NCBI RefSeq assembly: GCF_016907845.1
Contig: NZ_JAFBCS010000001.1
Location: 372,001 to 436,000, forward strand
Length of the DNA stretch: 64,000 nt
Reading direction: 5' to 3'
From: Arcanobacterium pluranimalium
Lineage (GTDB): Bacteria > Actinomycetota > Actinomycetes > Actinomycetales > Actinomycetaceae
The notes below the pieces were generated by a model, which was not told the origin of the DNA, made no database searches, and saw only the letters and a list, made by a program, of their open reading frames with translations. The translations under genes were made by a program, and so were the position numbers. Of the stretch, positions 1 through 64,000 are shown piece by piece (the first letter of the stretch is position 1; each line of letters opens with the position of its first letter).

Positions 1-144
1 ACGTGAAAGATTTTCGCTAATACCTGGAAGTTTGTGTTGCATAAAAGAGTTTGACTACCGCAATTTGGCAAACTCGGGCGCATCTCACGCTTACAGATGT
101 TTTAGCAGTGTGTTTCACGGATCGTGATTGAAAGAGGATTCAAA

Positions 145-381
145 ATGGCAAAGCCAGTATTGCGCAAGCCAAAGAAGAAGGCCAACCCATTAAAGTCGGC
201 CAAGGTCGAGTTGATCGACTACAAAGATACCGCAACTTTGCGTAAGTTCATTTCCGATCGTGGCAAGATTCGTGCTCGCCGCGTAACCGGTGTTTCTGTG
301 CAGGAACAGCGTCAGATTGCACGTGCAGTTAAGAATGCACGTGAGATGGCTCTTCTGCCCTACTCGAGCTCTGCTCGCTGA
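145..381 (+). CDS. rpsR: 30S ribosomal protein S18
   Basis: Small-subunit ribosomal protein that binds next to S6 on the platform of the 30S subunit. The 78-residue product has the very basic N-terminus ([12 protein letters not shown]) and the core '[23 protein letters not shown]' typical of S18, ending in LLPYSSSAR. An in-frame GTG lies upstream at 124, but the ATG at 145 is chosen because it has AAAGAGGA just before it and matches the family start. It lies 18 bases before rplI, the usual bacterial pairing. The 144 bases in front hold no gene; ssb, its usual upstream neighbour, would lie outside the window. Confidence 0.96.
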
Positions 382-399
382 TAAGAGAGGAAGATAGAT

Positions 400-846
400 A
401 TGAAGATCATCCTCACTCATGAAGTAAAGGGTCTCGGATCAGCAGGCGATGTTGTAACCGTTAAAGATGGTTACGCTCGTAACTTCCTCGTTCCACGTGG
501 TTACGCTACCGTGTGGACCAAGGGTGCACAGAAGCAGATCGATCAGATCGCTGAATCGCGCCGCAAGCGCGCAACGGAAGACATCGAAGCAGCACGCGCA
601 CTGCGCGATGCTCTTGAGGCAGATACCGTTGTTATCACCAAGAAGGCTGGCGAAAACGGTCGTCTCTTCGGTGCAGTAACCACTGCGGATGTGGCTGTGG
701 CAGCATCTGAGCTCACCGGTAAGTCGGTAGATCGCCGCTCGGTAAACCTCCACACCACTGTCAAGTCGGTTGGAGACTACACCGGTGTTGTGAAGATTCA
801 CGATGATATCGTGGCAAACATCAAGGTAAAGGTTGTTGCAGCCTGA
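400..846 (+). CDS. rplI: 50S ribosomal protein L9
   Basis: Large-subunit protein L9, which bridges the base of the L1 stalk. Its 148 residues are the normal length. The N-terminal domain shows the signature 'LG.AGDVV.VKDGYARNFLVPRGYA' (about residues 12-37). A charged connecting helix follows, then a C-terminal domain with 'LFGAVTTADVA' and a final 'HDDIVANIKVKVVAA'. AGAGAGGAAG stands before the ATG. It is co-transcribed with rpsR and followed by a strong hairpin, so the two form a short operon. Confidence 0.97.
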   Translation: MKIILTHEVKGLGSAGDVVTVKDGYARNFLVPRGYATVWTKGAQKQIDQIAESRRKRATEDIEAARALRDALEADTVVITKKAGENGRLFGAVTTADVAVAASELTGKSVDRRSVNLHTTVKSVGDYTGVVKIHDDIVANIKVKVVAA

Positions 847-913
847 GTTAATTCTCAAGCTCTGCACGGCTTCATGATGGCAATAAAGTTATTGTGAAAG
901 TACCTACTTATGC

Positions 914-953
914 GGGGTGGTGGCGAGAATCGAAAGATTCTCACCACCACCCC
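914..953 (+). terminator. Terminator after rpsR-rplI
   Basis: An inverted repeat with 18-base arms (914-931 and 936-953, one mismatch) around a GAAA tetraloop, followed by GTTTTAT. It has the form of an intrinsic terminator for rplI. It also lies just beyond the end of the convergent flavoprotein gene and may serve both. Confidence 0.85.
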
Positions 954-984
954 GTTTTATTAACCACCGGTAAAGCTAGGTTAA

Positions 985-2730
985 TTAGTGGGCAACCACC
1001 TGCGGCGGCAGTTGATCAGCAATCGCATTAGCCGCAATATGGCCAAATACAATAGCCGCTCCAATCGAGGTGCCACCAGCGGTGTAGGTGTGGCCAATAA
1101 TCGACTTCGTCGTGTTTCCAGCGGCATACAAGCCTTCAATGATCGATCCATCTTCACGAGTAACCCGTGCCTTGGTATCGATCACCAAACCGCCTGAGGT
1201 GCCAATATCGCCTGGATAGACCCGAGTCGCATAAAAAGGCCCTTTCTTCACTTCGCCTAGCGATGGATTCGGCTTGTGATAGCGGTTGCCGTAGAAGCGG
1301 TCGTGTTCATCCTCGCCGCGATGGAAATCTTCATCGATACCGGTGCGAGCAAATCCATTGAATCGCTCAATAGTTTCGGTTAGCTCCTGAGCTGGCACGT
1401 CAATTGCCTGCGCGAGTTCTTCGAGTGTGTCTCGGCGCACTACCGCGCCTGAATCGTAGAATTCCTTGGGAAGATCAATCACCGGCATATATCCGTAAGC
1501 GAACATGTATTTATTGCGGAATTGCTGATCGAAAATGAGCCAAGCCGGAAGATTTTCCGCTTCACCCTCGCCTTTGCCAAACTTTCCGCCGTAAAGTCCC
1601 TGGCCGGCAGTGCAATAAGGAAGTGCCTCGTTCATGAAGCGTTTGCCTTGCCCGTTCACAATCAGGGTGTGTGGAAGCGAGCGGTCGGGAACGATGAAGC
1701 GCTCGACGTCGTCGATCACAATCGGAGCAAAAGACTTCACCTTTGGCAATTGAATCACCGGCGACCAAATCGCATCGGCCATATTGTCGATCGCAGCGCC
1801 ATGCTCAACGCCAATCTCGATCCCATCGCCAGTATTTCCTTCCACGCCCACGGTCCATTCGCCATTAATTGGGTGCCGTTGATACTTTTCGCGCATTTGC
1901 GCGTTGCGTTCAAAGCCGCCGCAGGCAAGTACGACGCCGTGTTTAGCTTTGACTTCGATCTCACGTCCGCGCTGGCCGAGTACGACTCCCGTAACGCGAT
2001 CTTCATCAAACATGAGATCGATAATTGCTGTCTCGAGTTTGACTTCCACGCCACATTTGAGCACGTTGTACATGATTGCGCCGGTAAGAGCTGCACCCAT
2101 CGTGACTATCTTCTCTCCGCGCAGCTTTTGCTTAATATTGCGGGCAGTGAGTTTAGCCCCGCGAATCAGTGGCTTAGGATTTGTGGCAAAAAGGAGCAGA
2201 TCTGCAGAATCGAATGAGCTGAGGTCAACATTGATTGGCGTGCGGAAATACGATTTAACGTGCGTGCTTTCCCATTCGCCGAGCAGGCGAGTATCAAAAG
2301 CACCTGCTTCCACACCGCGGCCAGTTTTAGCTGCGCCCGGCGCGTTGAGCCAGTAGTCTGGGTAGCCCTCCATATTGCGCCATTCCAGCTCAGGGCAGGA
2401 AGCGGAGAGGAAGTCCATCGCTTTTTGCCCCTCGATGAGGAATGTATCGATCATCTCGTCGGACGTGCAATCGCCAACTGTGGCTTTCAAATATTGCCGG
2501 CCAAGCTCAATCGAATCGTTCTTTCCTACTTGAGCGAGAATATTATTTCCTGGCACCCACACCATACCTGCGGATTTAGAGGTGGATCCTCCCCATTGTG
2601 AGGATTTTTCCACGAGGAGCACGCTCAGGCCACGGCGAGCGGCGGTGAGCGCGGTGGTGAGTCCGGCAGCGCCGGAACCTACCACTACAACATCGTAAGC
2701 ATCTTTGCTTGGAGCGGTATATGCGTTCAT
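985..2730 (-). CDS. KstD-like FAD-dependent 3-oxosteroid 1-dehydrogenase family protein
   Basis: A 581-residue flavoprotein of the fumarate reductase/3-ketosteroid delta1-dehydrogenase superfamily. The FAD-binding Rossmann motif VVVGSGAAGLTTALTAARRG lies at residues ~15-34, followed by 'VEKSSQWGGSTSKSAGM', a segment typical of KstD proteins. The C-terminal half has 'YPGDIGTSGGLVID', the region of the KstD catalytic Tyr and Gly, and the FAD-closing 'GLYAAGNTTKSIIGHTYTAGGTSIG'. Family members oxidise ring A of 3-oxosteroids in the cytoplasm. No other steroid genes are nearby, so the substrate is uncertain, and it could act on another 3-keto or enone compound. No clear ribosome-binding site precedes the ATG; a TAGCAT element about 7 bases upstream would fit leaderless transcription. 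Confidence 0.82.
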   Translation of the reverse strand: MNAYTAPSKDAYDVVVVGSGAAGLTTALTAARRGLSVLLVEKSSQWGGSTSKSAGMVWVPGNNILAQVGKNDSIELGRQYLKATVGDCTSDEMIDTFLIEGQKAMDFLSASCPELEWRNMEGYPDYWLNAPGAAKTGRGVEAGAFDTRLLGEWESTHVKSYFRTPINVDLSSFDSADLLLFATNPKPLIRGAKLTARNIKQKLRGEKIVTMGAALTGAIMYNVLKCGVEVKLETAIIDLMFDEDRVTGVVLGQRGREIEVKAKHGVVLACGGFERNAQMREKYQRHPINGEWTVGVEGNTGDGIEIGVEHGAAIDNMADAIWSPVIQLPKVKSFAPIVIDDVERFIVPDRSLPHTLIVNGQGKRFMNEALPYCTAGQGLYGGKFGKGEGEAENLPAWLIFDQQFRNKYMFAYGYMPVIDLPKEFYDSGAVVRRDTLEELAQAIDVPAQELTETIERFNGFARTGIDEDFHRGEDEHDRFYGNRYHKPNPSLGEVKKGPFYATRVYPGDIGTSGGLVIDTKARVTREDGSIIEGLYAAGNTTKSIIGHTYTAGGTSIGAAIVFGHIAANAIADQLPPQVVAH

Positions 2731-2802
2731 AGCACTATGCTAGCGTGTTTTAGACCACTCTTGGGCAAAAAGCTGATAATCAAAGTATCATGTATTTATT
2801 TC

Positions 2803-4278
2803 TCACGCGTTGACCTGGTGTTTTGCTGTGAAGCTTAGAAAAATTGTGGCCGCAAGACCTAGTCCAAGAAACACCAGTGAAGCTATGAGGGAGTGCACGG
2901 TGCCGTCTGTGAACAGTGTGGCAGTGGCTCGAGTGAAGTCCACACCGATCGAATGTGCCAGGATCGAGCCGGCCAAGGCGCTTCCGATGGCGCTTCCGAT
3001 TTGGCGCACTGTGCTTTGAGTTGCCGACGCCGATCCAGAATGTGCGCTCGGAACGTCACCTAGCACAGTGGATGTGAGTTGCGCAGATGCCAGGCCAAGC
3101 CCCAGGCCATAAATTGCCAAAGTGGTCGCGATGCCCTTCGCAGACGGCGAGTTTTCCAAAAACATCACCGTTAAACCAACCCCTACCAGCTCGAGCACCA
3201 AACCTAAGATGACGACGTTCAGCGCGCTGATTTTCGCGGCGAGTTGGCGTGCCATTGCACCCGCCAAAAATGCACCGCCAGCCATTGCTGCCAGCACCCA
3301 CCCGGATTCGAGCGCGTCAAGGTGTAGCACCGACACCAAGAACAGCGGAATCACAAAAACCAGCACAAATTCCCCGATCGAAATCATCGCTGCGGCTGTG
3401 TTGCCAGCATTAAAACTTGTAAATCTAAACAGCGAGATATTGAGTAAGGCGCTGCGTGAGTTTCGAGTGCGTTGCGCTTCCCACCAGAGGAAGACGACGA
3501 TAAACAGCGTGCCAATTATGAGCGCCAGTGGAGCCGGTGAAATGCTCCACGACCAGGTGTATGACCCAATTTTGAACACTTGCTTGATACCCCACCAACC
3601 GAGGGAATTTCCTTCAATCAGGCCAAATATCACAAGGCCAAAGCCCAATGCGCTGGTGACAAAACCGACTATATCGAAACCGTCATTCACTTCCCCACGA
3701 GTATTGCGAATCGTGAACATACCAAGCGTGACAACCACTACGCTGATGGGAATATTGACGATGAAGATCCAACGCCATGAGTACGATGTGGTGAGCCATC
3801 CGCCAAGAAGTGGTCCGATAGCTGCCGCGCCAGACATCACTGCACCCCAAATACCAAATGCAGCGGCTCGATCTTTGCCCCGGAAAATCGCATTGACGGT
3901 GGAAAGCGAGCTAGGAAGCACCATCGCGCCGCCGATACCTTGAAGTGCGCGAGCCGCAATAAGAGTTCCAGTGCCTTGTGCTAACGCCGCCATGAGGGAG
4001 CTAGCTGCGAAGACGACGGTGCCGAGGAGAAAAACTCGCTGGCGGCCACCGGCGTCGGCAATTCTTCCGACGGCGAGGAGGAAAGCGGCGAATACGACGG
4101 AGTAAAGGGAATTTACCCACTGCGCGTCGGTGAGGTTGAGATGGAGGTCTTTAATGATCGAGGGGAGGGCGACGCCGACGATCGTTCCATCCAGGACGAT
4201 CATGCCGAGCCCAATGGCAAGTATGGCCAGGCCAAACCAGTCTTTACGGGTGGCTGATGTAGAAATCTTTTCGTTCAT
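2803..4278 (-). CDS. MFS multidrug exporter, DHA2 (EmrB/QacA) type
   Basis: Fourteen-helix proton-driven drug exporter of the inner membrane. The length (~491 residues) fits the DHA2 family. 'LDGTIVGVALPSI' in helix 1, 'GRIADAGGRQRVFLLG' (motif A, loop 2-3) and 'GPLLGGWLTTSYSWRWIFIVNIPI' (motif C/D2) are all present. The ATG at 4278 is preferred over an in-frame GTG at 4293, which has no Shine-Dalgarno; neither start has a strong one. The gene has its own promoter with two palindromic operators (4311-4384), so expression is probably repressed until a drug is sensed. The cognate regulator is not adjacent. Substrate unknown. Confidence 0.9.
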   Translation of the reverse strand: MNEKISTSATRKDWFGLAILAIGLGMIVLDGTIVGVALPSIIKDLHLNLTDAQWVNSLYSVVFAAFLLAVGRIADAGGRQRVFLLGTVVFAASSLMAALAQGTGTLIAARALQGIGGAMVLPSSLSTVNAIFRGKDRAAAFGIWGAVMSGAAAIGPLLGGWLTTSYSWRWIFIVNIPISVVVVTLGMFTIRNTRGEVNDGFDIVGFVTSALGFGLVIFGLIEGNSLGWWGIKQVFKIGSYTWSWSISPAPLALIIGTLFIVVFLWWEAQRTRNSRSALLNISLFRFTSFNAGNTAAAMISIGEFVLVFVIPLFLVSVLHLDALESGWVLAAMAGGAFLAGAMARQLAAKISALNVVILGLVLELVGVGLTVMFLENSPSAKGIATTLAIYGLGLGLASAQLTSTVLGDVPSAHSGSASATQSTVRQIGSAIGSALAGSILAHSIGVDFTRATATLFTDGTVHSLIASLVFLGLGLAATIFLSFTAKHQVNA

Positions 4279-4310
4279 AAAAGTAACTTTCACAGTTCAT
4301 ATATCTTTTT

Positions 4311-4384
4311 GCGACACCGTGTCGCTTACAAGAAAATACTGCGCCACAAGTAGTGGTTTGTCAAGATAGAGACACAGTGTCTCT
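4311..4384 (-). promoter_or_regulatory. MFS exporter promoter with two palindromic operators
   Basis: Two nearly identical palindromes share the core GACAC-N-GTGTC. One has 8-base arms (4368-4375/4377-4384) and the other 7-base arms (4311-4317/4319-4325). Read on the minus strand, a perfect TTGACA (-35) lies at 4364-4359, immediately after the first palindrome, with an AT-rich AGTATTTT as a plausible -10. The second palindrome falls near the expected start site. This double arrangement is typical of repression by a dimeric TetR- or MarR-type protein. The repressor itself is not recognisable next door. Confidence 0.7.
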
Positions 4385-4423
4385 AAAATGTGCTGAGAAT
4401 CCTAAATTTCTAAAATAACCCAG

Positions 4424-5779
4424 CTAGAACCGCATCCACGCGTCACTGTGCACGCGATAAAGCATCGTCAATCCACGCACAGCCATGAAAAGTAGCGCAT
4501 AGCCACTCCAGAGAATCAGCATGCCCACAGTGCCCCACTGTGCACCCCACACCACGATAACCAGCGGAATCGGAGCGAAAGCGACGAGAGCCATCAGCAT
4601 ATACTTCGCCAGTTTGCGGGTATCACCTGCACCAATAAGCACCCCGTCGAGCATATAGGCTAGCGCCGCCACTGGAAGTGACGCAGAAGTCAACCATAGG
4701 GTTTGAGTAGAAAGCTGGCGCACGGCGTCGTCGTGAGAAATAACCTGGGCGATCAGCGAGGAAACCACTGCAAGGGCAATACCAAGGCCTACGCCAACTC
4801 GCACGCCCCACACCAAACATCGACGCAACACGGCGTCGACGCGCTCGCGATCTTTCGAACCGAGACTCTGACCCACCAAAATCTGGGCCGCAGTAGCCAA
4901 AGAATCAAGTCCGTAAGCAGCAAAATTCCATACCGTCATGACGATTTGGTTCGAGGCCAAGGCCACAGTTCCGAGCGTCGTGGCACCCGCGATTTGCAAC
5001 AGTATCGCCCCACGCAAAGACGCCGTTCGCACGATTAATGGCAGTGCTTCGCGTAAGGAGCGTAAGACGCCGGTGCCAGTGGGTTTAAGGCCGACGTGAA
5101 GCGCCATTGTGCGTCGATACAAGACGAAGCACAGATAAAAGGCCATCAAAGATTGGGCGATGGCTGTACCAAGACCAGCCCCTCCCACACCGAGTTGGAA
5201 AACGTAGATGAACAGGTAATTTAAGGGAATGTTTAGGATTGCACCGACTGTAGTGGCATACAGGGGAGTTTTTGCGTCTGCAAAGCCGCGTAATGTGCCA
5301 GTGGCTGCCAAAACGAGCAACATTCCCGGCAAGCCGAGTGCGCTAAAGCGAGTGTAACGGACAGCTTCGCCGAGCACGTCTGCGCTCGGGTGGAAAAGTG
5401 CCAAGATTGAGGACGCACCACAAAATAGCAGTACTCCAAGCAGAAATCCCAAACCGGCGGCCAGCCACAGACTGTCGATACCCAAACGTAAACCTTCTGC
5501 CGGTTTATCGGCTCCCACCATGCGTGCGGTTGCAGCAGTAGTGGCGTAGGCGAGGAAAACACACAGGCCAACTAGCGCGGTAAGTACCGTAGAGGCAAGT
5601 GAAAGACCAGCTAGTGGGTTAGTTCCAAGTCTGCCAACCATGGTGGAATCGGCCGCGATCAAAAGTGGCTCGGCAAGTAGCGTGGCAAGAGATGGTAGAG
5701 CCAGCTTGAAGATGGTCGAATCGATGTTTTTGTAAGGTTTGGGCATTGAGAACTTAAGTAGACGTGTGCTTGGGTTCAA
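4424..5779 (-). CDS. MATE family efflux transporter (DinF-like)
   Basis: A 451-residue, 12-helix Na+- or H+-coupled exporter of the MATE family. The N-terminus 'IFKLALPSLATLLAEPLLIAADSTMVGRLG.NPLAGLSLAS' is the classical first-helix signature. The second half repeats it ('AIAQSLMAFYLCFVLYRR', 'ATTLGTVALASNQIVMTVWNFAAYGLDSLATAAQILVGQSLG'). The pattern fits the DinF-like subgroup common in actinobacteria. It follows the tail-anchored hypothetical gene by 21 bases and is probably co-transcribed with it. The MFS exporter downstream has its own promoter. Substrates of such proteins are cationic drugs or dyes; here they are not known. Confidence 0.9.
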   Translation of the reverse strand: MNPSTRLLKFSMPKPYKNIDSTIFKLALPSLATLLAEPLLIAADSTMVGRLGTNPLAGLSLASTVLTALVGLCVFLAYATTAATARMVGADKPAEGLRLGIDSLWLAAGLGFLLGVLLFCGASSILALFHPSADVLGEAVRYTRFSALGLPGMLLVLAATGTLRGFADAKTPLYATTVGAILNIPLNYLFIYVFQLGVGGAGLGTAIAQSLMAFYLCFVLYRRTMALHVGLKPTGTGVLRSLREALPLIVRTASLRGAILLQIAGATTLGTVALASNQIVMTVWNFAAYGLDSLATAAQILVGQSLGSKDRERVDAVLRRCLVWGVRVGVGLGIALAVVSSLIAQVISHDDAVRQLSTQTLWLTSASLPVAALAYMLDGVLIGAGDTRKLAKYMLMALVAFAPIPLVIVVWGAQWGTVGMLILWSGYALLFMAVRGLTMLYRVHSDAWMRF

Positions 5780-5800
5780 AGCAGGTATGGATAAACGGGC

Positions 5801-6286
5801 TTATAAGAACTTGTAGTAAGCAAAAACTATACAAACGATGATCCAGAAAAAGACGCTAAAGCCGCCGCCGCCTTCCTCTTTTTTACCTTTTTTTGAATTT
5901 TGGCCGGGCTTTTTCTTGGGATTCTTTCCGGCGTTTTGTTGCCTTTTCTCATCGGCGTCTTGAATAGCACCGATAAGGCCGCCGGAGAAATAGCTTCCTT
6001 TGCTGAGCTGGGCACGGATATCGGCAACCGAAACTTTCTGGGATTCGCTCTGGGTGGTGTGAGATTCTTGCTGTGCAAAGCGTGAGTCTTGAGCATGAGA
6101 GCTTTGGCCATGTGAACGAGGATTAGATTTGGCCGACTTGCGAGCATACTTATTCTTTTGCTTGTTCAATTCACCAGCTAAAAAAGGAGAGCTGAGATCT
6201 TCGGTGCGGCGCGCAGCGCTGCGGTAACGTTGAGTTCCCAACCATGCTGACCCTGATGTGTTGTCAGAATAGAATGCTGGACTCAT
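5801..6286 (-). CDS. Hypothetical tail-anchored protein
   Basis: A 161-residue protein not recognised as a named family. Residues 1-80 are polar, low in hydrophobics and rich in Ser, Gln, Lys and Arg, and look disordered. Residues ~85-112 ('VSVADIRAQLSKGSYFSGGLIGAIQDADEKRQQ') may be a short amphipathic element. A strongly basic Lys/Gly stretch (~116-140) then leads into one C-terminal hydrophobic helix (FSVFFWIIVCIVFAYYKFL), with no signal peptide. The topology suggests a membrane-tethered cytoplasmic protein. It precedes the MATE gene by 21 bases. The ATG at 6286 has GGAGCATTCC in front. Confidence 0.6.
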   Translation of the reverse strand: MSPAFYSDNTSGSAWLGTQRYRSAARRTEDLSSPFLAGELNKQKNKYARKSAKSNPRSHGQSSHAQDSRFAQQESHTTQSESQKVSVADIRAQLSKGSYFSGGLIGAIQDADEKRQQNAGKNPKKKPGQNSKKGKKEEGGGGFSVFFWIIVCIVFAYYKFL

Positions 6287-6979
6287 GGAATGCTCCTTGG
6301 GTGAGAAGTTCTACCTCGTACGTTATCAAAGAATGACGAAAAGAATCGTAATCCGATGCCAATATTATATAGGTGAAAGTGCAATAGGAAACGATTTTTT
6401 GGTGAATTTTGGGCGGGAAAGTTTGGGAAGAAAAGTGACGAAAATGATTTGTAGATTTTGTTGTTCACTGTTCTTTTGTGGCACAGCTATGAAGTAGTTA
6501 CTTTAAGTTTTCTTGCAGTTTCAAAATTGATGTGAAGAGAAATTTTCAAAAAGATATCCACTGCTGTGGAGAAAATTGGGGACGAAAACAAGCCGTTTTC
6601 CATAAACAATCCACAAGTGTGAAAAGAAAATTAGAACTTGTGGAGAAAAGGGGTGTGTCCTCCACGGTTTATCCACGATTTCCACGGCGTGTATCCACAA
6701 AATTTCTTAAAGAATCCACAGGTGGATAAAAAGTTGATTTGACAAATGTGGATTCAATCCACCTTTTCCACTAGCTGCTGTATCGATAAATATGCGTCAT
6801 TATGCAATGAGGTTGAGATGTGACGTTGGGGTTTTGCGCAAAAATTGCCGTAAATAAACCGTGTCTACATTATGTGTTATTCAACTGCTACTGAACATGG
6901 AAAATTGCCGATGGTGTGGTCTAGGCACGGTGCGATTCCTCAATAAGTAGGGCATACTTGATACGTTGAGGAGGAATAT
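6287..6979. other. 693-bp AT-rich intergenic region before dnaB, with DnaA-box cluster
   Basis: No gene is visible. The segment separates two divergent transcripts. Its right part (6554-6772) carries about a dozen TCCAC-core sequences on both strands that match or nearly match the DnaA box (see separate entry). The left part (6340-6560) is AT-rich. GAGGAGG at 6969-6975 is the Shine-Dalgarno of dnaB. Confidence 0.8.
6554..6772. other. DnaA-box cluster (oriC-like) upstream of dnaB
   Basis: Nine-base DnaA-box-like sites, on the strand named: TTCTCCACA (- at 6565-6573 and - at 6639-6647, both fitting the relaxed actinobacterial box), CAATCCACA (+6607), TTATCCACG (+6669), GTATCCACA (+6691), GAATCCACA (+6712 and -6747), TTATCCACC (-6721). 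Weaker TCCAC cores lie at 6554, 6658, 6678, 6755 and 6764. That is about 13 sites in 220 bases, in both orientations, next to AT-rich DNA. Such clusters are known at replication origins and at DnaA-titrating or DnaA-regulated loci. The dnaA, dnaN, rpmH and gyrB genes that mark the usual actinobacterial oriC are not in the window, so a role in dnaB control or DnaA titration is as likely as a true origin. Confidence 0.7.
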
Positions 6980-8329
6980 ATGTCTAACGTTTCTACGCAT
7001 GGTTTTGATCGTGTGCCACCCCAAAATATTGCTGCTGAAGAATCTGTGCTGGGTGGCATGCTGCTCAGCAAGGACGCGATCGCAGACGTCGTGGAAATCC
7101 TCAACGTTCAAGATTTTTATAAGCCGCAGCACGCCCGCATTTATGAGGTAATTCTTGATCTTTTTGCGCGTGGTGAGCCAGCCGATGCAATTACAGTTGG
7201 AAATGAACTGCAGCGTTCCGGTGATCTAGACCGAATCGGCGGATTCTCTTTCCTGCACACGCTGGTACTTTCGGTTCCAACCGCCGCAAATGCTGCCTAC
7301 TACGCCAATATAGTCAAAGATCAAGCTAAACTGCGTGCGTTGGTAGAGGCGGGCACGCGCATTGTGCAGCTTGGTTACAATACCGACGGCGGAGACGTGC
7401 AGGGTCTGCTCGATATGGCACAGGCAGAAATGTTTGCCATAACGGAATCACACGTCAAAAATGATTATGCCGATTTGCATGAAATTGTGCCCTCGGTTTT
7501 AGAAGAAATCGAAAAGAATGCGGCACGCGATGGTCAGTTAGCTGGCCTTGAGACTGGATTTACTGATCTGGACAATGTTTTATCAGGTTTGCGACCTGGG
7601 CAGATGATTATTGTGGCTGCCCGACCAGGTATGGGTAAATCCACCTTGGCGATGGATTTTTGCCGTACTGCCGCAATTAAGAATGGGCGTCCAGTCGCTT
7701 TCTTCTCGTTGGAAATGAACCGCACCGAATTGGTGATGCGTGCTTTAGCGGCAGAATCAGATATTTTTCTCAACAACCTCATCAAAGGCGATCTCAAGCA
7801 AGACCAGTGGCAGCGGATTCTTGAAACGTGTGAGCGGCTCGATAAAGCCCCACTCATCGTTGACGACTCGCCAAATCTGACCATGACGGAGATTCGAGCC
7901 AAAGCGCGCCGTCTGCGTCAACAAAATCAGATCGAACTGATCGTTATCGACTATCTTCAGCTGCTGACCTCAGGTGGGCGTACGCCTGAATCGCGTCAAC
8001 AGGAAGTTTCGGAGTTTTCACGCTCTATCAAGCTGCTCGCCAAGGAACTCGATATTCCTATCATTGCGGTTGCGCAGCTCAACCGAAACCCGGAGCAGCG
8101 TGCCGATAAGAAACCGCAAGTGGCCGACTTGCGTGAGTCTGGTTCGCTTGAGCAGGACGCCGACGTCATCCTGCTCATCCATAGGAAAGACGACGACGGC
8201 TCACCGGACATGCCGCCGTCGGAAATTATCATCGGCAAGCATCGTGCTGGACCTACAGGCTCGGTGGAACTTATGTTTCAAGGTAACCGCGCCCGGTTCT
8301 CCAACTTTGGTGGCAGCGGAGATTATTAA
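6980..8329 (+). CDS. dnaB: Replicative DNA helicase DnaB
   Basis: Hexameric 5'-3' helicase that unwinds DNA ahead of the replisome and binds primase through its N-terminal domain. At 449 residues it is a normal, intein-free DnaB. The N-terminal domain (~12-115) begins 'PPQNIAAEESVLGGMLLS'. The RecA-like domain (~170-449) has Walker A ARPGMGKST at ~213-221, 'FFSLEM', Walker B 'LIVIDYLQLL' (~311-320), 'AVAQLNR' and the terminal 'KHRAGPTG.VEL.F'. The ATG is fixed by GAGGAGG 5 bases upstream. It lies near rpsR-rplI, the usual actinobacterial neighbourhood, but here four minus-strand genes separate them. Confidence 0.97.
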   Translation: MSNVSTHGFDRVPPQNIAAEESVLGGMLLSKDAIADVVEILNVQDFYKPQHARIYEVILDLFARGEPADAITVGNELQRSGDLDRIGGFSFLHTLVLSVPTAANAAYYANIVKDQAKLRALVEAGTRIVQLGYNTDGGDVQGLLDMAQAEMFAITESHVKNDYADLHEIVPSVLEEIEKNAARDGQLAGLETGFTDLDNVLSGLRPGQMIIVAARPGMGKSTLAMDFCRTAAIKNGRPVAFFSLEMNRTELVMRALAAESDIFLNNLIKGDLKQDQWQRILETCERLDKAPLIVDDSPNLTMTEIRAKARRLRQQNQIELIVIDYLQLLTSGGRTPESRQQEVSEFSRSIKLLAKELDIPIIAVAQLNRNPEQRADKKPQVADLRESGSLEQDADVILLIHRKDDDGSPDMPPSEIIIGKHRAGPTGSVELMFQGNRARFSNFGGSGDY

Positions 8330-8468
8330 AATATCAACTAAAAAATCATACCTGAGTATGATGCCCGAACTTAGGTTCACCATACATAATAGAAGTATCT
8401 ACTTATTCGATAACGCCTAACGAATAATCGTTTACTACAGGTTCCCTAAGCCTGTGGGAGTAGATTTA

Positions 8469-8509
8469 TTTGCCCAGTGTGCTGTTTTCCTTCCAGCACA
8501 CTGGGCAAA
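8469..8509. terminator. Hairpin between convergent dnaB and HD-hydrolase genes
   Basis: A perfect inverted repeat with 16-base arms (8469-8484 and 8494-8509), TTTGCCCAGTGTGCTG and its complement. It sits in the 254-base gap between the 3' ends of dnaB and the HD gene. T-tracts are weak on both sides, but size and position suggest a bidirectional terminator. Confidence 0.7.
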
Positions 8510-8583
8510 TTCAGTTCTTGTGTTAACGCAGAAGATATATCGCTTCTGGAACCCAGTTCGAAAGCCAGGCAGTGCAGATATCC

Positions 8584-9282
8584 CTAAACACCAATTTCTT
8601 TCATAAGCCGCTTGAAGAACATCGCCTGATAGTTGAGGTTCTCGATCCACATTTTCTGAGCCATTTCCGTAGCGCATTTTTGGTCACGGCAGGTGTGCAG
8701 CGTGTCTACATAATTCATAATCCACTCACGCTGCGAATCCTTGTCCATGCCCAAGAAATCGACGTAATGCAACGTATCGCAAATGCGATATGTGGAATAG
8801 CGGTCGATATTATCGCAATCCCCGATAGACTGCGCGAGCACACTCGGCTCGTGCGCAAACACGAGATAGGGCTTTCCAGCAGCGTTCGTGCCAGTGCCTT
8901 CGGCGTCAGTGCGGGCATTCCAGTAGTTATCAGTGTGCATGGCAATACCCTGGGCGAGATCCGCGCAAATCTCACTCGGCAACTCAGCCTCACAAAGCAG
9001 ATCAAAAGCAAGCAAAGCCCCGGCTCTACCGTGGTCGACCGGATCCTCAGCATCCCACTTGCCAATGTCGTGAATAAGGCAGCCCAGCTCTAAAAGCTCA
9101 GCATCCATACCCTCAACTTCAGCAACTAAACGTCCAATTTTCGCAACGCGTTCACAGTGCTCAATGCGGTATCTTTTGGCTCGCTCAGTAGGGAGTTTTG
9201 CCTGAAGAAGATGCGAAACTAGCGCTTCGTGCAAAAACGCACGCAGCTCAGCGAAAGTATCAAATTTTCCGTAAGTATCCAT
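8584..9282 (-). CDS. HD-domain metal-dependent phosphohydrolase
   Basis: A 232-residue protein with the HD superfamily metal site: 'HCERVAKIGRLVA' (~42-54) and 'LGCLIHDIGKWDA' (~66-78, the His-Asp pair), followed by 'DHGRAGALLAFDLL' and 'HTDNYW'. HD proteins hydrolyse phosphomonoesters or nucleotides; the substrate here is unknown. Its ATG at 9282 overlaps the stop of the vitamin kinase gene (TGATG) and is preceded by AAGGAG, so the two are translationally coupled. An ATG at 9306 is also in frame but lies inside the upstream gene without its own ribosome-binding site. It is probably the last gene of a three-gene operon with the kinase and the aldo-keto reductase. Confidence 0.8.
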   Translation of the reverse strand: MDTYGKFDTFAELRAFLHEALVSHLLQAKLPTERAKRYRIEHCERVAKIGRLVAEVEGMDAELLELGCLIHDIGKWDAEDPVDHGRAGALLAFDLLCEAELPSEICADLAQGIAMHTDNYWNARTDAEGTGTNAAGKPYLVFAHEPSVLAQSIGDCDNIDRYSTYRICDTLHYVDFLGMDKDSQREWIMNYVDTLHTCRDQKCATEMAQKMWIENLNYQAMFFKRLMKEIGV

Positions 9283-10082
9283 CAGGCGGAATAGGCTCCT
9301 TGCCATACAGTGTCGAATGGAGTATGTGCGCTCACACGTGCATCAATACCTTTCGTCACCATTTCTTTTGCAATGCGAACTGCATCGTGAATATTTGTGC
9401 CTTTGGCGAGTTCAGCAGTAATTGCAGCTGCGAGTGTGCAACCCGCTCCAGAAACTCGCTCATTGCCGATCTTTGGCGTGCGGTAAGCAGTTGCTTGCTC
9501 ACCGTCCCACAGAACGTCAACGGCGTCGTCGCCTGGGAAATCAATACCGCCCTTAACCACAACGTAACGTGGGCCAAGTGCGGAAATACGACGTGCGGCT
9601 TCTTCAAGATCCTCAACAGTGTTAAGAGAATCCATGCCGGCAAGTGTGCATGCCTCAAAATAGTTAGGAGTTGCCACAGTGGCAAGCGGAAGAATGAGCT
9701 CGCGCAGGGCGTTGTCGGTGTCCAGTGCGTGACCCGGTTCCTGACCCTTGCAAATCAACACTGGATCGAGCACAATATTACGCCATTCTTGCTGGCGCAA
9801 ACTCTCGGCAACAGCCTTGATCGTCTCAGGATGCCCCAACATGCCGATCTTTACCGTATCGAGATCCTGTGCCTTAGTAGCGGCTTCGATCTGATCACGA
9901 ATCACCTGCGGATCGACAGGCACAAAACGGTGCGCCCAATTATTCTTCGGATCGAAGGAAACGATGCAGGTTAGAGCACCCATTCCGTAGGTTCCGAGCT
10001 CGTGGAAGGTCTTGAGGTCAACCTGAAAACCGGCACCGCCGGTAGCTTCAGAGCCCGCGATTGTGTATGCGAACGTGACCAT
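9282..10082 (-). CDS. Pyridoxal/hydroxymethylpyrimidine kinase (PdxK/ThiD type)
   Basis: A 266-residue ribokinase-fold kinase. It opens with 'TIAGSEATGGAGFQVDLKTFHELGTYGMGALTCIV', matching ThiD/PdxK proteins, has 'LDPVLICKG' (~125) and 'TPNYFEACTLAG' (~148), and carries the ATP/anion-hole motif 'VSGAGCTLAAAITAELAKG' (~219-237) with the catalytic Asp replaced by Cys in the GAGC form. That GAGC form is seen in Gram-positive ThiD-like pyridoxal kinases (known from family literature), so vitamin B6 salvage (pyridoxal to PLP) is slightly favoured over thiamine HMP kinase. No other thiamine genes are near. It lies 18 bases after the aldo-keto reductase gene and overlaps the HD gene. Confidence 0.85.
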   Translation of the reverse strand: MVTFAYTIAGSEATGGAGFQVDLKTFHELGTYGMGALTCIVSFDPKNNWAHRFVPVDPQVIRDQIEAATKAQDLDTVKIGMLGHPETIKAVAESLRQQEWRNIVLDPVLICKGQEPGHALDTDNALRELILPLATVATPNYFEACTLAGMDSLNTVEDLEEAARRISALGPRYVVVKGGIDFPGDDAVDVLWDGEQATAYRTPKIGNERVSGAGCTLAAAITAELAKGTNIHDAVRIAKEMVTKGIDARVSAHTPFDTVWQGAYSA

Positions 10083-10100
10083 AATTCCGCCACTCCTCTC

Positions 10101-10949
10101 TCAGTTAGGAATCAGGTTCATCTCGTCGGGGTGTTTACCCGTTCGGCCAGCTTCACCTTTATCTAACGCGTCGATAGCTTCCATATCGGCTTCGCTCAGT
10201 GAAATGTTCGCAGATTCGAAGTTCTCGCGCTGGCGTTCCACTGAACTTGCCTTCGGAATCGCTATATTACCGTGTTGGAGGTGCCAAGCGAGAATTACCT
10301 GCGCAGGCGAGGCGCCGATGCGGGTGGCGATCTCCGCGATTGTAGGATCTTCGAATTGGCGTCCGCGACCAAGCGGAGACCACGCCGTGATAGCAATTCC
10401 TTGGTTGCGGCAAAACTCTGCTGTTGCCTTGTTCAAAAGATAAGGATGCAGCTCAATCTGGTTGGTGGCAGGCACGATCGTCGCCTCACGCAAGATCGGC
10501 ACCAAGTGATGCGGCTCGAAATTGGATACGCCAATAGCGCGAGCGCGCTTGTCGATTGCGAACTCTTCCATCACCTTGTATGTTGTGACGAAATCGCCAT
10601 CGTAGAGCTTCGGCAATGGCCAGTGCATGAGGAACATATCTACGTAATCTGTGCCGAGCTTCTCAAGCGACTCATCAAAGGTGCGCCGAGCGTCGTCGGG
10701 AAGATGATTTCCATTGTTGAGCTTGGTGGTCAGGAAGATTTCCTCGCGCGGAATTCCTGATTCTTTGATCGCCAAACCGACTTCACGCTCGTTGCCGTAC
10801 ATCTGAGCAGTGTCGATATGGCGATAGCCGATTTTCAGCGCCTCAAGCACCACTTCAGTGGCAATATCTGGGGTGAGCTTATAAGTGCCAAAGCCGAGCT
10901 GTGGCATGAATTTTCCGGTATTGAGCTTCGTTGCTGTAATTTGCGTCAT
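10101..10949 (-). CDS. Aldo/keto reductase (2,5-diketo-D-gluconate reductase type)
   Basis: A 282-residue NADPH-dependent carbonyl reductase with the (beta/alpha)8 fold. Family signatures are 'GFGTYKLTPDIA' (19-30), 'IGYRHIDTAQMYGNEREVGLAI' (~40-61, with catalytic Asp and Tyr), 'TTKL' carrying the catalytic Lys, 'DYVDMFLMHWPLP' with the catalytic His, 'ARAIGVSNFEPHHL', and the C-terminal 'AIPKASSVERQRENFE' NADP-binding signature. The catalytic tetrad (D, Y, K, H) is complete. The physiological aldehyde or ketone is unknown. It is the first gene of the run with the vitamin kinase and the HD protein. Confidence 0.9.
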   Translation of the reverse strand: MTQITATKLNTGKFMPQLGFGTYKLTPDIATEVVLEALKIGYRHIDTAQMYGNEREVGLAIKESGIPREEIFLTTKLNNGNHLPDDARRTFDESLEKLGTDYVDMFLMHWPLPKLYDGDFVTTYKVMEEFAIDKRARAIGVSNFEPHHLVPILREATIVPATNQIELHPYLLNKATAEFCRNQGIAITAWSPLGRGRQFEDPTIAEIATRIGASPAQVILAWHLQHGNIAIPKASSVERQRENFESANISLSEADMEAIDALDKGEAGRTGKHPDEMNLIPN

Positions 10950-10988
10950 GAAACTATTGTGCCCAATTTTTCTACTAAGGTGTTAGGC

Positions 10989-11687
10989 GTGAACGAAAAT
11001 TGGAATAACCCTATTTATGACCTGCCAGGTCCAGTTCGGAGCGTGCCTTTCACCACGGGGCACGAATACCTCGATTCCTTTTGTTTCGTATACGTTATTG
11101 ACGACGCCGGAGCCATTAGTCACGCATGGATCGCTCCTGCCGAACGCGTGCCACAGGTTGCGACGACGGGTGGACACGTGCAGGTTACGGCGGCAAATGC
11201 GCAACTCAACACGACGGCAACCGGAACGCAACTAAACGTTCCTGCGGGGGATGCGCAAGCGCCCGTCGTCGCCGACGCTGTGCAGCGCATTGAGACTGCT
11301 ATCGCTGCTTGGGGACGACGCGATGCAACAGCTTTCGATCACATCAAGCTCGCTCCTGCCCATACCGCATTTGCGGCGCGCGCTCGGGAAGCAATGTGCG
11401 CTATTCCGTTTGGAAAAATGGCAACATACGGTGATTTAGCTGCTGAGATAGGTAATCCGCGCGCAAGCCGTGCCGTGGGGACTGCGTGTGCACAGAATCC
11501 GATTCCGCTTATCGTGCCGTGCCACAGAGTAATTCCGCAGCGCACAGCCCAAGCTATGCAAGCACGAGCGAAACTGCGGGCAAAAAGTGCCATTAGCACA
11601 GATACTAGCCGTCTAGACGTGGGAAATTACGCCATCGGTGCGGAGTTGAAATACGCGTTGTTGGAATTCGAAGGTGCCCTATATTAA
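10989..11687 (+). CDS. ogt: Methylated-DNA--protein-cysteine methyltransferase
   Basis: Suicide repair protein that moves methyl groups from O6-methylguanine in DNA to its own cysteine. The C-terminal domain has 'IPFGKMATYGDLAAEIGNPRASRAVGTACAQNPIPLIVPCHRVIP' (~138-183), containing the recognition helix (R in 'ASRAVG') and the PCHRV active-site cysteine. After PCHRV the family expects a short 'GGYGGG..K..LL.LEG'; here it is reached only after ~25 extra residues rich in Ala/Arg/Lys ('LDVGNYAIGAELKYALLEFEGA'). The N-terminal half is divergent. The GTG at 10989 is chosen for the TAAGG 9-14 bases upstream; the GTG at 10980 is an alternative. Divergent from the aldo-keto reductase gene. Confidence 0.85.
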   Translation: MNENWNNPIYDLPGPVRSVPFTTGHEYLDSFCFVYVIDDAGAISHAWIAPAERVPQVATTGGHVQVTAANAQLNTTATGTQLNVPAGDAQAPVVADAVQRIETAIAAWGRRDATAFDHIKLAPAHTAFAARAREAMCAIPFGKMATYGDLAAEIGNPRASRAVGTACAQNPIPLIVPCHRVIPQRTAQAMQARAKLRAKSAISTDTSRLDVGNYAIGAELKYALLEFEGALY

Positions 11688-11712
11688 GCCCGGTAGTCAG
11701 GTATTAAGCCCA

Positions 11713-13101
11713 CTATCTGCGAATTGCTTCTAGCAATCCCTCAACGATCTGATCGGACGACGTACGCAGAGCGTCATGGTGGAATTCCTCGGAGATGATC
11801 GGGATCAGCCCCTTGATTGCCTGCGCAGTTTCCATAGAAATATCAAAAGGCACAAACATATCCGGGCGGTAAATCCACGCAGCAGCTTTAACAGTATTGC
11901 GGGCAAGCACGTCCGCATCGTGCAGAGGTGGGAAATCTTCGCGCTGGGCGAGGAGTTCGACGGCGGGTGCGAGCGCTCGTAATGCAGGATCTTCGCGTCC
12001 TTGCCACGCGAACACATGTTCCCCTGAAAAACGGAAGCCAAAACCGGCAGCGCGCATGCGTTCTTCCAGTTCACGCTCGCCTTGTGAGCCTTCCGAGAGC
12101 TGAGGAATGCTGAACTGTGGAAGAGTCTGGCGTACTCGATCGGCGGCCCAAGCTGTAGCACCTGAACTTTCTTGCGCGTAAATCGACTCATGCAAAGCCC
12201 AGTACAAGGGCATACCCGTATAGCTGAGCTGGGAACTCATTGCCGCCAAGAAGCGCTCACTGAGCCTTTGTACGCCGTCGATCTCCACAAAAGGATCTTC
12301 GAGAAGGAAGTGGATCGTTTCAAGACCATCTGATACGCCAAGCGAAATTCCCAGCATCCTAAACCGTGCTGGGGTTAGCCGCTCACCTGTGGGCAAGTAC
12401 TCGTCCACATCGGCCAAGTGCCGCACGATTCGCCAACACATTTCTTCATCTTGTGGATAACGCTCGAAAAACTCGCGATTGCGCTCCTCAGTGCGTTGCC
12501 ACGTGCGCTCATAAACATCGGTTGCGGGCCGTGAGAGCGAGGGCAAACCAGCCGTAATCATGGCTTCGCGCAAACCGTGCGGTGCTCGCGAAAGATACGT
12601 TGTGACGCAAAATCCGCCAAATGATTGCCCCAGCGCACTCCATGGCTCCTCGCCTTGCAACGCGATACGCAGGGCTTCGGCGTCGTCCACGATCGAATCG
12701 GCTCGGAAGCACGAAAGATACGCTGCTTGCAGTGAAGCATCACCGACGGCGGTAACGCGAGTTGCGTCAAGCGCATGAGACAGCCCGTTGCCACGATCGT
12801 CCAAGAGTACGATGCGGTAATCCTTGAGTAGCTTCTCCATCCAGCCATTCACTGAGGTAGGACGCGGCGCGGCAAAGCCTGGTCCACCTTGGAAGTAGAC
12901 GAGTCGTGGAAGCTCCTCGCCGCCAGCGCGCACAAATTCTCGAGCGAAAATCTCAATCGTTTTCGGAAGATTTTCCTGTTCAACACCGGTGAGTAGGTGG
13001 CCACTGTGGTCGAGTGGCACCTGCAAACGGTGTTCGAACGTGCGGTATCCAGGATAAAAAACTTCGCGAGTGTTGAGCATATTGACCGCGGTAGTGACCA
13101 A
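11713..13101 (-). CDS. Proline iminopeptidase-like alpha/beta hydrolase (S33)
   Basis: A 462-residue cytoplasmic peptidase homologue that would release N-terminal proline. It has the S33 hallmarks: 'LVYFQGGPGFAAPRP' (oxyanion-hole HGGPG equivalent, ~67-81), 'VLLDDRGNGLSHALD' (~99-113), and the nucleophile elbow 'WSALGQSFGGFCVTTYL' (~152-168, Ser in GQSFG), with a long cap domain. The acid and base residues lie in the last third, with HVF and EEFHHD as candidates for the His. A TTG at 13101 is taken as the start because AGGAG lies 6 bases before it; an in-frame ATG at 13080 lacks such a site. It ends 25 bases from the convergent ogt gene. Confidence 0.82.
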   Translation of the reverse strand: MVTTAVNMLNTREVFYPGYRTFEHRLQVPLDHSGHLLTGVEQENLPKTIEIFAREFVRAGGEELPRLVYFQGGPGFAAPRPTSVNGWMEKLLKDYRIVLLDDRGNGLSHALDATRVTAVGDASLQAAYLSCFRADSIVDDAEALRIALQGEEPWSALGQSFGGFCVTTYLSRAPHGLREAMITAGLPSLSRPATDVYERTWQRTEERNREFFERYPQDEEMCWRIVRHLADVDEYLPTGERLTPARFRMLGISLGVSDGLETIHFLLEDPFVEIDGVQRLSERFLAAMSSQLSYTGMPLYWALHESIYAQESSGATAWAADRVRQTLPQFSIPQLSEGSQGERELEERMRAAGFGFRFSGEHVFAWQGREDPALRALAPAVELLAQREDFPPLHDADVLARNTVKAAAWIYRPDMFVPFDISMETAQAIKGLIPIISEEFHHDALRTSSDQIVEGLLEAIRR

Positions 13102-13158
13102 GGCAGGCTCCTGTTCAGGTGCTCGTAGTTTCGGACTCGGTTGCTTGTTGTTTTGGAC

Positions 13159-13755
13159 TCAGTTGTTCACTGCTTCGGGTTCGGCAGGCGTATCTTCCAT
13201 GCGCAGGCGCGGAGTGCTCTTCCACTGCGGGTTAATTCCCTCTTTATCAGCATAAAATGCGCGGATCGCTTCCATATCTGCATGAACATCACCTGTAAGA
13301 TCTAATGCGTGTGCCCATCCGTAGGTTTTGGTGGTTTTGTCGATATAGCCGAGCACTACAGGGATATTGGCTTGGCGGGCAATGTGGTAGAAACCAGACT
13401 TCCAAAATTCGCGCGGTGAGCGCGTGCCTTTTGGTGCGATAACCAGCAAAAATTCATCTGACTCCACCGCTTGCTGTGCAATTTGTTCCACTAGGCCATG
13501 AGCGGAGCTGCGGTCTACTGAAATTCCGCCCACTTTGCGAATGATAGGGCCAAATGGCGATTTCATTGCCGAATCTTTGACGAGGAACTTAAATGCGCGC
13601 TTGGCGTCCCAAAAGGCCACAGCCATGAGAATGCCGTCCCAGTACGAAGTGTGTGGGGCGCCGATTACGATAGCTTTCTTCGGAAGTGGCTGGTAGTCGA
13701 GCTTGAGACGGGAGAATTTTTGGAAGGTATGAGAGATGAATGTAGTAACTGACAT
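13159..13755 (-). CDS. Lysophospholipid acyltransferase (PlsC-like)
   Basis: A ~198-residue 1-acylglycerol-3-phosphate acyltransferase family protein. The catalytic HX4D motif appears as 'GAPHTSYWDGILM' (His and Asp four apart), followed by 'FKFLVKDSAMKSPFGPIIRKVGGISVDRS', the glycerophosphate-binding region, and 'VIAPKGTRSPREFWKSGFYHIARQANIPVVLGYID', where EGTR is replaced by KGTR. Such short, membrane-signal-poor versions with PKGTR form a subgroup often annotated as glycerol acyltransferase. ATG 13755 lies 4 bases after the DsbA-like gene stop, so the two are coupled; a GTG at 13776 inside the previous gene is less likely. Confidence 0.82.
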   Translation of the reverse strand: MSVTTFISHTFQKFSRLKLDYQPLPKKAIVIGAPHTSYWDGILMAVAFWDAKRAFKFLVKDSAMKSPFGPIIRKVGGISVDRSSAHGLVEQIAQQAVESDEFLLVIAPKGTRSPREFWKSGFYHIARQANIPVVLGYIDKTTKTYGWAHALDLTGDVHADMEAIRAFYADKEGINPQWKSTPRLRMEDTPAEPEAVNN

Positions 13756-13759
13756 GGGG

Positions 13760-14668
13760 TTACGCAGCCTTTTCACGTTTGAGTTCTGAATTTACAATTT
13801 GGTTGAAGGTTTCAAAAGGAATGCCGCCTGGCACGTATTGGTAGCCAATGAGGAAGGCCGGAGTGCCGTTGATCCCCAGTTGGCGGCCGTTTTCTAGCTC
13901 TTTGCGCACTGCTTCAACTGTTTGCGGCGAGGTCAGATCAGCCCGGAACTTCTCGACGTCTTTGATCCCCACGGTTTTTGCGAGGTCAGTAAGACCATCG
14001 GCAGTGTACGTGACGGATTTCGTGGCAAGACCTTCATAAAGAGCATCGTGGTACTGCCAAAACATTCCTTGGTTTGCTGCTGCTTGTGCTGCCTGAGCTG
14101 CTAACACAGATTCTTCGCCGAGAACAGGGAGGCTGTTAAATTCGTACCGAATTGTGCCGTCGTCAATCATCTTCTTTAACTTCGGTTCCACGTTCAACGA
14201 GAAGTTTGCGCAGTGTCCGCAGCGGAAATCCGCGTAAATCTCGACTACTAGCCGTGCGTTGACCTTGCCTTTCGCGCGTGGATCGTCAGGGTTCAGGCGG
14301 TGTTGAGAATCGATAATTTTGCGAATGTTATCCGGCACTTCTTTCGGTGCTGCATTAGCTGCCTCGCCGTTGCCAGCGCTTCCGTGCTCAGACTGCGCAG
14401 AACCTTGCCGATCTGGGCGGGTAGAATCCGGTGCCTGTGCGGACTTGCTGGTCTGAGACGAACTCTTCGCGGCGTCGTCGGACGTGTGGCGGGTGACGAG
14501 CAGCGCCACGAGCACTCCGATCATGGCGAGGAGTGCGACGACGGCGATCACCAGCGCCTTATTAACGCCCTGCTTGCGTGGAACTTGCGTTACGCCCAGT
14601 TCTTTCGGCTGTTCATAGCCGATTGAATCAGCGTTGTGTGGCCTATTTAGATCGTCAAGATTACTCAT
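13760..14668 (-). CDS. Membrane-anchored DsbA-like thiol oxidoreductase
   Basis: A 302-residue extracytoplasmic thioredoxin-fold protein. Residues 1-36 are cytoplasmic, ~37-59 form a transmembrane helix (ALVIAVVALLAMIGVLVALLV), and ~60-115 are a Ser/Ala/Gln-rich spacer. The DsbA domain follows with 'LVVEIYADFRCGHCANFSLNVEPKL' (CGHC active site) and 'LGINGTPAFLIG' (cis-Pro loop). Actinobacterial proteins of this type oxidise cysteines of exported proteins and normally work with a VKOR-like protein, which is not seen here. It sits directly upstream of the acyltransferase gene, 4 bases apart. Confidence 0.88.
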   Translation of the reverse strand: MSNLDDLNRPHNADSIGYEQPKELGVTQVPRKQGVNKALVIAVVALLAMIGVLVALLVTRHTSDDAAKSSSQTSKSAQAPDSTRPDRQGSAQSEHGSAGNGEAANAAPKEVPDNIRKIIDSQHRLNPDDPRAKGKVNARLVVEIYADFRCGHCANFSLNVEPKLKKMIDDGTIRYEFNSLPVLGEESVLAAQAAQAAANQGMFWQYHDALYEGLATKSVTYTADGLTDLAKTVGIKDVEKFRADLTSPQTVEAVRKELENGRQLGINGTPAFLIGYQYVPGGIPFETFNQIVNSELKREKAA

Positions 14669-14715
14669 AACATCCTCATTGAGAAACAGAAACTGCGGCT
14701 AAAGCTACCTCTAGC

Positions 14716-16020
14716 CTAAAGCAGGAAACCGAAACTTGGGGAGTTCGGCTCGAGTTTTTCGGTGTGAATTGCCGAAGCATCCATGCGTTTTAGCAGGGAA
14801 TCTAGGTTATTTGGATCGTCAATTTCGATTCCCACGAGCGCCGGCCCTGTTTCCCGATTGTTCTTTTTGGTGTATTCAAACAAGATGATGTCTTCGCCGT
14901 CGGAGAGAACTTCGTCGAGGAAGAGACGCAAAGCTCCTGGCTGTTGGGGGAAAGTGACCAAAAAGTAGTGGCGTAAGCCCTCGTGGATCATCGAGCGTTC
15001 CACGATATCGTCGTAGCGAAGTACGTCGTTATTCCCGCCGGAAATCACGAAAGCGATTGGGCCAGGTGGAAGCTGCTCCAAATCCAAGTAGCCACGCAGT
15101 GCCGCTACAGAGAGCGCCCCAGACGGCTCGGTAATAATTCCCTCAACCTGGTATAAATCAAGCATTTCGGAACTGATAGCTCCTTCGGGAACTGTTACAA
15201 CAGCGTCGCAAAACTGGCGCGCCATCTCAAACGTGATATTTCCGGCGCGAGCTACCGCTGTGCCGTCCGCAAAGGAGTCAACCTCAGTGAGAGTGACCGG
15301 CTCACCTGCTTCGATAGCCGCTTTCATCGACGCTGCGCCACTTGGCTCCACGCCAATTACCTTCACATCAGGATGAAACTGTTTGACCCAGGCGAGCGTG
15401 CCGGCAAGCAGGCCGCCGCCACCGATTGGTACCACGACGCTCGTGGGAGTTTCCGATGCCTGCTCAAAGATTTCTTTCACGACCGTGCCCTGACCTGCGA
15501 TTGTGCGCACGTCGTCGAAAGGATGAACGTACACGCCACCGTGTTCAACAGCGAATTCGGTAGCGTGGCGAGCACACTCATCAAACGTAGTTCCGTATTC
15601 GATGAGGTCAATCCACTCGCCGCCAATGTCGCGAATCCGGTGACGCTTCTGGCGAGGGGTGGTGGTGGGGATGAAAATTGTGCCCTTGATATGGAGAGTA
15701 TTGCAGGCAAACGCTACGCCTTGCGCGTGATTACCTGCCGATGCGCACACAACTCCGCGTGCGGCGTCGGCCTTATCTAGCGAGGAAATGAAATTGAAAG
15801 CGCCACGCACTTTATACGAGCGCCCGACTTGGATGTCTTCGCGCTTGAGGTAAACCGTGCGCTGGGCGAGCGTGCTCAGGCGCGGCGAGACTTCCAGCGG
15901 GGTGTGACGGATGGTGTTTCCCAGCGTTTGAGCTGCGAGGACGACGTCGGTGCCGGTGGGAAGTCGGGGCGTATCTGTCGCGTTTGGGGCAGGGTTGCGA
16001 TACGTGGGCAGGTTACTCAT
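14716..16020 (-). CDS. ilvA: Threonine dehydratase, biosynthetic-type short form
   Basis: PLP enzyme converting threonine to 2-oxobutanoate plus ammonia, the first step of isoleucine synthesis. The PLP lysine lies in 'VGRSYKVRGAFNFI', the phosphate-binding loop in 'SAGNHAQG' and 'PIGGGGLLAG'. The C-terminal ~85 residues ('GLRHYFLVTFPQQPGALRLFLDEVL..GEDI..FEYTKKNNRETGPALVGIE') form a single ACT-like regulatory domain, so isoleucine feedback is plausible. This one-domain architecture matches corynebacterial IlvA. The start is uncertain: ATG 16020 (MSNLPTYRN) is used, but ATG 16041 is also in frame and neither has a good Shine-Dalgarno. Divergent from the CYTH gene 34 bases away. Confidence 0.93.
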   Translation of the reverse strand: MSNLPTYRNPAPNATDTPRLPTGTDVVLAAQTLGNTIRHTPLEVSPRLSTLAQRTVYLKREDIQVGRSYKVRGAFNFISSLDKADAARGVVCASAGNHAQGVAFACNTLHIKGTIFIPTTTPRQKRHRIRDIGGEWIDLIEYGTTFDECARHATEFAVEHGGVYVHPFDDVRTIAGQGTVVKEIFEQASETPTSVVVPIGGGGLLAGTLAWVKQFHPDVKVIGVEPSGAASMKAAIEAGEPVTLTEVDSFADGTAVARAGNITFEMARQFCDAVVTVPEGAISSEMLDLYQVEGIITEPSGALSVAALRGYLDLEQLPPGPIAFVISGGNNDVLRYDDIVERSMIHEGLRHYFLVTFPQQPGALRLFLDEVLSDGEDIILFEYTKKNNRETGPALVGIEIDDPNNLDSLLKRMDASAIHTEKLEPNSPSFGFLL

Positions 16021-16054
16021 ACATGTAATGCTAGCTTTCATCTATTATTTGAGC

Positions 16055-16732
16055 ATGAGTATTCCATTTTCGCAGGCCGATGACCGTGACTTCCCTTTTG
16101 AATTTGAGAGGAAGTTTTTTGTTGATGAGATTCCGGTCGACGCGCTGGAACACGGTTCAGAGCAGATTATTGTGCAAGCTTATGCGTTTGCGGAGGCAGG
16201 CTATGCCATTCGAGTGCGAATCACGTTCCGTGGCGTCGAGATTGAGTTTCCGAAATTTGACGATCGTACCGATCATGTTGGCACCTATGAGCGGCGGGTA
16301 CTAGCTGCTCTGATGAAGCAAGACGATATTGAAGCCCACGCTGCGGCGACGATGGGCGTCAAGTCGCCGTCGGTCAATGGTGAGAGGTATGAACTCGAAA
16401 CGGAAATTGCGCTGGACGTGGCAGTGCAAATCCTGCAGCACTCGGCAAATCTGATCCTCAAACGACGCTACTCCATCTGGTATGGCGAAGATGGGTGGGA
16501 ATTTGATTGCTTCGCTGGTCAAAACCAAGGGCTGATCGTGGCTGAATGTGAGCGGCTTACGCCGGTTGTTGACCTGGAGATTCCAAAATTTTGCGTCACT
16601 GAGGTGACCGGCGACCCGCGGTTTACGAATGACTCGCTATCGAAAGAGCCGTGGACGCAGTGGGATACGATATATAGAACGGAGCTTGCAGCGAGGGGGC
16701 CATACTTCTTGAATCTGCGAAGTGAAAAATAG
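16055..16732 (+). CDS. CYTH domain protein
   Basis: A 225-residue protein of the CYTH/triphosphate tunnel metalloenzyme superfamily. It opens with 'FPFEFERKFFVDEIP', the E-x-E-x-K metal/triphosphate motif. Alternating basic and acidic beta strands follow: 'YAIRVRITF', 'YELETEIALD', 'ILKRRYSIWYGEDGWEFDCFAGQNQGLIVAECE'. It lacks a CHAD domain. Members hydrolyse inorganic triphosphate, thiamine triphosphate or other 5'-triphosphates; the specific substrate is not known here. The ATG at 16055 is taken as start because the family N-terminus begins just there. The spacer to divergent ilvA is very short. Confidence 0.82.
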   Translation: MSIPFSQADDRDFPFEFERKFFVDEIPVDALEHGSEQIIVQAYAFAEAGYAIRVRITFRGVEIEFPKFDDRTDHVGTYERRVLAALMKQDDIEAHAAATMGVKSPSVNGERYELETEIALDVAVQILQHSANLILKRRYSIWYGEDGWEFDCFAGQNQGLIVAECERLTPVVDLEIPKFCVTEVTGDPRFTNDSLSKEPWTQWDTIYRTELAARGPYFLNLRSEK

Positions 16733-16835
16733 GTGCAAATTGAGGTATTTCTCCTGAAAACGTGAGAAATTCCGAAATGTAAGAAAATCTAGGCATTTGG
16801 GAAATTTTCATGATAGCGTTGTGCTATAGAAAGCT

Positions 16836-16970
16836 TTGCGCCGCAGTGATGTGAGCGCAGGCGAAGGAGATTCTCTTTCCAACTGAGGTGAGCGGGAGGT
16901 CTGCAGAATCCTTCGTTATTATCTGGCTGGTGCAGAATTTTGCTGTGTTCTGCACCAGCCAGTTTCTTTT
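16836..16970 (+). ncRNA. Candidate structured small RNA with intrinsic terminator
   Basis: An intergenic unit of ~135 bases with its own signals. An extended -10 (TGCTATAGA at 16822-16830) stands at the front. A closing stem follows in which CGAAG and GATTCT (from 16862) pair with AGAATC-CTTCG (ending 16915) across a 2-base bulge. A strong terminator ends the unit: 15-base perfect arms at 16923-16937 and 16948-16962 followed by TTTCTTTT. Nothing in it reads as protein. I do not recognise a named riboswitch or housekeeping RNA. It could be a sRNA, or a leader whose target is the BCCT gene at 17333, though the terminator makes an independent transcript more likely. Confidence 0.45.
16923..16970 (+). 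terminator. Intrinsic terminator of candidate RNA
   Basis: Perfect 15-base arms (CTGGCTGGTGCAGAA and its complement), a 10-base loop and a T-rich tail starting at 16963. This is one of the best-formed terminators in the window. It is not directly downstream of any gene end (CYTH stops at 16732), which supports an RNA gene between. Confidence 0.85.
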
Positions 16971-17108
16971 GCCTTGATGGCGGTGTGCTTGTGTGCTTAT
17001 AGGTGTTTGTGTGGCGGCAGGGGCTTGTGTGGAGTGTTTGCTTGCTCCGTGGCGAGTGCTTGCTCAGGAGTGGGGCGCCTTATTGGACTTATTGGATCCC
17101 ACCGAGTT

Positions 17109-17166
17109 TTGGGGTGCTTTTGGCAACATCTCGATATATGTGGAGATGTTGCCAAAAGCACCCCAA
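17109..17166. repeat. Palindromic repeat, copy A
   Basis: A perfect inverted repeat with 24-base arms (17109-17132 and 17143-17166) and a 10-base loop GATATATGTG. The core TTTTGGCAACATCTCGATATAT recurs exactly in copy B (19140-19203), and the reverse strand of A matches copy C (32789-32852) over ~24 bases. It lies between the candidate RNA and the BCCT gene. The 160 bases between this repeat and the BCCT start hold no recognisable feature. Confidence 0.85.
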
Positions 17167-17332
17167 TTTTCGTCGTATTTCGATGTAAGAACCCCTAAAA
17201 CACTCAATTCTGGGCGGTGTTTCACGCCTTGTGCCCTACCATGTTTCATCTTATCTCTCAAAATTTGTGATATAAATCCTCAATTTTGAGTAAGAAGTTG
17301 TTAAGGAAACGTCTTTTTAAAAGAATGGCACT

Positions 17333-19114
17333 ATGGACAATATCGATAGTGATAGACAGACAGATACCAAGGTAGTTCAAGAATCAGCATCGGCAATGGA
17401 AGCGCTGATGTCGGTTGAACGAGAAATTAGGGAAGCTGATCTTGCCGAAAAACCAATCGAGCTTGCCTCTGAAAACGACGATGCGCGAATTACATGGTCA
17501 GTAGTGATTCCCGCCGTCATCCTCGCGCTCGCGGTCGTAGCCTGGGGACTCGGAGCCCCGACGAGCTTCGGCAATGTAGCATCGGGCGCATTTAGCTGGG
17601 TGCTTGAAAATCTCGGGTGGGCATTCGTGCTCGCATCCACCATATTCGTCATCTTCGTTTTGGTAATCGCCGGAAGCAAATTTGGCACGATTCGTCTTGG
17701 CGCAGCCGATGAACAGCCAGAATTCTCCAATGGATCGTGGATAGCCATGATGTTTGCCGCCGGCATGGGAATCGGCTTGATGTTCTACGGCGCGTCCGAG
17801 CCGCTTGCTTTTTATCGCGACGGCGTGCCTGGTCACCAACCGAACGAGGTAGGAACGGCGATGGCCACCGCTATGTTCCATTGGACGCTCCATCCGTGGG
17901 CAATGTACGCGATTGTTGGCTTAGCTATTGGCTATTCGACGTATCGCCTCGGCCGTAAACAGCTCATTTCCTCAGCTTTCACTCCGCTCATCGGGGAGAA
18001 GAACGCCGATGGTGTGTTGGGAAAATCCATTGATGCTTTGGCTATTTTTGCAACAGTCTTCGGTACCGCATGTTCGCTCGGTCTAGGTGCCCTGCAAATT
18101 AAAGCTGGATTAGAGGCAGCAGGCTTTGTAGAAAAAGCTGGTACCGGGCTGGTGGTGAGTATTGTGGCCGTGCTGACCTTAGCTTTTCTTCTCTCGGCAA
18201 TGTCCGGCGTTGGCGCTGGTATTCGCATTCTTTCGAACATCAACATGGTGTTGGCTGCGATCCTCGCGATATTCGTGTTCATTCTCGGTCCAACGATTGT
18301 GCAGCTCAATCTACTTCCCGGCTCAATCGGAGCGTATATTTCCAACTTCTTCGAAATGGCTGGAAGAACAGCTGCGGCCGCTGATGGTACCGCCGGTGGC
18401 TGGCTTTCGTCGTGGACTATCTTTTACTGGGCTTGGTGGATTTCATGGTCGCCATTTGTAGGAATGTTTATTGCCCGCATTTCGCGTGGACGCACGATTC
18501 GTGAATTCTGCATGGGTGTATTGCTTGTACCAACCGGGCTGTCGACGATTTGGTTCGCAATTTTTGGTGGCAGTGCTATCTATATGGAGCAGACAGGTCA
18601 GTCGATATATGGTGATGGAAATGCACAGGGTCAGCTCTTCAATTTGCTGCACAGTCTCCCGGGAGGCTTTTTCTTCGGAATTGTGGCAGTGTTGCTGCTC
18701 AGCACGTTCTTTATTACCTCTGCTGATTCCGCTTCGACCGTGATGGGATCGCTTTCGCAAGGTGGGCGTGTGAACGCATCACCGTGGCTATCGGGAATAT
18801 GGGGATTGGTGACGGCGCTTATTGGTCTTACTCTGCTTATCTCTGGTGGTGACTCGGCATTGAACAATATTCAGAGCGTCACTATTGTTGCCGCTACACC
18901 ATTCCTTTTTATTGTGTTTGCTCTGATGTTTGCGCTCGTCAAAGATTTGCGAAATGACGTTATCTATCTTGATCAACGTGAGCAGGAACGATTTAGCAGG
19001 GATCTTGCTATTGCCCGCAGAATTCACCGGGAGAAAGAAGAGTTAGCAAAGCTCAAACGCCATGCCCGACCTCGTCGGTCTCGCAAAAGCACGCAGGGAC
19101 GCTCACATAAATAA
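17333..19114 (+). CDS. BCCT family glycine betaine/choline/carnitine transporter
   Basis: A 593-residue, 12-helix Na+-coupled osmolyte transporter of the inner membrane (BetP/OpuD class). An acidic cytoplasmic N-terminus (~1-55) precedes the helices. The BCCT signatures are present: '[23 protein letters not shown]' (~137-160) with the glycine-rich helix, and '[32 protein letters not shown]' with the Trp box that binds betaine. '[18 protein letters not shown]' holds the later conserved segment. The C-terminal tail is strongly basic, as in BetP, where it senses K+/osmotic stress. No clear Shine-Dalgarno precedes ATG 17333. The gene is flanked by two palindromic repeats, one 167 bases upstream and one 25 bases downstream. 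Confidence 0.93.
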
Positions 19115-19139
19115 GCATAAATAAGACCTGCGTTAAATA

Positions 19140-19203
19140 ATTTTGGGGCGTTTTTGGCAACATCTCGATATATATCGACTAGTTGCCAAAAACGCCCCAA
19201 AAT
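19140..19203. repeat. Palindromic repeat, copy B
   Basis: Perfect 22-base arms (19140-19161 and 19182-19203) with a 20-base loop that itself contains the palindrome TCGATATATATCGA. It shares GGCAACATCTCGATATAT with copy A. It lies between the 3' ends of the BCCT gene and the convergent DUF4862 gene, where it could act as a bidirectional terminator. Confidence 0.85.
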
Positions 19204-19212
19204 CTCTATACA

Positions 19213-20112
19213 TCAGATTGATGTTGAGATGCGCCCAAGCATATGCAACCGCTCCTCATTGCTCGGACCAGGAAGAATAGTGATCTTCGCACCGAGGTAA
19301 GCCACATTGCTTGCCATCGCCTTATGCGCTGTTTCAGCCACGATTTGCGGCGTGAGCAGCGACTGTGGAACGAATTCTTGCAAACCAACATGGGCATCTT
19401 CCCAAGCCGGCCCCCATGCATTTTCGCTATTGTGTGCGCCTGAGAAGATCACACCTTCCAAAACCCCAGCTCGTCCAGCCATATCGACGTGCTCAAGCGG
19501 AAGATCAGCTCCTTGACCCTCAATCGCAGATCGTCCCCAGTTGATCGAAACGCCGACTTTACCGTCGAACTTTCGTGCTGCAGCGATTTCGTCGCACAAT
19601 TCCAAGAAACCCTTGCTAATCACCCGATCAGTGGAGAAAGAATCACAATGCTCAATTGTGAGTTTTGCGCTGTCTATATCCCATTCGAGCAGCTCTTCAA
19701 GGGATCGAATCAGGCTATGCACATCACCACGACCGCGTGGCGCAGTGTGTAGGGCAAGGTGGGTGAAGAACTGCCGACCAAGCCGATCGTTGATGTCTTT
19801 CATCGCATCTGTAGCGTTCTTGAGGAATGAAAGCGCCGCAGCTCTACCGGCGTCATCCATCGAAGAAATGCCCCACGACGAATCGTTGACAAAGCTCATC
19901 GTGCCTGGAATGGGCGTAAGGACGTTCGTTGTGAACGACGAGCCGAGCTGCTGGGCGAACCATTGCGGATCGTCCTGTAACCCGGTTGCCATGTAAGGGA
20001 TTTCGAGACCCGATACCCAAGGGGCGTCGTTGAGTAACCGATAAAAATCTTCTTGCGCTGCGCGTTCCTGCGGCTTAGAGGCGTAAGCGCCGATAATAAA
20101 AGGTACGTTCAT
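19213..20112 (-). CDS. DUF4862 family protein
   Basis: A ~299-residue protein resembling DUF4862, a family of uncharacterised, probably TIM-barrel (xylose isomerase-like) proteins of actinobacteria. Shared features are the start 'PFIIGAYASKPQ', 'VSGLEIPYM', 'PIPGTMS', 'DDAGRAAALSFLK', 'LALHTAPRG' and 'LTIEHCDSF..DRVISKGFL'. Conserved His and Glu in the last two may bind a metal or sugar, but this is inference. ATG 20112 (MNVPFIIG) with GGAAAA before it is preferred; the frame stays open to 20187, which would run into the divergent gene. Function unknown. Confidence 0.7.
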   Translation of the reverse strand: MNVPFIIGAYASKPQERAAQEDFYRLLNDAPWVSGLEIPYMATGLQDDPQWFAQQLGSSFTTNVLTPIPGTMSFVNDSSWGISSMDDAGRAAALSFLKNATDAMKDINDRLGRQFFTHLALHTAPRGRGDVHSLIRSLEELLEWDIDSAKLTIEHCDSFSTDRVISKGFLELCDEIAAARKFDGKVGVSINWGRSAIEGQGADLPLEHVDMAGRAGVLEGVIFSGAHNSENAWGPAWEDAHVGLQEFVPQSLLTPQIVAETAHKAMASNVAYLGAKITILPGPSNEERLHMLGRISTSI

Positions 20113-20185
20113 TTTTCCAAGGCTACACCCAAATTTTTCGGTAACCTGTCTGAAAAGTCCCAGTAACCTGCGATAAGCTACATTC

Positions 20186-21019
20186 ATGGAGAATCTTGGA
20201 GTATCAGCAATTCACCCCCCGGCACCAGAAGTGCTATCTGCAGTGGCGCTTTTTTCAGCGCCAATCGACATCGACGCTGCGCTGGCGCGGCTCAAAGAGT
20301 TGTGGTCAATGGAGATTGAGCCGCAGTGGCAGCATGTTGACGCTGATCCAAGTAATCCAAAATTGGTGCCAGGAGATCTCGTGCACTTCACTGACCAAGG
20401 GGTTCAGGTGATGCTCTCGCCGTTGAACTATCCATTGGATTTCGACGGCGGGGCGCTTCCGCAGCATGTGTTCCACGTTCCGGTTACGCTGTATGCTCCG
20501 GCAGAAGATGCCGCTCATGGAGTTCTCGCAGGTGAGCGCACCAATTCTCTGGAGGCTCCTGAGCTCAAGCGCCGCAAACGTATGGTCTCGGCGCATATTT
20601 TGCTCACTCAGGTGATGGATGCTTTGATGCGGGAAGACGCCGCGGTGGGAGTTTTCCGCGCAGAGCTGGGTATCGTGCAGCCGCCGCAGATGGTGGTGAC
20701 GATGGCTGAGCAGCTCACGCGTGGTGAGGCGCCGCTGCCGTTGTGGGTTAATATTCGTACTGTGAAGCCAGATTTGACGGTGGGGCGCACGTTGGGTTTG
20801 CCGCTTTTTGGGCACCTTGACCTCGAGATTCGCGAGTCGGTGAAAGCGGAAGATGACGTCTACTCGATGCTCGCCAGCATTGCTAACTACATCATTACCG
20901 GTGATACTTACTTGCTTCCTGGGCAGACTTTGGGCAGCTCAGATGGGGAGAAGCTGGCAATCACCCAAGATCTTTCTCCTTTTGATAAGAGTCCGGTTAT
21001 CAGGGTGATGTACAGCTGA
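20186..21019 (+). CDS. DUF4261 domain protein
   Basis: A 277-residue soluble protein. The C-terminal part resembles DUF4261, with 'TVGRTLGLPLFGHLDLEIRES....DVYSMLASIANYIITGDTYLLPGQTLG' (~205-255). The N-terminal part 'VALFSAPIDIDAALARLKELWSMEI' and 'VMLSPLNYPLDFDGG.LPQHVFHVPVTLYAPAED' also suits that family. No catalytic motif is obvious. Such proteins are linked in some genomes with SUKH/ankyrin-type immunity contexts, but nothing here supports that. Divergent from DUF4862 with 73 bases between the starts, so both may share a control region. Confidence 0.65.
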   Translation: MENLGVSAIHPPAPEVLSAVALFSAPIDIDAALARLKELWSMEIEPQWQHVDADPSNPKLVPGDLVHFTDQGVQVMLSPLNYPLDFDGGALPQHVFHVPVTLYAPAEDAAHGVLAGERTNSLEAPELKRRKRMVSAHILLTQVMDALMREDAAVGVFRAELGIVQPPQMVVTMAEQLTRGEAPLPLWVNIRTVKPDLTVGRTLGLPLFGHLDLEIRESVKAEDDVYSMLASIANYIITGDTYLLPGQTLGSSDGEKLAITQDLSPFDKSPVIRVMYS

Positions 21020-21452
21020 TATAAGAGTTAAGGTTGCGCAGCGTCGCTGCTAATTCACGTAATATGTGTGCGTCCCTAGTCAAAATCAATAATTTTTGTT
21101 AGATATTGTTGAAGTTTTGATACGATTACGTTCGGAGTTCGAGCGATTGGCTCCACAAAAGCGCAAGACGACGGCGATGTTCCTGGTAGCGAGAGTGCTC
21201 ACGGGAGCTTTGTTGTAGCGTTAGTGTGCTTTTGCGCCTTGGTGGTGGCAGTGCCAGGCGAACCAGTTGAATATCCGCGTGGCGGCGCGTGCCTGCGCTT
21301 GCTGGCTAAAGCGAAGATTCGTGTGGACTTTTCCCATAATTTCGCTCAGCTCGCTCAGATTGCTTACTTGCCGAGTTCCGCTCGTTCATGCTCGTGACGT
21401 GGATAAGTCTTTGTTCACCTTGCTTAGGCATAGCTTCCACGGAGGGATTGTT
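21020..21452. other. 433-bp intergenic region before yhhQ
   Basis: No gene is supported. An open frame runs on from 21267 into yhhQ but lacks coding character, and the GTG at 21453 has the better start. I looked for a preQ1-type riboswitch, expected before queuosine genes, and saw no convincing match. The region is GC-richer between 21120 and 21320. Confidence 0.5.
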
Positions 21453-22118
21453 GTGGTAAATACAGATTCACACGCAAGTAATGGCGTGGTAAAAAAGCGC
21501 GCGATGTTCGATATTTTTGCAGTCTGTTTTGTTGCGTTTTTGCTGTTGTCGAATATTGGCGCTACTAAATTGATCGAAGCTGGACCGTTGATTTTCGACG
21601 GCGGTGCTATTCTGTTCCCGCTCACATACGTGATTGGCGATGTGCTTTCGGAAGTTTATGGTTTCCGGTTGGCGCGCCGCGCGATTGTGATGGGTTTTGT
21701 GCTCTCGATTGTGGCGTCTGTGGTGTTTTGGCTGATTATTTTGGCACCACCTGCTGCCGATTATCAAGATCAGCAGGCTTTCCAAACGGTGCTCGGCGTG
21801 GTGCCGCGCTTCGTTATTGCTTCTTTGGCTGGTTATTTGGTTGGACAGTTGCTGAACTCGTGGGTGTTGGTGAGGATTAAAGAGCGCTGGGGCGAAAATA
21901 ATCTGTGGTTCCGTCTGATTGGTTCGACGGTGGTGGGTGAGTTCGCCGATACCGCGATTTTCTGCGTGATTGCCTGGATTGACGTGATGAACTGGGGTGT
22001 TATTTTGAACCTGATGTTCGTTGGCTATATTTATAAGGTTGGGGTTGAAGTGGTGCTTCTACCGGTCACTTACACGGTGGTTGGTTGGGTGAAGCGCCAC
22101 GAGGTCACGTACCACTGA
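21453..22118 (+). CDS. yhhQ: Queuosine precursor transporter (YhhQ family)
   Basis: A ~221-residue, six-helix membrane protein of the YhhQ/COG1738 family, which imports queuine or its precursors. Visible signatures are 'FLLLSNIGATKLIEAGPLIFDGGAILFPLTYVIGDVLSEVYGF' (~30-72) and 'FAD.AIFCVIAW' near the C-terminus. GTG 21453 is chosen because GGAGGG lies 7 bases before it; the upstream extension to 21267 is not hydrophobic and has no matching start signal. tgt follows 35 bases later, so import and use of queuine are paired. Confidence 0.9.
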   Translation: MVNTDSHASNGVVKKRAMFDIFAVCFVAFLLLSNIGATKLIEAGPLIFDGGAILFPLTYVIGDVLSEVYGFRLARRAIVMGFVLSIVASVVFWLIILAPPAADYQDQQAFQTVLGVVPRFVIASLAGYLVGQLLNSWVLVRIKERWGENNLWFRLIGSTVVGEFADTAIFCVIAWIDVMNWGVILNLMFVGYIYKVGVEVVLLPVTYTVVGWVKRHEVTYH

Positions 22119-22153
22119 GATTTTCTGCCACGTTTACAAGAAAAGATTGATTT

Positions 22154-23383
22154 ATGACCTTCGAGATTCAGCAGCGTCTAGAGACTTCCGCAGGTAAAGC
22201 GTTTGGCCGCACCGGCGTCATTCACACTCCGCATGGAGACATCCAAACTCCTGCATTTATTCCGGTTGGTACGAAAGCTACTGTGAAGGCTGTTTTGCCG
22301 GATTTGATAAAGGCGGTGGGTGCGCAAGCTGTGCTCGCTAATGCCTATCATCTGTATCTGCAGCCAGGATCTGACGTGCTCGATGAGGCGGGTGGCCTCG
22401 CAGCTTTCATGAATTGGGGCGGGCCTACCTATACGGATTCGGGCGGTTTCCAGGTGATGAGCTTGGGTTCTGGTTTCAAGAAAGTGCTTTCGCAGGAGTT
22501 TTCAGGTAAGACGGTTGCCGACGACGCTGTGGCGGGTAATCGTGAGCGTTTGGCTAATGTGGACGACGACGGCGTATGGTTTCGTTCGCATCTGAACGGC
22601 ACGAAGCACCGATTTACGCCCGAGATTTCGATGCGTATTCAGCATGAATTGGGTGCAGATATTATTTTTGCATTTGATGAGCTTACGACTTTGTTGAACT
22701 CGCGTGACTACCAGGAAGAGTCGTTGGAGCGCACGCGTTTGTGGGCACAACGCTGTTTGCGTGCCCACAAGCAGCTCACTCAGGAGCGAGAAGGAAAACC
22801 TTATCAGCAGCTCTTTGGAGTAATTCAAGGCGCACAGTACGAGGATTTGCGCCGAAAAGCTGCGCGCGATCTTGGTTCGATGGATGTCGATGGGCAGCGT
22901 TTTGATGGTTTTGGTATTGGTGGCGCCTTGGAGAAAGAAAATCTCGGCACGATTGTCGGTTGGGTGTGCGAGGAGCTGCCAGAGGATCGTGCCCGCCACC
23001 TTTTGGGTATTTCTGAACCAGATGATTTCTTCCGTGCGATTGAAAACGGTGCGGATACGTTCGATTGCGTGAATCCCTCGCGAGTGGCTCGAAATGCGGC
23101 GATTTACTCACCTGATGGACGTTTTAATATCACTCGTGCGCAGTTCAAGCGTGATTTTTCGCCAGTCGTGGAGGGATGTGAGTGCTATACGTGTACTCAT
23201 TATTCAAAAGCATATCTACACCATACGTTTAAGGCGAAAGAAATGATTTCTTCTACTTTGGCCACAATTCATAATGAATATTTCACGGTGAAGCTCGTTG
23301 ATGATATTCGCAAGTCTATTAACGAAGGCTATTACGAGGATTTCAAGGAGCAGACGCTTGGTCGGTTCTACTCAAAGCCCTAG
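22154..23383 (+). CDS. tgt: Queuine tRNA-ribosyltransferase
   Basis: Base-exchange enzyme that replaces the wobble guanine (position 34) of GUN-anticodon tRNAs with queuine or preQ1. All hallmarks are present in 409 residues: 'GDIQTPAFIPVGTKATVK', 'TDSGGFQVMSLG', 'FAFDELTTL', 'LFGVIQGAQY', 'GFGIGGALEKE', the nucleophile region 'DTFDCVNPSRVARN', and the zinc site C-x-C-x2-C with a His ~26 residues on (CECYTC...HN). It is longer than E. coli Tgt (~375) because of an insert near 112-150. No queC/D/E/F genes are visible, so the organism may salvage queuine through yhhQ. Confidence 0.96.
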   Translation: MTFEIQQRLETSAGKAFGRTGVIHTPHGDIQTPAFIPVGTKATVKAVLPDLIKAVGAQAVLANAYHLYLQPGSDVLDEAGGLAAFMNWGGPTYTDSGGFQVMSLGSGFKKVLSQEFSGKTVADDAVAGNRERLANVDDDGVWFRSHLNGTKHRFTPEISMRIQHELGADIIFAFDELTTLLNSRDYQEESLERTRLWAQRCLRAHKQLTQEREGKPYQQLFGVIQGAQYEDLRRKAARDLGSMDVDGQRFDGFGIGGALEKENLGTIVGWVCEELPEDRARHLLGISEPDDFFRAIENGADTFDCVNPSRVARNAAIYSPDGRFNITRAQFKRDFSPVVEGCECYTCTHYSKAYLHHTFKAKEMISSTLATIHNEYFTVKLVDDIRKSINEGYYEDFKEQTLGRFYSKP

Positions 23384-23469
23384 TGGTGGATATTTATACA
23401 GTCAAGTAAATATCTGGCCAAAGGATATGCTTATCACCTAATACTTGGTTGTGGCGGTGGTTACTTTTG

Positions 23470-23506
23470 CTGGTGGGGGCGTCCATAAAATGGACGCCCC
23501 CACCAG
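23470..23506 (+). terminator. Terminator after tgt
   Basis: A perfect inverted repeat with 16-base arms (23470-23485, 23491-23506) around TAAAA, followed by TTTGGT. It closes the yhhQ-tgt unit before the symporter gene. Confidence 0.85.
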
Positions 23507-23576
23507 TTTGGTCACTCCTCTCATACGGTAGGTATGTATTCATGCATCACCACACATAGATATTAGGAGTTCTCCT

Positions 23577-24836
23577 ATGAATGCAGCTGCCTCACCGGAA
23601 CCAAGCATTTTCAAGCGAATGATAAGGACCCTGCTCTTTTGGGTCGTCTTAGCCATCGTTGTTGGCGCATTGCTCGGCCAATTTTTGCCTGCATGGTCAA
23701 TCGTTCCTTTCGCAACATTCAACGATTTATTCGGAAAGTTCCTCGCTTTCGTTGTTCCACTGATCATCGTAGGACTCGTGACTCCAGCAATTTTCGAGCT
23801 GGGAAAATCAGGCGGGAAATGGCTGCTGGTCACGGTAGGCATCGCCTATGGTTCAACGATGGTCGCAGGATTTGGCACGTGGGGACTCGCTGCGCTTATT
23901 TTCCCAAGCCTGCTCGCTAATCAAGCAGTGCCAGACCTCGCCGAGCCAAAGAACGCCGTCGAATCGCTAATGGATCCATCATTCACACTACCTCCGGTTT
24001 TTGGTGTGATGACGGCGCTCATCCTCGCCTTTATTTTAGGTATTGGCATGGTCTCAACTCGCGCTCATCGCATGATGGAGATTTTTGTGGAATTCCGCAG
24101 CTTGATGATGCGCCTTATTTTGAAAGCCATCGTTCCACTGCTACCTTTACATATTTTTGGAATCTTCTTAAATATGTCGAAATCAGGGCAATTCGTGCAC
24201 GTCATCGTGGCTATGGCGAAAGTTATCGTTTTCGCTTTTGTGCTCACAGTGGTGATAATGCTACTCCAGTACGCGGTGGCTGGAGCTGTTGCGAAACGCA
24301 ATCCGCTCAAAGCCTTGTGGGGCATGCGTGACGCTTACTTCACGGCGTTGGGTACGGCGTCGTCGGCTGCAACTATTCCCGTAACGGTGCGATGCACCCG
24401 CGCAAATGGGGTGAGCCACGAAATTTCCGACTTCGTCATTCCACTGTGCGCCACGATTCATTTGGCTGGGTCCACCATTAAAATCACTGCGTTTGCGCTG
24501 GCTTTGCAGTACATGATGGGCATGACGCCCAATCCATCAAGTATGGCGGGATTCATCTTGATGCTCGGCGTGATTATGGTGGCGGCACCAGGCGTGCCTG
24601 GAGGTGCTATTACAGCAGCTCAGGGTGTATTGCAAGGTATGCTTGCTTTCACTGATCCGATGTATGCCATTATGGTTGCGATGTATGTTGCTGTTGATTC
24701 TTTCGGCACGGCTACGAATGTGACGGGAGACGGCGCAATTGCGATTATCGTCGATAAGCTCGCAACTGGAACGCTGGGCGCTGAAAAAGAGAGCGCACTT
24801 GACGCAGCAGAGGAAATCACTGCTGGGCGTGCTTAG
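23577..24836 (+). CDS. Dicarboxylate/amino-acid:cation symporter (DAACS)
   Basis: A 419-residue inner-membrane glutamate-transporter-fold protein with about eight helices and two re-entrant hairpins. 'KFLAFVVPLIIVGLVTPAIFELGKSGGK' (~57-84), the serine-rich HP1 'YFTALGTASSAATIPVTVRC' (~253-272) and the HP2/TM8 region 'APGVPGGAITAAQGVL', 'DPMYAIMVAMYVAVDSFGTATNVTGDGAIAIIVDKL' are clear. The last segment corresponds to the substrate- and sodium-binding NVxGD motif. The substrate could be glutamate, aspartate, serine or a C4-dicarboxylate. Its stop interlocks with that of the convergent gene (TTAG). Confidence 0.9.
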   Translation: MNAAASPEPSIFKRMIRTLLFWVVLAIVVGALLGQFLPAWSIVPFATFNDLFGKFLAFVVPLIIVGLVTPAIFELGKSGGKWLLVTVGIAYGSTMVAGFGTWGLAALIFPSLLANQAVPDLAEPKNAVESLMDPSFTLPPVFGVMTALILAFILGIGMVSTRAHRMMEIFVEFRSLMMRLILKAIVPLLPLHIFGIFLNMSKSGQFVHVIVAMAKVIVFAFVLTVVIMLLQYAVAGAVAKRNPLKALWGMRDAYFTALGTASSAATIPVTVRCTRANGVSHEISDFVIPLCATIHLAGSTIKITAFALALQYMMGMTPNPSSMAGFILMLGVIMVAAPGVPGGAITAAQGVLQGMLAFTDPMYAIMVAMYVAVDSFGTATNVTGDGAIAIIVDKLATGTLGAEKESALDAAEEITAGRA

Positions 24837-26161
24837 AATTCACGGTCGGCAGATTCGCGCAATTTATCGAGCTGTTCGGCTGAGGGGAAACCTTTGACGA
24901 ACCAGCGTGGCGGCCAGGCGTTTTCGTCTCGTTCAAAGCCCTCGGGCCATACCTCGCGGGCGATATGCGCCCTGATCGGCAGATTTACACCCTGATCCGT
25001 TTCCCACGGGTGCGGCGAGGGTGCCCGCTTGAAAATGATGTAATCAGTGTTAGGAATAGAACCATAGCGGTCGATGTCAGACCATTCAGTGGTGGAAACG
25101 CGCTCGTTATTGCGCAGACGGCGAGAAGAAAAGTCTTTCAGCGCGCCAAACTCTCCCCACGTGCTCATCTCTTTTACTTGTGCCGCATAGATAGATTCGC
25201 GGAATTGGTTCCGTAGTGTGCCAAGCACTTCGGCTAATTCTGACCCAGGAAATGGCACCCACTCGCGCCAACCGTCGGCAGCTACAGTATGGGGGAGCGG
25301 ATAGACGGCTTCGTTGGAATCGCGTTGAGCAAGAAGAACTTTGAAAAAATCCGCCAAATGAGGGTCTTCAGAAAACACCACGAATAATTTTGTGCGCGAA
25401 GCTGGCACAAACAAAGGAATATCATCGGAAAACTGAGCAGAAACCTGCTCGGCTACCTGCTGCATCATGTCAAGATCGCAAAACCACGAGAGTTCGTAAT
25501 TTGCTGGCTGCAAGAATGTGAGAACCCGAGCGCCCATGATATCAAGCATGCCGATTTCGACGGTGTGCTGCACCGATCCAGTCATGCGACGCAAAGTGAA
25601 CACTGACTCGGCGAGAATTTCACCAACTTCGCGCGCGTCGTCTTCAATTTGTGAGTAGTAAACCGGTTGGATAGTTTGCGGTAAATCGTAGGCGATACCT
25701 GCGGCAATAAAGTCTGTGAGTGGTAGGTACACCATCGAATCCGCTTCTTGGTGAGAGCGTAAATAATAATCAGCGGCGCGCACAATAGGCACGATAGGTG
25801 CGTCAATGTCTCCAGTAGTGAAATCGGGCAGTTCAGTGCCGTGGGCAGGATCAAGACCAAGATCGCGAATTTCTGAATTTTGGATTGGTGCAGACGGTGG
25901 CTGTGATGCTAAATCTGCCTCTAAGTCTTTCTCCGCTGTAGGGTGTTCGGCCTGCGCAATACCGATAGAGATGAGTTTGTTGAGGATTTCGGTGCGGTGA
26001 TCTTCTGGAGCGTTCTCGTTGAGCAACGCACCAGGGCGAAAACGAAAAGCGCGGCCGTCCGGCAAAAGGATATCGAGCGAAGCGTCATCCGAGGTGACGA
26101 GTGCGTCCTTGAGTTCTGGGTGTGCAATAGCTGTTTGGAGAGCCCACGTCATAAAATCCAT
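24833..26161 (-). CDS. Hypothetical protein, 442 residues
   Basis: I do not recognise this protein. It is soluble, acidic and without signal or membrane helices. Residues ~1-55 ('ALQTAIAHPELKDALVTSDDASLDILLPDGRAFRFRPG') weakly recall DUF1444-type proteins. A spacer (~70-120) precedes a domain with 'IVPIVRAADYYLRSHQEADSMVYLPLTDFIAAGIAYDLP' and 'FVVFSEDPHLADFFKVLLAQRD'. The C-terminus (~330-442) is rich in charged and aromatic residues. It stands alone: convergent with the symporter gene (4-base overlap) and divergent from the TetR gene. Confidence 0.6.
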   Translation of the reverse strand: MDFMTWALQTAIAHPELKDALVTSDDASLDILLPDGRAFRFRPGALLNENAPEDHRTEILNKLISIGIAQAEHPTAEKDLEADLASQPPSAPIQNSEIRDLGLDPAHGTELPDFTTGDIDAPIVPIVRAADYYLRSHQEADSMVYLPLTDFIAAGIAYDLPQTIQPVYYSQIEDDAREVGEILAESVFTLRRMTGSVQHTVEIGMLDIMGARVLTFLQPANYELSWFCDLDMMQQVAEQVSAQFSDDIPLFVPASRTKLFVVFSEDPHLADFFKVLLAQRDSNEAVYPLPHTVAADGWREWVPFPGSELAEVLGTLRNQFRESIYAAQVKEMSTWGEFGALKDFSSRRLRNNERVSTTEWSDIDRYGSIPNTDYIIFKRAPSPHPWETDQGVNLPIRAHIAREVWPEGFERDENAWPPRWFVKGFPSAEQLDKLRESADREF

Positions 26162-26422
26162 GATCTTATTTTTGCAGGTTTTTCGAAGAATGGGGAGTCG
26201 GTTTATGTGCAGAATTTATGTGTGAAAATATCTTTTCAAAAACATGTAGTACCACGGTCAAATTTATGATTTATTGAATATGATGTGCTGCGCGTGAAAT
26301 ATCAAGTATGAGTTAGGTATGAGATTGACCCAGCGGTTATTTCTCTAGGTAAATCTCAAGTAGAATAAAAAGAGCTATATTGCGTTCACAAAATCGCGAG
26401 ATTGAGAGGAGAGAACAGGCAC

Positions 26423-27106
26423 ATGCCCTCAATTTCTGCACCCACGGTCAAAGAGCATCATCGAATTATGTTCGACAAGCTCGTGGATGCGGCTGAAGAA
26501 ATCTTGCGCAAGCGTGGACCGGAGGAACTCACTGCTGGAGCCGTGGCTAAAGCAGCAGGAATTGCCCGAAACTCAATTTATCGTTACGTCTCTTCAGTTG
26601 ATGACTTGCGCATTTTAGTGCTCGAACGCTACTTGCCGCAGTGGCAAAAAGCAGTGGATAACGCTATTGATCGCAACGCCGCTCCCCAGCAGCAAATCCT
26701 CGCACTCGCCGTCGTTAGCTTGGAGCTCGCACAGAGCACCGGGCACTCGTGGCTCATCTCGGTAATGAAATCAGCTCGCTCAGCTCGCCCGGCGAATGAG
26801 CAGGATATCCCAGAAAAACACTCTGAATATCACTCGGATAGTGTGGCGGATTTCCACATCGAATTTGCGCGGCGGGTCACTTTATTGTGGACGAAAGTTG
26901 ATCCGCAGACCGCGTCTCTCCATTCGCGAATCAACCGAGCCTTAATTGATGTGGGAATGAAATCTCTGGACGCAGGAGAGTCCTTTGAAAAAGTTAAACG
27001 TTCTGTTTTAGCAGGCATTTCAGGATTATTTACCGCCGTATCAAATACGGATGCGAGCACCAACCCAAATGCCGTGCCAGATGAGGACGCTAGCGCCACG
27101 TCATAA
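26423..27106 (+). CDS. TetR family transcriptional regulator
   Basis: A ~227-residue repressor. The N-terminal helix-turn-helix (~10-60) reads 'KLVDAAEEILRKRGPEELTAGAVAKAAGIARNSIYRYVSSVDDLRILVLERYLPQW', with the typical TetR spacing. The C-terminal ligand domain (65-205) is divergent, and the last ~20 residues are a polar tail. ATG 26423 is used because GAGAGGAGAG sits at the right distance; the frame opens at 26402. The target is unclear: the downstream HAD gene starts 125 bases later, and no exporter is adjacent. Whether it binds the MFS operators at 4.3 kb cannot be told from sequence. Confidence 0.85.
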   Translation: MPSISAPTVKEHHRIMFDKLVDAAEEILRKRGPEELTAGAVAKAAGIARNSIYRYVSSVDDLRILVLERYLPQWQKAVDNAIDRNAAPQQQILALAVVSLELAQSTGHSWLISVMKSARSARPANEQDIPEKHSEYHSDSVADFHIEFARRVTLLWTKVDPQTASLHSRINRALIDVGMKSLDAGESFEKVKRSVLAGISGLFTAVSNTDASTNPNAVPDEDASATS

Positions 27107-27231
27107 GCGATACTGGCACCCCGCCACGATGCAAGCGCCGCGCTGGACGCAAGATGTGATCCCGGCGTCTTCCTTGGCGCATTCTAACGTCTCGTTCGCA
27201 CTCGTACAGTGATATCCGTAGAATTTCTCCT

Positions 27232-27876
27232 ATGACCCTTCCTCAGAAAACTTTACTCTTTGACCTGTATGGCCTCTTCATGCGCACCCAGAGCGAGGCC
27301 GATAAACAGGCCATTGAACGCGCAGCTCAACTCGAGCAATTGGCGGTAGAACCAGCAAAATTTTGGCAAGCATACCGCGATCAACGCGATCCACTCGACG
27401 CTGGTCGGATGAACTTTGCACAGTACGTGGCTGCCATCGGCGAACGCCTAGGAGTGGATTTTCCGAGCTGGGAAGCAATTTTTGAGGCTGACTGCCAATC
27501 GTGGAGTTTTCACGACGACGCTATGGTTCAGTGGCTCTACGCCCTGAAAGAGGGAGTGAAAACGGGTGAGCACAATCTACGAATCGCACTCCTATCTAAT
27601 ATTCCCGCAGCTCTGCTGGCAAAAATTCGGGAAGAAAAACCGTGGTTGCGCGAATTTGACCCGGCATTTTTCTCCTGTGGTTTGGGAATTGCCAAGCCGC
27701 AAGAGAAAATATTTACCTACGCGGTGAAAGTTCTTGAAACCACACCTGAGCGCGTGCTTTTCCTTGACGACACCAAAGTAAATATCGATGCTGCCCGGAG
27801 AATCGGTTTAAACACTCACCATTTCACAGATATTAGCGGTGCTCAGAGCGCAGTTGCTGAATTTATGAAAGTGTGA
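27232..27876 (+). CDS. HAD superfamily hydrolase (haloacid dehalogenase-like)
   Basis: A 214-residue phosphatase/dehalogenase-fold protein. Motif I is 'LLFDLYGLFMR' (nucleophile Asp at ~10; the usual second Asp is Tyr, as in DxYGT dehalogenase-type members, and GT is GL). Motif II is 'IALLSNIPAALLA', motif III 'GIAKPQEKIFTYAVK', and motif IV 'RVLFLDDTKVNIDAARRIG'. The helical cap is type C1. With the second Asp missing, activity as a classical phosphatase is uncertain. The next gene, rlmC, begins 13 bases after its stop, so the two are probably co-transcribed. Confidence 0.85.
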   Translation: MTLPQKTLLFDLYGLFMRTQSEADKQAIERAAQLEQLAVEPAKFWQAYRDQRDPLDAGRMNFAQYVAAIGERLGVDFPSWEAIFEADCQSWSFHDDAMVQWLYALKEGVKTGEHNLRIALLSNIPAALLAKIREEKPWLREFDPAFFSCGLGIAKPQEKIFTYAVKVLETTPERVLFLDDTKVNIDAARRIGLNTHHFTDISGAQSAVAEFMKV

Positions 27877-27889
27877 AGATAGGTGACTC

Positions 27890-29038
27890 ATGGCTGAGCC
27901 AATCATTGATTGTGAATACTTCGCTAAGGATCTGTGCCGTTCGTGCGCCCGTCTAGATATGCCTTATGACGAACAGCTCGCTACAAAATTTGAAGGCGTG
28001 CGTGCGCTGATTGATGCGAAGACCTGGCTCCCAAGCCTCGCCTCTAAACCAGAATCGTTTCGAAACAAAGTAAAGCTCGTGGTCAGCGGAACTATTGACA
28101 GGCCACAGCTCGGAATTACTGATGTGGATTTGCGCGATTGCCCGCTGCCGACCACAGGGATCAGGATCGCTACTGCGCAGCTCGCTGAGTTCATTCGCGA
28201 GTGTGCAATCCAGCCTTATAATCCGGCAACCGATCGCGGCGTGCTGAAGTACGTGATTGTTACTGAGTCAACAACTGGCCAGCTCATGGTGCGATTCGTG
28301 GCACGGCGGCGAGGTGTGCAGGGGATTTTGTTCAAGAAATACGAGCGTCTGTGCGAGCTTGTGCCAATGCTCGCCGTCTGTACCCTTAATGTGCAGCCCG
28401 AACGCAAAGCGATCATCGAAGGGGAAGAAGAAATCCTCATCAGTGAGCAGCGTTCGCTTCCCATGCCGATCGTCGTCTCCGATCCTGCGCAGGAAATGAG
28501 TGCTGGCGTGCAGCGACTGCACCTGGAGTTGCGTCCGCAGTCCTTTTTCCAAACCAACACTGAAATGGCAGAAGCTCTCTACGCACGTGCTGCTCACTGG
28601 GCACAAGGAGCAGAGAGCGCCTGGGATCTTTACTGCGGTGTGGGAGGTTTTGCGCTGGCACTCGCCCAAGCTGGGGTGAAAAATGTGGTAGGTGTGGAAG
28701 TTTCTCCCGACGCCGTTGCCGCAGGTAACGAGCAGGCCGCAAAGTATTTTCCCGACGTCGTTTCATTCGTTGCCGGTGACGCCACAGCTTGGGTGCGCGA
28801 ACAGACGACGACGCCGCAGGTGGTCGTTGTGAACCCACCCCGACGGGGAATCGGTGCAGAATTAGCGCAGTGGTTAGAACAATCTGAGGTGCCTACCGTG
28901 ATCTATTCTTCGTGCAATGCGCGTAGTCTAGCTGCTGATCTTGAAAAAATGCCGAGTTATTCGGTGGAGCAAGCGCAGATGCTCGACATGTTCCCGCACA
29001 CTGATCACAGCGAAACTATTGCGCTACTCAAGAGATGA
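27890..29038 (+). CDS. rlmC: 23S rRNA (uracil-C5)-methyltransferase RlmC
   Basis: SAM-dependent enzyme that makes 5-methyluridine (U747-type) in 23S rRNA. The N-terminus holds the iron-sulfur cysteines ('CEYFAKDLCRSCARLD' and a later 'RDCPLP'). The methyltransferase domain has motif I 'WDLYCGVGGFALALAQAG' (~245-262), 'VVVVNPPRRGIG' and the catalytic cysteine loop 'VIYSSCNARSLAADL'. 'LELRPQSFFQTNTEMAEALY' is diagnostic of the RumA/RumB/TrmA group. Lack of a TRAM domain and the length of 382 favour RlmC over RlmD. Confidence 0.9.
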   Translation: MAEPIIDCEYFAKDLCRSCARLDMPYDEQLATKFEGVRALIDAKTWLPSLASKPESFRNKVKLVVSGTIDRPQLGITDVDLRDCPLPTTGIRIATAQLAEFIRECAIQPYNPATDRGVLKYVIVTESTTGQLMVRFVARRRGVQGILFKKYERLCELVPMLAVCTLNVQPERKAIIEGEEEILISEQRSLPMPIVVSDPAQEMSAGVQRLHLELRPQSFFQTNTEMAEALYARAAHWAQGAESAWDLYCGVGGFALALAQAGVKNVVGVEVSPDAVAAGNEQAAKYFPDVVSFVAGDATAWVREQTTTPQVVVVNPPRRGIGAELAQWLEQSEVPTVIYSSCNARSLAADLEKMPSYSVEQAQMLDMFPHTDHSETIALLKR

Positions 29039-29128
29039 GCGGTGAGTCCACGAACTGGGCACAGCAAGATTATTGACGAAATTCCTGCAAGAATTGCACT
29101 AATACATAGTGGACTCAAAGGAACTGTG

Positions 29129-30058
29129 ATGGCTATTGACTTCATAAAACTACATGGACTTGGAAATGATTTCGTGGTCATCGACGGCATGAAAAGCGCG
29201 GTCGATCTCAGTGCTGAGCAGGTTCGTTTTCTGTGTGATCGGCATTTTGGCGTGGGAGCAGACGGCGTGATCGTGGTGCAGCCGCCCAAAAACACTGGAT
29301 CAGCTGGTTATATGCACTATATTAACGCTGATGGTTCACTCGCCCAGATGTGCGGTAACGGTGTGCGCTGCACAGCGAAATTCCTTGTAGATCAGGGTTA
29401 TGTGGATGCTACCTGCGAGAACTTGACCGTTGATACTCTCGCTGGGCCACGGCCCCTGAGTTTCACGGCCGAATCCGGAAAATTGACCACAGCCACGGTG
29501 AATATGGGGCAGCCAATCTTTGAACCTGCGCAAATACCTGTTCGTGCGCCACGCGAGAGCTTAGCGAAAAATTCGGAAACCGGCGTCGAATTTGTGCGAA
29601 ATCTTCAGGTACAAACCCCGTGGGGAGATGTGACTTTCACCTGTATATCCATGGGAAATCCACACGCCATCTGGTTTATTGACTCTTTCGACGATCTGCC
29701 CGATACGCTCTTTGATAGTGGCAACCATGAATCGGGCAAGAATTTGACCACGATGGATATTGATAAGATCGGTGCTTTTCTTGAGGCGCATCCGATTTTC
29801 CCGGAGAAGTCCAATATCGAATTCGTTAGTGTGCACGACGGCGCACTCCACACACGCGTCTTTGAACGCGGAGTTGGGGAGACTCTCGCGTGCGGCACGG
29901 GAGCTTGCGCCACCGGCGTCGCCGGATATTTGACCGGACGCACCGGACGTCGCGTGGACGTGGTTCTACCAGGTGGAACGTTAGAAATTGAATGGAAAAT
30001 AGACGGCGCGGTGAATATGACCGGGCCGGCCACAGAGTCTTTCAGAGGAACAATTTAA
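29129..30058 (+). CDS. dapF: Diaminopimelate epimerase
   Basis: PLP-independent racemase that converts LL- to meso-diaminopimelate for lysine and, in many bacteria, peptidoglycan. The ~309-residue protein begins 'FIKLHGLGNDFVVIDG'. The two catalytic cysteines lie in 'AQMCGNGVRCTAKFL' (~75) and 'GETLACGTGACATGVAGYL' (~252). 'NPHAIWFID' and 'NIEFV' fit the family. ATG 29129 has AAAGGA upstream; the frame opens earlier at 29042 without a good start. dapL follows after 9 bases, placing consecutive steps of one pathway in one operon. Confidence 0.96.
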   Translation: MAIDFIKLHGLGNDFVVIDGMKSAVDLSAEQVRFLCDRHFGVGADGVIVVQPPKNTGSAGYMHYINADGSLAQMCGNGVRCTAKFLVDQGYVDATCENLTVDTLAGPRPLSFTAESGKLTTATVNMGQPIFEPAQIPVRAPRESLAKNSETGVEFVRNLQVQTPWGDVTFTCISMGNPHAIWFIDSFDDLPDTLFDSGNHESGKNLTTMDIDKIGAFLEAHPIFPEKSNIEFVSVHDGALHTRVFERGVGETLACGTGACATGVAGYLTGRTGRRVDVVLPGGTLEIEWKIDGAVNMTGPATESFRGTI

Positions 30059-30067
30059 GGAGAAGTT

Positions 30068-31228
30068 GTGCAGACCGCTCAATGCCTGAACCAGATTAAA
30101 CCCTACCTGTTTGCAGAAATTGACCGAAAGCGTGATGCTTTGCGGGCACAGGGAATTGACGTTATTTCCTTGGGGATCGGCGATCCAGATCTTCCGACGC
30201 CGCAGCATGTGATTGATGCGATGGCTCAGGCGATTCAAAAGCCGCAAAACCATCAGTACCCTGATTATGCTGGGTCGATTGAGTTCCGCACGGCAGCTTC
30301 TACGTATATGAAAAAACGTTTCGGCGTGGACGTGGATCCGAAAACCGAAGTGCTCGCGCTGATAGGCTCGAAAGAAGGAATCGCGCACCTGCACACGGCA
30401 TTCGTCAACCCAGACGAGTACGTGCTTGCGCCCTCGATCGGCTATCCGGTGTATTCGATTGGTGCCACGCTTCAAAATGCCAACACTTACTTCATGCCGA
30501 TGAAGGCAGAGAATGGCTTCTTGGCAGATTTCGATAACGTGCCTGCTGAGGTGCTTGCCAAGGCGAAAATCATGTTCTTGGGATACCCCAATAATCCCAC
30601 GGGGGCTATTGCGCCGGTGGAGTATTTTGATAAAGCGATCGCGTTCTGTAAAGAGCATGACATTTTATTAGCTCACGATAACGCCTATGCTGACCTCTCC
30701 TTTGACGGTTACATTGCGCCGTCGATCTTGGAGCGGCCAGGAGCGAAAGACGTGTGTATCGAATTTTTCAGCTTGTCGAAGCCGTACAACATGACTGGTT
30801 GGCGCATTGCTTTCGCATGTGGCAATGAGCAGGCCGTGAAAGCCTTGGGTACGGTGAAGAATAATCTTGATTCGGGGCAGTTCACCGCGATTCAAGAGGC
30901 TGGATGCGTGGCATTGCTCGAATCTGACGAGTTTGTAGCGCAGATGAATGCCATCTACCAGCGCCGCCGCGATCTTGTTGTGGAGGCTTTGCGGGCGATA
31001 GGTATGCAGGTAGAAGCGCCGAAAGCGACGATTTACGTGTGGGCACGGGTGCCGCAAGGGGAGACGTCGGAATCCTTCGCCACGAAGTTGCTGGAGAAGG
31101 CGCATGTGATCGTGACGCCGGGCAGCGGATATGGCCCGGACGGTGAGGGGTATATCCGGATTTCTCTAACTACTCCTGATGATCGGCTCCTTGAAGCAGT
31201 AGAGCGAATACGCAGCGCAATGGCTTAG
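30068..31228 (+). CDS. dapL: LL-diaminopimelate aminotransferase
   Basis: Class I PLP aminotransferase that makes LL-diaminopimelate directly from tetrahydrodipicolinate and glutamate, bypassing the succinylase or dehydrogenase branches. The 386-residue sequence has 'ISLGIGDPDLPTPQHVIDAM', 'YPDYAGSIEFRTAASTYMKKRFGV', 'GSKEGIAHL', 'LGYPNNPTGAI', the PLP-lysine segment 'SLSKPYNMTGWRIAFACG' and the closing 'GYIRISLT'. These suit the DapL/ALD1 subgroup, and adjacency to dapF supports the call over a generic aspartate aminotransferase. GTG 30068 has AAGGAGA 5 bases before it. Confidence 0.85.
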   Translation: MQTAQCLNQIKPYLFAEIDRKRDALRAQGIDVISLGIGDPDLPTPQHVIDAMAQAIQKPQNHQYPDYAGSIEFRTAASTYMKKRFGVDVDPKTEVLALIGSKEGIAHLHTAFVNPDEYVLAPSIGYPVYSIGATLQNANTYFMPMKAENGFLADFDNVPAEVLAKAKIMFLGYPNNPTGAIAPVEYFDKAIAFCKEHDILLAHDNAYADLSFDGYIAPSILERPGAKDVCIEFFSLSKPYNMTGWRIAFACGNEQAVKALGTVKNNLDSGQFTAIQEAGCVALLESDEFVAQMNAIYQRRRDLVVEALRAIGMQVEAPKATIYVWARVPQGETSESFATKLLEKAHVIVTPGSGYGPDGEGYIRISLTTPDDRLLEAVERIRSAMA

Positions 31229-31233
31229 TTTTT

Positions 31234-31264
31234 AGGGGGCGATTCTCAGCGAGAATCGCCCCCT
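31234..31264. terminator. Terminator between dapL and gdhA
   Basis: A perfect 14-base-pair hairpin (31234-31247 / 31251-31264) with a 3-base loop, AGGGGGCGATTCTC and its complement. It lies 5 bases past the dapL stop and 62 bases from the convergent gdhA stop; preceded by TTTTT on the plus strand and followed by AGTTTAG. Confidence 0.8.
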
Positions 31265-31326
31265 AGTTTAGGCATTAGTACAGACTATGTGCTTGTTCTA
31301 TGAGCTTGTTTGATCTGCGCTCACGC

Positions 31327-32664
31327 TCACATAATTCCTTGATCGAGCATGGCCTGGGCAACTTTCTTGAAGCCGGCAATATTTGCACCAACTTGGTAGT
31401 CGCCAGGTTTGCCAACTTCTTCAGCAGCTTCCAAACACGTGTTGTGAATATCGGCCATGATTGCTTCAAGTTTTTCTTCAACGACCTCAAACGGCCATTG
31501 AGCCATTCCGGCATTTTGTTGCATTTCAAGAGCTGAGGTGGCGACGCCTCCGGCGTTTGCGGCTTTACCAGGCGCATAGAGCACATGGGAGTCTTTTGCT
31601 GCCGCTATCGCATCATGAGTGAGTGGCATATTTGCACCCTCGGCGATAAGCTCCACACCGCCGTCGAGCATCTGTGAGAAATCGTCGAGTTCCACTTCAT
31701 TTTGCGTCGCGCATGGCAATGCAATCTGCGCCGGAACACCCCACGGTTTGACGCCCTCGCGATACTCAGCGCTCCGACGTCGTCTCGCGTATTCGCTGAT
31801 ACGAGCTCGCTCGACCTCTTTAACCTGCTGTAAGAGGGCGACGTCGATCCCTTCCGGATCGTAGATGCTTCCGCTTGAATCGGAGACGGTCACGACCTTA
31901 GCTCCGAGACTTTGCGCTTTCTGAGCTGCGTAAATTGCCACGTTGCCGGAGCCAGAAATGGCCACCGTTTTGCCGTCGAAAGTCTTATTTTGGGTGTTGA
32001 GCATGTTCTGGGCGAAAAGTACCGTTCCGTAGCCGGTCGCTTCGGTGCGGGCGAGTGAACCTCCCCAGTTTGCGCCTTTGCCGGTGAGCACTCCGGCGTC
32101 GAAACGGTTTGTGATCCGTTTGTATTGGCCGTAAAGGTAACCAATTTCGCGACTGCCGACGCCGATGTCACCTGCGGGCACATCGGTATGTGGGCCGATG
32201 TGGCGATAAAGCTCGGTCATAAAGGCCTGGCAAAAACGCATAATTTCGCCGTCCGATTTTCCGTGCGGATCAAAATCAGACCCGCCCTTGGCGCCGCCAA
32301 TCTGCTGGCCGGTTAGAGCATTCTTGAAAATCTGTTCAAACCCGAGAAATTTGATTACGGAGAGATTTACCGTTGGGTGGAAACGCAAACCGCCTTTATA
32401 AGAGCCAAGTGCGGAGTTGAATTCGATGCGGTAACCGCGATTGACGTGCACTTTTCCGGCGTCGTCTTGCCAGGCCACTCGGAACATGATCTGACGTTCT
32501 GGTTCGATGATGCGCTCGAGGATCGCGGCATCGCCATACTCGGGTTTTGATGTGAGCAGCGGTTCAATGCTGGTTATGACTTCGGAAACTGCTTGTTGGA
32601 ATTCTGGTTGAGAGCCGTTGCGGCGAAGTGACTCTTGGTAGATTTTTTCCAGCAATGCGTCCAT
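31327..32664 (-). CDS. gdhA: NADP-specific glutamate dehydrogenase
   Basis: Hexameric enzyme that forms glutamate from 2-oxoglutarate, ammonia and NADPH. The 445-residue length and the motifs are standard: 'YKGGLRFHPTVNLSVIKFLGFEQIFKNALTG' (~90-120, catalytic Lys region), 'IGGAKGGSDFDPHGKSD', 'DVPAGDIGVGSREIGYLYGQYKR', the dinucleotide fold 'VAISGSGNVAIYAAQKAQSLGAKVVTVSDSSG', and 'PGKAANAGGVATSALEMQQN'. It would supply glutamate for reactions such as DapL next door, though it is transcribed in the opposite direction. Copy C of the palindromic repeat lies 125 bases before its start. Confidence 0.96.
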   Translation of the reverse strand: MDALLEKIYQESLRRNGSQPEFQQAVSEVITSIEPLLTSKPEYGDAAILERIIEPERQIMFRVAWQDDAGKVHVNRGYRIEFNSALGSYKGGLRFHPTVNLSVIKFLGFEQIFKNALTGQQIGGAKGGSDFDPHGKSDGEIMRFCQAFMTELYRHIGPHTDVPAGDIGVGSREIGYLYGQYKRITNRFDAGVLTGKGANWGGSLARTEATGYGTVLFAQNMLNTQNKTFDGKTVAISGSGNVAIYAAQKAQSLGAKVVTVSDSSGSIYDPEGIDVALLQQVKEVERARISEYARRRRSAEYREGVKPWGVPAQIALPCATQNEVELDDFSQMLDGGVELIAEGANMPLTHDAIAAAKDSHVLYAPGKAANAGGVATSALEMQQNAGMAQWPFEVVEEKLEAIMADIHNTCLEAAEEVGKPGDYQVGANIAGFKKVAQAMLDQGIM

Positions 32665-32788
32665 GTGTACTCCTTAATTGTCCTGCTCAGCATAGTTGTG
32701 CCTAGTGAAAGGATAAAGGAATTTAGGGGTAGGGAGTATTGTTATCCAATGGGTGAAATGTCCGGCCTTTGCTCCTTTAACCCTCACT

Positions 32789-32852
32789 TTTTGGGGCGAT
32801 TTTTGCAACATCTCCACATATATCGAGATCATGCAAAATCCACACCAAAAAA
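32789..32852. repeat. Palindromic repeat, copy C (degenerate, inverted)
   Basis: An imperfect inverted repeat whose left arm TTTTTGGGGCGATTTTTGCAA and centre match copies A and B. The run CAACATCTCCACATATATCG is identical to the reverse strand of copy A, so this copy lies in the opposite orientation. The right arm has diverged. It stands between the gdhA start and the insertion sequence. Confidence 0.75.
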
Positions 32853-32882
32853 CCAACACGATCTGACTATAGGCATGTTTTC

Positions 32883-34238
32883 GGGCTAAGCGCCAAAAAG
32901 CGTTGCTTAAGATCCGACTTTTCACTGGCATGGTAATGGAAAGTCGGTGTTATTGAGGTATAGGAGCTCTATACGGTAGGTTCCTTGACATGGCTTGGGT
33001 TATGTACTTTGGGTGAGAAAACGTAGTATTCGAGCCCGACGGTGTCCTTTATGTCAAAGCATGATGAAGAAAAACGGGAAGAACAAGTCCGGTACTCAAC
33101 GCTGGTATTGCCCTGATTGTCGCTACAGTTCAACATCGCGCGATTACCGTCAACAACGTCAGCGTCAGTTTCGCCAGTTCCTTGCCTATGTCACGGACAC
33201 CGCGCCCAGGCGCGTCCAAGGATCCTCGTTACGCACCTGGGACCGTACGCATGCCTGGTGCTGGCACACCAGACCCGCATGGCAGGTGACAGGCGAGGTA
33301 TATGACCAGGTCTTTATTGACGGGACCTATATTCCCTATGGTTGGTGCATCTTGATCGCATCCACCACTAAGGGCGTGATCACTTATCAGGTATGCCAAC
33401 GTGAAAACAAAGCCTCCTATACGGCTCTACTTTCACGTATCCCCGCTCCAATCGTGGTAGTCACTGATGGGGATAAAGGAGCACTAGGGGCGATTAGACA
33501 ATGCTGGCCAGAAGCACGTATTCAACGCTGCCTTGTCCATATCCAACGCAATATTCGACGCGTGACAACCATCAACCCGAAAACCGATCAACACAAGGCT
33601 CTACACCAACTCGGACGCGACCTGACCCGCATAAACACAGCAGAGCACGCTATCACTTGGGTCAAAGCGTTAGCAGCGTTCCACCAGCTCTACGATGACT
33701 GGTTGGAAGAGAAAACATACCGCACCGATGTGTCCATCAGTGATATTCCCACTTTCGCAAGAAATAATAAGAAATGGTGGTACACACACTACCAGACCAG
33801 ACGCATCATAAAATCTCTCGACCGATACGTCAAAGACCAGGTCTTGTTTACCTACCTCAGAGACGACCTAGACACAACCACTGTCCTTGCCTCGACGACT
33901 AATAAGCTTGAAGGTGGGATCAACTCGCCCCTGAAAGCTTTCCTTCACGCTCACCGAGGCTGGTCAGAAGAACACATGCTCACCGCAATCAATTACTGGC
34001 TATACACCAACAGTATCGACCCCAAACCCTTAGAAAGCTTCATCGACAACATCACGCAACCCCCAAAGCAACCAGTCCAAGAAGAACAACCCGGACCCGT
34101 CGAAATCGACACCACCATCAACCACGAACAACCATGGGAAGACAGCCTCCACATCCGAAAAAGCTGGGCCGGACGCTAACAACACGCCGTCAAAAGCAAC
34201 GCATTTTGGCGCTTAACCCGCATTTTGGCACTTAACCC
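32883..34238 (+). mobile_element. Complete IS256-family (IS1249-like) insertion sequence
   Basis: About 1.36 kb. The left end (32883-32902) GGGCTAAGCGCCAAAAAGCG matches the reverse complement of the right end (34219-34238) at about 17 of 20 bases. A second, internal copy of the right end at 34194-34219 matches the left end at 24 of 26 bases, so the right terminus is duplicated. The 9-base sequence CATGTTTTC occurs on both outer sides (32874-32882 and 34239-34247), the target-duplication length expected for IS256-type elements. One full-length transposase gene lies inside, so the element may be active and recent. Confidence 0.9.
32995..34179 (+). CDS. IS1249-like transposase (IS256 family)
   Basis: A 394-residue DDE transposase. 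A zinc ribbon opens the protein (CPLC...YCPDC, ~17-43). The RNase H-like core follows: 'QVFIDGTYIPYG' (first Asp, ~108), 'VVTDGDKGALGAIRQCWPEARIQRCLVHIQRNI' (second Asp, with the C-x2-H motif typical of IS256 group members), and a late Glu in 'TTNKLEGGINSPLKAFLHAHRGW'. The tail from ~345 is Pro/Gln/Glu-rich. The start is TTG at 32995; TTG/GTG starts are common here. No frameshift or internal stop is seen. Confidence 0.9.
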   Translation: MGYVLWVRKRSIRARRCPLCQSMMKKNGKNKSGTQRWYCPDCRYSSTSRDYRQQRQRQFRQFLAYVTDTAPRRVQGSSLRTWDRTHAWCWHTRPAWQVTGEVYDQVFIDGTYIPYGWCILIASTTKGVITYQVCQRENKASYTALLSRIPAPIVVVTDGDKGALGAIRQCWPEARIQRCLVHIQRNIRRVTTINPKTDQHKALHQLGRDLTRINTAEHAITWVKALAAFHQLYDDWLEEKTYRTDVSISDIPTFARNNKKWWYTHYQTRRIIKSLDRYVKDQVLFTYLRDDLDTTTVLASTTNKLEGGINSPLKAFLHAHRGWSEEHMLTAINYWLYTNSIDPKPLESFIDNITQPPKQPVQEEQPGPVEIDTTINHEQPWEDSLHIRKSWAGR

Positions 34239-34308
34239 CATGTTTTCAAAGCAATTTGAGCATAAAAAATCGGCTCGACAGGGCTTAAAGTCAACCATCG
34301 AGCCGGAG

Positions 34309-34381
34309 CGCGCCGAAAGGGACTCGAACCCCCAACCTCCTGATCCGTAGTCAGGTGCTCTATCCATTGAGCTATCGGCGC
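34309..34381 (-). tRNA. tRNA-Arg (anticodon ACG)
   Basis: Reads GCGCCGA...TCGGCGC on the minus strand (7-base acceptor stem). The anticodon arm is CCTGA-CTACGGA-TCAGG, giving anticodon ACG, and the T-loop is TTCGAGT. 73 bases, no encoded CCA. It decodes CGU/CGC/CGA after A34 is converted to inosine. The IS ends 70 bases away. Confidence 0.95.
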
Positions 34382-34796
34382 ATGTTCATTTGGGAACGAC
34401 GTTTAGTCTACATCGAATCAACAGGCAAACACCAATTTGATCAACGTGGTGGTGCGCACACTGTACTGAATCGTGCTGTGCTGAAACACCGTACCGAAGC
34501 ATATCGGGCTGAAGTGCGCCGTGCTGAATACGAAACTTTGCGGAGAGATATGGAGAAGGAGTGGAGGGCAAAGTGTGTGCATTTAAGTGTTGATAGGATT
34601 TTGCAGCTCTTTTTTGTATGCACTGCAATTAATAAGAGAAATTCTTTCGGCGCGACTATTACATATCGGATGTGCAACGATTAAGTACAGATAAGTTCAA
34701 TTGACTGCATGAGAATTTGAGCTGCTGGATATGGTGGCGATAATGATGAATACACTTGTGGGGAATTGAATTTGAGAGCAGTGAAAGGAGTGTGTA
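34382..34796. other. 415-bp intergenic region
   Basis: Short open frames occur on both strands but none has a ribosome-binding site or a recognisable product. The stretch between tRNA-Arg and the DUF1801 gene looks non-coding, with an AT-rich right end carrying AAGGAG (34785-34790) for the next gene. Confidence 0.5.
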
Positions 34797-35207
34797 GTGG
34801 TGGCTAACTTTGCACTGCCTTTGGATCCTCAAACTTTTCTGCACTCCATTCCAGATCTTCAAGTGCGTCGAGATTGTTGTGAACTTGCGCAGATCATGAT
34901 GCGTATTACTGGGCAAAGTCCGGTGATGTGGGGCCCGTCAATCGTGGGTTTTGGTCGCCTCGATCGGAAAGAGAACCCACACTGCATGTGTGACGGACTC
35001 GAGGTTGGATTCGCACCTCGTAGTGGAAAAATATTCTTGTATTTGCGCAGGTACTCGCATCATTATGAAGATTTGATTGCGCAAATGGGCGACGTTCGCA
35101 AAGGGCGAGCTTCTATTGCTTTTGATTCTTTGAGCGAATTAGACCGGGATGTGCTCGAAGATTTGATTACCTACGCTTGGGAAGATTGCTCGATTTCTGA
35201 GGAGTAA
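34797..35207 (+). CDS. DUF1801 domain protein
   Basis: A 136-residue protein resembling the DUF1801/YdhG-like family, with 'VRRDCCELAQIMMRITGQSPVMWGPSIVGFGRL' near the N-terminus and 'VGFAPRSGKIFLYLRRYSHHYEDLIAQMGDVRKGRASIAF' in the middle. The family fold is alpha/beta and its biochemical role is not established. GTG 34797 is 6 bases after AAGGAG; a second GTG follows directly. It is single-domain and not in an obvious operon. Confidence 0.82.
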   Translation: MVANFALPLDPQTFLHSIPDLQVRRDCCELAQIMMRITGQSPVMWGPSIVGFGRLDRKENPHCMCDGLEVGFAPRSGKIFLYLRRYSHHYEDLIAQMGDVRKGRASIAFDSLSELDRDVLEDLITYAWEDCSISEE

Positions 35208-35314
35208 TTTCCTGCGTTGCGAATAAAAATATCGGCGGCAACGATTTTTGGCAGGAACCTCAAATTAGTCTTTTCTTGTAAGACAGTTTCTTTACAAGAA
35301 AAGGAAAACCACGC

Positions 35315-35938
35315 ATGGAAAAGATCAAAAATCTCTCCACGGTTAAGAAAATCATGCTCGGAATTGTTATCGCGATCCTCGTCTTAGGGGTAATTGGTTC
35401 TTTTGGCAAAGAATCAGGGAAAACCGCGAGTCGATCAGATAAAACGGTATCCCAATCACAGGTGGAAAAAGACAAGCAGAACAAAGCTGACAACGAATCT
35501 ACTAAAAAAGAAAGTGTGGCGTCGGCACAACAGAAACAGAATACAGCCCAAGCACAACCTGCACAGCCGGCACAACCCACCCAACCAGCACAACCCGCTC
35601 AGCCGGCACAACAACCAGCAAAACCGGAAGTTCCCGCAGAGCATAGGAATGCTCTGCGCACAGCTCAGCATTATGTTGAATTTATGCCGATGTCAAAGCA
35701 AGGGCTGTTTGATCAGTTAACTTCGCAATATGGCGAAAAATTCACTCCTGAAGCGGCGCAATACGCTATTGAAAATGTGAAAGTTGACTGGAATCAGCAA
35801 GCGCTGAAGGCTGCCCAGAATTATCAAAAGCATATGGCGATGTCACCGAAAGCTATTTACGACCAATTGACGTCGCAATATGGCGAAAAATTCACTGCGC
35901 AGGAAGCGCAATTTGCCATCGATAACCTCAATAAATAA
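35315..35938 (+). CDS. Ltp-repeat surface protein, membrane-anchored
   Basis: A 207-residue exported protein. A basic N-terminus and one hydrophobic helix (~13-31, KIMLGIVIAILVLGVIGSF) lack a lipobox cysteine, so it is anchored as a signal-anchor protein and not a lipoprotein. Residues ~35-80 are Lys/Gln/Ser-rich, and ~78-103 are a PAQP-type tandem repeat. Two ~46-residue Ltp repeats follow (~112-160, ~163-207), each ending with 'LTSQYGEKFT...A.FAI.N' and nearly identical in DNA over ~36 bases. In phage TP-J34 an Ltp-repeat lipoprotein blocks superinfecting phage DNA injection. In bacterial chromosomes the role is mostly unknown. Confidence 0.8.
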   Translation: MEKIKNLSTVKKIMLGIVIAILVLGVIGSFGKESGKTASRSDKTVSQSQVEKDKQNKADNESTKKESVASAQQKQNTAQAQPAQPAQPTQPAQPAQPAQQPAKPEVPAEHRNALRTAQHYVEFMPMSKQGLFDQLTSQYGEKFTPEAAQYAIENVKVDWNQQALKAAQNYQKHMAMSPKAIYDQLTSQYGEKFTAQEAQFAIDNLNK

Positions 35939-36135
35939 ATTTCCCGCATCCGAATCTTAGAGATGCTAGCTGTGCTTATAGTGCACAGTAAACCAGAGGT
36001 GCGCCATATGCTCGAGAAGTCTAGGGTTTTGCTCGAGAAGCCTCGGGTTAAAGGCGCGGTGGGATTCAAGGCTTAAAGAGGTCTTAAAGACCAGAATGCG
36101 TCTCTGGAATTGGGACTTCTAAGAAAAAAAAGGGG

Positions 36136-36192
36136 GGGCTAAGCGTCAAAAAGCGCTCCGCCAAATCAAAAAGTGGACTAAGCCTCAAAAGT
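36136..36192. mobile_element. Relic of IS end (solo terminal repeats)
   Basis: Bases 36136-36159 match the left end of the IS at 32883 in about 21 of 24 positions (GGGCTAAGCG-CAAAAAGCG core). A second, weaker copy (GGACTAAGCCTCAAAAGTG, 36174-36192) follows in the same orientation, recalling the duplicated right end of the intact element. No transposase remains. It indicates an earlier insertion of the same family, mostly deleted. Confidence 0.6.
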
Positions 36193-36214
36193 GCCCCACT
36201 AAAACAAAAGAAAA

Positions 36215-36241
36215 CCCCGCCAAATCAACGATTTGGCGGGG
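36215..36241 (-). terminator. Terminator of tRNA-Ser
   Basis: A perfect 12-base-pair stem (CCCCGCCAAATC / GATTTGGCGGGG) with loop AAC. On the minus strand it is followed by TTTTCTTTTGTTTT. It lies 6 bases beyond the 3' end of tRNA-Ser. Confidence 0.9.
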
Positions 36242-36247
36242 CACTTG

Positions 36248-36336
36248 CGGAGACGGCGGGATTTGAACCCGCGAGCCGCTTTTCGGCGACTACTCCCTTA
36301 GCAGGGGAGCGCTTTCGGCCACTCAGCCACGTCTCC
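36248..36336 (-). tRNA. tRNA-Ser (anticodon GCT)
   Basis: An 89-base class II tRNA on the minus strand: acceptor GGAGACG / CGTCTCC, anticodon arm CTCCC-CTGCTAA-GGGAG (anticodon GCT), and a long variable arm (TCGCCGAAAAGCGGC). T-loop TTCAAAT; CCA not encoded. It reads AGC/AGU codons. Confidence 0.95.
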
Positions 36337-36430
36337 ATTACAAATAGCAATGATAGCGGATAGGTGCCACACTCACCAATTTAGAAATTTCGTTTCAACG
36401 AGAGGTAAACCACGATGATACGGTATATGT

Positions 36431-37441
36431 ATGACGAATCAATATAGAGATTTTACTCGTGACCCACGCATCGTAGCGCAGGCCGACGCAAGTGTGGCTG
36501 CGGCGTCGTCGCCTCGAAAAATAATTCTTGACTGCGATCCGGGGCATGACGACGCAATCGCGCTGCTCCTCGCCCACGGTTCGCCGATGATTGAGCTGCT
36601 TGCGGTTACTACGGTAGGAGGAAATCAGACTCTTGAAAAAGTAACCCGTAATGCGGCATCGCTTGCCAAGGTCTATGGAATTGAGGGTGTGCCGTTTGCT
36701 GCGGGTTGCTCGCGTCCACTAGTTCGTGAACCTGAGAATGCGCCGAGTATTCACGGAGAGACAGGTCTTGACGGTGTCGTGCTGCCAGAACCGATTGAAC
36801 TCGATTCGCGTCATGGCGTGGATTTAATTATCGATACGATCATGGGTCACGACGCCGGTGAGGTCACCTTGGTGCCTACCGGGCCGCTGACTAATATTGC
36901 GATGGCTGCCCGAAAGGAACCACGGATCGTTGAGCGAGTGCGTGAAGTTGTGCTGATGGGCGGCAGTGCCGGGACTGGCAACTGGTCGGCTGCTGCTGAA
37001 TTTAATATTTGGGCTGATCCTGAAGCTGCTCATGTTGTGTTTAACGAAAAGTGGCCAGTTGTGATGGTTGGCTTGGATCTGACGCATCAGGCGGTAGTGA
37101 ACGACGCAGTGCTCGATAAAATCGCAGCTATTGGCTCGCAAACGAGTCAGTTTGTGCTCGATCTTTTCACTTTCTTCAAGCAGTCGCATCAAGGTACGTT
37201 TGGAATGGATGAACCGCCTGTACATGATCCGTGCGCGGTGGCTTATTGTATCGATCCGCGAATTGTGAAAACGGTTCAGGCTCCGGTGCAAATTGAGCTT
37301 CACGGCAGCATGACTGCAGGTAGAACGGTGGTAGATTTCCGTGAGCCAGCACCGGAAAGCTGCCATACTAAAGTTGCGCTTGAGCTGGACTTTGACGCAT
37401 TTTGGGATTTGGTTGTTGGAGCGATTCGCGATATTTCCTAG
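36431..37441 (+). CDS. Inosine-uridine preferring nucleoside hydrolase
   Basis: A 336-residue Ca2+-dependent N-ribohydrolase that splits nucleosides to base and ribose for purine/pyrimidine salvage. The metal-binding signature 'KIILDCDPGHDDAIALLLA' is at ~30-48. 'LLAVTTVGGNQTLEKVTRNA', 'VTLVPTGPLTNIAMAAR', 'VVLMGG' and 'EFNIWADPEAAHVVF' are all present, and the final conserved Asp lies in 'PPVHDPCAVAY'. The first ~28 residues are extra and variable. A decayed purine permease gene follows, hinting at a former nucleoside/urate utilisation unit. Confidence 0.93.
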   Translation: MTNQYRDFTRDPRIVAQADASVAAASSPRKIILDCDPGHDDAIALLLAHGSPMIELLAVTTVGGNQTLEKVTRNAASLAKVYGIEGVPFAAGCSRPLVREPENAPSIHGETGLDGVVLPEPIELDSRHGVDLIIDTIMGHDAGEVTLVPTGPLTNIAMAARKEPRIVERVREVVLMGGSAGTGNWSAAAEFNIWADPEAAHVVFNEKWPVVMVGLDLTHQAVVNDAVLDKIAAIGSQTSQFVLDLFTFFKQSHQGTFGMDEPPVHDPCAVAYCIDPRIVKTVQAPVQIELHGSMTAGRTVVDFREPAPESCHTKVALELDFDAFWDLVVGAIRDIS

Positions 37442-37480
37442 CAGGAGGCATGATATTTCCTAACGGGATGCGCGAAACTC

Positions 37481-37612
37481 CCCGACGGTAAAATTCATGC
37501 CAGGATTTGTAAAACTACCGACCGTGAAACTTATCGACGTTAAGACTTCCAGGCGGTAACACTTCCCGACGGTAAAACCTACCTGCAGTAAAACCTACGT
37601 GTGGTAAAACCT
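37481..37612. repeat. Degenerate 16-base tandem repeat
   Basis: About eight imperfect units of 15-18 bases with consensus CGACGGTAAAACCTAC. The last three are the best preserved (CGACGGTAAAACCTAC, CTGCAGTAAAACCTAC, GTGTGGTAAAACCTAT). The array lies just after the nucleoside hydrolase stop. No coding function is apparent. Confidence 0.7.
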
Positions 37613-37667
37613 ATTGACGGATTGTGATTATGCTGCTCACGTGCGGCGCCGATCGCAATCCGTCAAT
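37613..37667. terminator. Hairpin after nucleoside hydrolase
   Basis: Perfect 12-base arms (ATTGACGGATTG, 37613-37624; complement at 37656-37667) with a 31-base loop. The T-tract is poor. It may terminate the nucleoside hydrolase transcript, or be part of the adjacent tandem-repeat array. Confidence 0.45.
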
Positions 37668-37746
37668 ATTTCCACATCTTGAACAAAAACGTCTCATTTA
37701 TTGCTCAAAGAACAGCCTAAACCGTGTGCCGATCTACCATTTTGCA

Positions 37747-38983
37747 GGTGATCAAAAATAATTCCCCGGAGCAATCTCCCACCGTCGCCGACCCAATTAA
37801 CGCAGTTCCCGCAGCTCCTAAGCTCGCTCTGCTCTCAATTCAACACGTACTCGCGTTCTATCCGGTGCAGTGATCGTCCCGTTGCTCATCGCTTCGTCGC
37901 TGAAGCTCGATGCGGCAACCACTATTCACCTCATCAATGCAGACCTCTTCACCTGCGGTCTTGCTACGTTAATCCAGTCGGTTGGCATTGGGCGCAAAAT
38001 GTTGGACTCGTGCGTATTACCGGGATTCGCTCGCGGTGGGTTGCTGCTGGTTCAGGCGCGCTCATGATCGTGATTGGCCTGATTCCCAAGGCAGGAGCGG
38101 TGGTGAACTCGATATCGTCGCCTGTGCTCGGTGGCGCATCACTCGCCTAGTTTGCGAACGTCGCATGGGTGGGCATGCAGACGATTTCCAAAGCGAATAT
38201 GCGCGATAACCGCAATGCCGTGATCGTCACGACGGCGTTGGGCCTGGCTATGCTTGTGACGTTCCGCCCTACGATGGCACAGGTGTTCCCAGATTGGGCG
38301 CAAGTGTTCTTCTCTTCGGGCATGTCGATCGGCGCGATCACCGCGATCTTGCTCAACTTGCTCTTCTTCCACGTTGGCAAGAACGATACGGAACAGACCG
38401 CCGTCACCCGCGAAGACGGACGCCACGATGGTAGAGCAGTGAGTCTCGACGAGGTGAACAATATGGACGAAGCTGCGTTTGTGGAAGCGTTCCGCGTGCT
38501 TTTCAACAATGAGTTGTGGCCGTTGCGCCAGGCTTGGCAGCAACGACCTTTTGCTGATGTGAACGATCTGCGCAACGCTATTCAGGCGGCTGTGCTCCGA
38601 GCCGAAAGTGCAGATCAGCAGCGTTTAATCGCAGACTACCCGGCATGTACCAGCTTGTTTCTGCCGACGACGCCGAGGCCGCTCGCATTTCGAAAGATAC
38701 CGGTTCGTTTGCGCTCGCCTCTGCTACAGAGACTGATTTGGCGCAGTTGAGGGATGTGTCGGAGCGTTATCTAGCAAAATTTGGCGTGCCATATGTGGCG
38801 CGTTTGGAGCGTGAAGACACTGTGGCGAGCATTATTGATAATGGTGTGCGCAGGTTGTCTAATTCTGTAGAACATGAGCGGATTGTGGCGCTTTTGGAAG
38901 TTGTGGAGATTGTGAATGATCGTCTCGATATTCTGATCCGTGATGCTAATCCGATTTGTCGCGAATGGCAGGCTACGCACTGA
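37747..38983 (+). pseudogene. Decayed urate/xanthine permease fused to OHCU decarboxylase
   Basis: Remains of a two-domain purine-degradation protein. From GTG 37747 the NCS2 permease start reads '...LALLSIQHVLAFY', then a missing base at ~37860 shifts the frame into 'VIVPLLIASSL.LDAATT.HLINADLFTCGLATLIQSVGIG'. Roughly 200 residues of permease core are absent, and the sequence resumes with 'NVGLVRITGIRSRWVAAGSGAL' and 'AGAVVNSISSPVLGGASLA', broken by an in-frame TAG at 38148. A C-terminal 2-oxo-4-hydroxy-4-carboxy-5-ureidoimidazoline decarboxylase domain follows (from ~38460: 'MDEAAFVEAFRVLFNNELWPLRQAW', 'LIADYP|GMYQLVSADDAEAARIS', 'FGVPYVARL'), interrupted by another lost base at ~38642. It is not functional. 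Confidence 0.85.
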
Positions 38984-39161
38984 TTGTAGCTTAAATACCA
39001 GAATGGGTATTGCACGAGTAGAAGAATGATCTAGCGAGGTTTAGCGTAATCGCTTTTCGGTTTTGGTCGAAAGGTATTTCGCTATCATTGGTGTGGTTGG
39101 TGAGACGATAAACGATCTGCTCGTGAACATCTTCTAGTGTTTGCGGACGTCCAGATTCGAT

Positions 39162-39672
39162 TCAGGTTTTATCGTTGATTTTCCGCGCGATCCTTTCGAT
39201 CACTCTACTGGGTGAGTGATCGAGTGCTTCTTCAGTATGCATTGGTGAAACGTCATATATGCGGTTGTCTAGGTGGGATAGTCCATCGATGGGCGGTTGG
39301 AGCATGTACTTGAATAGCGGTTCAAACGCTGTACCGTTAGCGTCATTAAATGATCGTATTGAAGCGAGCATATAGTCATGTGTAGAAACGTTTCGCCACG
39401 ATATTGAGCGATGTGAGACTCGTGCAATATCGTCGATAAAAGCTCGTTGTGTTCGCCCGCCCATGGGTAGACCTCACCAAACAAACGTCGATGCAAAGCA
39501 CGTAAATGATCCATATCGAAAGTTTGTTTTACAGGATGCGACTCTAGCAGTTCACGTTGCACCCACGTATAGCGACGTTCAGCTTGTGCTAGATCTTAGC
39601 ATTATGAATGTTGAAGTTGTTGATGAGAATATCTGTACCAGGATACAGAGATGGGTCAACGAAGGACGGCAC
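39162..39672 (-). pseudogene. Fic-domain toxin, frameshifted and internally deleted
   Basis: Reading from GTG 39672 (GGAG before it, 17-base overlap with the antitoxin gene) gives 'DPSLYPGTDILINNFNIHNAK', the usual start of VbhT-like Fic proteins, up to a stop at ~39590. A one-base shift recovers 'LAQAERRYTWVQRELLESHP' and 'FDMDHLRALHRRLFGEVYPWAGE'. At ~39470 the sequence jumps in another frame to 'GGRTQRAFIDDIARVS', the part after the HPFxEGNGR catalytic loop, so the central Fic core and active-site His are lost. The short G-rich overlap (TGGGCGGGCGA) at the joint suggests deletion between small direct repeats. No AMP-transferase activity can remain. Confidence 0.85.
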
Positions 39673-39841
39673 GTTTTTCTCCGAAGAACAGTTGCTGTAC
39701 CTCGTCTATATCGATTTCACCCTCAACGTATCGTGAGATGATGTTCAGTTCTTCGTCAGTGAATTGATATCCTTCGAGTTCTATCGAGAAAATACCTTCA
39801 GCAGCGCTGTTATAACGCTGCTCTCTCGTCCTTACATCCAT
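39656..39841 (-). CDS. VbhA-type antitoxin of Fic toxin
   Basis: A 61-residue protein with the antitoxin_VbhA layout. A first helix carries the inhibitory motif (S/T)xxxE(G/N), here SIELEG, whose Glu would block ATP binding in the Fic active site. Then follows 'TDEELNIISRYVEGEIDIDEVQQLF', the characteristic second half. ATG 39841 is preceded by AAGGGGGG; an upstream in-frame extension to 39895 overlaps the previous gene. The antitoxin frame appears intact although its toxin partner is destroyed, an expected order of decay because toxin loss is harmless. Confidence 0.8.
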   Translation of the reverse strand: MDVRTREQRYNSAAEGIFSIELEGYQFTDEELNIISRYVEGEIDIDEVQQLFFGEKRAVLR

Positions 39842-39873
39842 ATGTATGCCCCCTTGCTTCAAAAACTTCGTTA

Positions 39874-40062
39874 TTAGGCATAAATCTTGCCACAAATATG
39901 TTCTTTCACGCTCTTAATGTATTGATCGATAGTGATCTCGTACTTTGCGAGCTTCAGCAATTGTGAGCGAACACGGGGTGACGGATGACAACATGAGGCA
40001 AGACGTTCAGCGCTCACCACTTCAGCTACGAGCTTCTCTGGGGTGCGTTTGTGAGTGTCCAT
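39874..40062 (-). CDS. Small hypothetical protein beside VbhA antitoxin
   Basis: A 62-residue protein with a strong ribosome-binding site (GAGGAGG 4 bases before ATG 40062), ending 32 bases before the antitoxin start. It reads 'RTPEKLVAEVVSAERLASCCHPSPRV' and then 'LLKLAKYEITIDQYIKSVKEHI', whose pattern resembles the second half of VbhA-like proteins (Y-x-x-G/E-I-T-x-D-x-x-I), but it lacks a clear S/TxxxEG motif. It may be a second antitoxin-like or DNA-binding regulator of the Fic operon. Function unknown. Confidence 0.6.
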   Translation of the reverse strand: MDTHKRTPEKLVAEVVSAERLASCCHPSPRVRSQLLKLAKYEITIDQYIKSVKEHICGKIYA

Positions 40063-40259
40063 ATGTCCTCCTCAAATTTGTTTTAAGTCTACACAGCACC
40101 CATTATGACCAAGACTTTTGCGTTAGAATACAGCATTTCCAGTGTCTTTATTCCGTGGGTTCCGGATGGGTCGCAAGTGGTATGATCGCAGATTTAACGT
40201 AAGTGCTTAAGCGCCTAGATTATTTCACGTTTCGCTACGAGAAAGCTCTTCTTAGGTGA

Positions 40260-40482
40260 AACCTGCTTACCAACTTTGATGAGTTCATCCAAACATGGAA
40301 CTTAATCAATGAAGAAGAGTTCCACATATTTCTCGATGATCCCAAGTTCGACACCGATGAATCATTTGCCCACGTATTGAAATTTGTATTATTGGGAATC
40401 GTGGAAACAACGGGGTTCATCGTCTTCAACCAAGACCCATCAACAGGTGAAGTCTGGGGATATGTTGCATATGACAACTGAC
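40260..40482 (+). pseudogene. Orphan gene fragment without start
   Basis: An open frame of 74 codons ending with TGA at 40480. It reads '..FDEFIQTWNLINEEEFHIFLDDPKFDTDESFAHVLKFVLLGIVE' and '..NQDPSTGEVWGYVAYDN', protein-like in composition and codon use. It begins directly after a stop and has no ATG/GTG/TTG near its 5' end, so it looks like the 3' remnant of a larger gene. I do not recognise the family. It lies between the Fic module and tRNA-Thr, in a stretch of debris. Confidence 0.45.
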
Positions 40483-40560
40483 GAACCATTTCTACTCACC
40501 TGTATCAAACAATGGAAGAGTCTCAACAGGAGATCCAGACGACGCAGGCTTCGGTTTCAG

Positions 40561-40633
40561 AGCCACCTGTGGGAATCGAACCCACGACCTATTCATTACG
40601 AGTGAATCGCTCTGCCGACTGAGCTAAGGTGGC
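40561..40633 (-). tRNA. tRNA-Thr (anticodon CGT)
   Basis: Minus strand: acceptor GCCACCT / AGGTGGC with discriminator T, anticodon arm ATTCA-CTCGTAA-TGAAT (anticodon CGT), T-loop TTCGATT. 73 bases, no encoded CCA. It reads ACG. Confidence 0.94.
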
Positions 40634-40802
40634 GTGCTGTAGGCAGCGTCCTAAATTTACCTAATTTCTTCGACCAATTTCAAATGCAGCTGCTCCTAGG
40701 ATAGAGATATCACATTTGAGGAGCAGCTTAGTCTCTCTGATAAAACAAGTGAAGAACAGCGATGACGCTTGCTGAAAAGCTATTCGTGTGTGCTTTTGAG
40801 CT

Positions 40803-40916
40803 GGTAATTAGCTTGGTTCGGCTTAGTTTGGCTTGCTTAGCTTGGTTTGGCTCGGTTCGGCTTGTTTCGACTTGGTTGGGGCGCTTCGCGTTCAGCCGCG
40901 AAGCGCCCCAACCAAG
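40803..40916. repeat. Low-complexity repeats and 20-bp hairpin
   Basis: Bases 40803-40875 are a mosaic of short repeats of the type GCTTGGTTCGGCTTAG. They run into a perfect inverted repeat with 20-base arms (40871-40890 and 40897-40916) and a 6-base loop. The hairpin lies 22 bases past the stop of the minus-strand lipoprotein gene and is probably its terminator, although the following minus-strand tail is not T-rich. Confidence 0.6.
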
Positions 40917-40937
40917 CCCTATATAAGTCACATGATC

Positions 40938-42476
40938 TTACTTAGCAGGGCAAGAAAGCCCATCTTTTGGCACTGTGCCATTGAGAAGGTATTTGTCGAT
41001 TGGTTCACTCACACAGGTTGTTGAGCGGCCATATGCAGTATGCCCCTCACCCTCATAAGTCACCAATACGCTGTTGTCGAGCGCTTTCGAAAAATCTACG
41101 GCCCACTGGTACGGCGTAGCAGGATCGCCCTTGGTACCAACCACCACAATAGGTGCTGATCCCTCAGCCTTATAAGCCTTATGCTTCTCTTTTGGCTGGA
41201 AAGGCCACGCAGCACACATGTACTCGTCATAGCCATATGTTGGGCCAAAAACAGGCGCCATCTGAGCTATCTTCTTCGCATCTTCCTGCCACTCAGCTTC
41301 GTTACCCATCGCAGGCTGGTCTGCACAGTTAATTGCCCAGTTAGACTCAACAGAGTTATTGGTGAACTTATCACCTTTGCGCCCGCTGTAGGAATCAAAG
41401 AAAATCTGGAACAGGGTGCCATCATTCTTGGTTAACAGTTGATCGAATGCTTGGGAGAGCATCGGCCACGCTGAATCATCGTAGAGCGGCGTAATCAGGC
41501 CAAGCATAAATGCAGCTTGTGTGAGTGGTCGCTCTGGATTCTTGGTAGAAATCGGAGTTTTGAGTGAAGCCGCGAGCAGATCTGTAATTTGCTTGCGAGC
41601 CTCATCAACCGAACCTTTAAACGGACACTTTTCGCCTGCTAAGCAGTTCTTAAGATAAGCCGTGAGAGCGTCGTCGAAACCTTTTACTTGAGCTGCTGTC
41701 TGGTCGAAATTCGTGGCATTACTTGACACTGCTCCGTCAAGTACGAGTCGCCCTACGTTATTCGGGAACAAATCCGCATACATCCCACCGAGAGACGTGC
41801 CGTAGGAATAACCCACGTAGTAGAGTTTCGGATCGCCCAATACGTGTCTCATCACATCGATATCACGCGCTGCGCTCTCGGTACCCACGAATTTGAGCAA
41901 ATCTCCAGATTTCTGCCCACATGCAGCAGCAACATTACTCATTGCCTGCTTGTACTGGGCTTGCCCCTCTGGGGTCTTATCAAAGGATGCCTCTAGCTGC
42001 GCCCCTAGCTGTGCGTCGTCAAGGCAATCGACCGGAGTGGATTCTCCAACGCCACGCGGATCAAAACCAATCACATCAAAATTCTTCAAGATGTCCTCAG
42101 AAAAATATTGAGGTGCCGATTCGGCCATTTCTTGGCCGCCACCGCCCGGACCGCCCGGATTCACAAAGAGAGAGCCGATAGCTTTACCCTCTGCTTTACG
42201 CTTTTTAGCAGCGATGGTGATCGTTTTCGCTCCAGGATCTTCGTAGTTCAAAGGCACCTTAAAGGTAGTGCATTCGAACCCAGTTTCGCAGTTATTCCAC
42301 GAGACCTTTTGGTTGTAGAAATCTTCTAAACCAGCGGGGATCGCAGGCATTTTTGCTTCAATCGGGGCGACGGCGTCGGCGGACGCTTTCTTAGAATCGT
42401 CAGAATTACCCGAGCTACATGCCGAAAGGCCAAGCCCGAGTGCTAATAATGCGGCAGTTACACGTTTCTTATTCAC
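40938..42476 (-). CDS. Secreted TAP-like alpha/beta hydrolase lipoprotein
   Basis: A 512-residue exported peptidase of the tripeptidyl aminopeptidase/SlpD-SlpE type. The signal peptide ends in the lipobox LSAC (Cys ~20), so it is lipid-anchored on the outer face of the membrane. 'SLFVNPGGPGGGGQEMAE' holds the oxyanion region, 'FDVIGFDPRGVGES' follows, and the nucleophile is in 'YYVGYSYGTSLGG' (Ser ~223). The acid lies in 'VVGTKGDPATPYQWA' and the His in 'TYEGEGHTAYGRS', inside the C-terminal TAP-like domain. Predicted role: removal of N-terminal tripeptides from extracellular proteins for nutrition. Confidence 0.9.
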   Translation of the reverse strand: MNKKRVTAALLALGLGLSACSSGNSDDSKKASADAVAPIEAKMPAIPAGLEDFYNQKVSWNNCETGFECTTFKVPLNYEDPGAKTITIAAKKRKAEGKAIGSLFVNPGGPGGGGQEMAESAPQYFSEDILKNFDVIGFDPRGVGESTPVDCLDDAQLGAQLEASFDKTPEGQAQYKQAMSNVAAACGQKSGDLLKFVGTESAARDIDVMRHVLGDPKLYYVGYSYGTSLGGMYADLFPNNVGRLVLDGAVSSNATNFDQTAAQVKGFDDALTAYLKNCLAGEKCPFKGSVDEARKQITDLLAASLKTPISTKNPERPLTQAAFMLGLITPLYDDSAWPMLSQAFDQLLTKNDGTLFQIFFDSYSGRKGDKFTNNSVESNWAINCADQPAMGNEAEWQEDAKKIAQMAPVFGPTYGYDEYMCAAWPFQPKEKHKAYKAEGSAPIVVVGTKGDPATPYQWAVDFSKALDNSVLVTYEGEGHTAYGRSTTCVSEPIDKYLLNGTVPKDGLSCPAK

Positions 42477-42593
42477 ATAACTACCGTATGCTATTTATGC
42501 CAATGACCGCAGCAAAGAAATCAAAATTGTGGAAAACTTTCGCACTTTTTGGCACTGTGGCAAAGTTCAGCCTTGCGCGAATCTTTACGCTGC

Positions 42594-43823
42594 TCAGCGA
42601 ACCGAAATAAGGGCTGCTTCCATTGTGAGAAGAGCAGCTACATTGCCTTTTAGCCGTTCGCGTGCCAAGTTCAATGTGTCAATTTTCGCGATAGTTTGGT
42701 TGACGTCGCTATCGGCAGCGCGTTGCCGAACCTGCTTTTCATAGTCCGAATTGACCAGATCTATCTCTGATCCCAACTGAACAACGAGCACATCGCGGAA
42801 AAACGACTGCATGTAGATCAATTCGCGATCGAGCATATCCCTTTCGCGTCTAGTCTGCCGACGCTTGGCGTTGTCCTTATCGGCAGCCAATTGGCTTCGC
42901 ACGGAGGCCGGTATCCGCCCGCCAGAATCCAAACCAAGTGCGTCCATGAGCTTTTCTCTTTCCGCACTTTCCTGTTCCGCCGACGCCGTTTTGCCAGCCT
43001 TTTTCTTCCCATTCGCCGAGTCTCGCCCGTGCATCGCATCGACATCCAGCAAGCGTCCCGCCGCAACAACAGCATCGCCGACGCCGCGCACCGACAGCAG
43101 CGCATCAAGCGTATTCTTTCGCAACATTCCAGCTTCTGGATCAGTCGCTAAAGCCCGCGCCACCCCAATATGCGACTGTGCCGCCTTGGCTGCCACCAAA
43201 GCCGCATCAGGATCGATCCCATCACGGCTGCTCAGCAAACGGGCGACGTCATGAGCGTCCGGAGTCACGAGATTGACGTTCCGGCACCTGGATCGAATTG
43301 TTGGCAGCACATCCGCCACTGCCGCAGTGCACAACATCCATACTGTGCGCGGCGCCGGCTCTTCGATCGCTTTAAGCAAGACGTTCGTCGTGCGAGAAAT
43401 CATCCGATCGGCGTCTTCAATAATAAAAATCCGCCATTTTCCCGACGACGGTGCCAAGTAGGAATTCGTTACATAACCTCGTACTTCATCGGCGCTAATC
43501 GTCACTAAATCGGTACTGACGATTTCGACATCGGGGTGATTGTTCGCAAGAACGGCCCGGCACCCAGCGCAAACGCCGCATCCAGGTTCTGGCGCGCTAC
43601 ACAACAACGCCGCTGCAAAAGTTCGAGCAGCATAAGAGCGCCCAGACCCCGGTGGGCCAGTGAAAAGCCAGGCGTGACTCATGGCTGAGGAATGTACGAG
43701 CGCCGAGTCTGTAGCGCCAGCTACAGCGTCGTCGTGGGCAATAACCGAACGTGCAGCAGCCGCAGCGCGTTTAATCTCTGCAATCGCCTCATTTTGCCCA
43801 ACGAGTTCGTCAAACACGGTCAT
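42594..43823 (-). CDS. holB: DNA polymerase III subunit delta'
   Basis: Clamp-loader subunit of the replicase. The 409-residue protein has the AAA+ fold: 'LVGQNEAIAEIKRAA', P-loop 'TGPPGSGRSYAARTFA' (with Arg in place of the usual Lys, so probably no ATP hydrolysis, as is normal for delta'), the zinc module 'CSAPEPGCGVCAGC', 'WRIFIIEDADRM', 'NVLLKAIEEPAPRTVWML' and the sensor 'LPTIRSRCRNV'. The C-terminal third is charged and variable. Its ATG overlaps the tmk stop by 4 bases, giving a topA-tmk-holB operon. Confidence 0.93.
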   Translation of the reverse strand: MTVFDELVGQNEAIAEIKRAAAAARSVIAHDDAVAGATDSALVHSSAMSHAWLFTGPPGSGRSYAARTFAAALLCSAPEPGCGVCAGCRAVLANNHPDVEIVSTDLVTISADEVRGYVTNSYLAPSSGKWRIFIIEDADRMISRTTNVLLKAIEEPAPRTVWMLCTAAVADVLPTIRSRCRNVNLVTPDAHDVARLLSSRDGIDPDAALVAAKAAQSHIGVARALATDPEAGMLRKNTLDALLSVRGVGDAVVAAGRLLDVDAMHGRDSANGKKKAGKTASAEQESAEREKLMDALGLDSGGRIPASVRSQLAADKDNAKRRQTRRERDMLDRELIYMQSFFRDVLVVQLGSEIDLVNSDYEKQVRQRAADSDVNQTIAKIDTLNLARERLKGNVAALLTMEAALISVR

Positions 43824-44425
43824 AATAAAGGCTCCACTACCGCCTGAATTTGCAGGGCAATTGCATCGATAGATTGCGTGCCGTCAATAACCACGAAGCG
43901 CTGCGGTTCTTGCTTTGCGAGCTGCAAAAACTCATCCCGAACTCGCTCGTGGAACTCTGCGCCTGCCTGTTCCATGCGGTCGAGTTCGCCCTCAATCCGC
44001 GCAGCACCTCGCTGAGCTGGCACGTCAAGCAAAATCGTCACATGTGGTAGCAAGCCCTCTACAGCCCAGATCGACAAGTCTCGCACTTGCTGCGCGTTCA
44101 ATGCCCGTGCGGCACCTTGATAGGCGACTGATGAGTCGAAATACCGGTCGGTAATCACCACGGCACCCCGATTCAAAGCGGGGCGAATCTTCGATTCGAC
44201 GTGGTGAGCTCGATCGGCAGCAAACAGCAAGGCCTCGGCGCGCGGTGCCACATGATCGCCGTGTAAAAGCAGCTCTCGAATCTTGGCGCCAAGCTCAGTG
44301 CCTCCGGGTTCGCGCGTGGAAACCACTTCGCGACCTCGTTCTTCGAGCCAAGACACCAAACGATTCACTTGGGTGGACTTTCCTGCCCCGTCGCCACCTT
44401 CAAAAGAAATAAACAGCCCGCTCAT
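43820..44425 (-). CDS. tmk: Thymidylate kinase
   Basis: Converts dTMP to dTDP with ATP, needed for DNA synthesis. The 201-residue protein has P-loop 'FISFEGGDGAGKSTQVNRL' (~5-23), the DRX/LID signatures 'VITDRYFDSSVAYQGAARAL' (~91-110) and 'EPGGTELGAKIRELLLHG', and 'LLDVPAQRGAARIEGELDRME' (LID). It follows topA after 5 bases and overlaps holB by 4. The order topA-tmk-holB suggests co-expression of replication functions. Confidence 0.96.
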   Translation of the reverse strand: MSGLFISFEGGDGAGKSTQVNRLVSWLEERGREVVSTREPGGTELGAKIRELLLHGDHVAPRAEALLFAADRAHHVESKIRPALNRGAVVITDRYFDSSVAYQGAARALNAQQVRDLSIWAVEGLLPHVTILLDVPAQRGAARIEGELDRMEQAGAEFHERVRDEFLQLAKQEPQRFVVIDGTQSIDAIALQIQAVVEPLL

Positions 44426-44430
44426 GCTAT

Positions 44431-47214
44431 CTATTTCCCTTTCTTAGCGGCAGATTTTTCTGCCGCCTTGGTGGTTGTTTTCTTGCTCGTGGTTTTCGCT
44501 GCGGTCTTTTTTGTCGTCGTCTTTTTGGCGGTCTTGCGCGTTCCTGCTTTCACGGTGCGCTTGGTGGCGTTGCGTTTCTTTGGGCCACCATTTTCAGCGA
44601 TTTTCAGACGTCGAGCCACGAGTAGCTCTTGGGCGCGTTCGGCTGTGAGCTGGTTGATGTCGTTTGAACGTGGTACTGAAGCATTGGTCTCACCATCAGT
44701 TACGTACGGTCCGAATCGCCCGTCTTTGAGCACAATCGTGCCTCCCGAAACGGGATCTTTACCAAATTCTGCCAAAGGCGGTTTAGCAGCAGCGCGTCCA
44801 CGCACCTTAGGCTGCTTGAACACCTCTTCTGCTTCTTCTAGCGTGATGGAAAATATCTGCTCTTCTGATTCGAGAGAGCGGGAGTCACTTCCGCGCTTAA
44901 GATATGGGCCATAACGTCCGTTTTGCGCAGTAATGACATCACCCTCTGATTCCCCGATTTCACGTGGAAGTGCAAGTAATTGAACTGCCTGCTCAAGCGT
45001 AACGGTATCGGGTTGCATCGAACGGAACAGGGACGCCGTCTTTGGCTTCGGCTTCGTTTTCGAAACTTTTCCGGTCGGCGTGAGCTGCACGGCGTCGTCG
45101 GGAAGCACTTCGGACACGTATGGCCCGAACCGTCCGTCTTTAACAACGAGCTCATAACCGGTATCAGGATGCTTACCGAGCACACGATCGCCCTGCAAGG
45201 ATTGCTCCAAAATATCTTTGGCGCGATCAACCGTTAGCTCATCAGGGGCGACGCCGGGTGGCACAGATGCGCGGCGACCCTCGGTGCCGTCGTCGTTCGT
45301 CTCTTCCAAATAAGGACCGAAACGCCCCACTCGAACTGCGATTCCCTCACCAATTTCGATTGTGTTGACGGCGCGAGCATCAATATCGCCCAGGCTTCCT
45401 ACTTGGTCACGCAGTCCCGAAGAATCTTTCGTGCCCCGATAGAATTTTGCCAGGTACTGGATATGGTCTTGCTCGCCTGCTGCGATCCGGTCAAGATCGT
45501 GTTCCATATCTGCGGTGAAATCATAATCAACCAGTTCAGGTAGGTTGTCTTCGAGTAAACGCACCACTGAAAAAGCGAGCCACGTTGGCACAAGTGCCTG
45601 CCCTTTGCGCTCGACGTATCCGCGATCAGTAATCGTTGAAATTGTGGAAGCGTAGGTAGACGGACGCCCGATACCTTTTTCTTCGAGTGTCTTGACCAGC
45701 GAAGCTTCTGTGTATCGTGGAGGTGGAGCGGTGTCGTGACCCTCTGCTTGTGCTCCGGCGCTCGCAACTTGTTCACCTTCGATGAGGTCCGGGAGTCGAG
45801 ATTCTGCCTTTTCTTCGTAGCGTTTTGTGTCCTGACTCTCCTCATAGGCGGCCATAAATCCGCGGAAAGTGATGATCGTTCCAGCGGTGGACATCGTCGC
45901 TTCAGCAGGAAGCGCTTCTTCGCCACCAGCAGTTTTGCTGCCAAGATCGGCCACAATTTTGACCGAAGCCGTCAGACCGGTTGCATCAGCCATCTGTGAG
46001 GCTACGGTGCGTTTCCAGATGAGTTCATAAAGTGCGTATTCGCGCGACTGTAACTGCCCTTGCACCTCTTGTGGCGTGCGGAAATGATCGCCGGCGGGGC
46101 GGATTGCTTCGTGAGCTTCCTGTGCGCCTTTCGACTTCGTCGCATAGTGGCGTGGAGAATTTGGCAAGGAATCGGCGCCATAGAGTTCTTTGATCTGTGC
46201 ACGGGCCGCGGAAATAGCCTGCTCAGAGAGGTTTACAGAATCTGTACGCATATAAGTGATATAACCATTTTCGTACAGAGACTGCGCCAAACGCATGGTG
46301 TCACGCGAGCTCAATCGAAGTTTACGGGACGCTTCCTGTTGTAGCGTTGACGTGGTGAAAGGAGCTGCCGGACGACGTCGGTATGGTTTCGTTTCCACCG
46401 ACGCAACGGTTGCTTCACCAGTGCTTAGAGCGTTGGCAAGCGCCTGTGCAAACTTTTCGTCAAGTGTGCGAACGCCTGCTGTAGCTGCTTTTTTGGTGAG
46501 TTCGCCGTGATCGTCAAAATCTTTTCCGGTGGCGATTCGGGCGCCATCGATAGAGGTGAGCTTGGCTTCGAACTCTTCACCGTCTTTGACGAGTGCAACG
46601 GTGACGTCCCAGTAATTTGCTGGCTTGAAAGCCATGCGCTCGCGTTCGCGTTCGACGATAATTCTTGTGGTTACCGACTGTACTCGGCCAGCTGAGAGGC
46701 TGGGGGCAACTTTTCGCCACAGCAGTGGTGAGACTTCATAGCCTACAAGGCGGTCGAGGATTCGGCGCGATTCTTGGGCATCGACGAGTTTAGTGTCGAG
46801 TTCGCGCGTATTCTCTAGTGCACGCCCAATTGCTTCTTTGGTGATTTCATGAAAGACCATGCGTTTTACGGGCACTTTAGGCTTGAGAGCCTCCAATAAA
46901 TGCCAGGCGATAGCTTCTCCCTCGCGGTCCTCATCAGTTGCGAGATAGAGTTCGTCAGCTTGTTTCAGCAGAGAGCGAAGCTCGGTGACTTTTTTCTTCT
47001 TATCGGGTGTGACCACATAATATGGCTCAAAATTACCGTCAACGTTGACGGCGAATTTGCCGTATGGCCCTTTCTTCATGTCTGCTGGCAAGTCTGACGG
47101 CTTTGGCAGATCGCGAATATGCCCAATACTAGCCTCAACTTCATAGTCCGCACCTAAATAGTTGCCTATGGTGCGTGCTTTTGCCGGAGACTCGACGATT
47201 ACCAGTTTGGTCAC
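44431..47214 (-). CDS. topA: DNA topoisomerase I
   Basis: Type IA topoisomerase that relaxes negative supercoils behind RNA polymerase and replication forks. The 927-residue protein starts with the TOPRIM fold 'KLVIVESPAKARTIGNYLG' and 'LATDEDREGEAIAWHL'. The active-site tyrosine is in 'YENGYITYMRTDSVNLS' (~310-326). The C-terminal part lacks zinc fingers but has four or more actinobacterial 'GRFGPY' repeats and ends in a ~50-residue Lys/Thr/Ala-rich tail that binds DNA and aids processivity in this phylum. First gene of the operon; divergent from the helicase gene. Confidence 0.96.
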   Translation of the reverse strand: MTKLVIVESPAKARTIGNYLGADYEVEASIGHIRDLPKPSDLPADMKKGPYGKFAVNVDGNFEPYYVVTPDKKKKVTELRSLLKQADELYLATDEDREGEAIAWHLLEALKPKVPVKRMVFHEITKEAIGRALENTRELDTKLVDAQESRRILDRLVGYEVSPLLWRKVAPSLSAGRVQSVTTRIIVERERERMAFKPANYWDVTVALVKDGEEFEAKLTSIDGARIATGKDFDDHGELTKKAATAGVRTLDEKFAQALANALSTGEATVASVETKPYRRRPAAPFTTSTLQQEASRKLRLSSRDTMRLAQSLYENGYITYMRTDSVNLSEQAISAARAQIKELYGADSLPNSPRHYATKSKGAQEAHEAIRPAGDHFRTPQEVQGQLQSREYALYELIWKRTVASQMADATGLTASVKIVADLGSKTAGGEEALPAEATMSTAGTIITFRGFMAAYEESQDTKRYEEKAESRLPDLIEGEQVASAGAQAEGHDTAPPPRYTEASLVKTLEEKGIGRPSTYASTISTITDRGYVERKGQALVPTWLAFSVVRLLEDNLPELVDYDFTADMEHDLDRIAAGEQDHIQYLAKFYRGTKDSSGLRDQVGSLGDIDARAVNTIEIGEGIAVRVGRFGPYLEETNDDGTEGRRASVPPGVAPDELTVDRAKDILEQSLQGDRVLGKHPDTGYELVVKDGRFGPYVSEVLPDDAVQLTPTGKVSKTKPKPKTASLFRSMQPDTVTLEQAVQLLALPREIGESEGDVITAQNGRYGPYLKRGSDSRSLESEEQIFSITLEEAEEVFKQPKVRGRAAAKPPLAEFGKDPVSGGTIVLKDGRFGPYVTDGETNASVPRSNDINQLTAERAQELLVARRLKIAENGGPKKRNATKRTVKAGTRKTAKKTTTKKTAAKTTSKKTTTKAAEKSAAKKGK

Positions 47215-47360
47215 AATGACTTCCTTAAGTTAGGTTGCCGTTTATAAATAAGAACGTTCTAACGATTGCTAAGATACCCGCATTTTGCCACGAAATGAAA
47301 AAGGTGTTCACAAAAGCAAGAATAGTAGACGTTAGTTTATCGAGTTGGAGGTACATACAA

Positions 47361-49889
47361 ATGCCTAATTTACCTGAGGTAATTGCTCGTAACCTCGACT
47401 CACAAATTACAGGTTCACTCACCGTGCCCGCGCGTCTTCCAAGAATGTCCGCTTGGCCTGAATGGGTGGATCAATCGGTTATTACGGCTTTATCTGAAAT
47501 GGGTGTTTCACGCCCTTGGGTTCATCAAATAGCTGCCGCAGAACTCATTCATGCAGGTAAACATACTGTTGTAGCAACTGGCACTGGTTCTGGAAAGTCG
47601 CTCGCTGCATGGATTCCCGTGCTATCCGAACTGAGTGGATTTGAGAAAACCGGCACGTCACGGCTCACGTCACTGCGCAATATCCAACGCCGACCCTGCA
47701 CTCTTTATCTTTCACCCACGAAAGCGCTCGCAGTAGATCAAGAACACAGTTTGACCACGCTGGCCAACCGCATTGACCCACGCCTTGCACTCACAAGTTT
47801 AGATGGAGATTCTGATGCGCAGACGCGCACTTGGGCACGCGATTACGCCGATATCATCTTCACTAATCCCGACTTTGTTCACCACGCCATATTGCAACGC
47901 CAAGAGCTATGGGCGCGAATGTGGCGCGGACTATCCACTATCGTGGTAGACGAATTTCATTCTTATCGTGGCTCCTTTGGTTCAAATGTAGCTTTGGTGC
48001 TGCGTCGCGTTTTGCGGCTTGCGCGCAAATACGGCAGCTCGCCGACCGTCGTCTTCCTCTCTGCTACCTCGCCGCATCCAGAAGAAACGGCGCAACGTTT
48101 CATTGGCACTGCCTTTGGAAGCGTTTACCCAGTTACGGAGGACGGCTCTCCCAGCGGTGAACGTCATATATTTACGGTGCGTTGCAAAGAAATTCCGGTG
48201 GAAGACGACGACGCACCCGAGTTCCGTCTGATGCCTGAGGATGCGCTTGAGACTGAGTCTGAGGACGTACTTGCGGTTGAGTTTGACGCGGTACCCAGCG
48301 TGGCGCATAGCGCGGTGCGTAGCGGAATATCTAACACCGCCCATGACGCGGCGACTAACGAAACATCAAGCACAGCGCATGACGCAACGCCGAGAAAGCG
48401 TCGCTCAGCCAATACCGAAGCGGCGGACCTCACGGCACTGCTCGTATCCCATTCGGCTCAAACACTGACTTTCGTGCGCTCTCGTCCCGGCACGGAACGA
48501 GTGGCAGAACTAGCCAATGACTACCTTGACGAACACTCTCCACACTTGAGCGGGAGTGTATTTGCCTATCGAGGTGGCTATCTTCCCGAAGAACGGCGCG
48601 AGCTTGAGCAGGGACTTCGCAACGGAGATATTCGGGCGCTCGCGAGCACATCAGCACTGGAACTTGGCATTGATATCTCGGGCTTAGACGCTGTGGTGGT
48701 CACAGGCTGGCCTGGCACTCATGCTTCATTTCAGCAGCAGATTGGGCGTGCTGGACGTGCGGGCGAAAATGGCTTGGCGGTGTTCATCGGCCGAGATAAC
48801 CCTCTCGATCAATTCATTCTTGACCACCCAACCATGCTCACTGATACACCTGCCGAGATGAATGTATTCGACCCCACCAATCCGTGGATTCTTCCTGGTC
48901 ATCTTTGCTCTGCTGCTGCGGAATCTCCGCTCACAGAAGCTGATTTAGAGGTGTTTTCGCTGCCAGATACCCAAGCGTTTGCTTCGCTTGTGGATCAAGA
49001 GCTACTCAAGCGCCGTCCGAACGGATGGTATTGGAATACGTCTCTTCGCGTTAGCGCACATACTTTGGTTGATTTGCGCGGAGAAGGCACAACGGTGTCG
49101 ATCATCGATTCAGAAAGCGGAGCTCTGCTTGGCACAGTGGATAACGCACGTGCAGATACAACCGTGTATCCAGGGGCAATATATTTACATCAGGGTGTTC
49201 CTTTCAAAGTTGAGGGGCGTGACGGTGATGTTGCGCTGGTGCATCGTCACCGCGAAGAAGATATCCGCACATATCCACGTGAGGAAACCAGCGTTGAAAT
49301 CGTGGATACGTACGAGGAGATTTCTCTTGGTATTGGCACGTGGTGCAAGGGGCAAGTTGTGGTGCGATCACGCGTGATTGGCTACGACGTGCGCCGCACA
49401 AAGGACGGAATGTACCTTGGCTTAGTCGATCTCTCGATGCCCACTCACGAACTGATAACGGCTGGTACGTGGTTTACACTCAACGAATCTGCACTGCGCG
49501 AGGCGGGAGTTGGGACTGCCGATCTGCCAGGTGCTTTGCATGGTGCAGAGCATACGATGATCGCTTTGCTGCCGCTGTTTGCCACGTGCGACCGCTGGGA
49601 TATCGGAGGGCTGTCTACCGCAGTGCACCCTCAAACGGGGTGTCCTACAGTGATTATTCACGACGCCGTTGCGGGAGGTTCAGGAGCAGCTCACCGTGGT
49701 TTTGACAAGCGGGGTGATTGGGCGCTCGCCACTCTTGATGCGCTAGAGAACTGTTCGTGCTTGAGCGGCTGCCCGAGCTGTGTGCAGTCGCCGAAGTGTG
49801 GAAATAACAATTCTCCTCTCTCTAAAGATGGGGCAAAAATCTTGATGAATGCGCTCTTTCATGCTCTTAAACAGGAACGGCGATTGTGA
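47361..49889 (+). CDS. DEAD/DEAH helicase, MrfA/YprA-like with DUF1998
   Basis: An ~842-residue superfamily 2 helicase. Walker A is 'VVATGTGSGKSLAAWIPVL' (~72), then 'LYLSPTKALAVDQ', the DEAH-type box as 'TIVVDEFHSYRGSFGSNVALVLRR', 'VVFLSATSPHPEE', and in domain 2 'STSALELGIDISGLDAVVVTGWPGTHASFQQQIGRAGRAG'. The DUF1998 region near the C-terminus carries four cysteines ('CSCLSGCPSCVQSPKCGNNN'), as in MrfA mitomycin-repair helicases. A 60-residue Ala/Thr/Ser-rich insertion (~295-350) separates the RecA lobes. ATG 47361 has GGAGG 9 bases upstream; the earlier frame opening at 47235 is not used. Confidence 0.9.
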   Translation: MPNLPEVIARNLDSQITGSLTVPARLPRMSAWPEWVDQSVITALSEMGVSRPWVHQIAAAELIHAGKHTVVATGTGSGKSLAAWIPVLSELSGFEKTGTSRLTSLRNIQRRPCTLYLSPTKALAVDQEHSLTTLANRIDPRLALTSLDGDSDAQTRTWARDYADIIFTNPDFVHHAILQRQELWARMWRGLSTIVVDEFHSYRGSFGSNVALVLRRVLRLARKYGSSPTVVFLSATSPHPEETAQRFIGTAFGSVYPVTEDGSPSGERHIFTVRCKEIPVEDDDAPEFRLMPEDALETESEDVLAVEFDAVPSVAHSAVRSGISNTAHDAATNETSSTAHDATPRKRRSANTEAADLTALLVSHSAQTLTFVRSRPGTERVAELANDYLDEHSPHLSGSVFAYRGGYLPEERRELEQGLRNGDIRALASTSALELGIDISGLDAVVVTGWPGTHASFQQQIGRAGRAGENGLAVFIGRDNPLDQFILDHPTMLTDTPAEMNVFDPTNPWILPGHLCSAAAESPLTEADLEVFSLPDTQAFASLVDQELLKRRPNGWYWNTSLRVSAHTLVDLRGEGTTVSIIDSESGALLGTVDNARADTTVYPGAIYLHQGVPFKVEGRDGDVALVHRHREEDIRTYPREETSVEIVDTYEEISLGIGTWCKGQVVVRSRVIGYDVRRTKDGMYLGLVDLSMPTHELITAGTWFTLNESALREAGVGTADLPGALHGAEHTMIALLPLFATCDRWDIGGLSTAVHPQTGCPTVIIHDAVAGGSGAAHRGFDKRGDWALATLDALENCSCLSGCPSCVQSPKCGNNNSPLSKDGAKILMNALFHALKQERRL

Positions 49890-49938
49890 AGATACTGGTA
49901 GATCGCTATGCGCATTCTTTTGGTTGAGAGGTGAGCGT

Positions 49939-50328
49939 TTAGTTGTTGATTGATCGCCGCACTGGCCCCGCAGTGGCACGAGCGTTGATTGTATGGCTTA
50001 ACCAGGAAAAAGGATTCTTCGCCTCAACGGCGAGTGTCACATTTTGCCCTTGTACGGTGCAATCCACGGTGTAGTCGCGCAACAGTTCTTGAACTTGTGC
50101 GCAAGCGGCGCTTTCGGAGTGTCCGTTGAGAAGCAGTTGAGCTCCAGAAATGGCTGCGAGATCAGTTCGATTACGAACTTCGATCACCTTGCTAGTTGCT
50201 ACAGAAAATTCGAATATCAATATCGTTACAATAACCACCGCAAGTATTGTGATGGCCACAAAGGTGGTTGCCATGCCTGATTCACTGCGCAGTCGTTTAA
50301 CAGTCTGATTGTTAAAATAGCTGCTCAT
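49939..50328 (-). CDS. TadE/TadG-like pseudopilin (helicase/secretion neighbourhood)
   Basis: A 129-residue protein with a short basic N-terminus, then 'ESGMATTFVAITILAVVIVTILIFEFSVATSKVIEVRNRTDLAAISGAQ'. This is a prepilin-like cleavage site (G/M), one membrane helix and the 'R.RTDLAALAGA' motif of TadE/Rv3654c-type proteins. The remainder is extracytoplasmic with two cysteines that may pair. Last gene of the tad cluster, directly abutting the TadE gene (one-base overlap) and convergent with the helicase. It may be a minor pilin needed for assembly. Confidence 0.82.
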   Translation of the reverse strand: MSSYFNNQTVKRLRSESGMATTFVAITILAVVIVTILIFEFSVATSKVIEVRNRTDLAAISGAQLLLNGHSESAACAQVQELLRDYTVDCTVQGQNVTLAVEAKNPFSWLSHTINARATAGPVRRSINN

Positions 50329-50690
50329 TACGGCTCTCCGTGAACTAATCGCGGTTCGATCACAATTTTCGTTTTTGTGGAAAAATTGATGTTTATTAGC
50401 TTGAATACGCCTTCACCTGGCTTAGTAACTTCAATTGAGGCAATTTCTCCATCACGTTCAATTCGCAGTTGCGCATCATCGCCGGCATTGGAATGTACGA
50501 GTTCGCGAACATCGCTTTCACTCATTCCGAGCGAATAGGAACGCGCTGCTTCATGAGCTGCATTATTGACCTTTGGCAACGTAGTGAGTTGAAAAATCCC
50601 GCTCACGCAAAAGACTGCCAAAGCCAAAAATGTGGGAACCGTTAGCGCCCATTCCACGCTGACCATGCCAGCTTCATTTTTTGACTTCAT
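50328..50690 (-). CDS. TadE-like minor pilin
   Basis: A ~120-residue TadE family protein. After 'KSKNEAG' comes the likely prepilin cleavage point and 'MVSVEWALTVPTFLALAVFCVSGIFQLTTL', with Glu at +5 as in type IV pilins. Next comes 'VNNAAHEAARSYSLGMSESDVRELV', the TadE 'AAREAAR' helix. ATG 50690 has AGAGGA 8 bases upstream; the frame extends further upstream through the hairpin and pilin gene, which is not used. Probably a minor component of a Tad/Flp pilus on the cell surface. Confidence 0.82.
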   Translation of the reverse strand: MKSKNEAGMVSVEWALTVPTFLALAVFCVSGIFQLTTLPKVNNAAHEAARSYSLGMSESDVRELVHSNAGDDAQLRIERDGEIASIEVTKPGEGVFKLININFSTKTKIVIEPRLVHGEP

Positions 50691-50737
50691 AGATCGTCCT
50701 CTTTCATGGCTATTGTTCACCGCCCAAGTGTGGACTG

Positions 50738-50780
50738 ACTGTGGTGGCGGGCAGGTCCTGCTGCTGCCCGCCACCACAGT
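50738..50780 (-). terminator. Perfect 17-bp hairpin between pilin and TadE genes
   Basis: Perfect 17-base arms (50738-50754 / 50764-50780) with a 9-base loop, lying 8 bases after the pilin stop. No T-tract follows. Partial termination or protection of the pilin mRNA end would raise pilin over the downstream minor pilins, as is known for other pilin operons. Confidence 0.65.
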
Positions 50781-50788
50781 CCGCTCAA

Positions 50789-50983
50789 TTAGCTCATGCC
50801 AAGTACATTGCGGAACAAGGTTGCGATGAGTTCGCGGAACCAATCTTGCTTGATCAGCCAAAGTAGAATTCCTGCCATTCCTGCAGATGCCACGGTACCG
50901 ATAGCGTATTCAGCCGTGACCATTCCTGCTTCGGCGCGAGTGAGCATCTTATTTGCTTTGTTTTTGAACATTTTGATCGTCAT
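50789..50983 (-). CDS. Flp-type major pilin (DUF4244)
   Basis: A 64-residue pilin-like peptide: basic leader 'MTIKMFKNKANKMLTRAEAG', then 'MVTAEYAIGTVASAGMAGILLWLIKQ', matching DUF4244 and the Flp rule (cleavage after Gly, Glu at +5 followed by Tyr), and a short C-terminal tail. ATG 50983 has AAAGGA upstream. The dedicated prepilin peptidase (TadV) is not in this window. It is probably the main fibre subunit of the Tad pilus. Confidence 0.83.
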   Translation of the reverse strand: MTIKMFKNKANKMLTRAEAGMVTAEYAIGTVASAGMAGILLWLIKQDWFRELIATLFRNVLGMS

Positions 50984-51184
50984 TGTTTTTCCTTTAGGTT
51001 GGGGCTTCTCGATGTGAGGGAAAGCCGGTTTTGATTGTTTTCGTCTAGACGTTTTAAGCATGCCGAATTTGTAAATCTGATGAAGCGGCTAGAAAAAATC
51101 TGTGGATTTCCCTCGCGTTTAAGTAACCTGTGGAGAAATCTTCACTTGCCTGAGCTGCGCAAACATTCCCCGCCAACTCGTGCC

Positions 51185-51222
51185 AATCATCTCTAAAACA
51201 CGTAATCATCTCTAAAACACGT
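51185..51222. repeat. 19-bp perfect tandem duplication at tadC 3' end
   Basis: AATCATCTCTAAAACACGT is repeated exactly at 51185-51203 and 51204-51222. The duplication covers the last codons and the stop of tadC (stop at 51212-51214), so a spare stop lies in the second unit. It probably arose by slippage and does not alter the protein. Confidence 0.85.
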
Positions 51223-51805
51223 TTTGAGCCGCCAACACAATAATTGGAAATACTCCGATCAGCATGAAAGCGGGTAAGAAGCACAACGCGAGCGGCACCA
51301 CTAAGCGAGAGCCGAGCCGAGCAGCTGCTTCTTTGGCTTGCCGCTGCCGAGTGAGCCGAAGTGTGAGCGCACTCCTTTCCAAAAGTGGCACAGGAGCTGC
51401 ACCATCACTCCACGCTGGCTCCATCGCTTCCGCAAGCAATCGAAATCGAGGATCCGTATCTTGCCAAGACTCCGCCCAATCAGCGCCCATGAGCAGGGAA
51501 TTTGCCACTTCTTGTAAGCTGCGCTGTGAAAAAATTTTCGTTTTTCGAAACGTCAAAGGATGGTGAAACTTTAGTGAGTTTTTGCTGCGACGCAACTGTT
51601 CGTCGTCGTCACCCAAAGCGATATGCAGTGCTTCTAGTGTGCGCGGAATCGAGATGCCGGCGTTCAGCGCAGCTGCTGCCAGATCCAAAATGATCGCTTG
51701 ATCCACGTGCAAGATAAGCGCCCGCCTGTGCAAGCGGCGTCGTTTGATCTCGTACCTCGGCGCCCACACAGCAAAAGCAAAGGCCACAGCCGCAAGAACG
51801 ATCAC
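51212..51805 (-). CDS. tadC: Tad secretion inner-membrane protein TadC-like
   Basis: A 197-residue GspF/T2SSF-type membrane protein. One hydrophobic segment lies at the N-terminus, a cytoplasmic helical domain with 'DQAIILDLAAAALNAGISIPRTLEAL' follows, and near the end 'AKEAAARLGSRLVVPLALCFLPAFMLIGVFPIIVLAAQ', the classic F-domain close. It is shorter than TadB/TadC of Gram-negative bacteria but typical of the actinobacterial cluster. It overlaps tadB by 4 bases, so the pair is translated together and forms the platform on which the ATPase acts. Confidence 0.83.
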   Translation of the reverse strand: MIVLAAVAFAFAVWAPRYEIKRRRLHRRALILHVDQAIILDLAAAALNAGISIPRTLEALHIALGDDDEQLRRSKNSLKFHHPLTFRKTKIFSQRSLQEVANSLLMGADWAESWQDTDPRFRLLAEAMEPAWSDGAAPVPLLERSALTLRLTRQRQAKEAAARLGSRLVVPLALCFLPAFMLIGVFPIIVLAAQNVF

Positions 51806-52527
51806 CGTTCACCTCCGAAAGAAATCGCAATTTTTACCATGCGGCGCACCAACACAATTCCCGCTATCTCGGCGCAAATCCCGAGCACAAGCGCAATATT
51901 TCCGAGCGTGCTGTGCAGTAGAAAATCGATCGGATCAACTCCTAACGCATAGCCGATGAGCACTCCGAATGCTGGTAGGGCCGCCAACATTCGCGCTGAG
52001 GTGAGCGGGCCGGCCATTGCGATTTTGCGGGCCGACATTGCTTCGCTCGCTTCTGTTATTCCTGCTGCGCAGGCATCCAAAATATCGGCCATGGGCGCGC
52101 CCGTTGCTTGCCCCATGCGGCACACGGCGAAAGTTCCGGCTAAGGAGTTAATTGTGGTCGGTGAAATCCGCCGTCGACGTCTTTTCCACCAGCTCAGAAG
52201 TGTGAGTTCGCGTAAAGCAACAGGAATACCTTCGGCGTCGAGCACAGAATCGAGCGCAGGTGCATCCCGGCCACTCAAAGTTGGGGAAAGATCGTGGTGA
52301 TTTAATGTGCGACGCCATGCGTATTCCACAGTGGATCCGCAGCGTAGTCGGGTAGCGACTTCCGTTACTAGCAGTCCCATATCCACCGACGCCGATCGGC
52401 GCGCTTTCTTTCGCGCGTCCCGTTTGCGTAGTTTCGGGAATATTTTGCTGATTTTTCCAGCAAAAGGTACTTGCATGACGAGTATATAAAGGACGAAACA
52501 CACCAAAAACGCAACCATAATCTTCAC
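51802..52527 (-). CDS. tadB: Tad secretion inner-membrane protein TadB-like
   Basis: A 241-residue GspF-domain protein. An N-terminal helix (MVAFLVCFVLYILVMQV) is followed by a basic region and a cytoplasmic domain: 'VDMGLLVTEVATRLRCGSTVEYAW', then 'INSLAGTFAVCRMGQATGAPMADILDACAAGITEASEAMSARKIAMAGPLTSARMLAALPAFGVLIGYALG', the diagnostic T2SSF segment. Two more helices end the protein. It begins 2 bases after the tadA stop and overlaps tadC by 4 bases. Confidence 0.83.
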   Translation of the reverse strand: MKIMVAFLVCFVLYILVMQVPFAGKISKIFPKLRKRDARKKARRSASVDMGLLVTEVATRLRCGSTVEYAWRRTLNHHDLSPTLSGRDAPALDSVLDAEGIPVALRELTLLSWWKRRRRRISPTTINSLAGTFAVCRMGQATGAPMADILDACAAGITEASEAMSARKIAMAGPLTSARMLAALPAFGVLIGYALGVDPIDFLLHSTLGNIALVLGICAEIAGIVLVRRMVKIAISFGGER

Positions 52528-52529
52528 CG

Positions 52530-53702
52530 TCAGCTCGCACTTGCAGTTATCTGGCTCTGAGCGTCCACCCCAAGCCGTTCTTCCAATTTTTGAGCGGCAG
52601 GAAATCTTTGGACTTGCGCGTCTGGGCTGGCCAAACTCAATGCTTCATAACACTTCAGCTCTCCGCCAACTCGCTCTAACACCGAAATTTGCGCAATGTA
52701 GCGGCGTCGTCCCTCTCTTTTAACGTGCACAACTGCATCGAGTGCCGACGAGGCTTGGGCGGCTACCGTCGTCTCGCTCATTCCCGCGAGCGCACCCAAC
52801 GCAACTAATCGTGCAGGTACGTCCGCTGCAGAATTCGCATGAATGGTGGCCCATCCGCCCTCATGGCCGGTATTTAATGCGCTGAGCACGTCAAGCACTT
52901 CTGCTCCTCGACATTCGCCCAGCACAATTCGATCAGGACGCATTCGCATAGCAGCTCTTACCAGCTCACTCATCGAAACTTCGCCTACGCCTTGCACATT
53001 TGCGTGTCGAACTTGCAGGTGAACCACGTGCGGGTGCACTGGGGCTAATTCGGCAGACTCCTCGATAATCAAAATCCGTTGGTTGGTTGGAACTAACGAG
53101 AGGGCTGCATTGAGAAATGTGGTTTTTCCTGCTCCAGTGGCCCCAGAGATAATCACATTCGCACGCTTGTCCACCATCGCGCGAATCGTTGACTCTAATC
53201 GCAAGTGGATCGAACCCGATGCAACGAGTTCGTCAATTGTGAGAACTTTTGATCTGTGGGTACGCAAAGAAATCAACGTTCCTTGTGCCGAGAGAGGAGG
53301 TAGCACAGCATGTAACCTGATACCACTAGGGAAAGTTCCATCCACAATTGGGCTGGCGTCGTCTAGCCGCTGCCCACAGCTCGCCGCCAGCCGAACCGCT
53401 AACGCGCGCACGCCCGCTTCGGTTTTCAGCTGTGGGTCTGACACCTCGATTGGAACCATTCCATTGCCTTGATCTGCCCAAACACTGTGTGAACCGTTCA
53501 CGAGCACATCTGTTGTGGCGGGATTTTCAAGTAGGGGCGCTAATGTCTGGCCAGCACCGATCAGCTCGTGACGCACTTGGGTGTGTAACTGTGCTAGTTC
53601 TTCAGTGAACATCACTGGCACGTGTTCGAGCGCATTCGCCATAGATCTGCCTGCTGCCAGGCGCTTGCGAACTTCTTGAATTTGCCGACTCGTGTATTTC
53701 AT
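52530..53702 (-). CDS. tadA: Tad pilus assembly ATPase TadA (CpaF family)
   Basis: A 390-residue hexameric secretion ATPase that powers pilus assembly. N-terminal part 'PATTDVLVNGSHSVWADQGNGM' and 'RLDDASPIVDGTFPSGIRLHAVLPPLSAQG'; Walker A 'VIISGATGAGKTTFLNAAL' (~184-202); Asp box 'ILIIEESAELAPVHPHVVHLQVR'; Walker B 'MRPDRIVLGECRGAEVLDVLSALNTGHEGGWATIHANSA' including the His box. It overlaps ssd by 4 bases and is followed at once by tadB. All catalytic motifs are intact. Confidence 0.92.
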   Translation of the reverse strand: MKYTSRQIQEVRKRLAAGRSMANALEHVPVMFTEELAQLHTQVRHELIGAGQTLAPLLENPATTDVLVNGSHSVWADQGNGMVPIEVSDPQLKTEAGVRALAVRLAASCGQRLDDASPIVDGTFPSGIRLHAVLPPLSAQGTLISLRTHRSKVLTIDELVASGSIHLRLESTIRAMVDKRANVIISGATGAGKTTFLNAALSLVPTNQRILIIEESAELAPVHPHVVHLQVRHANVQGVGEVSMSELVRAAMRMRPDRIVLGECRGAEVLDVLSALNTGHEGGWATIHANSAADVPARLVALGALAGMSETTVAAQASSALDAVVHVKREGRRRYIAQISVLERVGGELKCYEALSLASPDAQVQRFPAAQKLEERLGVDAQSQITASAS

Positions 53703-54733
53703 GCCGCGTCCGATTCTAGGAGGAATCTGTCACACAGCATTTTCACGTCCTCAACCATGCCAGAACGAGACCTGTCTCCAGGGGCTAGGCCGTGCTCTAA
53801 ATCTCCTGCAAAATTGCGTTGTTTGCGCAGGTTATAGACTCGAGCTGAGCCGATTGTCTGTGCGATATGAGCGAGGTGATTCTTAGAGCGCGCTTCGCTC
53901 ACCACTACGGCTACCGGGCAACCTTTACCCACTTGTTCGAGCTTGATTCGCGTCTGTTCAACTGCGAGGTCTGAGGATTTCGTGACCAGCACAATGTAAT
54001 CGCACCATTCAAGCCACGTCGCTTCTGGGCTGGTAGGAGCGATAACAGAGCTTGGCAGGTCGAGAACAGTCCAGGAGTGCACTTGAGCGAGCGCCGAAAT
54101 GACTTTAATTCCTTGGTCGCTATCTAAGGGCACTCCGCCGCGATGGTCTGCCGAGAGCACGCTCACTCCATGCCAGGGAATGAGGCAGTCGCGCAGTCTC
54201 CCCGCGAGCACTGCGCCCCGGCCACGAATATCCGCCCAGCGTTTGCCTGGTGAACCAACTTGTGAAAGGAGCATATCGATACCAACAGAAGCGCAGTCCA
54301 TGTCCACGAGCGCGATGTCGTTTTCGCGCCGGGCGAGTGTGCGAGCAATCAGCGCACTGAGAGTCGAAGCGCCGCTTCCACCTTGCATGCCGATCACGCC
54401 TACGACGCGCCCACGCACGGTGGAACCCACGGCCACCATAAGCTCGAGCAGGTCAGCGGCGTCGTCGCGGCAATTGAGTCGAACGGTACCTTTTGCGAAA
54501 TAGGGCGCAAATAGCTCGTGGAAGCTCGCTTCGACGTAACCGTCGTCGCAACCCAATGAGGAAAACCGCAGCACACCTTGCCCAAAATCGGATCGTGACA
54601 CGTGTACAACGTCCACGCCCACAAGATCGGCAAGTTTTCGCAGTTCTTCGTACGTTTGTGTGTCATTTCCAATGTACACAACAGAAAAGAGGTCAATATG
54701 TGTTTGTGAAGAGTTAGAAGAATTATCAGTCAT
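53699..54733 (-). CDS. CpaE/Ssd-like MinD-family protein
   Basis: A 344-residue protein at the head of the tad operon. Residues ~1-115 form a receiver-like domain ('VVYIGNDTQTYEELRKLADLVGVDVVHVS'). ~118-330 is a MinD/ParA-type domain whose deviant Walker A reads 'GVIGMQGGSGASTLSALIARTL' with Ala where Lys is expected, then 'IALVDMDCASVGIDMLL' and 'WTVLDLPSSV'. Loss of the P-loop Lys also occurs in mycobacterial Ssd (Rv3660c), a septum-site protein, and in some CpaE proteins. It probably positions the pilus machine and may affect division. ATP turnover is doubtful. Confidence 0.82.
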   Translation of the reverse strand: MTDNSSNSSQTHIDLFSVVYIGNDTQTYEELRKLADLVGVDVVHVSRSDFGQGVLRFSSLGCDDGYVEASFHELFAPYFAKGTVRLNCRDDAADLLELMVAVGSTVRGRVVGVIGMQGGSGASTLSALIARTLARRENDIALVDMDCASVGIDMLLSQVGSPGKRWADIRGRGAVLAGRLRDCLIPWHGVSVLSADHRGGVPLDSDQGIKVISALAQVHSWTVLDLPSSVIAPTSPEATWLEWCDYIVLVTKSSDLAVEQTRIKLEQVGKGCPVAVVVSEARSKNHLAHIAQTIGSARVYNLRKQRNFAGDLEHGLAPGDRSRSGMVEDVKMLCDRFLLESDAA

Positions 54734-54894
54734 GTGCCAAGTGTTACGCGAATGTCGAAACGGCGCGGCTAAAAAATTTTTTCTGTGGAAAGTCCGAAGT
54801 TATCCACAAATTTGCGGCACGCCGTGCCATTTTCTCCTGCAAGCGGCCGAAAACAAGTAGCGTTCGAATAAGAAGTATTCACAAGGAGATGACC

Positions 54895-56202
54895 GTGACA
54901 ACACCTACCGATCCATACAACTCCGCATCGCGCCGCCCTTTTGACGACGACGAAGTGCTTGCCCCGCTCGATCATGACGATGTTCAAGCGGCCGAGAAGT
55001 CCGGACTTTCCTATGGTGATTCGGATCTATTCGCTTGGGATCAGGCATTTTCAGCGCAGAGCGCCGCGGTAGCCGAGGATATTTCCGAAGAGCCTGGCAG
55101 CGATAATGAATCTGTTCAACTGCCAGCAGATCATGCGCAACCTGCTGATTCTCTCAACGATCTTGGTGCTTCTTTCGATTCCGCACAGGGTGGAGCACAG
55201 GGTGGAGCACACAGTGCGCCGCAGGATTCTGCACAAGACTTCGCGCATGGAGAGCCTGCGTTAAGCGCAGAGCAAGGACGTGAAGGCTACAACGCTCTTC
55301 CAGATGAGGAACGCAAGAACGCTACGTTGGTGGACGTCGTCTCCGCACATTCTGCCGACGACGCCGACGACACCGCGCGTCCGAGCCGCACGCGAGCACT
55401 GTCTCAGGACGAGACGTTCACTAGTGGCTTGGCTGTAGATGATGCTGAAGCGAGCGTGTATTCGGTAGGTACTGAATTTGCCGCTGGTGGCATGGCTATT
55501 GCAGCCGCAGCGGGAAGCGCTAATGCAGCTGAGGGTGCGCAATCGAACCTTGTTGATCCTGAGACTGGCCGCAGTGACGAAGCTCGTGAGGGCTTTGTGC
55601 AGGCAGCAAGTCCAGCACAAGATGACGAGCGTCGCGCGCGCTGGTCTGCCGATCCAGGCGACGATGCTTACCTCGAGATTCCTGATGAGCCGCAGTCGCG
55701 AACGGGTGCACATATCGGCATATTTTTTGCAACGCTCCTGCTCATCCCACTAGCTTGGTATTTGATTTCCGATGCCGGCGTGCGTCTTGGCATGGTGAAA
55801 GGAAATCCTTGGGATACCGGTTCCTTGAATTTCTTGGCATTGGGTGAGCTCCTTGGCGGGGTCGTGGTTATGCTTGTGATCTTCCTCTTCGCACGCGCTT
55901 CCTCGCTCGGTGCGCAAGTGCTGGGCACCTTGATCGCCGTTGCGGGTAGTATTGCGATTCTTTTGCCAGCTCAGGGTGCACATTTTGCCGCCCGTGTTGA
56001 GGATTCTATCGGTTCGTATAACGCTTTCACTGGTAACGTTGCGCACCATCTCAATTTGGATTTAGCTACGGGACGTATCGCCATTCTTGGGTTTGTGCTG
56101 CTGTTTCTTGGTGTTGTGGCGCATGGAGCGCGACGCCGGGGTGCAGTTCGCGCTGCTGCGATTGCGCGCCGTGAATTGTTGCTCAAGGAACCAATGCAGT
56201 GA
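54895..56202 (+). CDS. Hypothetical membrane protein with long acidic N-terminus
   Basis: A ~435-residue protein not recognised as a named family. Residues 1-270 are acidic, Ala/Asp/Ser/Gln-rich and probably disordered, with small tandem repeats such as AQGGAQGGAH. Residues ~275-430 hold four predicted membrane helices ('IGIFFATLLLIPLAWYLISDAG', 'LLGGVVVMLVIFLFARA', 'VLGTLIAVAGSIAILLPA', 'IAILGFVLLFLGVVAHGARRRG'). GTG 54895 lies 6 bases after AAGGAG and is preferred to ATG 54889. The last codons overlap the next hydrolase gene by 4 bases, so they form an operon. Divergent from the tad operon. Confidence 0.7.
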   Translation: MTTPTDPYNSASRRPFDDDEVLAPLDHDDVQAAEKSGLSYGDSDLFAWDQAFSAQSAAVAEDISEEPGSDNESVQLPADHAQPADSLNDLGASFDSAQGGAQGGAHSAPQDSAQDFAHGEPALSAEQGREGYNALPDEERKNATLVDVVSAHSADDADDTARPSRTRALSQDETFTSGLAVDDAEASVYSVGTEFAAGGMAIAAAAGSANAAEGAQSNLVDPETGRSDEAREGFVQAASPAQDDERRARWSADPGDDAYLEIPDEPQSRTGAHIGIFFATLLLIPLAWYLISDAGVRLGMVKGNPWDTGSLNFLALGELLGGVVVMLVIFLFARASSLGAQVLGTLIAVAGSIAILLPAQGAHFAARVEDSIGSYNAFTGNVAHHLNLDLATGRIAILGFVLLFLGVVAHGARRRGAVRAAAIARRELLLKEPMQ

Positions 56203-57128
56203 CCTCGCCAGCAGATAATTCCTGCGTCACGATTCCTGGTCCGTGGGAGCATCGGCTCATTCAAGCCAACGGGGCACAGTTTCACATCGTTCACGCTGGT
56301 GAACACACCAGTGAAAAACCCCTTGTGATTTTGGTGCATGGATTTCCGCAGTACTGGTGGGCGTGGCGCAATCAAATCGCAGCGATTGCTGCCGCCGGTT
56401 TTGAGGTAATTGCGATTGACCGGCGTGGCTTCGGTGGATCGGATAAAACTCCGCATTCGGAAGATTCGCTCCTTTTGAGCCAGGATCTTATTGCGATTGT
56501 GCGATCGATGGGTGCCTCACGAGCAGTATTAGTTGGGCACGGACGTGGCGGCGGCCTCGCTTGGTCGGCGGTGAGTATGGCGCCGCAGCTGTTCAGCGGC
56601 CTAGTTACGGTATCGTCTCCGCATCCGCGCACTTTGCACCGCTTTGGCGCACACATCACGCTCAAGGCCTGGCGCCATGCGCTGACCTCGTTTATTACTC
56701 CGCTATCGCAGCGAGGTTTGACGAGCGTTGTTGCTATCGAGCGGCTGCTTCAAGAGTGGTCTGCGCCGAAAAATCGGGGCGCATCAGGGCAAGCTGAGCT
56801 TTACGCCCAAGCGATGCGTCTGCCTAGGGCTGCGAGCGTGGCTTTGGCACAACTGCGCTGGACTATGCTCGCGCAACAGTCCCTCACAGGCCGCCGGTAT
56901 CTGCGTGAATCAGCGAATCCTGTGCACGTGCCGATTCTTGCAGTGCGTGGGGATCTCGACCCGCTTCTTCCTAAGCGTGCCTGGAATAAGGATGGCGAGT
57001 TTGCGCACGGTCGCTATGAGCGCGCTACGATTCCCGACGCCGGGCACTTCGTTCCCGAAGAGCAGCCGGAAGCATTTACCCGTCGTCTTTTGGATTTTCT
57101 TAACTCATTGCCCGCCATTGAGGAGTGA
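56199..57128 (+). CDS. Alpha/beta hydrolase (epoxide hydrolase/haloalkane dehalogenase-like)
   Basis: A 309-residue hydrolase. 'LVILVHGFPQYWWAWRNQIAAIAAAGFEVIAIDRRGFGGSDKTP' (HGFP oxyanion motif at ~49) is typical of epoxide hydrolases. The nucleophile elbow is 'AVLVGHGRGGGLAWS', where Sm-X-Nu reads G-H-G-R-G: the nucleophile position holds Gly, not Asp or Ser, so catalysis is questionable. The acid/His positions are near 'AVRGDLDPLLP' and 'IPDAGHFVPEEQPEAF'. GTG start overlapping the previous stop; it overlaps the 3' end of the convergent nth gene by 24 bases. Confidence 0.78.
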   Translation: MTSPADNSCVTIPGPWEHRLIQANGAQFHIVHAGEHTSEKPLVILVHGFPQYWWAWRNQIAAIAAAGFEVIAIDRRGFGGSDKTPHSEDSLLLSQDLIAIVRSMGASRAVLVGHGRGGGLAWSAVSMAPQLFSGLVTVSSPHPRTLHRFGAHITLKAWRHALTSFITPLSQRGLTSVVAIERLLQEWSAPKNRGASGQAELYAQAMRLPRAASVALAQLRWTMLAQQSLTGRRYLRESANPVHVPILAVRGDLDPLLPKRAWNKDGEFAHGRYERATIPDAGHFVPEEQPEAFTRRLLDFLNSLPAIEE

Positions 57129-57800
57129 GAACGACGGGCAGATTTGCGCAAGTTCGCAGCTGTAGCAGGCGGGCTTGCGGGAGTGGCACACTTGCCGGCC
57201 GTGGTCGATAATGCGATGGCAGATGAGCGTCCAATTTTCGCCCGGCAACACCTTAGCAATATCCATTTCTGCAGCTACCGGATCTTTTTCACGCGTCCAT
57301 CCCCAGCGGCGTGCGAGCCTGCCCACGTGCGTGTCAACCGTAATTCCCGGTATGCCAAAGGCATTTCCGAGCACCACATTGGCGGTTTTCCGGCCCACTC
57401 CACGCAAGGTAACGAGACTGTCTAGGTCTGCCGGCACCTCGCCGTCGTACGTCTCTACCAGGGAAATTGAAAGTTCGCGTAAAGATTTCGCTTTCGCTCG
57501 GAAGAATCCAAGCGGGTGCAAGATGCGTTCGAGATCTTCTAGCGAGGCGCCGGCCATGGCGACGGCGTTGGGGTACGTTTCGAATAATTCGGGAGTTACG
57601 CTGTTGACGCGTGCGTCTGTGGTCTGTGCTGATAGAACTGTGGCGCAGAGCAGTTCGAATGCGTTGCGGTGGATGAGTGCGCACTGTGAGTTAGGATAAA
57701 GCTCAGCCAAGCATTGGGTAATTTCTTTTGCAGCTTCTTGACGTGCTGCGAGTGCTCTGGGGCGTGGTGGAAATATCTCTTTTGCTGACTTTTTCGCCAT
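57105..57800 (-). CDS. nth: Endonuclease III
   Basis: Base-excision-repair glycosylase/AP lyase that removes oxidised pyrimidines. In ~231 residues it has 'FELLCATVLSAQTTDARVN', the helix-hairpin-helix 'LVTLRGVGRKTANVVLGNAFGIPGITVDTHVGRLARR', with the catalytic Lys in GRKTA and the Asp in VDTHV, and the 4Fe-4S loop C-x6-C-x2-C-x5-C ('CHSRKPACYSCELAQIC'). ATG 57800 follows GGGGAG; the frame is open to 57869 without support. It lies between the alpha/beta hydrolase and crp, as in mycobacteria. Confidence 0.95.
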   Translation of the reverse strand: MAKKSAKEIFPPRPRALAARQEAAKEITQCLAELYPNSQCALIHRNAFELLCATVLSAQTTDARVNSVTPELFETYPNAVAMAGASLEDLERILHPLGFFRAKAKSLRELSISLVETYDGEVPADLDSLVTLRGVGRKTANVVLGNAFGIPGITVDTHVGRLARRWGWTREKDPVAAEMDIAKVLPGENWTLICHRIIDHGRQVCHSRKPACYSCELAQICPSFSLLNGGQ

Positions 57801-58005
57801 TATGCTCCCCTTTTCGGAAATTGCTTTGCGCGTGGTATTAGCTTCACCAAGCAATACTAATCCACTCAAAATTGCTTAATTTTCACAGAACGTATGCTAA
57901 AACATCGAATACGTGGCAGAATTTAATTTGATATGACATCTCCCACAAGTGCACACTGTTAGTGTACAGATTTTCAATAACCGCAAAGTAAAGGAAGGAA
58001 TTCGG

Positions 58006-58683
58006 ATGGATTCCAACGTTCTTAGTAACGTCGAGCTCTTCAAAGGCCTCACCGACGAAGACCGCCAGGCCTTAGCCGCCCTCATGTCAGAGACCTCCCT
58101 GAAGCGTGGAGAATCGCTTTTCCAAGAAGGCGACTCCGGAGACCGGCTTTACTTGGTCGCAGACGGAAAAGTAAAGCTTTCCCACACAGCTGATGACGGT
58201 CGCGAGAACCTCATCGCGGTGCTCGGGCCAGGCGAAATCATCGGCGAACTCTCGCTTTTTGATCTCGAACCACGTTCATCAACTGTTACCGCTATTGCTC
58301 CAACCCGCTTGCTTGTGCTTTCACATGCAGATATGCGTCAGTACATCGAGGAGCATCCAAAGCTTGCAATCTCCATGTTGCGCCAGCTCGCTTTGCGTCT
58401 GCGCAATACGAACCAGCAGATGGCAGACTTGGTATTTTCCGATGTTCCTGGCCGTGTTGCTAAGGCGCTCCTCGATCTTGCAGAGCGCTTTGGTGAGCGC
58501 ACTCCAGAGGGAATCTACGTGGCACACGACCTCACTCAGGAAGAACTTGCACATCTCGTGGGCGCTTCGCGCGAAACTGTTAATAAGTCGCTTGCTGACT
58601 TCACCTCACGTGGCTGGATTCGCCTTGAGGGACGTGCAGTTTTGCTGATTCAAGTTGCCCGACTTCAGCGTCGCGCACACTGA
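58006..58683 (+). CDS. crp: Crp/Fnr family regulator (GlxR-like)
   Basis: A 225-residue cyclic-nucleotide-responsive transcription factor. The N-terminal cNMP-binding barrel reads 'GESLFQEGDSGDRLYLVADGKVKLS' and the phosphate-binding cassette 'GPGEIIGELSLFDLEPRSSTVTAI' (~78-101, with the Gly-Glu-Leu-Ser and Arg-Ser-Ser residues that hold cAMP). The C-terminal winged helix has 'LTQEELAHLVGASRETVNKSLADFTSRGWIRLEG'. It resembles GlxR of corynebacteria and Crp of mycobacteria in length and motif. ATG 58006 has AAGGAAGGA upstream. It stands divergent from nth. Confidence 0.92.
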   Translation: MDSNVLSNVELFKGLTDEDRQALAALMSETSLKRGESLFQEGDSGDRLYLVADGKVKLSHTADDGRENLIAVLGPGEIIGELSLFDLEPRSSTVTAIAPTRLLVLSHADMRQYIEEHPKLAISMLRQLALRLRNTNQQMADLVFSDVPGRVAKALLDLAERFGERTPEGIYVAHDLTQEELAHLVGASRETVNKSLADFTSRGWIRLEGRAVLLIQVARLQRRAH

Positions 58684-58719
58684 TCAATAACTCGACTCTG
58701 TTCGAGCCTGACTTTCTTT

Positions 58720-58753
58720 GTGGTGGGTGGGAACGAATGTTCCCACCCACCAC
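58720..58753. terminator. Bidirectional terminator between crp and ridA
   Basis: A perfect 15-base-pair stem (58720-58734 / 58739-58753) with loop GAAT. It lies 36 bases past the crp stop and 9 bases before the end of the convergent ridA gene. T-rich stretches flank both sides (CTTTCTTTG upstream, TGTTTAC downstream). Confidence 0.8.
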
Positions 58754-58762
58754 TGTGTTTAC

Positions 58763-59221
58763 TTAGTTTTTGACGAGCACGGTGAGCTCGATCTCCACTG
58801 GTGCATCCAGTGGTAATACACTCACGCCTACTGCGGAACGGGTGTGGACGCCGTCGTCACCAAAAAGCTCGCCGAGCAATTCGGAAGCGCCGTTGACGAC
58901 GCCGGGTTGCCCGGTAAAATCTGGCGCCGATGCCACGAAACCGGTCACGTGAACGATTTTCTCGATGCCGTCTATCCCGCCAGCTACCGAGGCCGCTGCT
59001 GCTAAAGCATTGAGAATCGCGGTTCGCGCTAAGTCTTTTGCCTGCTCGGGTGAAACTTCTGCCCCAACCTTTCCTGTCAGAGGCAATTTCCCCGCAACCA
59101 TCGGCAGTTGGCCCGAGGTTCGCACGGTATTTCCAATTTTCTGCGCAGGAGTATAAGCAGCTAAAGGTGCAACAACTTCCGGCAGAGTGATTCCCAGGCG
59201 TTGAAGTTTATCGCTAATCAT
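58763..59221 (-). CDS. ridA: RidA family reactive-intermediate deaminase
   Basis: A 152-residue YjgF/RidA protein that hydrolyses reactive enamine/imine intermediates formed by PLP enzymes such as threonine dehydratase (ilvA is in this window). Features are '[49 protein letters not shown]', '[58 protein letters not shown]', matching the long-form family common beside crp in actinobacteria. The catalytic Arg of canonical RidA corresponds to 'TRSAVG'. Its ATG overlaps the DUF4177 gene by 8 bases. Confidence 0.9.
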
Positions 59222-59372
59222 TTTTTGGTCTCTTCATATATGCGACCGGATTTGCTCCGTCTGGACCAGGCAAAACGCTGACGAGTTCCCACCCGTCCAT
59301 GCCCCAATTGTCAAGGATTGCTTTCGTATTGTGAACCAATAGTGGCACAGTTACATATTCCCAAGTAGTCAT
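59214..59372 (-). CDS. Small DUF4177 protein upstream of ridA
   Basis: A 52-residue protein: 'MTTWEYVTVPLLVHNTKAILDNWG' then 'DGWELVSVLPGPDGANPVAYMKRP'. The W-E-Y-x-T-V-P and the GWELV segment match DUF4177, which in actinobacteria often sits before a RidA gene (Rv3678A-Rv3678c in M. tuberculosis). Its TAG lies inside the start of ridA, an 8-base overlap in a different frame. No Shine-Dalgarno precedes the ATG, but TTAAAT just before it may be a -10, so a leaderless mRNA is possible. Function unknown. Confidence 0.8.
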   Translation of the reverse strand: MTTWEYVTVPLLVHNTKAILDNWGMDGWELVSVLPGPDGANPVAYMKRPKND

Positions 59373-59461
59373 AATTTAAGGCTATGGCGTTTGGCGTATT
59401 TTAGGCAACTGCATATCGGGCAACTGGGTGACTTCTCTTATACCGCTTTGGTTTTATCAAC

Positions 59462-59788
59462 TCAGCTGTTTGCAAAGCGTGGAATATGCCCGGTGCGCAA
59501 TTCGACGGCTAACTTATCGTTTGACGTTGTGATCCGGTGTAGCCAATTTTGCTCGTCAGGGCAGTGGCGCAAAATAGCACGGCGCTCGCGTTCGGTGAGT
59601 CCTCCCCATACGCCAAAAAGCATATTTGAGTTGAGTGCATCAGCGAGGCACTCGATTCTAACTGGGCAGTCAAAGCAGAGTTGGCGCACTTGGCGCTGAG
59701 CTGATCCGCGCACGAAAAGAGCGTCTGGATCAGTTTTAGCGCAAGCCCCTTGAGCTGCCCATGTTTGGTCTTGATCTACCAACGTCAT
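59462..59788 (-). CDS. whiB: WhiB family iron-sulfur regulator (WhiB4-like by context)
   Basis: A 108-residue actinobacterial regulator. Four cysteines for a 4Fe-4S cluster are visible ('GACAKTDPDALF' and 'VRQLCFDCPVRIECLADAL', pattern C-x(n)-C-x2-C-x5-C), followed by 'FGVWGGLTERERRAILR', the Gly-Val-Trp-Gly-Gly turn, and a basic C-terminus. Its place between ridA and the bifunctional PBP, divergent from the latter, is that of whiB4 in mycobacteria, a redox-sensitive factor. ATG 59788 has GGAAGAGA upstream; the frame opens at 59878 without a good start. Confidence 0.9.
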   Translation of the reverse strand: MTLVDQDQTWAAQGACAKTDPDALFVRGSAQRQVRQLCFDCPVRIECLADALNSNMLFGVWGGLTERERRAILRHCPDEQNWLHRITTSNDKLAVELRTGHIPRFANS

Positions 59789-60039
59789 TGTTGATCTCTT
59801 CCTTTCGAACCAACCTTTAGCGTGGATTGCGTGATTGGCGTCACTGTTAAGTGTACTAAGATATTTTTTAAAACGCACATTCGCATTTTTCTGTTTTTGT
59901 ACATAACTGCATTACACACCCTTAAACTCTGCCGGAGAGTCATCCTGAAGTATGAGCTTTTCTGCCAGATTGGGAACATTTCACTAATAATGAGCTAGGA
60001 CACGCGAAAAAGCTTCACAAAGGCAGTATTCTGAAATAC

Positions 60040-62463
60040 ATGGCAAGAAGTTCTCGTGATCAAAGCATGAATGCGGTGCAGCTACTCGTTGTAGTGGGCT
60101 CGTTTATCGCATTGTGTATTACCGGCGGTTTGCTCGTAGCAGCCACAGCAATTCCGATGGTTGCATCGGCAGGAACCGCGACCAACGCCGGGCTGGCGCT
60201 CTTTGACGATCTCCCCACCAAGATCGACTTCACGCGCCCATCAGAGCAGTCGGTTATTCGTGCTGCAGACGGCACCGAAATCGCGCGTTTCTACGCAGAA
60301 AACCGTATTGTTGTGAACTCGGAGAACATCTCGCCACTCATCAAAAACGCCGTCATTTCCATTGAGGACGAGCGTTTCATGCAGCATAACGGTATCGACG
60401 CACAGGGTATTATTGGTGCTGCTCTCAACAACTTCACTGGTGGAAACCTTGCCGGCGGATCGTCTATCACTCAGCAGTATGTGAAGAACGCGCTGATTGA
60501 AGAGGGACGTATCGCTAATGATCCCGAACAGATCAACCAGGCCACGGCCACCACGATTACTCGCAAGCTCAACGAGGCACGCTATGCGATTGCCATTGAG
60601 CGTCTGCGCACTAAAGACGAAATCCTCACTGGCTACCTCAATATTGCTCAATTTGGCCCTTCACAGTGGGGTGTTGAGGCCGCTTCTCGTTACTTCTTCT
60701 CCGTGCCGGCAAGCCAGGTGACCTTGGAGCAGGCTGCAATGTTGGCTGGTATCACGCAGGCTCCAAACCGCTGGAATCCTATCAAAAACCCCGAGGAAGC
60801 CAAGCGTCGGCGCGATATTGTGCTCAGCCAAATGACGCGTTTGGGTTATATTACGAAAGAGCAGCGTGACGCCGCTATCGCCGTCCCGATCGACAAAATG
60901 CTCCACGTAACGCCGACGCCGAATGGTTGTGCTGCTGCAGGTAATGCCGCGTATTTCTGTGAGACGGTGGTGAACGACGTCCTCAATTCTTCAAGCTTTG
61001 GCGAGTCGCGCGACGAACGTGTGCGCTTGCTGTACCGCGGCGGTTTGGAAATTACAACTACGCTTGATCCAAAGGCGCAGGCCAACGCCTATCAGTCGCT
61101 CACAGCGAACTTGCCGGTGAATGACCCGTCCTCGATCCAAGGCTCTTTGAGCGCTATCGAACCTGGTACGGGAAAAATTCTCGCAATGGTACAAAACACC
61201 AATTATGGCGATGCTTCTAAAGAAGAGCCACATGCCACTAAGCTCAATCTGAATGTTGGGCGTCTACGCGGCGGCGGTGGCGGCTTCCAGGCTGGGTCAA
61301 CGTTCAAGATTTTCACTCTTGCTCAGTGGTTTAATGCTGGAAAGAGCGCATCGGATCAAGTGAATACGAGCGAAACTACGTATCCGGCGTCGGCATGGAA
61401 GATTTCCTGTATGCCAAGTGCGACTGGCTCGTATGGCCCTAAGAACAACGAGGGTGAGGGTGGCGGCATGCGCAGCGTTGCTGAAACTACCGCTCGTTCA
61501 CTTAACGCTGGTTTCGCCTCGATGGCCACCCAGCTTGACCTGTGCGATATCACGAAGATCGCTAAGGATATGGGCGTTGAGCGCGGTTCGCTTGCCACTG
61601 CGAAAGACGCTACTGAGCTGGCGCAACTCGGCGCTAAAGAGGGGCAACCTCTCCCACTCGTACCTAATCCGAGTATGATTCTTGGTACGAATCCGGTCAC
61701 GCCACTTTCGATGGCAAATGCAGTGGCGACGCTCGCTGCTGACGGCAAGATGTGCACGCCGATTTCTTTCACCGAGATCAAGGATCGTTCGGGTAAGACG
61801 ATCGCTAAACAGGATCCGAGTTGCCGCCAAACTATCGAGGCTGAAGTGGCTCGACGCACCACTGCTGTGCTCCAACAAGTTATTTCTGCTCGTTATGGAA
61901 GTGGTACCAGTGCTCGTTTGGCTGGCGGACGTCAAGTAGCAGGTAAGACGGGTACGGCAAATAACGCTTACCATGCCTGGTTCGTCGGTTACACTCCTCA
62001 GCTTGCTACCGCGGTATGGACCGGGCATATGTCTGGAAATGAGCCGATGCTGAACGTCGTCGTTAATGGCCGCCGCTATAGCGTGCTGTATGGTGGAACG
62101 ATTGCTGCTTCCACATTTGCTGATTTCAACAATGCGTTCTTAGCAGGAAAACCTTTCGAATCCTTCAAGTCTCCATCAGCTCCGGTGACCACGAGTGTTG
62201 AAGAAGATCCGCAAAAGAAAGCGGAAGAAAAGGCTCCTGATCAGCAGAATCAGACTCAACCGGGGGCCGTTCCTAATGTGGTCGGCCAGGAGATGAACCA
62301 GGCTGCCAAAGTTTTGCGTGGCGCTGGCTTCCATGTGACGGCTTCTGGTGCGTGGTCAGATAAACCGAAGAACACGGTCGTGGCTATGACTCCTGCGCCA
62401 GGAACTGCTATTTCCCCAGGTGGATCGATTGATATCGTCGTCTCGCAAGGTCCTAAACCGTGA
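60040..62463 (+). CDS. Bifunctional penicillin-binding protein with PASTA domain (PonA2-like)
   Basis: An 807-residue class A PBP that polymerises and cross-links peptidoglycan outside the membrane. A single membrane anchor lies at ~12-38. The glycosyltransferase domain (~80-250) has 'ISIEDERFMQHNGIDAQGI', 'GGSSITQQYVKNAL', 'RKLNEARYAIAIE' and 'AAMLAGITQAPNRWNP'. The transpeptidase domain has 'FQAGSTFKIFTLAQWF' (SxxK Ser ~421), 'SLNAGF' (SxN) and 'VAGKTGTANNAYHAWFVGY' (KTG). One PASTA domain (~740-805, 'VPNVVGQEMNQAAKVLRGAGFHV') closes the protein. The order whiB/PBP/metallophosphoesterase matches mycobacterial ponA2. Confidence 0.94.
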   Translation: MARSSRDQSMNAVQLLVVVGSFIALCITGGLLVAATAIPMVASAGTATNAGLALFDDLPTKIDFTRPSEQSVIRAADGTEIARFYAENRIVVNSENISPLIKNAVISIEDERFMQHNGIDAQGIIGAALNNFTGGNLAGGSSITQQYVKNALIEEGRIANDPEQINQATATTITRKLNEARYAIAIERLRTKDEILTGYLNIAQFGPSQWGVEAASRYFFSVPASQVTLEQAAMLAGITQAPNRWNPIKNPEEAKRRRDIVLSQMTRLGYITKEQRDAAIAVPIDKMLHVTPTPNGCAAAGNAAYFCETVVNDVLNSSSFGESRDERVRLLYRGGLEITTTLDPKAQANAYQSLTANLPVNDPSSIQGSLSAIEPGTGKILAMVQNTNYGDASKEEPHATKLNLNVGRLRGGGGGFQAGSTFKIFTLAQWFNAGKSASDQVNTSETTYPASAWKISCMPSATGSYGPKNNEGEGGGMRSVAETTARSLNAGFASMATQLDLCDITKIAKDMGVERGSLATAKDATELAQLGAKEGQPLPLVPNPSMILGTNPVTPLSMANAVATLAADGKMCTPISFTEIKDRSGKTIAKQDPSCRQTIEAEVARRTTAVLQQVISARYGSGTSARLAGGRQVAGKTGTANNAYHAWFVGYTPQLATAVWTGHMSGNEPMLNVVVNGRRYSVLYGGTIAASTFADFNNAFLAGKPFESFKSPSAPVTTSVEEDPQKKAEEKAPDQQNQTQPGAVPNVVGQEMNQAAKVLRGAGFHVTASGAWSDKPKNTVVAMTPAPGTAISPGGSIDIVVSQGPKP

Positions 62464-63482
62464 AATTAAAACCGTTCATATGGGCTGCGCCTTTTGTTGT
62501 GGGCGCGGGAGTGTGTGTGGGTTCGATCCTTAACGCCCACGCTTATCGGTTGCGACGTCGTAGCGTGCTACTTCCGGACGGTTCGGCGCAGTTCGATCAC
62601 AGTGACGACGCCGGTATTGACGTCTCCGATGTGCGCACGGCTTCTCATACATTGCGTATTCTTCACATTTCTGATGTGCATTTGATGGTTCGCCAGGCGA
62701 AACGAGTTGCTTTTTTGCGTGACTTGGATGTGCAAGCGCCGGATCTTATCGTGATTACTGGCGATCTTATTGCGCAAGGTAGTGCGATTGAGCCGCTCGT
62801 TGAGGCGCTGTCGATTTTCAAGGGTGTGCCTGGCGTTTTTGTTTTCGGTTCAAACGATTATTATGCTCCGCAGTTGAAGAATCCGCTGCGATATTTATGG
62901 CGTGATTCTGCGCAGGATGCGGCGTCGAAGAATGGGCCAGTTCCGCTGCCTACTGCCAAATTAACTGCGCGTTTAGAAGACTTGGGATGGGTCGATCTCA
63001 ACAATGCGCGCACTCATATGCGCATTGGGTCTTGGGATATTGACCTGGTTGGTGTGGATGATCCGCATATTGGGCGCGATTCGTTCCCAGCGTCGTCGTC
63101 TGTTGTGAGCAGTGGCAAGCGTTCAATTCGTATCGGTGTGACGCACGCGCCCTATACTCGCATTTTGAATACGATGCACGACGCCGGGTGCCACCTTATT
63201 TTTGCAGGTCACACACATGGTGGGCAGGTATGTTTGCCGGGTCATCACGCATTGGTGACTAATTGTGATCTTCCGAAGCGCTATGCCTCTGGGCTTTTCC
63301 GTTGGCCATTGGGCGATTCGGCGCCGATAAAGGGTGATGGTGCAATTATTGGTTGGAATTCTGATGAGGAGCCGCAAAGCTCTTTGGTGCAGGTTTCTGC
63401 CGGACTTGGGACGTCTCCGTTCACGCCGTTTCGCACTTTCTGTGCGCCGGAAGTTATCCAGATGGATGTTATTAGTCTCTAA
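62460..63482 (+). CDS. Metallophosphoesterase, membrane-anchored
   Basis: A 340-residue calcineurin-like phosphoesterase. An N-terminal hydrophobic segment (~5-22) may anchor it. The two-metal centre is complete: 'LRILHISDVHLM' (D-x-H), 'DLIVITGDLI' (GD), 'FVFGSNDYYAP' (GSND, the GNH/D equivalent), 'IGVTHAPY' and 'HLIFAGHTHGGQVCLP' (GHTHGGQ). GTG 62460 overlaps the PBP stop by 4 bases, so the two are coupled, as in Rv3682-Rv3683. The natural substrate is unknown; a cell-wall or nucleotide phosphodiester is plausible. Confidence 0.92.
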   Translation: MKLKPFIWAAPFVVGAGVCVGSILNAHAYRLRRRSVLLPDGSAQFDHSDDAGIDVSDVRTASHTLRILHISDVHLMVRQAKRVAFLRDLDVQAPDLIVITGDLIAQGSAIEPLVEALSIFKGVPGVFVFGSNDYYAPQLKNPLRYLWRDSAQDAASKNGPVPLPTAKLTARLEDLGWVDLNNARTHMRIGSWDIDLVGVDDPHIGRDSFPASSSVVSSGKRSIRIGVTHAPYTRILNTMHDAGCHLIFAGHTHGGQVCLPGHHALVTNCDLPKRYASGLFRWPLGDSAPIKGDGAIIGWNSDEEPQSSLVQVSAGLGTSPFTPFRTFCAPEVIQMDVISL

Positions 63483-63547
63483 TTTCCACTATCTGGATGT
63501 TTTCGGATATTATAGAGAAGTTGCATGGCTTGGCATGTAATTCATTT

Positions 63548-63621
<74 letters not shown>

Positions 63622-63772
63622 CTCGGACTGGCTAAGATTTCTTTGATAGAAGTTTTTAGGTGGTTGGTGGAGACGTTTCGCAGTTTGTGATTCGTCTCCA
63701 TTTTCTTATGTACATTCCATTTATTGCCACTGTATTAGACAATGATATAGCGCGAATGAGAGGGCAAATAGA

Positions 63773-64000
63773 TGAAAATTGTGGTTGCTTATAAATGGGC
63801 ATCGAACCCACAAGACGCTTCCGTCTCCGATGAAGGCGTTGTGAACTGGGGAAATAAGCGTGCTATTTCGGAATATGATCCGGTGGCGATGCGGGTTGGT
63901 CGCATTTTGGCTGATGCTACTGGCGCTGAGCTTATTGGTATTACCGCAGGTGATGTGAGTGCAGCGACGCCGAAAGCCACACAAGCTGCAGCTGCTCGCG
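63773..64000 (+). CDS. etfB: Electron transfer flavoprotein beta subunit (FixA-like), 5' part
   Basis: The first 76 codons of an ETF beta gene, cut by the window end. It reads 'MKIVVAYKWASNPQDASVSDEG' and 'VNWGNKRAISEYDPVAMRVGRILAD', then 'GAELIGITAGD', fitting the N-terminus of EtfB/FixA, which carries electrons from dehydrogenases together with EtfA, FAD and AMP. GAGGG lies 8-12 bases before the ATG. It begins 151 bases after tRNA-Pro. The alpha subunit would be expected downstream, outside the window. Confidence 0.75.

What the first reader, a model, noticed from the sequence alone, without database searches (positions are those of the whole stretch)
6554..6772. Dense DnaA-box cluster directly upstream of dnaB
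About 13 TCCAC-core sites on both strands in 220 bases, several matching the actinobacterial DnaA box at 8 of 9 positions, beside AT-rich DNA. The canonical actinobacterial origin lies between dnaA and dnaN, neither of which is in the window. The cluster could be a second origin-like element, a DnaA-titrating site, or a switch tying dnaB expression to DnaA levels. That last idea is attractive because DnaB loading depends on DnaA.
Basis: partly seen in the sequence, partly recalled or inferred. Interest (0 to 1): 0.75.

Follow-up and report, generated by a model that had tools for sequence, protein, structure and literature searches.

The report
Conserved DnaA-binding cluster controlling dnaB
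The 220-base patch before the replicative-helicase gene dnaB carries 13 likely binding sites for DnaA, the protein that starts chromosome copying; almost all actinobacteria checked carry such sites at the same place, so it is most likely a built-in link between DnaA and helicase supply rather than a second origin.

Summary
Window 6554-6772 holds 13 TCCAC cores (9 plus strand, 4 minus), five matching TTATCCACA at 8 of 9 positions. It is the densest such cluster in the 526 kb (25%) of the genome I sampled, denser than oriC. The genome is an Arcanobacterium (2.10 Mb, one contig). Its GC-skew switch and dnaA-dnaN lie about 43 kb away, so a second origin is not supported.

The cluster is a phylogenetic footprint: 77% of the columns of its core are identical in three species, against 17% in the DNA on either side. 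Cores are spaced at about 10.5 bp multiples, as at oriC. Upstream of dnaB, 114 of 119 Actinomycetia genomes have at least 3 cores in 600 bp; TCCAC outnumbers every permuted core at least threefold. Nineteen non-actinobacterial dnaB genes show no enrichment.

A published study (PMC7738170) found DnaA bound upstream of dnaB in M. tuberculosis in vitro and M. smegmatis in vivo, and a DnaA mutant that binds less there under-expresses dnaB. I therefore read this as a DnaA-dependent control region of dnaB, probably activating (confidence 0.6). A DnaA titration or activity-control element is the main rival. It is a new member of a known kind; I found no report of its class-wide conservation in the papers I could search.

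The parts
6554..6772 (.). Cluster of 13 DnaA-box-like TCCAC sites (9 on +, 4 on -)
   Evidence: 13 observed vs 0.62 expected; the densest place in 526 kb sampled
6554..6720 (.). Conserved core of the cluster (9 boxes: 6554+, 6565-, 6607+, 6639-, 6658+, 6669+, 6678+, 6691+, 6712+)
   Evidence: 77% of columns identical in three Arcanobacterium species vs 17% at 6287-6493 and 17% at 6773-6925
6554..6573 (.). Face-to-face box pair ATATCCACT / TTCTCCACA (starts 11 bp apart)
   Evidence: a +/- pair 11 bp apart recurs in 16 of 35 Actinomycetaceae regions
6576..6605 (.). Conserved non-box stretch TTGGGGACGAAAACAAGCCGTTTTCCATAA, possibly holding a degenerate DnaA site (TGGGGA on +, i.e. TCCCCA)
   Evidence: CGTCCCCA in 11 of 35 family regions vs 0.7 expected. 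That DnaA binds it is inference
6639..6647 (-). DnaA box TTCTCCACA (8 of 9)
   Evidence: 74 bp after the 6565 box; two minus-strand boxes about 75-76 bp apart recur in the family
6669..6677 (+). DnaA box TTATCCACG (8 of 9)
6685..6720 (+). Conserved 3' half: CGGCGT + GTATCCACA (6691) + AAATTTCTTAAA + GAATCCACA (6712), boxes 21 bp apart
   Evidence: ++ boxes 21 bp apart in 14 of 35 family regions; ACACGCCG in 14 of 35 vs 1.6 expected
6721..6772 (.). Less conserved boxes 6721-, 6747-, 6755+, 6764+
   Evidence: 44% of columns identical in three species
6738..6744 (+). TTTGACA, candidate -35 element just downstream of the conserved boxes
   Evidence: TTTGAC[AT] lies 25-26 bp after the start of the last conserved box in 5 of 10 Arcanobacterium genomes. 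No matching -10 was found; the scanner called no sigma-70 promoter
6926..6979 (+). Conserved dnaB-proximal block with GCATACT (6952) and the ribosome-binding site; possible core promoter
   Evidence: 78% of columns identical in three species. Promoter role is inference
6980..8329 (+). dnaB, replicative DNA helicase
   Evidence: PF03796 8e-99, PF00772 8e-36; TIGR00665 above cut-off
6340..6553 (.). AT-rich flank (67% A+T), mostly not conserved; the short element TACTTTAAGT near 6499-6508 is

Best explanation
The cluster is a DnaA-binding control region of dnaB. DnaA assembles cooperatively on helically phased boxes, as it does at oriC, and sets the rate of dnaB transcription, most likely as an activator. 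Helicase supply would then follow the level or ATP state of the initiator that loads it. Shown here: the boxes, their excess over chance, their conserved spacing, and their presence upstream of dnaB across the class. Shown by others in mycobacteria: DnaA binds upstream of dnaB, and reduced binding goes with lower dnaB expression. Inferred: that DnaA binds this site in Arcanobacterium, the sign of the effect, and which promoter it acts on.
For: (1) 13 cores vs 0.62 expected. (2) Footprint: 77% three-species identity vs 17% on both sides. (3) Class-wide at dnaB: TCCAC 724 vs 62-230 for the 19 permuted cores; >=3 cores in 114 of 119 genomes; 8 cores in all 19 non-actinobacterial dnaB loci, no enrichment. 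(4) Core spacings repeat at about 10.5 bp: R = 0.61 own, 0.76 genus, 0.45 rest of family, 0.39 outside the family (0.61 at 11.0), against jittered-position null means of 0.04-0.15; oriC shows the same (0.50-0.55). (5) The cluster stays by dnaB while upstream genes differ: rplI in a Mycobacterium-like genome, MATE in another class member, MATE with or without an extra ORF in Arcanobacterium. (6) PMC7738170: five regions strongly bound by DnaA in M. tuberculosis include the one upstream of dnaB; ChIP-seq in M. smegmatis finds its homologue; DnaA I282T binds less there and uniquely under-expresses dnaB. (7) A TTGAC -35-like element sits 25-26 bp past the start of the last conserved box in five Arcanobacterium species.
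Against: No DnaA binding or transcription data exist for this organism. The dnaB promoter is not mapped, and the scanner found none. The stretch between the cluster and the dnaB-proximal block drifts in sequence and length, so there is no fixed geometry to that block. Thirteen boxes is more than a simple activator needs. dnaB also stays within about 20-85 kb of dnaA in most genomes where I compared positions, so gene-linked and origin-distance-linked roles are hard to separate; in G046, where dnaB lies 268 kb from dnaA, the boxes are gone.
Confidence: 0.6

Rival explanations
1. The cluster mainly controls DnaA itself: it titrates DnaA, or like datA or DARS sets its nucleotide state, and is doubled soon after initiation because it lies near oriC. 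Its position beside dnaB would be inherited synteny.
For: More and denser boxes than oriC. Ordered, helically phased layout more elaborate than a simple promoter needs. Usually 20-85 kb from dnaA. Variable distance to the dnaB-proximal block. Boxes lost where dnaB lies far from oriC, G046.
Against: It follows dnaB through neighbour changes and is kept in G004, where dnaB is about 156 kb from dnaA. In M. tuberculosis weaker DnaA binding here goes with lower dnaB expression (PMC7738170).
Confidence: 0.27
2. A second or back-up replication origin.
For: Dense boxes beside AT-rich DNA, with oriC-like phasing.
Against: GC skew is negative at 0-310 kb and positive from 346 kb to about 1385 kb, so the switch is at dnaA-dnaN, not at 378 kb. 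The AT-rich flank is not conserved (17-47% three-species identity). No dnaA or dnaN adjoins it.
Confidence: 0.03
3. The sites bind a protein other than DnaA that recognises TCCAC.
For: None of the 13 sites is an exact TTATCCACA, and conserved non-box elements exist (TTGGGGACG, CGGCGTG, ACTTNAAGT).
Against: TATCCACA and GTGGATAA are the most enriched 8-mers in the family regions (30 and 29 of 35, 1.4 and 1.2 expected); relatives carry exact TTATCCACA in the same cluster; DnaA binds the mycobacterial region (PMC7738170).
Confidence: 0.04

Closest known systems
DnaA-binding region upstream of dnaB in M. tuberculosis (Rv0057) and M. smegmatis (PMC7738170)
   Same: Same gene, same side, DnaA boxes. 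A Mycobacterium-like genome in my set (G125; its DnaB scores 406 bits over 196 residues against 2R5U, from memory the M. tuberculosis DnaB N-domain) has TTGTCCACA, TAATCCACA and TTCTCCACA 286-362 bp upstream of the PF00772 domain start
   Different: 13 cores here against 3-6 in that family (f22) in my set; extra conserved spacer elements; binding and expression not tested here
DnaA-bound dnaB upstream region of Caulobacter crescentus (Hottes 2005, as cited in PMC7738170)
   Same: DnaA binds upstream of dnaB
   Different: Different phylum, not compared in sequence here
oriC of the same genome (dnaA-dnaN)
   Same: Same box type and about 10.5 bp phasing
   Different: Fewer boxes; sits at the skew switch; different box order and spacing
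datA / DARS of E. coli and DnaA-box clusters outside oriC in Streptomyces and B. subtilis
   Same: Box clusters outside oriC (from own knowledge)
   Different: No IHF or Fis analogue identified; no biochemical test; those loci are not defined by dnaB

Membership tests
DnaA-bound dnaB control region of actinobacteria | Cluster of DnaA boxes in the intergenic DNA just upstream of dnaB | tested here: met
DnaA-bound dnaB control region of actinobacteria | Conserved at the same place in relatives | tested here: met
   114 of 119 genomes with >=3 cores; footprint of 77% vs 17% identity
DnaA-bound dnaB control region of actinobacteria | DnaA binds it | not testable with these tools
   Shown for mycobacterial counterparts only (PMC7738170)
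DnaA-bound dnaB control region of actinobacteria | Binding changes dnaB expression | not testable with these tools
   DnaA I282T correlation in M. tuberculosis only (PMC7738170)
oriC (chromosomal origin) | Lies at the GC-skew switch | tested here: not met
   the switch is between about 310 and 346 kb; the cluster is at 378.6 kb
oriC (chromosomal origin) | Conserved AT-rich unwinding element beside the boxes | tested here: not met
   6287-6493 is 17% and 6494-6553 is 47% identical in three species
oriC (chromosomal origin) | Autonomous replication | not testable with these tools
   Needs a plasmid assay
datA / DARS-like DnaA-activity element | Ordered box array with conserved spacing | tested here: met
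datA / DARS-like DnaA-activity element | Stimulates DnaA-ATP hydrolysis or ADP release with a nucleoid protein | not testable with these tools
   Biochemistry needed
datA / DARS-like DnaA-activity element | Not tied to one gene | tested here: inconclusive
   Follows dnaB through neighbour changes, but dnaB itself stays near oriC; lost in G046

The most novel reading that the evidence does not exclude
The site is an ancestral actinobacterial DnaA-control element: an ordered, oriC-like DnaA nucleoprotein platform kept within tens of kilobases of oriC. It senses DnaA to drive dnaB and also buffers or resets DnaA after initiation, a two-way initiator-helicase circuit conserved across the class.
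Probability: 0.2. Interest if true: 0.75.

Novelty: new member of a known kind. Interest (0 to 1): 0.5.

Why it matters
How actinobacteria control initiation is less well understood than in E. coli or B. subtilis; to my knowledge no datA or DARS counterpart is established there. A DnaA-box platform at dnaB in nearly every genome checked, with a fixed internal layout within the family, gives a concrete and deletable element for testing whether initiator activity sets helicase supply, and whether the site feeds back on DnaA. It also suggests that the mycobacterial DnaA site at dnaB, and perhaps the one at crgA, are old features of the class rather than mycobacterial oddities.

Tried and rejected
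The listing of one-mismatch boxes stops at 100 of 578 places. A first pass over relatives forgot to reverse-complement minus-strand loci and seemed to show patchy conservation; corrected. No sigma-70-like promoter was found. One sub-threshold Rfam match (rliF, 26.9 bits vs gathering 60) is treated as chance. The genome-contig scan returned one actinobacterial relative, Arcanobacterium bovis, and 26 other loci, 19 of which served as outgroup. A separate ACTTNAAGT element is enriched mainly in Arcanobacterium; its role is unknown. Gene distance could not separate dnaB control from titration, because dnaB stays near dnaA. Paper searches cover open-access PMC only, so absence of a report on class-wide conservation is weak evidence of novelty.

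Full report
What is there. The window lies in a 2,095,799-bp single-contig genome. Its DnaB matches Arcanobacterium bovis DnaB at 99%. dnaB is at 6980-8329. The 219 bases 6554-6772 carry 13 TCCAC cores, 9 on the plus and 4 on the minus strand; five 9-mers match TTATCCACA at 8 of 9 positions and none is exact. In 526 kb of this genome (the window, 62 kb around oriC and 20 spread stretches) the core occurs 2.8 times per kb, so 0.62 are expected; the Poisson chance of 13 or more is about 2e-13. No other place in that sample comes near. The next are 7 cores at 283.5 kb, 6 at 318.4 kb, and 5 each at 335.3 kb (oriC) and 337.2 kb (upstream of dnaA).

Where the origin is. dnaA is at 335,480-337,147 on the minus strand, with an ORF of the size and position of dnaN next to it at about 333.9-335.1 kb. 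Sampled GC skew is negative from 0 to 310 kb, near zero at 310-346 kb, positive from 346 to about 1385 kb, and negative again from 1470 kb. The origin is thus at dnaA-dnaN, about 43 kb from the cluster, and the terminus is near the antipode. Together with the lack of conservation in the AT-rich flank this argues against a second origin.

Footprint. Aligning the dnaB upstream region of this genome with two close relatives, G008 and G009 (DnaB 99% and 94% identical), gives two conserved blocks in otherwise drifted DNA: 6554-6720 (77% of columns identical in all three) and 6926-6979 beside the dnaB start (78%). 6287-6493 and 6773-6925 are each 17%. Within the block, box columns are 81% identical and the DNA between boxes 73%, so non-box stretches such as TTGGGGACGAAAACAAGCCGTTTTCCATAA are also held. 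The last four boxes (6721-6772) are less conserved (44%).

Across the class. Regions upstream of dnaB were taken from 119 Actinomycetia genomes. In the last 600 bp TCCAC occurs 724 times; the 19 other arrangements of the same five letters occur 62-230 times. At least 3 cores are present in 114 of 119 genomes, at least 4 in 107, mean 6.1. Nineteen dnaB loci from other phyla hold 8 cores in all, no more than the permuted cores. One mycobacterial-type genome (G125) was recognised by its DnaB matching PDB 2R5U at 406 bits over 196 residues; that 2R5U is the M. tuberculosis protein is from my own knowledge.

Layout. In the 35 Actinomycetaceae regions the same spacings recur: a face-to-face pair 11 bp apart in 16, same-strand boxes 11 or 21 bp apart in 14 each, 84 and 105 bp in 11 each, and two minus-strand boxes 75-76 bp apart. 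Pair distances are concentrated at a period of about 10.5 bp: R = 0.61 for the window's own cluster (p = 0.004 against positions jittered by up to 8 bp), 0.76 for the genus, 0.45 for the rest of the family and 0.39 for genomes outside it (0.61 at 11.0 bp); none of 1000 jittered sets reached the three group values. Relatedness inflates the group values, but the own-genome value and the outside-family value do not rest on the genus. The dnaA-dnaN regions show the same period (0.50-0.55). This fits DnaA assembling on one face of the helix at both places.

Linkage to dnaB. The gene next upstream varies: a MATE gene with or without an extra 161-residue ORF in Arcanobacterium, no MATE match in G003, rplI in the mycobacterial-type genome, a MATE gene in G073. 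The boxes stay beside dnaB. But dnaB stays about 20-85 kb from dnaA in most genomes where both lie on one contig or the record is complete, so gene linkage and origin distance are largely confounded. In G004, at about 156 kb, the boxes are kept; in G046, at 268 kb and without rplI or MATE nearby, they are gone. One loss does not decide between the readings.

Published evidence. PMC7738170 mapped DnaA binding in M. tuberculosis in vitro. [quoted passage not shown] ChIP-seq in M. smegmatis found homologues of the same five. [quoted passage not shown] The authors note that Caulobacter DnaA also binds upstream of dnaB. This is the closest known counterpart and the main ground for proposing activation.

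Other clusters in this genome. The 318.4-kb cluster lies between a crgA-like gene and a rhomboid gene followed by a peptidyl-prolyl isomerase gene (the family matches are clear by E-value but below NCBIfam's curated cut-offs), the place that corresponds to Rv0010c-Rv0011c (from own knowledge, Rv0011c is crgA and Rv0009 is ppiA). A plus/minus box pair 22-23 bp apart recurs downstream of crgA in several Arcanobacterium genomes; the M. tuberculosis site is described as a palindrome of two boxes. The 283.5-kb cluster lies between nrdH and a Fur-family gene. Four of the five dense places in the sample thus have counterparts among the five mycobacterial DnaA regions.

Reading. The best-supported mechanism is DnaA binding cooperatively to the phased boxes and controlling dnaB transcription, probably positively. 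A TTTGAC[AT] element 25-26 bp past the start of the last conserved box in five Arcanobacterium genomes may be the -35 of the promoter concerned, but no convincing -10 follows and no promoter was called. The large number of boxes, the oriC-like layout and the nearness to oriC leave open that the site also, or mainly, acts on DnaA itself. No experiment on this organism exists. The kind of element is known; its reach across the class and its ordered layout appear unreported in the open-access papers I could search, which is weak evidence because subscription papers are not held.

Noticed in passing
L014:8310-8650 (G000:C1 about 318.3-318.65 kb): A second DnaA-box cluster (6-7 cores, one exact TTATCCACA) between a crgA-like gene and a rhomboid gene, at the place that corresponds to the M. 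tuberculosis Rv0010c-Rv0011c DnaA site, which PMC7738170 says has no obvious counterpart elsewhere. A +/- box pair 22-23 bp apart recurs in relatives.
   Followed up: partly
L074:13370-13720 (G000:C1 about 283.4-283.7 kb): Seven TCCAC cores between nrdH (nrdHIE operon) and a divergent Fur-family gene; possibly a DnaA-controlled ribonucleotide reductase operon. NrdR-box-like sequences seem to lie separately near L074:13255-13330.
   Followed up: partly
window 6499-6508 and relatives: A palindrome-like element ACTTNAAGT upstream of the boxes in several Arcanobacterium and related genomes, enriched about 11-fold over the genome background; unknown role.
   Followed up: partly
window 6576-6605: Strongly conserved non-box stretch TTGGGGAC...GCCGTTTTCC inside the cluster; perhaps a weak DnaA site or the site of a partner protein.
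   Followed up: partly
L249 (G046:C1:355000-374000): In this genome of the same order dnaB lies 268 kb from dnaA, away from rplI and MATE, and its upstream DNA has no box cluster; a natural test case for why the cluster exists.
   Followed up: partly
window 5801-6286 (-): 161-residue ORF with a C-terminal hydrophobic segment and no Pfam or NCBIfam match, divergent from dnaB; found in G008 and partly in G035, not in G009.
   Followed up: no
L053 (G027, dnaB upstream): The boxes lie about 1 kb upstream of dnaB; the DNA between holds repeated short segments (recurring ORF fragments such as SGKCVRWAAPDGCS).
   Followed up: no
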